In this document: positions 1 to 22,437 of the stretch, in pieces
Layout of the letters: each line of letters begins with the position of its first letter
How positions within the stretch are numbered: position 1 is the first letter of the stretch
IMG/VR virus record: IMGVR_UViG_3300034112_000630
Location: 1-22,437 of that record
DNA from: a virus
DNA: 22,437 nt
Direction: 5' to 3' (one strand)
Translations under genes and position numbers: made by a program
The notes under the pieces: generated by a model
Told to the model about the DNA's origin: nothing
Databases searched by the model: none
Seen by the model: only the letters and a program-made list of their open reading frames with translations

Positions 1-306
1 CTAAACAACCTTAACTTCACTGGTGTTGTTTCTCTATCCCTAACTCAGATTATCCAGCATACTGGTAACGATACTGTTTCTGGTGGAACTCAGATTTACA
101 ACTTCCGTGCAGCAGGTGGTGCAAGCGGTACCGATCTAGCAACTAGCGTAAATATCGATGACTTGTTCGAACTCTCGAACTCCATTCTTGGTGGAGACTC
201 AGTATTCCCAGATGGACCAGATATCCTAACAGTTGCGGTATCTCGTTTGACTGGTAGCACTACCCAATCATCTGCTAAGTTAACGTGGACTGAAGCACAG
301 GCGTAA
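1..306 (+). CDS. C-terminal end of a virion structural protein (5' truncated)
   Basis: The window opens inside a gene: frame 1 is open from base 1 and ends at TAA 304-306, giving 101 residues. The visible part is rich in Gly, Thr, Ser and Asn with no Cys, and reads as beta-structured, as usual for phage surface proteins. It contains the stretches IYNFRAAGGASG and NSILGGDSVFPDGPDILTVA, a style of C-terminus I associate with phage head or tail structural proteins, although I cannot name the family. A strong ribosome binding site for the next gene (AAGGAGGAG) follows its stop directly, so it is in the same transcription unit as the fibre genes. Codons here include more C-ending forms (AAC, TTC, ATC) than in the fibre genes downstream, which would fit a highly expressed protein such as a capsid or major decoration protein; that is inference. 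Confidence 0.6.
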   Translation, partial: LNNLNFTGVVSLSLTQIIQHTGNDTVSGGTQIYNFRAAGGASGTDLATSVNIDDLFELSNSILGGDSVFPDGPDILTVAVSRLTGSTTQSSAKLTWTEAQA

Positions 307-316
307 GGAGGAGACC

Positions 317-1213
317 ATGGCGATTGTTCGACTTGGTGCTTTCACACCTGCGGCTAATAACTCGTATGTTCTGTATAACGTAACTACGTCGTACCTTGTG
401 TCAGTTATTGCATCAAACACCTTAACATCTGCTACTACTAGTGCAACTAAAGTAGATATTTGGGTTATTCCTCAAGGAGTAACTCAAGCAAGTGGATACG
501 CATATATAACCGCTAATTTAGAAGTAGGCTTAGGACAAGCTTTTGAAACTTTTAAATTTGGTGTAAACGCGGGAGATACCGTAATGGTTCGCTCAACAAC
601 CGCAGGTACGTCTTTTGTTATTCAAGGTATGGATCAAAACAACGAATACAGCATTAACAACGTACCTATTACCTTTACTAATAAAATTATTAGGGGTAAT
701 GACAATATTATTTATCCTGCTGTAGGAACTACTGCAGAACGTCCCTCTTCTGCGGAAACAGGCTATTGGAGATATAACACAGACCTAAACTATATCGAGT
801 TTAAGACTCCTACTGGTTGGGCTGCAGCTGCAGGACCCCAAGGTCCTGCTGGAGCAACCGGTATTCCAGGTCAAGGTTTGTCTATAAAAGGCTCTTATGC
901 AAACCTTACTGCTTTAAATGCAGCTGTACCTACTGGAACTTTGGGCGATGGCTATTTAATTGGTGTAGACCTTTACATTTGGGACGGAAATAGTTGGGAA
1001 AACGCTGGGCCTATTGTAGGGCCAACAGGACCAACCGGGCCTTCTGGAGGACCGACTGGTCCAACAGGACCTGCAGGACCTCAAGGTGCTCCAGGATCAT
1101 CGACTGCGTACTCTCCAGAAACCTCAGCAAATTGGAACGAACCAGTTCCAACTACAATTGATGATGCACTAGATCAACTAGCAGCAAGAGTAAAAGTTTT
1201 GGAGACTCCATAA
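317..1213 (+). CDS. Collagen-like phage fibre/adhesin protein A
   Basis: 298 residues, started by ATG behind a very strong site, AAGGAGGAG at about 305-313. Residues 1-105 form a beta-rich domain (VRLG at the N-terminus, [22 protein letters not shown]) shared with the next gene and with the gene at 4072. A GYW..N segment around 155 is followed by a short collagen-like run ([15 protein letters not shown], about 173-187), then a compact domain ([16 protein letters not shown] to GNSWENAG) seen in many phage fibres between collagen-like pieces, then a second Gly-X-Y run (235-260). The C-terminus has [17 protein letters not shown], a short heptad-like coiled coil typical of trimerising fibre ends. 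Function inferred: trimeric virion fibre or decoration protein. It overlaps the next gene by one base (TAATG), so the two are translationally coupled and probably made together. Confidence 0.75.
1019..1096 (+). repeat. Collagen-like Gly-X-Y coding repeat in fibre A
   Basis: 26 codons encode an interrupted Gly-Pro-Thr/Ala/Gln series (residues 235-260 of fibre A), with one extra Gly breaking the triplet register after GPSG. Gly codons vary (GGG, GGA, GGT), so the repeat is kept at protein level rather than as recent identical DNA duplication. Confidence 0.85.
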
Positions 1214-2694
1214 TGCCAGTAGTTCGTTTAGGTAATTCTACTCCACTAGCAAATGCTCAAACAACCCTTGTTACTGCAACACGTGGGTACGTTGTTTCAG
1301 TTATTGCTTCAAATAAAAGTGAAGTTGCCGCAACTTGCGACATTGCTGTAATTCCAAATGGGGCAACTCTTGCGTCAGCAGGAATCTACATTGTTAAAAA
1401 TTTAAGTGTTGGACCTGGACAATCATTTGAAACTTTTAGGTTTGCTATTAATACGGGGGATATTGTAACTGTTTTGTCTAGCAGTAGCACTATTTCTTAT
1501 TACTTAAATGGAGCCTACGAAAATAATGGAAATCAATACGTAACATATAACTCTAGTCCACCACCTTTTCCTTCTATTGGTGATATTTGGATTAACTCTA
1601 TTACTAATGCAACTTCATTTTGGAATGGCACTGTTTGGAACACAGCTATTTCTTTAGGTCCTACAGGTCCACAAGGCCCACAAGGTCAACCTGGAGGACA
1701 GGGGGTTGAAGGCGATGTTGGAGCTACGGGGCCAACCGGACCTACAGGTGCTATTGGTGCTGGACTTAACATTCTTGGATCTTTTGCAACTTACGCAGAA
1801 TTAGTTGCTGCCTACCCAACAGGTGCTATTGGAGATGCTTACCTTATTGCTGGAGCTCTTTGGGTATGGTCTGGAACTCAGTGGCTTAATACTGGAAATA
1901 TTCTTGGACCTACCGGCCCTACCGGCGCTACTGGTGCCGCATCAACTGTAACAGGTCCTACAGGCCCTACAGGCCCAGTATCTACCGTGCCATCAACTGT
2001 TACTGGTCCGACTGGCCCTACAGGTCCAACCGGCCCTACAGGACCCACTGGCCCTACTGGCCCAACTGGTCCTCAAGGAGTTATTGCGGGAACATCACCT
2101 ATCGTCTACACATCAGAAACTTCTACAGTTTCTTTTGATACAGACGCGTATGAAACTTCTCTTATTGGCTCTACAAATCAAAGTTCTACAGTAGTAGATG
2201 TTGCCCCGCGTGTTGGAAACTTTACCGGTACGCCTTCTAGCTCAACAACTTATTTTACTTTCTTTACACCACGTACTACTACAGCAGTAACCTCTATATC
2301 TGTAGCATCAGCCTCAACACAAACAACTGGACAAAGTTTAGTTCGCTTTGGTCTATACACAATTGATGGGTCTGGAAACGCAACTTTGGTAGCTAGGACT
2401 GCATCAGATAGCACAATCTTTAGTGCGCTTAATACAGTCTACACAAGAACCTTTAATACAACCGGAGGATACCCTTCAACCTACACGTTGGTTGCTGGTA
2501 CGCGTTATGCTTTGGGAGTGGTTATTGTCGCGGCTACAGTAGGCACTGTTTATACAGCGTTTGACAATATTCCAGCACCACTAAGCACTCTAGCTCCACG
2601 TATGACTGGGTTAGTAGCAGCAACTTCTGACCTACCAACTAGCGCTACTAGCTACTCAACCAGCACGGTAGGAATTTGGGGACGACTATCATGA
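1213..2694 (+). CDS. Collagen-like phage fibre/adhesin protein B
   Basis: 493 residues. The N-terminal ~100 residues are a clear paralogue of fibre A ([29 protein letters not shown]). Next come a [14 protein letters not shown] segment (~121-143), a collagen-like run (149-184), the same compact inter-collagen domain as in fibre A ([19 protein letters not shown] to GTQWLNTG), and a longer collagen-like run (232-289) containing eight TGP triplets in a row. The last ~200 residues ([10 protein letters not shown] to the end) are Thr/Ser/Val-rich, without Cys, and look like a beta-sandwich head absent from fibre A; this is the likely receptor-binding tip by analogy with other collagen-necked phage fibres. 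The start ATG at 1213 overlaps the previous stop by one base, and the stop overlaps the next ATG (ATGA). Recognised from architecture, not from one named family. Confidence 0.75.
1906..2079 (+). repeat. Long collagen-like Gly-Pro-Thr coding repeat in fibre B
   Basis: Residues 232-289 of fibre B. The core, 2002-2073, encodes eight consecutive Thr-Gly-Pro triplets. Third-base choices differ from triplet to triplet (CCG, CCT, CCA, CCC; GGT, GGC, GGA; ACT, ACA, ACC), which limits exact DNA repeats while keeping the protein repeat. A short non-collagen insert (AASTV and VSTVPSTV) interrupts the series upstream. An earlier, less regular collagen-like run lies at 1657-1764. Confidence 0.9.
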
Positions 2695-2810
2695 CAGTAA
2701 CTAAAGAAAGTTTAGGAATTGACCCAGAAACTGGGGCAGAAAAATTCGAAGTAAAGGATGAGACCGGGGCTGTAATTGGCTACGATCTTGTCTACCCAAC
2801 AGAGGAGTAA
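2691..2810 (+). CDS. Tiny acidic protein of unknown function (39 aa)
   Basis: ATG at 2691 overlaps the stop of fibre B as ATGA, the classic arrangement for coupled re-initiation. The 39-residue product starts [15 protein letters not shown] and ends DLVYPTEE. It is acidic (about ten Asp/Glu) with a hydrophobic strand-like pattern ([18 protein letters not shown]), and has no Cys, signal peptide or membrane segment. I do not recognise a family. Because it follows the fibres directly and shares their translation, a role as a small accessory or folding partner is possible, but nothing in the sequence proves it. The chance of a spurious ORF is modest given the perfect coupling and the second tiny gene right after it. 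Confidence 0.6.
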
Positions 2811-2813
2811 TAA

Positions 2814-2987
2814 ATGGCTGATGAAACAACACCACAAGTAAACCCTGCAGACTATTCTAAGGGCATAGAACTTCTAGAAGCAGAACTTGCTCGTTTAGAA
2901 GAAATCAAGTCTTTAGACACACGAACACAGGATAGAATACTAGACGCACTAGAAGACCTAAAAAGGAAAGCGGCTGCCGCAGAGTAA
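2814..2987 (+). CDS. Small acidic coiled-coil protein (57 aa)
   Basis: ATG at 2814 lies three bases after the previous stop; the upstream AGAGGAG (2801-2807) is a good ribosome binding site inside the end of the preceding gene. The middle and C-terminal part, from ELLEAELARLEEIKSL to ALEDLKRKAAAAE, has a heptad pattern of Leu/Ile and alternating charge, so one long helix or short coiled coil is likely. No Cys, signal or membrane segment. Family not recognised. It sits between the fibre genes and the glycosyltransferase with the same orientation and tight spacing. A role as a fibre assembly helper or oligomerisation peptide is a guess from context. Confidence 0.65.
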   Translation: MADETTPQVNPADYSKGIELLEAELARLEEIKSLDTRTQDRILDALEDLKRKAAAAE

Positions 2988-3011
2988 TACCTAAAAAAAT
3001 CGGAGCATAAT

Positions 3012-4088
3012 ATGAAGGTAGCAGTATATACAATTGCTTTAAATGAACTTAAGTTTGTTAAAAAATGGTACGAGTCGGCAAAAGATGCTGATTACCTTTT
3101 AATAGCAGACACAGGATCTACAGATGAAACCGTGTCTTTGGCTAAAGAACTAGGCATAAACGTAATAAACATTGGTGTAAAGCCATGGAGATTTGACGAT
3201 GCTCGTAACGCTTCTTTAGCTGCTTTGCCTTTAGACATAGACTACTGCATTGCCTTAGACATGGATGAAGTTCTTATTGAAGGCTGGCGTCAAGAGTTAG
3301 AAAAAGCTCATAAAGAGGGTTGGACTAGACCTAGATACCAGTACACTTGGAATTGGAAAGAAGACGGAACCCCTGGACTTCAATATGGCGGGGATAAAAT
3401 TCACACTCGAAAAGGATATCGTTGGAAGCACCCTGTACACGAGGTTTTAGTAACTAATCAAAGTAACGAAATACAGGGGTGGATAGGCTTAGAAATACAC
3501 CACCACGCAGATGACAGTAAGTCTAGATCTCAATATATGCCCCTTTTACAACAGGCTGTATTAGAAGATCCTAGTGACGATAGAAACGCATTTTATTTTG
3601 CTAGAGAATTATTTTTTCATAATCAAAAAGAAAGAGCTATACAGGAATTTGAACGGCATCTTTCTTTGCCTAGAGCAAAATGGCCTCCAGAAAGAGCGGC
3701 TTCTATGCGTTACTTAGCCAAATTAATGGACGACAGTAGAGAAAGAGAAGAATGGTTAAAACGATCTATTAGAGAAGCACCTAATAGACGAGAAGGGTTT
3801 GTAGAGCTTGCCGAGTTTTATCATGAGCAGCGACGTTGGGAAGAGTGTCTTCTTGCGGCTGAAAATGCCCTGTCCATAACAGAAAAGCCTTTAGAGTACC
3901 TGTGTGAAGAGTTTGCCTGGGGATATATGCCCTACGACTTTGCGGCACTAGCAGCCCATAATCTAGGAAATTCAGAGAAAGCCCTGACTTACGGCACCAA
4001 AGCTGTAGAATTAAATCCAGACGAACTTAGGCTTCAGTCTAACTTAGCCTTTTATTCACGGGAGACCCTAGATGGCAACAACCTATAA
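3012..4088 (+). CDS. Family 2 glycosyltransferase with C-terminal TPR-like repeats
   Basis: 358 residues. The N-terminal half is a GT-A fold glycosyltransferase of the GT2 type: YTIALNE at the start, nucleotide-sugar loop ADTGSTDET (32-40), DDARNASLA, and the metal-binding DxD as D83-M-D85 within ALDMDE. Such enzymes move a sugar from a nucleotide-sugar to an acceptor in the cytoplasm. A conserved His-rich stretch IHHHADD follows. The C-terminal half is helical with TPR-like units, the clearest around AAHNLGNSEKALTYGTKAVELNP, which may bind the protein acceptor. ATG 3012 follows GGAG. The gene lies among fibre genes and its last 17 bases overlap the next one, so virion surface proteins, particularly the neighbouring Thr-rich collagen-like fibres, are the likely acceptors; that is inference. 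Acting on host surface glycans is the alternative. Confidence 0.85.
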   Translation: MKVAVYTIALNELKFVKKWYESAKDADYLLIADTGSTDETVSLAKELGINVINIGVKPWRFDDARNASLAALPLDIDYCIALDMDEVLIEGWRQELEKAHKEGWTRPRYQYTWNWKEDGTPGLQYGGDKIHTRKGYRWKHPVHEVLVTNQSNEIQGWIGLEIHHHADDSKSRSQYMPLLQQAVLEDPSDDRNAFYFARELFFHNQKERAIQEFERHLSLPRAKWPPERAASMRYLAKLMDDSREREEWLKRSIREAPNRREGFVELAEFYHEQRRWEECLLAAENALSITEKPLEYLCEEFAWGYMPYDFAALAAHNLGNSEKALTYGTKAVELNPDELRLQSNLAFYSRETLDGNNL

Positions 4089-4407
4089 GATCCTAGCTCA
4101 ATCATCACCAGTAAGTAATACGGCAACCCTTCTCTATGGACCGGTAGGCGCAGGCATTCAAACTGTGGTGTCTACCATTGCTATTTGTAACCGTGGCAGC
4201 AGCTCGTCTACTTATAGACTTTCGGTACGTGAAAATGGGGCTGCGGATAGCGCTAAGCAATACCTAGTATTTGACGCCACAGTTCCAGCAACATCTACCG
4301 TTACTTATACTTTAGGAATTACCTTAAGAACAGGCGATGCGGTATACGTACTGTCTTCAACTAACAACCTTTCCTTTAATGCATTTGGTTCGGAGATATC
4401 AGACTAA
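4072..4407 (+). CDS. Small beta-rich virion protein, stand-alone copy of the fibre N-terminal domain
   Basis: 111 residues. The ATG lies 17 bases inside the end of the glycosyltransferase gene with GGGAG just upstream. Its sequence follows the N-terminal domain of the two collagen-like fibres: VSTIAICNRGS parallels VSVIASNKS, and LRTGDAVYVLSSTNNLSFNAFG parallels [12 protein letters not shown] and the strand after it. It therefore looks like that domain without collagen or tip. The role is probably a small virion attachment or decoration subunit sharing the docking fold of the fibres; the homology call is from reading, not an alignment score. It overlaps the next gene by one base (TAATG). No Cys-rich, membrane or signal features. 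Confidence 0.65.
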   Translation: MATTYKILAQSSPVSNTATLLYGPVGAGIQTVVSTIAICNRGSSSSTYRLSVRENGAADSAKQYLVFDATVPATSTVTYTLGITLRTGDAVYVLSSTNNLSFNAFGSEISD

Positions 4408-5000
4408 TGTCAATTAGATTAAATGGCCAAGAAGTTGGCGCAATTAAATTTACAGATGATCGCCCAGGAAAAACAATTCACATTGGGCCTTTTTTACCAT
4501 CTTCAGCTGCTGACGGGGACGTTTGGTTTGATTCTGATACTCAAAACAATGCTGGTAAAAATCTTCTTCAAACTCTTAACTTAGCTACAATTGTAGGTAG
4601 AACAGTTAGCCTATCCGTAAACGCTGACTACAAAGACCTTTACATAGTAATCCGCGGTCTAGTTTTATCTGCGGATGGGGATCTACTAGTAAGATGTAAC
4701 AACGATGTGGTAAGTTACATAGACGGGTCCGGAGTCGCAGCTACAGAAATTATTAGATTAGCAGCCATAAAAAGCGGAATAACAACTAATAAATTTTCGT
4801 TTACTTTTGAAGATACTCAAGATAATCAAGGCTTTACCACTTGCCTAGCTCAAGGTGTGTACAGAACTGTAACTAATACTATAACTCCAGTTCTTAGAGC
4901 CGGTGTGTGGCTACAAGTTCAACCTATTTCATCTATTCAATTAACAATTACTACTGGTGGTTTTACAGCCGGTACAGTACTAGTGTATGGAGTTAACTAA
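4407..5000 (+). CDS. Putative tail fibre / virion structural protein (197 aa)
   Basis: ATG 4407 overlaps the previous stop by one base. The N-terminus (MSIRLNGQEVGAIKF) leads to a PSSAADGDVWFDSDT motif, a GDVW/GDIW segment also present in the collagen-like fibre B and in the following gene. Residues ~60-197 form a beta-rich domain with ...DLYIVIRGL, LLVRCNNDV and the ending SSIQLTITTGGFTAGTVLVY, a pattern common to C-terminal domains of phage fibre proteins. Likely a short fibre or adhesin subunit on the baseplate or head. The exact position in the virion cannot be told from sequence. Its stop overlaps the next ATG by one base. Confidence 0.65.
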   Translation: MSIRLNGQEVGAIKFTDDRPGKTIHIGPFLPSSAADGDVWFDSDTQNNAGKNLLQTLNLATIVGRTVSLSVNADYKDLYIVIRGLVLSADGDLLVRCNNDVVSYIDGSGVAATEIIRLAAIKSGITTNKFSFTFEDTQDNQGFTTCLAQGVYRTVTNTITPVLRAGVWLQVQPISSIQLTITTGGFTAGTVLVYGVN

Positions 5001-5281
5001 TGGGACTAAGGAGATGGAATCAACTAGCAAATACTTGGGAGTCTTTTGGAACAGCGCAAGCTGATCCTGCATCTATTGGTGCAGCTCCTTCCTTACACGC
5101 TACTCAACACGCTCAAGGTGGTTTAGATCCAGTTTTACCTACAACTATTGGTGCCGTAAGCGTAACTAATGGGGCAGTTACTGTAGCAAGTACTAGTTCT
5201 GGAGTTGTACGAAACATCTTTACGTCTACTGGCACACCTCAAGGTGGTTCTGACGGAGATGTCTGGCTGAAGTACGTGTAA
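5000..5281 (+). CDS. Small tail-fibre-like protein with HxxxGGxDP motif (93 aa)
   Basis: The product has an N-terminal RRWNQLANTWESFGTA segment, then SLHATQHAQGGLDPVLPTTIGA, the H-x-x-x-H-x-x-GG-x-D-P-[IV]-x-P...IGA motif widely seen in phage fibre proteins, and ends with TPQGGSDGDVWLKYV, where the GDVW motif recurs. No tip domain follows, so it resembles a free linker or neck segment of a fibre. ATG 5000 overlaps the preceding stop by one base. It may assemble with the 197-residue protein before it or the Cys-rich protein after it; this is inference from order only. Confidence 0.65.
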   Translation: MGLRRWNQLANTWESFGTAQADPASIGAAPSLHATQHAQGGLDPVLPTTIGAVSVTNGAVTVASTSSGVVRNIFTSTGTPQGGSDGDVWLKYV

Positions 5282-5284
5282 CAC

Positions 5285-7588
5285 ATGGCAACATACGTCA
5301 AGGTTGCCGGTACTTGGAGGGAAGTCACATCTGACTCTCCTTCTAATGGTGTTTGCGGTTATGTAAAAGTAAACGGAACTTGGCGTACAGTAAATCAATC
5401 TTACGTAAGAATCAATGGCGTATGGAGAGCAACTTGCACAGCTCCGGGGCAACAACCACCAGCTATTCCAGAAACCATCTGTTATCGTCCAAACTATTGT
5501 TTAAACGGCACTAACGGAGTTATTCTTGCTACTACCGAGCCTTGCTATTTAGCAGACGGCGTTACTTTAGGAACTAGAACCGCCCCCTATACCTGTCAAA
5601 CCGATCCAGGATGCATTACCTACACCGTTCCCGCAGGAGTTTGTACTGCTCCAGACCCTATTATCTCTGTTGTCTCTGAAGAAATTGGAGATTGCGAATT
5701 TTGGGGGGGTCTATCTGGATGTACTTCCGGTTACGCAAAACGTGTAACACGACGCATGAGCGATTCTTCGTTAAAGGTGTCTTATAGTTGTTGTAATCCT
5801 TTAGAACCTAATTTAAAATATTATTGCACCCTACGTCCTTTTACAACAGGTCAATGTTTAAACGAGCTAAAGGATACTGATTTTACAGGGGTAGTTATTG
5901 CTGGACAGGGCGAGTGGGTATGCGAAGAGTTAGGTATTACTTCTTTTCCTTCATGCTCTACTGCAGAAAACTGTACTGTTCCAAAGTCAACTAGTTCAAC
6001 TTACGAAGGCTGCGGTTATCTAAGCACTGGACAACGTTTAGTAACTACTAATACTTATCAGAGTTGGTGTGAAACAACTCAAGAGACTGTAATTGGTGAC
6101 TGCGTTGGAGAAATTCCAAAATGCGGAGGATATTACTGCGGAGAAGGCAGCGGAGAAGAAGAGTACTCAACTTCTACCTGTGGTTCAGGAACTGGCGTTA
6201 GGTATAAGTGCGTAACCCCTGAAGGTTGTAACACTGTCTATACCTTTAGACGTTGTATTCCTCAACCACCACAAGAAATTATTGGCACGCCAGTAACTAG
6301 GTACACAGAAATTTGCTACACTACTAACTCTACTAGTAGTGACCCTACTTCATGCCGTCAATTTATAAGTTACACGGGTTCGGGTACTCCAGGAACAAAC
6401 TGTGTAATTTACGGTACTGGTGGGGATACATTTATTCCTTGCCCAAATATACCGGGTGCAAGTAGCGGAGTTACAGGTAACTGCAGCACCTGTGTATCCA
6501 CGTTTCAAATTCCATGTACTACAGACGATGGAAGACCGGGATCTCAAAGTGAGTGTATAACTCCAGAGAATTGTGAAAATATTTATGGGGCATGCGTAGC
6601 AGCTGCTGGAGGATGTAACGATTGTGTTCAGACAGACACATATGACTGTGTTTGTCCAGGTGGGTCTGCTGGAACCTATACTATTTGTACAACTCCTGGA
6701 GATTGCCCTAATATTGAGTCCCCTTGTGGGCCTTGCACAGCAACTGGTGGTGGTCCAAATTGTTCTGATTGTTTCTATGGATCAGGAACTGAACCATGCG
6801 GAAATGGCGGTACACGAACTTACTGTATTACTCCTGTAGGTTGCCCAGACATTTATGGCGCTTGTACTGGACAAGTCGGTGGTACAACTCCAAATGAAGG
6901 AACAGTTTCTAACCCTACAGGCCCTACATACACTATTGTTCCAGGAACGACTGTTACTAGTCCTGGAGACGGTAACACTACGTGGGTAACTAATGAAACA
7001 ACTGATGGTGGATCAGTATTAGAGTTAGTAGATAATACTACCGGGCAACCTGTTACTACAGAACCTATCGTATTCCCGCCTCTAGATCCTATCTTTTTTG
7101 GAACAGGTAAGAGTATTAATATTAATACTTTAGTGCGAACACGTGATGGGTTAGTACCTGCTTTTGATCTAAAAGTTGGGGATAAACTTCTTTCTGCCGA
7201 TATTGAGTCATTCCCATACGATAATTTGTTATCTACAAATATGGACCTTATTGAATGGACGGCTCAAAACCCACACATTAATCTTGTGGAAACTGAAATT
7301 GTTAGCCTTCGTAATCGCATTTCTAAATGGGCAGTTATCGTTGATTCAGACATATTTTCAGACAGTCACTACATCTTAGTTAACCGTAATGATGTAACCA
7401 AGTTTGTAAAGGCTATTGAACTTGAACGTACTGACCTTATTTGGTCAAATATTCATCACAATTGGCTTAGCATAGGTGTATTAAAGAAGGTAGACGTAAA
7501 CCACGAAGTGGTCTCTATTGACTGCGAGCCTTATGATATATTCTTTACCGAAAGGATGTTGACCCACGACTCAAATACGGTTGACTAA
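5285..7588 (+). CDS. Cys-rich virion adhesin with C-terminal Hint (intein-type) domain
   Basis: 767 residues. Residues 4-49 hold three copies of a Y-V-[KR]-[VI]-x-G-x-W-R unit. Residues ~50-530 are Cys-rich (I count 50 Cys before residue 530) and Gly/Thr/Ser-rich, with at least four copies of a C-x5-C-x6/8-C unit containing T-P (starting at C309, C424, C468, C514). A Thr/Pro linker (~535-608) leads to a ~158-residue Hint domain: S610 in the place of intein Cys1, NTLVRTRDG, DLKVGDKLLS, a block B-like S692-D-S-H695, and the ending H761-D-S. No signal peptide or membrane segment. Likely a tail or surface adhesin whose end is processed or capped by the Hint domain; function is inferred. No clear Shine-Dalgarno precedes ATG 5285, so coupling to the gene three bases upstream is probable. 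Confidence 0.75.
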   Translation: MATYVKVAGTWREVTSDSPSNGVCGYVKVNGTWRTVNQSYVRINGVWRATCTAPGQQPPAIPETICYRPNYCLNGTNGVILATTEPCYLADGVTLGTRTAPYTCQTDPGCITYTVPAGVCTAPDPIISVVSEEIGDCEFWGGLSGCTSGYAKRVTRRMSDSSLKVSYSCCNPLEPNLKYYCTLRPFTTGQCLNELKDTDFTGVVIAGQGEWVCEELGITSFPSCSTAENCTVPKSTSSTYEGCGYLSTGQRLVTTNTYQSWCETTQETVIGDCVGEIPKCGGYYCGEGSGEEEYSTSTCGSGTGVRYKCVTPEGCNTVYTFRRCIPQPPQEIIGTPVTRYTEICYTTNSTSSDPTSCRQFISYTGSGTPGTNCVIYGTGGDTFIPCPNIPGASSGVTGNCSTCVSTFQIPCTTDDGRPGSQSECITPENCENIYGACVAAAGGCNDCVQTDTYDCVCPGGSAGTYTICTTPGDCPNIESPCGPCTATGGGPNCSDCFYGSGTEPCGNGGTRTYCITPVGCPDIYGACTGQVGGTTPNEGTVSNPTGPTYTIVPGTTVTSPGDGNTTWVTNETTDGGSVLELVDNTTGQPVTTEPIVFPPLDPIFFGTGKSININTLVRTRDGLVPAFDLKVGDKLLSADIESFPYDNLLSTNMDLIEWTAQNPHINLVETEIVSLRNRISKWAVIVDSDIFSDSHYILVNRNDVTKFVKAIELERTDLIWSNIHHNWLSIGVLKKVDVNHEVVSIDCEPYDIFFTERMLTHDSNTVD
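5294..5431 (+). repeat. Three YVKVxGxWR coding repeats
   Basis: Residues 4-13, 26-35 and 40-49 of the Cys-rich protein read YVKVAGTWRE, YVKVNGTWRT and YVRINGVWRA. The copies differ at DNA level (gtcaaggttgcc, gtaaaagtaaac, gtaagaatcaat), so they are old. They may form a small beta docking element at the virion end of the protein. Confidence 0.85.
6209..6865 (+). repeat. Cys-rich C-x5-C-x6/8-C protein repeat units
   Basis: Four units within residues 309-527: C309 (CVTPEGC...C), C424 (CITPENCENIYGAC), C468 (CTTPGDCPNIESPC) and C514 (CITPVGCPDIYGAC). The last three share 14-residue spacing C-x5-C-x6-C and are separated by CxxC-containing linkers (CNDC, CGPC, CSDC). This could be a disulfide-stabilised or metal-binding stalk. 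Confidence 0.8.
7112..7570 (+). other. Hint/intein-like domain coding segment
   Basis: Residues 610-762 of the Cys-rich protein. Block A-like start: S610-I-N-I-N-T-L-V-R-T-R-D-G, then DLKVGDKLLS. Block B-like: S692-D-S-H695 followed by YILV and a KAIELERTDLIW segment matching the usual A-x-E-L-x-x-[GT]-D-x-[LI]. Block F/G-like: EPYDIFFTERMLTHDS. The size (~153 residues) suits a mini-intein without homing endonuclease, and none of its motifs is seen. The canonical Cys1 is Ser and the canonical terminal Asn is Asp762, followed by S763. Only five residues (SNTVD) lie after the domain. Confidence 0.7.
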
Positions 7589-7590
7589 CC

Positions 7591-8100
7591 ATGAACTCAA
7601 ACGGCGCACAAATTCTAAACTTTGACTTCCCAGAGAAGTTAAATGGGTTCTGGGTACATGTTTGTGTTGAGCCTGAGCACAACACCTATACATATATTGT
7701 CTCAATATATAAGAATAATAAAAATCCTACAGGAACGGTAATACTAGACAAATACCTTCCGTATGACTACCCGGATATGTATATGTGTGTCGACACTAAC
7801 TACCAGGCTCTTCGGGTATACACCAACCCTGTTCATAGACGTAATGGGTATTGGGTGGCTTTTGGCGTGTTCTTTAAAACCTTCTTTGCTACTCAATTTA
7901 ACATAGACCTAGAAGCCCCATTTGATCGAAGTAAGTGGACAGATAAGATCTACAGTAAGGCTAGAAAGATATATGGGCAAAGCTTTGCAACCCCAGTATT
8001 ACGTGGGGGACGTATAGACCACGATGAAATGGAACCCCCTAGAGATCCCGCTTTTCCTTTGATATGGTTTGGTCAAAGAATAGGCGGCTTTAATGAGTAA
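7591..8100 (+). CDS. Unknown phage protein, faint GNAT-like pattern (169 aa)
   Basis: 169 residues beginning MNSNGAQILNFDFPEK. The order of elements, strands (VHVCVEP, YTYIVSIYK), then LRVYTNPVHRRNGYWVAFG followed by a helix, recalls the acetyl-CoA binding strand and loop of GNAT acetyltransferases (V-x-P-x-x-R-x-x-G), but the loop is not canonical and I rate that match as weak. The C-terminus has a basic YSKARKIYG helix and ends DPAFPLIWFGQRIGG. No Cys-rich, membrane or signal features. It starts two bases after the Hint protein and overlaps the next gene by eight bases, so it belongs to the same unit. If it is an acetyltransferase it could modify virion proteins or sugars; otherwise a structural role is possible. 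Confidence 0.55.
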   Translation: MNSNGAQILNFDFPEKLNGFWVHVCVEPEHNTYTYIVSIYKNNKNPTGTVILDKYLPYDYPDMYMCVDTNYQALRVYTNPVHRRNGYWVAFGVFFKTFFATQFNIDLEAPFDRSKWTDKIYSKARKIYGQSFATPVLRGGRIDHDEMEPPRDPAFPLIWFGQRIGGFNE

Positions 8101-8548
8101 AGAACAAGAACTACTTAAAGTATTAACTAAGCCGGTAAAAGTATTTTCCTCAAATGTACCTATTGTCAAAGAGCAAGCCCTTAACAATGCTCATAGAGAG
8201 ATAAAAAAGCTACTAGACGATTCCTGCAGCTACTACGAGTTGAGTCGCTCCCACTCAACTTTCTATCTATCATCAGAGTTAATAAGCGGAGTACGAACAG
8301 ATGTTTGGTACGACACTGGTGGAGTCAGGATCCCGTGTTTTTCTGGCGCGTACGTTCTACAGGCTGAGGCGGGCAGTTTTATGACGGTAGCGGATATACC
8401 AAATCTACTAGCACCCGGAGACCTATACCTTTGGGAGGCAGGAAAGAAGATTAGTTATAGTCATAAAAATACATTTATGCTAGGCTTCAACATAGCCCCA
8501 AAATCTATGCTTAAAAATCAAGACCCATCTAGATGGTCAGAAATATAG
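8093..8548 (+). CDS. Unknown beta-rich protein, cupin/2OG-oxygenase-like pattern (151 aa)
   Basis: The ATG lies eight bases inside the preceding gene. An N-terminal helical part (~1-50, PIVKEQALNNAHREIKKLLDD) precedes a strand-rich part: FYLSSELISG, RTDVWYDTGG, GAYVLQAEAGSFM, then LAPGDLYLWEAG, a turn-strand pattern like the G-D-x-[LV] turn of cupin and double-stranded beta-helix proteins, then HKNTFMLGFNIAP. A clear H-x-D plus distal His triad of 2OG-Fe(II) oxygenases is not evident, so catalysis cannot be claimed. Its last half resembles the product of the gene at 8829 in general layout (turn with G, then aromatic strand, then N-x-[FI]). Unrecognised family; neighbours suggest virion maturation or decoration. 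Confidence 0.55.
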   Translation: MSKEQELLKVLTKPVKVFSSNVPIVKEQALNNAHREIKKLLDDSCSYYELSRSHSTFYLSSELISGVRTDVWYDTGGVRIPCFSGAYVLQAEAGSFMTVADIPNLLAPGDLYLWEAGKKISYSHKNTFMLGFNIAPKSMLKNQDPSRWSEI

Positions 8549-8557
8549 GAGAATAAT

Positions 8558-8836
8558 ATGTCTGAGGATAATTTGTCGTTATGGCAAAAATACAAGAAGA
8601 ACTTGGGTGATACTCGTCCTTGGGATCTTCTAGATAAAAACGTTCCTAGAACAACAGATGCGGTGGCTAAAAAGCGTCTTGAAATCTGTAATGGGTGTGC
8701 CCACTTAACTAAACTTACCCAACAATGTAAAAAGTGTGGGTGTTTTATGCATCTTAAAGTTAAGCTTGCACCTGCTGAATGCCCTATTGGCAAGTGGGCT
8801 GCGGTAGAAGAGGTTAAGGGGCCGGAGAGTGAATAA
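8558..8836 (+). CDS. Six-Cys zinc-binding protein, DUF6171-like
   Basis: 92 residues with a good AGGAG before ATG 8558. Cys residues at 44, 47, 57, 60, 62 and 75 make the pattern C-x2-C-x9-C-x2-C-G-C...C-P-x-x-K-W (C44NGC, C57KKCGC, CPIGKW). This matches, as I recall it, the small phage protein family DUF6171, which occurs among late genes of myoviruses; the four or more conserved Cys suggest a structural zinc site. Biochemical function unknown. The N-terminal ~35 residues are polar and helical (SLWQKYKKNLGD). It ends overlapping the GTG start of the next gene by eight bases. Placement between two beta-rich unknowns suggests one small operon segment. Confidence 0.75.
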   Translation: MSEDNLSLWQKYKKNLGDTRPWDLLDKNVPRTTDAVAKKRLEICNGCAHLTKLTQQCKKCGCFMHLKVKLAPAECPIGKWAAVEEVKGPESE

Positions 8837-9305
8837 GGTTATACAAGATTTATTATCTGAGAGGGACTTTGAGTACCTACAAAAATACGCTCTAGAACAC
8901 CATGAAGCTTTAAAAAAAGCTAGACCTATTCATGAGTCTGGTTACGGAGTGCTGCAGCTAAAGGATACTCCAGAGCTTCGGATGCTACATGAGAAGATGT
9001 TACCTGTGGCTCGAAAGATGTTTATGAACGAGTCCATTATTCCTAACTGGCAATGCCTAGATATCCATGCTGGACCTCAACCAACACAAACTTCTAAGAG
9101 TTTTACCGAGGATGCGGATTACGTAGTGAGTCTAGTTGCTTATCAACAGTTGGGTTGGGAAGTCTCTGTGGGTGGTCAGACATTTGAATTGTCGGAAAAT
9201 GAGGGCCTATTCTTTAGCGCAGATCAAGAAATGCTACGTTCCGAGTTTCCAGATCCCTTTAATAACGTAGTGGCTAACGCTTTCTTTTTCTTCATTCAGC
9301 CTTAA
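8829..9305 (+). CDS. 2OG-Fe(II) oxygenase-like/DSBH protein, metal site doubtful
   Basis: 158 residues from GTG 8829, chosen because GGGGCCGGAGAG gives a ribosome binding site and the overlap with the previous stop suits coupling. Layout resembles prolyl-4-hydroxylase-type double-stranded beta-helix proteins: an N-terminal helical part, then CLDIHAGPQ (where H-x-D is expected), a strand DYVVSLVAYQQL, GWEVSVGGQTFEL (the GGxx-F strand), ENEGLFFSADQEMLRSEFP (turn and the place of the distal His, here absent) and the final NNVVANAFFFFI strand. The H-x-D and the second His are not both present, so it may be a non-catalytic relative. If active, hydroxylation of Pro or Lys in the collagen-like fibres would be an attractive role, but this is inference. 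Confidence 0.5.
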   Translation: MNKVIQDLLSERDFEYLQKYALEHHEALKKARPIHESGYGVLQLKDTPELRMLHEKMLPVARKMFMNESIIPNWQCLDIHAGPQPTQTSKSFTEDADYVVSLVAYQQLGWEVSVGGQTFELSENEGLFFSADQEMLRSEFPDPFNNVVANAFFFFIQP

Positions 9306-9314
9306 AATGTAGGA

Positions 9315-9893
9315 ATGCGTGGAGACCAAGTACAGGGACGTTTTAGCGTCTCTTCTGAAAAAGAGTCTATTAAGTTAGGCGTAACCAAAGACATGGTACG
9401 TACCGTGGGTATGACCGTAGATTGGTGGGCTTGGGATCCAGTAGCTAGCCAAGTAGACCCTATCTATGATGTGGGCTCTTCTAGCGTAGGCCGTAGGTGG
9501 AAGAAAGAAAGTACCCTTCCCGTTATCTCTGCCAAACTCGATCAAGGCACAATGATGCGCAATGACCGGGGTCTATACGTCGTAGATCAGCTACGCCTTA
9601 CCTTTAACATAGATGTTATTCGAGGTGACGTATCTAAGAAAAGAAACTCATATTTTGGTAACACCACAACCGATGATGATTACTTTAGTAATGATCCAGA
9701 TAGATTTTTAAGAGATCGAGTAGTATTTAGAAACACCGTTTGGTCCCCAGCTAAATTTCTTCCTAGAGGGTTGATGGGAGAAGATTTTACATTTATTAGT
9801 ATGGACTTAAACCAAGTAAATCCAGAAGAGCTAGTAAACGATCCTCAATTCCTAGAGTACGCAAACTACAACGCATTTAACAACGGAGGTTAA
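9315..9893 (+). CDS. Putative neck / head-tail structural protein (192 aa)
   Basis: 192 residues; ATG 9315 preceded by TAGGA. The product has a polar N-terminus, a WWAWDPVASQVDPIYDVG segment, a GRRWKKESTLPVISA segment, a strand-rich middle (GLYVVDQLRLTFNIDVI), an acidic loop (TTDDDYFSNDPDRF), and a C-terminal part (VVFRNTVWSPAKFLPRGL, ISMDLNQVNPEELVNDPQF). The strand pattern and DP-x-YDVGS are reminiscent of small head-closure or stopper proteins of myoviruses, but I cannot assign a family. Order (before a larger virion protein, ahead of the neck and sheath genes) supports a structural role. Stop and the next SD (GGAGG) overlap closely. Confidence 0.6.
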   Translation: MRGDQVQGRFSVSSEKESIKLGVTKDMVRTVGMTVDWWAWDPVASQVDPIYDVGSSSVGRRWKKESTLPVISAKLDQGTMMRNDRGLYVVDQLRLTFNIDVIRGDVSKKRNSYFGNTTTDDDYFSNDPDRFLRDRVVFRNTVWSPAKFLPRGLMGEDFTFISMDLNQVNPEELVNDPQFLEYANYNAFNNGG

Positions 9894-9894
9894 A

Positions 9895-11118
9895 ATGCCA
9901 ACACACATAGCAAATCTACGCTCTGCCTCAATAGAATCAAAAATTAATTCAGAAACTTTTACTACAAAAGATAGACTTAAAGTATCATCTGTACACACAA
10001 CCTACTTTACTAGTTTTCAGTTTGGTCAAACAGGCGAATGGGATTCGTCAAGGTCTAGCGGTGGAACCACAACTTACAATGCCACATTAGGTGGTATGGA
10101 TCTAGGAGTATCTAGCACTTTAAATTCAGAGTCTATATTTCAAACTAGACGTGTAATGAGTTATGTTCCAGGTCGTTCAAGTGGTCTAAGCGGAGCTTAC
10201 AGACTAAGCAATCTAACCCCCGGTATTAGGTATCGTTGGGGACTTTTTGATGAAAACAATGGAGCTTTTATTGAAGTAAACGGTAATGAAATGTATTGTG
10301 TAGTTAGAAGCAATACAACAGGCAGCGTTGTAGATAATAGCGTTCCAAGAAGTTTATGGAATGAAGATAAGTTAGATGGTTCAGGACGAAGCGGAATTAT
10401 ACTAGACCTCACCAAACAACAACTACCTTATATTGAATACGAGTGGTATGGGGCTGGAGAAGTTAAATATTATTTTGTAATTGATGGACGTAAACGCTTA
10501 GTACATGTAGCTAGCCACGCTAATCATATATCAACTGTATATTGTAGAACTCCGTTTTTACCTATCAGAGCTGAGGTAAAGAACCTTACAGGAGCTACAG
10601 AAGGGGGCACATTACATTTTGGCTCTGTTTCTCATGTTAGTGAGGGTGAGGGTGATCGTCGAGGTCAAGTAGCAAATATAGCCAGCCCAATAACTGGATA
10701 CACATTAACTACTGCTGATACCTTTTACCCAGTATTTAGTGGTCGCTTAAAATCTACTACACTTAACGCACTTGTTAAACCGATTGGTTTTCGACTATCT
10801 ACGTTAGGCCACAGTGAAGGTTTACATTTCAAAGTTTTATTTAGTGGTAATTTGACTGGTGGAACATGGGTAGATGCAGCCGTTGTTGACCCTGTAAGTC
10901 AATTTAATACAACTGCCACTGCAATATCTAGTACTGCTACATTATTTGCTGGATACCAACCACCAGCAACTGCAGGTCAATATATTGAATTTCTTCAGGA
11001 TGCCCCACTAGGAAGAGGTAGTTTAGGTACAGTCAGTGACATGGTCACACTCGCTGTAGCAGGAACCAGCAATAACACAAAGGTGATGTGGTCTATCGAT
11101 TGGATAGAGGAAAGATAG
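9895..11118 (+). CDS. Virion structural protein, phage fibre/head-decoration type (407 aa)
   Basis: 407 residues behind GGAGG at 9885-9889. N-terminal ~100 residues are Ser/Thr-rich. A distinctive central region, LTPGIRYRWGLFDENNGAFIEV, MYCVVRS, then SLWNEDKLDGSGRSGI, IEYEWYGAGEVKYYFVIDG, HVASHANHISTVYCRTPFLP and IRAEVKNLTG, matches a pattern I associate with virion structural proteins of T4-like and other environmental phages; it looks like a lectin-like beta sandwich. The C-terminal ~130 residues (GRLKSTTLNALVKPIGFRL onward) form another beta-rich domain ending MWSIDWIEER. Two Cys only. Exact place in the virion unknown; a surface or fibre component is most likely. Confidence 0.75.
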   Translation: MPTHIANLRSASIESKINSETFTTKDRLKVSSVHTTYFTSFQFGQTGEWDSSRSSGGTTTYNATLGGMDLGVSSTLNSESIFQTRRVMSYVPGRSSGLSGAYRLSNLTPGIRYRWGLFDENNGAFIEVNGNEMYCVVRSNTTGSVVDNSVPRSLWNEDKLDGSGRSGIILDLTKQQLPYIEYEWYGAGEVKYYFVIDGRKRLVHVASHANHISTVYCRTPFLPIRAEVKNLTGATEGGTLHFGSVSHVSEGEGDRRGQVANIASPITGYTLTTADTFYPVFSGRLKSTTLNALVKPIGFRLSTLGHSEGLHFKVLFSGNLTGGTWVDAAVVDPVSQFNTTATAISSTATLFAGYQPPATAGQYIEFLQDAPLGRGSLGTVSDMVTLAVAGTSNNTKVMWSIDWIEER

Positions 11119-11120
11119 AT

Positions 11121-11330
11121 ATGGCTAGAACAATTAAAGTAGGCGGTGCCAAGCACACCGTAAAGAAGAATAAAAAGGGAGACGTAATTGTCGACCATGA
11201 GGCTAAAGCTAAAGCTGGAAAATACGATAAGATCAACCTTACTAAAAAAGCTGGTGCTAAGACAATCAAGGCGGGGGAACGAGCAACCCGTGCTTGGCAC
11301 CGAAAGAACCCTCACGAAGGTGGTAAGTAA
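11121..11330 (+). CDS. Lysine-rich small protein (69 aa)
   Basis: ATG 11121 is chosen over an in-frame GTG at 11088, because GAGGAAAG sits at 11107-11114 directly before it and the GTG lies inside the preceding gene without a site. The 69-residue product is strongly basic (about 20 Lys plus several Arg), with MARTIKVGGAKHTVKKNKKGD at its start and a KAGERATRAWHRKNPHEGGK end. No Cys, membrane or signal features. Family not recognised. First of four consecutive basic mini-genes. Its stop overlaps the next ATG by one base (TAATG). It could bind DNA in the capsid or coat an acidic surface of the virion; that is inference from charge only. Confidence 0.7.
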   Translation: MARTIKVGGAKHTVKKNKKGDVIVDHEAKAKAGKYDKINLTKKAGAKTIKAGERATRAWHRKNPHEGGK

Positions 11331-11464
11331 TGGCTAAGAATCCATGCTGGGACGGATACGTCCAGGTAGGTATGAAGACCAAGAATGGCCAGAAGGTGCC
11401 AAACTGTGTACCTGAAGGTAAAGGAAAAGATAAAGTCGCTAAGCCTAAGAAAGGTAAGAAATAA
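11330..11464 (+). CDS. NPCW-GY-type small basic phage protein (44 aa)
   Basis: ATG 11330 overlaps the previous stop by one base. The 44-residue product has the pattern KNPCWDGYVQVGMKTKNGQK followed by VPNCVPEG and a Lys-rich tail. This N-P-C-W-x-G-Y...G-x-K-x-K-x-G-x-x-V-P-N-C-V-P module recurs in phage late regions as a free peptide or as the end of structural proteins; the two Cys (residues 6 and 26) are its fixed points. Function unknown; it may mark a virion component or a maturation substrate. Too short for most gene finders, yet the overlap and motif make it convincing. Confidence 0.75.
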   Translation: MAKNPCWDGYVQVGMKTKNGQKVPNCVPEGKGKDKVAKPKKGKK

Positions 11465-11589
11465 TGTGTTCTACATGCGGTTGTGGACAGAGAGATAAGA
11501 CTCATCCAAAGTACGGCAAGGGCCCTCACAAGGGGAAGATGATTAAGAAGGCAGTTAAGAAGGCTGCTCCAAAGAAGGAGAAGAAGTAA
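11464..11589 (+). CDS. Tiny Cys/Lys-rich protein (41 aa)
   Basis: Starts at ATG 11464 overlapping the previous stop by one base. Residues 1-8 read MCSTCGCG with Cys at 2, 5 and 7, followed by a very basic segment (THPKYGKGPHKGKMIKK) and a Lys/Ala tail ending KKEKK. The three Cys so close to the N-terminus could hold a metal ion, possibly with His14 and His22, but no known zinc-finger pattern fits. No family recognised. Context: third of the four basic mini-genes, same strand, same one-base overlap. Confidence 0.65.
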   Translation: MCSTCGCGQRDKTHPKYGKGPHKGKMIKKAVKKAAPKKEKK

Positions 11590-11750
11590 TGGCAATGTCA
11601 GAAAAGCAAAAGAAGCTAGCTGCTACAGCTGGCAATCCTAAGAAGATCGATGGGGCAGACTTTAAGATGCTCCGTAACAAGAAGAAGGTAGACCCAAATG
11701 CCCGCCCAATGACTAAGAAAAAGTCAATGGTCCGCAAAAAGGGTATGTAA
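11589..11750 (+). CDS. Tiny Lys/Met-rich basic protein (53 aa)
   Basis: Starts at ATG 11589, overlapping the previous stop by one base; AAGGAGAAG just upstream is a good ribosome binding site. A second in-frame ATG two codons later (MAMSEK) could also serve. The product is basic with KQKKLAATAGNPKKIDGADF and a tail rich in Lys and Met (MTKKKSMVRKKGM). Family not recognised. It resembles small phage proteins with a K-I-x-x-x-D-F-x-x-L-R segment near the capsid region, but I cannot name one. The gene ends 25 bases before the terminator, closing this transcription unit. Confidence 0.7.
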   Translation: MAMSEKQKKLAATAGNPKKIDGADFKMLRNKKKVDPNARPMTKKKSMVRKKGM

Positions 11751-11775
11751 TACTATTAAAAAGAAATAAATGATT

Positions 11776-11797
11776 AGCCCCCGAAAGGGGGCTTTTT
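11776..11797 (+). terminator. Rho-independent terminator after the mini-gene cluster
   Basis: AGCCCCC / GAAA / GGGGGCT forms a seven-base-pair GC-rich stem with a GNRA-type tetraloop, followed by a run of T (11793-11797). It lies 25 bases after the last lysine-rich mini-gene and is the only strong terminator I see, so it separates the head/fibre unit from the tail unit. Confidence 0.93.
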
Positions 11798-11873
11798 CAT
11801 TTACTCTTGTTCTTGACGCCGGAGTAATCCGGACCCTGCAGCTTGACCCCGCATCTTCTTTTGGAGGATTCTG
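11798..11873 (+). promoter_or_regulatory. Intergenic leader with hairpin, CTTGAC repeats and RBS of the tail unit
   Basis: After the terminator, a perfect hairpin CCGGA/GTAA/TCCGG lies at 11819-11832, flanked by two near-identical nine-mers, CTTGACGCC (11812-11820) and CTTGACCCC (11842-11850), 30 bases apart. TTGACG or TTGACC could be a -35 box, but no good -10 stands 16-18 bases downstream of either, so a promoter is only a candidate. GGAGG at 11863-11867 is the ribosome binding site for the next gene. Because transcription must restart for the tail genes unless the terminator leaks, this is the expected promoter site. Confidence 0.4.
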
Positions 11874-12035
11874 ATGATTTACTTACTTGACCGTTTGGCA
11901 CGCGAAGAGAGCGAAGCCGATCGAGAACAATTCGTACGCGGTGTACTTGGCTTAGACAAGTTTCATGCCAGCTCTATGGTAGCTGGATGGATTGCAGGAA
12001 GTCTAACTGCTAGAGTAATCGCGGGACGTAAGTGA
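11874..12035 (+). CDS. Unknown 53-residue protein at head of the tail unit
   Basis: ATG 11874 has a strong GGAGG seven bases before it. The product starts MIYLLDRLAREESEADREQF (charged amphipathic helix) and continues with a less polar helix (HASSMVAGWIAGSLTARVIA) ending GRK. The second helix is moderately hydrophobic but interrupted by Ser and Gly, so a membrane segment is doubtful. Family not recognised. The stop overlaps the GTG start of the next gene by four bases (GTGA), so it is coupled to a neck-type gene. It may be a small virion or assembly factor. Confidence 0.65.
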   Translation: MIYLLDRLAREESEADREQFVRGVLGLDKFHASSMVAGWIAGSLTARVIAGRK

Positions 12036-12352
12036 TCACAGAACTATTAACTAACTCCCTATATGAAGGTGCTGAGTTCGACTCCTCGGTACTAACTAGT
12101 CGCCTTAGAACCTTTTGCCGTATAAACGGCTGGCCTGAAGATGTATGGACTCAAATGTCTATTCGTCAAGAAGACGGGCAATACACCATTTACTATCCAC
12201 CTAGTCTTGCCGCAAAGGTAAACTTTTTAGAGTACGGGGATCAAGATACCCCTCCTTCGGCGGTGCTTAGAAACTTTCTAACTAATTACATAGATACAGA
12301 CGCTTTTGCTACCGGTATCTCCCGCAGCCTTAAGAATATGGGAGTTATCTAA
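12032..12352 (+). CDS. Putative neck/tail-completion protein, HK97 gp10-like
   Basis: 106 residues from GTG 12032, the start that gives the GTGA overlap with the previous stop. The product is mixed helical and strand: LTSRLRTFCRINGWP, MSIRQEDGQYTIYYP, then FLEYGDQDTPPSAVLRNFL. The E-Y-G-D/T ... P-x-x-[VF]-[LI]-R sequence before a C-terminal helix resembles the HK97 gp10-type (virion morphogenesis / tail completion) proteins that sit between connector and tail. Position directly before the tail-terminator-like gene and sheath fits that role. Assignment is from pattern and context. It overlaps the next ATG by one base. Confidence 0.55.
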   Translation: MITELLTNSLYEGAEFDSSVLTSRLRTFCRINGWPEDVWTQMSIRQEDGQYTIYYPPSLAAKVNFLEYGDQDTPPSAVLRNFLTNYIDTDAFATGISRSLKNMGVI

Positions 12353-12981
12353 TGCCTATTATTATTAATGAAGATAAAGCCATAAAGGCGGCTCTCGCTG
12401 GAATAAAGGTCTCTGATAGTGCAAACGCACAACGACCTGTTGGGGTTTGGTATGGCCAACCTGATATGGAAATTAGAGATCAGGTATATCCATATATCAC
12501 AGTTGATTTCATCGGATACTCTGAAGACTTCGAAAGAGCTCATAGAGGCTTAATAGACATGCCCTATTATTTTGAGGGATCAGATGCGGGCACTGTTAAC
12601 CCAGACGGTTCTGGAACAAAACAATATAGAACAGAGTACCCGATTCCAGTAAATCTTGATTATCAAATTACTACATACGCACGACAACCAAGACATGATC
12701 GTGCAATCTTGGCAGCAATGTTGACTGGCCAAGTTCTTCCACTACGCGGTGGACTCATGGTTATTCCAGAAGATCAAACTGTTCGTCGTGTTGATTTTCT
12801 TGGGATGTCAAAAAAAGATACGACGGATCAAAACGGTAAGAGGTTGTTTTCTAACGTGTTTAATATGCGTGTTAGTGCCGAAATCTTGCCTACAGTTCTT
12901 GCTCAGAAGTATCCAGTACAAACACCTCCTCTAATATCGCTCAACAGTCAGCCCACCCCGTTTTCTACAATACAAATATAA
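12352..12981 (+). CDS. Putative tail terminator / sheath-completion protein
   Basis: 209 residues. MPIIINEDKAIKAALAGI leads to VYPYITVDFIGYSEDFERA, a middle loop, then VNLDYQITTYARQPRHDRAI, LPLRGGLMVIPEDQTVRRVDFLG and a final strand FNMRVSAEILP. The layout, strand YPYITVDF, strand-helix LDYQITTYARQPRHDRAILA, followed by an amphipathic end, is that of myovirus tail terminator / neck proteins preceding the sheath gene. Such proteins cap the finished tail and receive the head. 44 bases without a gene separate it from the sheath; these hold the sheath's RBS. Family named by role and position rather than by a motif I can prove. Confidence 0.6.
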   Translation: MPIIINEDKAIKAALAGIKVSDSANAQRPVGVWYGQPDMEIRDQVYPYITVDFIGYSEDFERAHRGLIDMPYYFEGSDAGTVNPDGSGTKQYRTEYPIPVNLDYQITTYARQPRHDRAILAAMLTGQVLPLRGGLMVIPEDQTVRRVDFLGMSKKDTTDQNGKRLFSNVFNMRVSAEILPTVLAQKYPVQTPPLISLNSQPTPFSTIQI

Positions 12982-13025
12982 CTAGGAACCCAGAGACAAT
13001 AAATTAACCCTAAGGAGTAATACAA

Positions 13026-14552
13026 ATGACAACTTACAGCAGACCAGGAGTCTTCATTAATGAAGTTCCTTTGCCGCAAGCAGTTGAATTAGCAAACAAC
13101 GGACAGGCTCGTGGAGCGTTCCTAGGTGCATTTGCACAAGGTCCTACAGCAGAACCAGTTCTAATCCAAAGTTGGTATGACTTTGGAAAAACATTTGGCA
13201 GTCTTTCAGATAGCTATCCAGCTACTTGGGCTGTCTATTCATTCTTTGCTAATGGTGGCCGCAGCGCTTATATTAAGCGTGTTACAGGTTCCGGAGCTAC
13301 AGCAGCTTCCGTGGTACTTCGTGACCGTGCAGCTACACCACTAAGCACACTTCGAGTAACAGCAAAAAGCGCTGGTGCTTGGGGCAACGCATTAAAGGCA
13401 GAAGTTAGAGCATCCTCTACAACAACCTTTAATCTAATCATTTCTGATGCTAACGGCATCCTAGAACAGTTTACTGATCTAAGCATGTCTACAACAAACA
13501 GCCGTTATGCGGTTGCTTATGTAAACTCAGCATCTTATTATGTAACGCTTACTAACCTAACTAGCGGTACAGCAGCTCCAGATAACCAACCAGAAGTTGC
13601 AGGACAAAAGGCATTTACTTCAGGCGCAGATGGATCAGCACCTACACGTGCTAACTATCAGACTGCACTAACTACTTTTGACGCGATTACTAACCCACTT
13701 ATTCTAATTAATGGTGATGCATCATACAAGTTTGCATCAGGTGGAGATAACGCAGACCGTGCTGCAAAAGTACTTCTAGACACAGACGTAACTGCATATG
13801 CAGATGCTCGTGGAGATGTATTTGCTCTAATTGATCCTCCTGCAGGTTCTACGCCAGCAGAAGCAATTACCTACGCAATCGATGGTTGCGGAGCGGTAGA
13901 CGGCGGCAACGCAGCTATTTACTACCCATGGGTAGTAATTCCAGATCTACTAAAGTCTGCACCTGGTGCAACTCGAGTAGTAGGACCAGCAGCAATTGCT
14001 GCAGGAAAATATCTAGAGACTGACGCATCTCGCGGAGTATTCAAAACCCCAGCTGGTTTTGGTACAAAGATTGGAAGCGCTGTAGCTCTAGAACGATCAT
14101 TGACAAACGCAGAACTAGATTCCCTAAACGCAGCTTCTAAGCCAGTAAACGCTATTCGTAACGTTCCTGGTGGTGGAATTGTTATTATGGGTGGTCGCAC
14201 TCTAAATAACTCAACAGGTGAGCGCTACATCAACGTACGTCGTTCAATGATCTATCTAAAGAAAGAGTTGACTGATCGCAGCAGCTTTGCTGTGTTTGAG
14301 AACAACAGTGAAATTCTATGGAATCAAATTAGAACCTCATTGGGTAACTTCCTCCGTAACTACTGGTCACAAGGTGGACTAAGAGGACAGACTCCAGAGC
14401 AGGCATTTTACGTAAGATGCGATGCTTCAAATAATACCCCTACAGATATTCTTGCTGGCCGAGTAAACATCGAAGTCGGTGTGGCCGTAGAGTACCCTGC
14501 AGAGTTCATCGTGATTAGCATCGGGCAAATCACTGGAAACGCTTCGGCGTAG
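13026..14552 (+). CDS. Tail sheath protein
   Basis: 508 residues behind AAGGAG (13012-13017). N-terminus MTTYSRPGVFINEVPLPQAVE is the hallmark start of contractile sheath proteins (P-G-V-[YF]-[IV]-x-E). The middle is a variable surface domain; the C-terminal third has the conserved sheath core: MILKK-type YLKKELTDRSSFAVFENN, IRTSLGNFLRNYWSQGGLRG, YVRCDASNNTPTDILAGRVN and VGVAVEYPAEFIVISI. The protein polymerises around the tube and contracts on infection. Length lies between P2 FI (about 400) and T4 gp18 (about 660). A-rich codon use with many C-ending codons fits a highly expressed protein. It is followed after 21 bases by the tube gene, the usual sheath-tube pair. Confidence 0.95.
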   Translation: MTTYSRPGVFINEVPLPQAVELANNGQARGAFLGAFAQGPTAEPVLIQSWYDFGKTFGSLSDSYPATWAVYSFFANGGRSAYIKRVTGSGATAASVVLRDRAATPLSTLRVTAKSAGAWGNALKAEVRASSTTTFNLIISDANGILEQFTDLSMSTTNSRYAVAYVNSASYYVTLTNLTSGTAAPDNQPEVAGQKAFTSGADGSAPTRANYQTALTTFDAITNPLILINGDASYKFASGGDNADRAAKVLLDTDVTAYADARGDVFALIDPPAGSTPAEAITYAIDGCGAVDGGNAAIYYPWVVIPDLLKSAPGATRVVGPAAIAAGKYLETDASRGVFKTPAGFGTKIGSAVALERSLTNAELDSLNAASKPVNAIRNVPGGGIVIMGGRTLNNSTGERYINVRRSMIYLKKELTDRSSFAVFENNSEILWNQIRTSLGNFLRNYWSQGGLRGQTPEQAFYVRCDASNNTPTDILAGRVNIEVGVAVEYPAEFIVISIGQITGNASA

Positions 14553-14573
14553 TTAAGGAAAGGATAAAAGATA

Positions 14574-21931: not shown

Positions 21932-22437
21932 CAAAAAATCCGCATAGTAAAACGTCACAAAAAGCAAAATTTGTAAAACATTTGCCTTTTGAAGTAGCTA
22001 AAACTGTATCAGAAGCAAAGTTTATTGCTGAAGATTTAGCAGAAGCAAATAGATATAACTACAGAGCTGTTGTCCTTTTACTGGGAGACGCAAACGTTTC
22101 TGTAGGGGAAACAATATACCTAGATAATTTAGATCAAAATATGTCCGGGTACTGGAACGTAATATCTATTAGTCATCTTTTTGGTGGAGGAAACTATACT
22201 TATCAGATGGAAGTTTTAGTTGGAACAGACTCCTTAGGTGGCGCTGATTCAAATGCTGGAAAAAAACCAGGTAAAAGAGATTTTGAAGCTGAGCTTTCAA
22301 ATCAGTCTTTAAGGCCAAAAGGATCTAAATTAAACAACTACGCTATTGGGGTAAACAACGGAAAAATAGACGTGGGTTTAAAAAAGACTAAATCAGCTAA
22401 AAATATTGCTGGCCCTAATGCTAGATCCCTTGCAACA
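21928..22437 (+). CDS. Hub C-terminal-domain protein, 3' end beyond window
   Basis: ATG 21928 overlaps the previous stop as ATGA; the frame is open to the end of the window (170 codons). Residues 1-35 are Lys-rich and helical. Residues ~40-105, RYNYRAVVLLLGDANVSVGE, IYLDNLDQNMSGYWNVISIS and HLFGGGNYTYQMEVLVGTDS, follow the second barrel of gpD/gp27 hubs ('G-x-x-x-[IV]-x-[VI]-x-x-x-G...G-x-[WY]-x-V-x-x-[IV]-x-H-x-[FL]...Y-x-[MT]-x-[LV]'). The tail is Gly/Lys-rich and polar (DSNAGKKPGKRDFEAEL). So the hub seems split in two chains. C-terminal part unknown: a spike (gp5-like OB and lysozyme or beta-helix) is possible beyond the window. Confidence 0.7.
   Translation, partial: MTKNPHSKTSQKAKFVKHLPFEVAKTVSEAKFIAEDLAEANRYNYRAVVLLLGDANVSVGETIYLDNLDQNMSGYWNVISISHLFGGGNYTYQMEVLVGTDSLGGADSNAGKKPGKRDFEAELSNQSLRPKGSKLNNYAIGVNNGKIDVGLKKTKSAKNIAGPNARSLAT

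Follow-up and report, generated by a model that had tools for sequence, protein, structure and literature searches.

The Hint-ended gene and its surroundings

The window (the whole stretch of 22,437 nucleotides analysed here) is a contractile-tail module, in which genes for the sheath, the tube and the baseplate hub accompany one for a tape-measure-size protein that carries M23 and SLT lysozyme domains. The gene under study is an open frame encoding a phage surface or tail protein (Table 1), the C-terminus of which was matched by PHROG 38766, 'virion structural protein' (E = 2.7e-5). An earlier note, made from the letters of this DNA, had placed a Hint domain at the very end of this protein; the frame and all residues that it named (S610, S692, H695, H761, D762 and S763), together with the five-residue tail, are indeed present. 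Only five residues follow D762, where the protein stops, and the domain plus tail make up its last 158 residues.

Table 1. Positions of the features in the window
Feature	Positions	Strand	Basis or remark
Phage surface/tail protein with Hint domain, 767 aa	5285-7588	+	open frame; contractile-tail module
N-terminal YVKVxGTWR repeats, residues 1-50	5285-5434	+	sequence reading
Cys-rich stalk, about residues 51-553	5435-6943	+	50 Cys counted in residues 1-553
Cys-free Pro/Thr/Gly linker, residues 554-609	6944-7111	+	sequence; model pLDDT <50 just before the domain
Hint domain Ser610-Asp762 and five-residue tail SNTVD	7112-7585	+	PDB profile matches, structure match Z 16-18, family conservation
Ser610, Hint position 1, candidate nucleophile	7112-7114	+	the same in every member of the Ser1 clade
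Block B motif S692-D-S-H695 ([ST]xxH)	7358-7369	+	B:7 S/T and B:10 H throughout the Ser1 clade
Block F motif DCEPYDIFFT	7520-7549	+	in relatives Cys747 is C/T/V; Asp at the F:13 place nearly invariant
Block G end H761-D762, then S763-N-T-V-D	7565-7585	+	HD in 72 of 78 distinct Ser1 domains
GNAT-like gene, 169 aa, directly downstream of the Hint gene	7591-8100	+	conserved neighbour; weak GNAT evidence

The N-terminal repeats are a probable virion-attachment module. Many unrelated phage proteins (L114-L127) carry such repeats at one end or the other, N- or C-terminal, where they probably provide a common virion anchor. The Hint-bearing protein itself is Cys-rich, and the collagen module that the earlier note had ascribed to it lies elsewhere: two upstream genes (317-1213 and 1213-2694) encode collagen-like GXY fibre proteins that have an N-terminal module in common. 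A family 2 glycosyltransferase with TPR repeats (3012-4088; PHROG 13126, E = 1e-118) is encoded between the fibre genes. Further downstream, two small conserved genes (8093-8548 and 8829-9305) have the look of 2OG-oxygenases by eye and gave no Pfam or PHROG match, and a DUF6171 protein with a Cys-rich, zinc-ribbon-like motif (8558-8836; PHROG 13558) is conserved in the neighbourhood.

Assignment of the C-terminal domain to the Hint superfamily

Searches of Pfam, NCBIfam and the PDB with the single sequence were weak or empty. Pfam Hint_2 was found with an E-value of 0.011, below the Hint_2 cut-off, and the top phmmer matches in the PDB, to the CaMKII association domain, were dismissed as chance. 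A family profile was built from 60 members and searched against the PDB. It matched solved Hint domains, one BIL and three inteins, with E-values of 5.5e-7 to 2.9e-5, including 2lwy (BIL, 5.5e-7), 6riz (gp41-1 intein, 1.2e-5) and 9hth (2.4e-5). In the profile matches that cover block A, the Ser1 column aligned on position 1 of the intein or BIL, and block G aligned without gaps to the end of the gp41-1 intein. The Hint assignment is firm because homologues add what the single sequence could not provide.

The AlphaFold2 model of the domain has a pLDDT of 85.9, with values above 90 over most of the domain, and the top of its list of PDB structure matches contained Hint folds only. By VIA-align, the model matched BIL2 6y75 (Z 18.4, 1.8 A over 137 residues), BIL 2lwy (Z 16.9) and Hedgehog 1at0 (Z 16.7). 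Model residues 22-174 (S610-D762) aligned to residues 1-440 of the Mtu RecA intein; in this alignment S610 occupies position 1 and D762 the place of the terminal Asn. The features that characterize the superfamily, Cys or Ser at position 1 and a block B [T/S]xxH, are present as S610, S692 and H695. By predicted fold, profile and motif, the C-terminal domain of this protein is therefore a member of the Hint superfamily. The extreme C-terminal location, the Ser at position 1 and the Asp at the terminal position, all proposed in the earlier note, are supported, as is the bond between residues 609 and 610 as the predicted cleavage site. Lys609 is the predicted C-terminus of the mature adhesin.

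Residue sets, site rates and neighbours across the family

Over successive scans of IMG/VR, the number of related places rose from 22 to 78 and finally to at least 158. Residue counts rest on 90 distinct domains: 78 with Ser1, 11 with Cys1 and one without a position 1. The Ser1 domains end in HD (72), YN (4) or YD (2) and never in HN, the end found in all 11 Cys1 relatives; the HD count is biased, since some search patterns included block G residues. More generally, the patterns used in the later scans lie in blocks F and G, so that the conservation of these blocks is partly by choice; Ser1 was no part of those patterns. Found in 72 of the 90 distinct domains, the Ser1/HD residue set is standard for this large phage family; the earlier note had taken it to be unusual. 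No relative was found among 84,980 bacterial and archaeal genomes by two scans with the family patterns, the sensitivity of which is limited to the chosen peptides.

In the tree, Ser1 domains form one clade (support 96/87) with the Cys1/HN protein of L120 as sister; the switch to Ser1 therefore happened once, and the association between this switch and the loss of HN counts as one event. Divergence within this clade reaches about 30% identity, for a total tree length of about 15. Ser1 is the slowest-evolving of the 161 sites, followed by a block A Thr; the block B His (B:10) ranks 5th, G:6 13th, G:7 14th, the +1 residue 43rd and F:4 50th. Many other, non-catalytic columns are nearly invariant too. 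Ser1 and, in block B, both the Ser/Thr and the His are retained across the Ser1 clade.

The +1 residue, which evolves several times faster than Ser1, is Ser or Thr in most Ser1/HD members and V, R, L or G in some Ser1 domains; it is mostly a non-nucleophile in Cys1 members, and across the family it can be V, R, L, G, A, K, I or M. F:4 varies across the Ser1 clade and is Ser in the protein studied here, versus the usual Asp or Cys. The motif NX His that marks Ser1 inteins lacks conservation here: in an approximate alignment, the column has His in 4 of 73 sequences and mostly Arg or others. Cys747, considered as an obligatory class-3-type nucleophile, was rejected: it is invariant in the first 15 sequences and C, T or V in the wider set. 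Common to the family are the position-1 nucleophile and [ST]xxH; the C-terminal residue set differs.

The Hint domain is always C-terminal in the relatives, on open frames of up to 1381 residues, and is followed by 1-46 residues across the family (4-46 in the Ser1 clade). Tails of 35-46 residues are conserved in one subclade (L076, about 6537-6642, after HD). The stalks beneath the domain are unrelated to each other (Cys-rich, PASTA, FN3 or collagen), and L114 and L116 have the same type of Cys-rich N-terminus but no Hint domain, which indicates that the Hint domain is a module. Six contigs (L070, L073, L080, L085, L086 and L088) carry two Hint-ended genes, and in several of these the GNAT-like neighbour lies beside one copy only. 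In Trichodesmium phage NCTB, a stand-alone 153-aa Hint relative, which has neither the position-1 nucleophile nor the block B His, is encoded directly after a Hint-ended tail gene (L128, 6744-7205).

A GNAT-like gene follows 55 of the 71 assessable distinct Ser1/HD genes, whatever the stalk type, and none of the 11 Cys1/HN or six YN/YD genes. The single-protein scan with the product of the window's copy returned close copies only, and Pfam gave weak GNAT matches for a few members of its family. The best 50 VIA matches were mostly GNAT enzymes at Z 6-7; as this is under the tool's own caution level, the GNAT label is tentative. The CoA-binding motif is degenerate in the window's copy and classical-looking in that of L071. 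A 2OG-Fe(II) oxygenase gene (Pfam 2OG-FeII_Oxy_3) lies directly after the Hint-ended gene in L104 (6518-7270), L120 (5674-6381) and L039 (6465-7064), and in L104 and L120 it can take the place of the GNAT-like gene where that is absent. The gene order is different in the clades and contigs with such an oxygenase.

Predicted processing and comparison with known Hint systems

Features of the N-terminal acyl shift are common to the family and evolve slowest, and those of C-terminal cleavage and ligation vary from clade to clade, which makes a Hedgehog/BIL-like cap the economical reading. We favour, at a probability of about 0.55, active N-terminal processing by a Hedgehog/BIL-like C-terminal autoprocessing Hint domain acting at 609/610; in its best reading the domain has been kept for an N-terminal reaction there, cleavage or transfer, with C-terminal cleavage weakened. 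After folding, Ser610, aided by the block B S/TxxH, would attack the Lys609-Ser610 bond and form an ester, which water or another nucleophile would resolve, so that the adhesin would be freed or capped at residue 609. The C-terminal reaction would be suppressed by Asp762, which stands where Asn is usual, or, in side branches, by the missing penultimate His; the Hint domain would then depart together with its short tail, and the released product would be the working adhesin. Phages of this family would probably trim or cap their adhesins by such self-processing chemistry, as judged from conservation and the predicted fold. Catalysis by Ser1 is established for Ser1/Ser+1 inteins, in which an NX His was found by Pasch et al. 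(PMC10189870), and Asp is on record as an alternative to the terminal Asn (PMC4031507). The lack of conservation of that His in the phage family and the Ser at F:4 argue against activity, and Ser1 could also be invariant for a structural reason.

These same features suit a Hint fold that has lost its catalytic activity and serves the adhesin tip as a structural or receptor-binding cap, a reading which we regard as unlikely, if the most serious of the rival readings. Besides the missing F:4 Asp and NX His, such a cap would account for Asp in place of Asn and for the many nearly invariant non-catalytic columns, and the stand-alone NCTB relative indicates that decay does happen in this family. 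In a dead domain, however, Ser1 and the block B His would be expected to be lost, and they are among the five slowest sites at about 30% identity. Ordinary splicing, in which the domain would act as a Ser1/Ser+1 mini-intein ending in Asp and join the stalk to SNTVD, or elsewhere to a tail of 28-46 residues, appears more doubtful still. Ser or Thr is found at +1 in most Ser1/HD members, the longer tails show conservation of their own, and inteins that end in Asp are held to use the class 1 pathway (PMC4031507). Yet the +1 residue is V, R, L or G in some Ser1 domains, is mostly a non-nucleophile in the Cys1 group and changes several times faster than Ser1; there is neither a homing endonuclease nor an insertion site in a conserved host protein, and a tail of a few residues offers little reason to splice. 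The retention of Ser1 and of the Ser/Thr and His in block B, set against variable C-terminal residues and a +1 nucleophile that several members lack, makes cleavage or capping likelier than splicing. To this extent the earlier note, which had held cleavage to be 'as likely' as splicing, is supported by inference. A selfish mini-intein was rejected in view of the absence of an endonuclease and of a conserved insertion site and of inheritance as one clade, and a polymorphic-toxin processing Hint in view of the absence of a toxin domain after the Hint domain.

The Ser610 ester might also be passed to a nucleophile, covalently joining the C-terminus of the adhesin to another virion protein or a host surface group. 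This chemistry is known from Hedgehog and BIL domains (PMC7664689, PMC4031507), the apparent suppression of C-terminal cleavage would leave the N-terminal step alone, and a conserved neighbour gene is present; no sterol-recognition region follows the Hint domain, however, and the neighbour resembles a degenerate GNAT and not an obvious acceptor. We hold such a transfer to be highly improbable. Scarcely better odds are given to the idea that the Ser1/HD Hint domains are a phage-specific family which no longer cleaves at its C-terminal end and in which a Ser ester at the adhesin tip links the fibre covalently, by its C-terminus, to another part of the virion or to a host surface group, perhaps aided by the co-encoded GNAT-like protein.

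If processing at 609/610 is active, phage adhesins would gain a maturation step built on intein chemistry and used on many stalks of environmental phages, parallel to, yet unrelated to, S74 chaperone domains. Nature would then have supplied many Ser1 Hint domains that have cysteine at neither junction and that appear to keep the N-terminal step with a weakened C-terminal one. This set makes the role of each end of the Hint active site directly testable and may suit protein labelling under oxidising conditions.

Hint-ended tail proteins are already on record without an assigned function. Cultured jumbo phages with a Cys1/HN Hint domain include the Erwinia/Dickeya Alexandravirus, Erwinia phage Y3, Yersinia phage fHe-Yen9-02 and Trichodesmium phage NCTB; NCTB has three Hint proteins annotated 'intein domain', as is Y3_110. 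Their Hint domains are homologous to the one described here and also C-terminal, on a collagen-like or long tail protein, but have Cys1 with His-Asn, a short tail and a mostly non-nucleophilic +1 residue. The papers found on phage Hint domains deal with inteins of enzymes such as terminase and ribonucleotide reductase; among the open-access literature searched, no paper addressed tail proteins that end in a Hint domain. What is new is the phage Ser1/HD C-terminal Hint clade, not Hint-ended phage tail proteins as such.

Hedgehog is joined to cholesterol by its Hog domain, and Peptidase S74 domains are C-terminal self-cleaving modules of phage fibres. The phage domain resembles Hog in its C-terminal autoprocessing position, in fold and in the expectation of a reaction at the N-terminal junction only; it differs in having Ser for Cys at position 1, and the protein ends five residues after the domain, where Hog has a sterol-recognition region. 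S74 and intramolecular chaperone domains are likewise C-terminal, self-cleaving and carried on interchangeable fibre stalks (PMC7824862), but their Ser-Lys chemistry and their fold are unrelated to Hint. PT-HINT peptidases of polymorphic toxins also end a filamentous stalk (PMC3482391); there a toxin domain follows, whereas the phage clade has a short tail alone.

Closest in fold are type A BIL domains (2lwy and the ciliate BIL2 6y75), which also have a position-1 nucleophile and [ST]xxH, are sited in variable surface proteins and do not strictly require a +1 nucleophile. They are, however, defined by a C-terminal His-Asn (PMC4031507), while the phage clade, found here in phages only, has Ser at position 1 and ends in HD, YN or YD. 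Type A BILs are also described as lacking a +1 nucleophile, which is present here as S763 and in most Ser1 members as S or T, and type B BILs as having no block G similarity to inteins, whereas block G of the phage family aligns to gp41-1. Cys-less Ser1/Ser+1 inteins (PolB16 OarG and Aes123 PolB1, 9hth) share Ser1, mostly Ser+1 and the block B His. S610 and S763 give the Ser1 and Ser/Thr+1 of a class 1 intein, but in the phage clade the terminal residue is Asp, the +1 nucleophile is not obligatory and the NX His, at an approximately aligned column, is not conserved; the domain is always C-terminal on variable stalks and not inserted between two functional exteins. In conclusion, as it lacks the HN of type A BILs, has a block G unlike type B BILs, and shows neither an intein-type insertion nor a sterol region, the domain is best described as belonging to a phage Ser1/HD C-terminal Hint clade.
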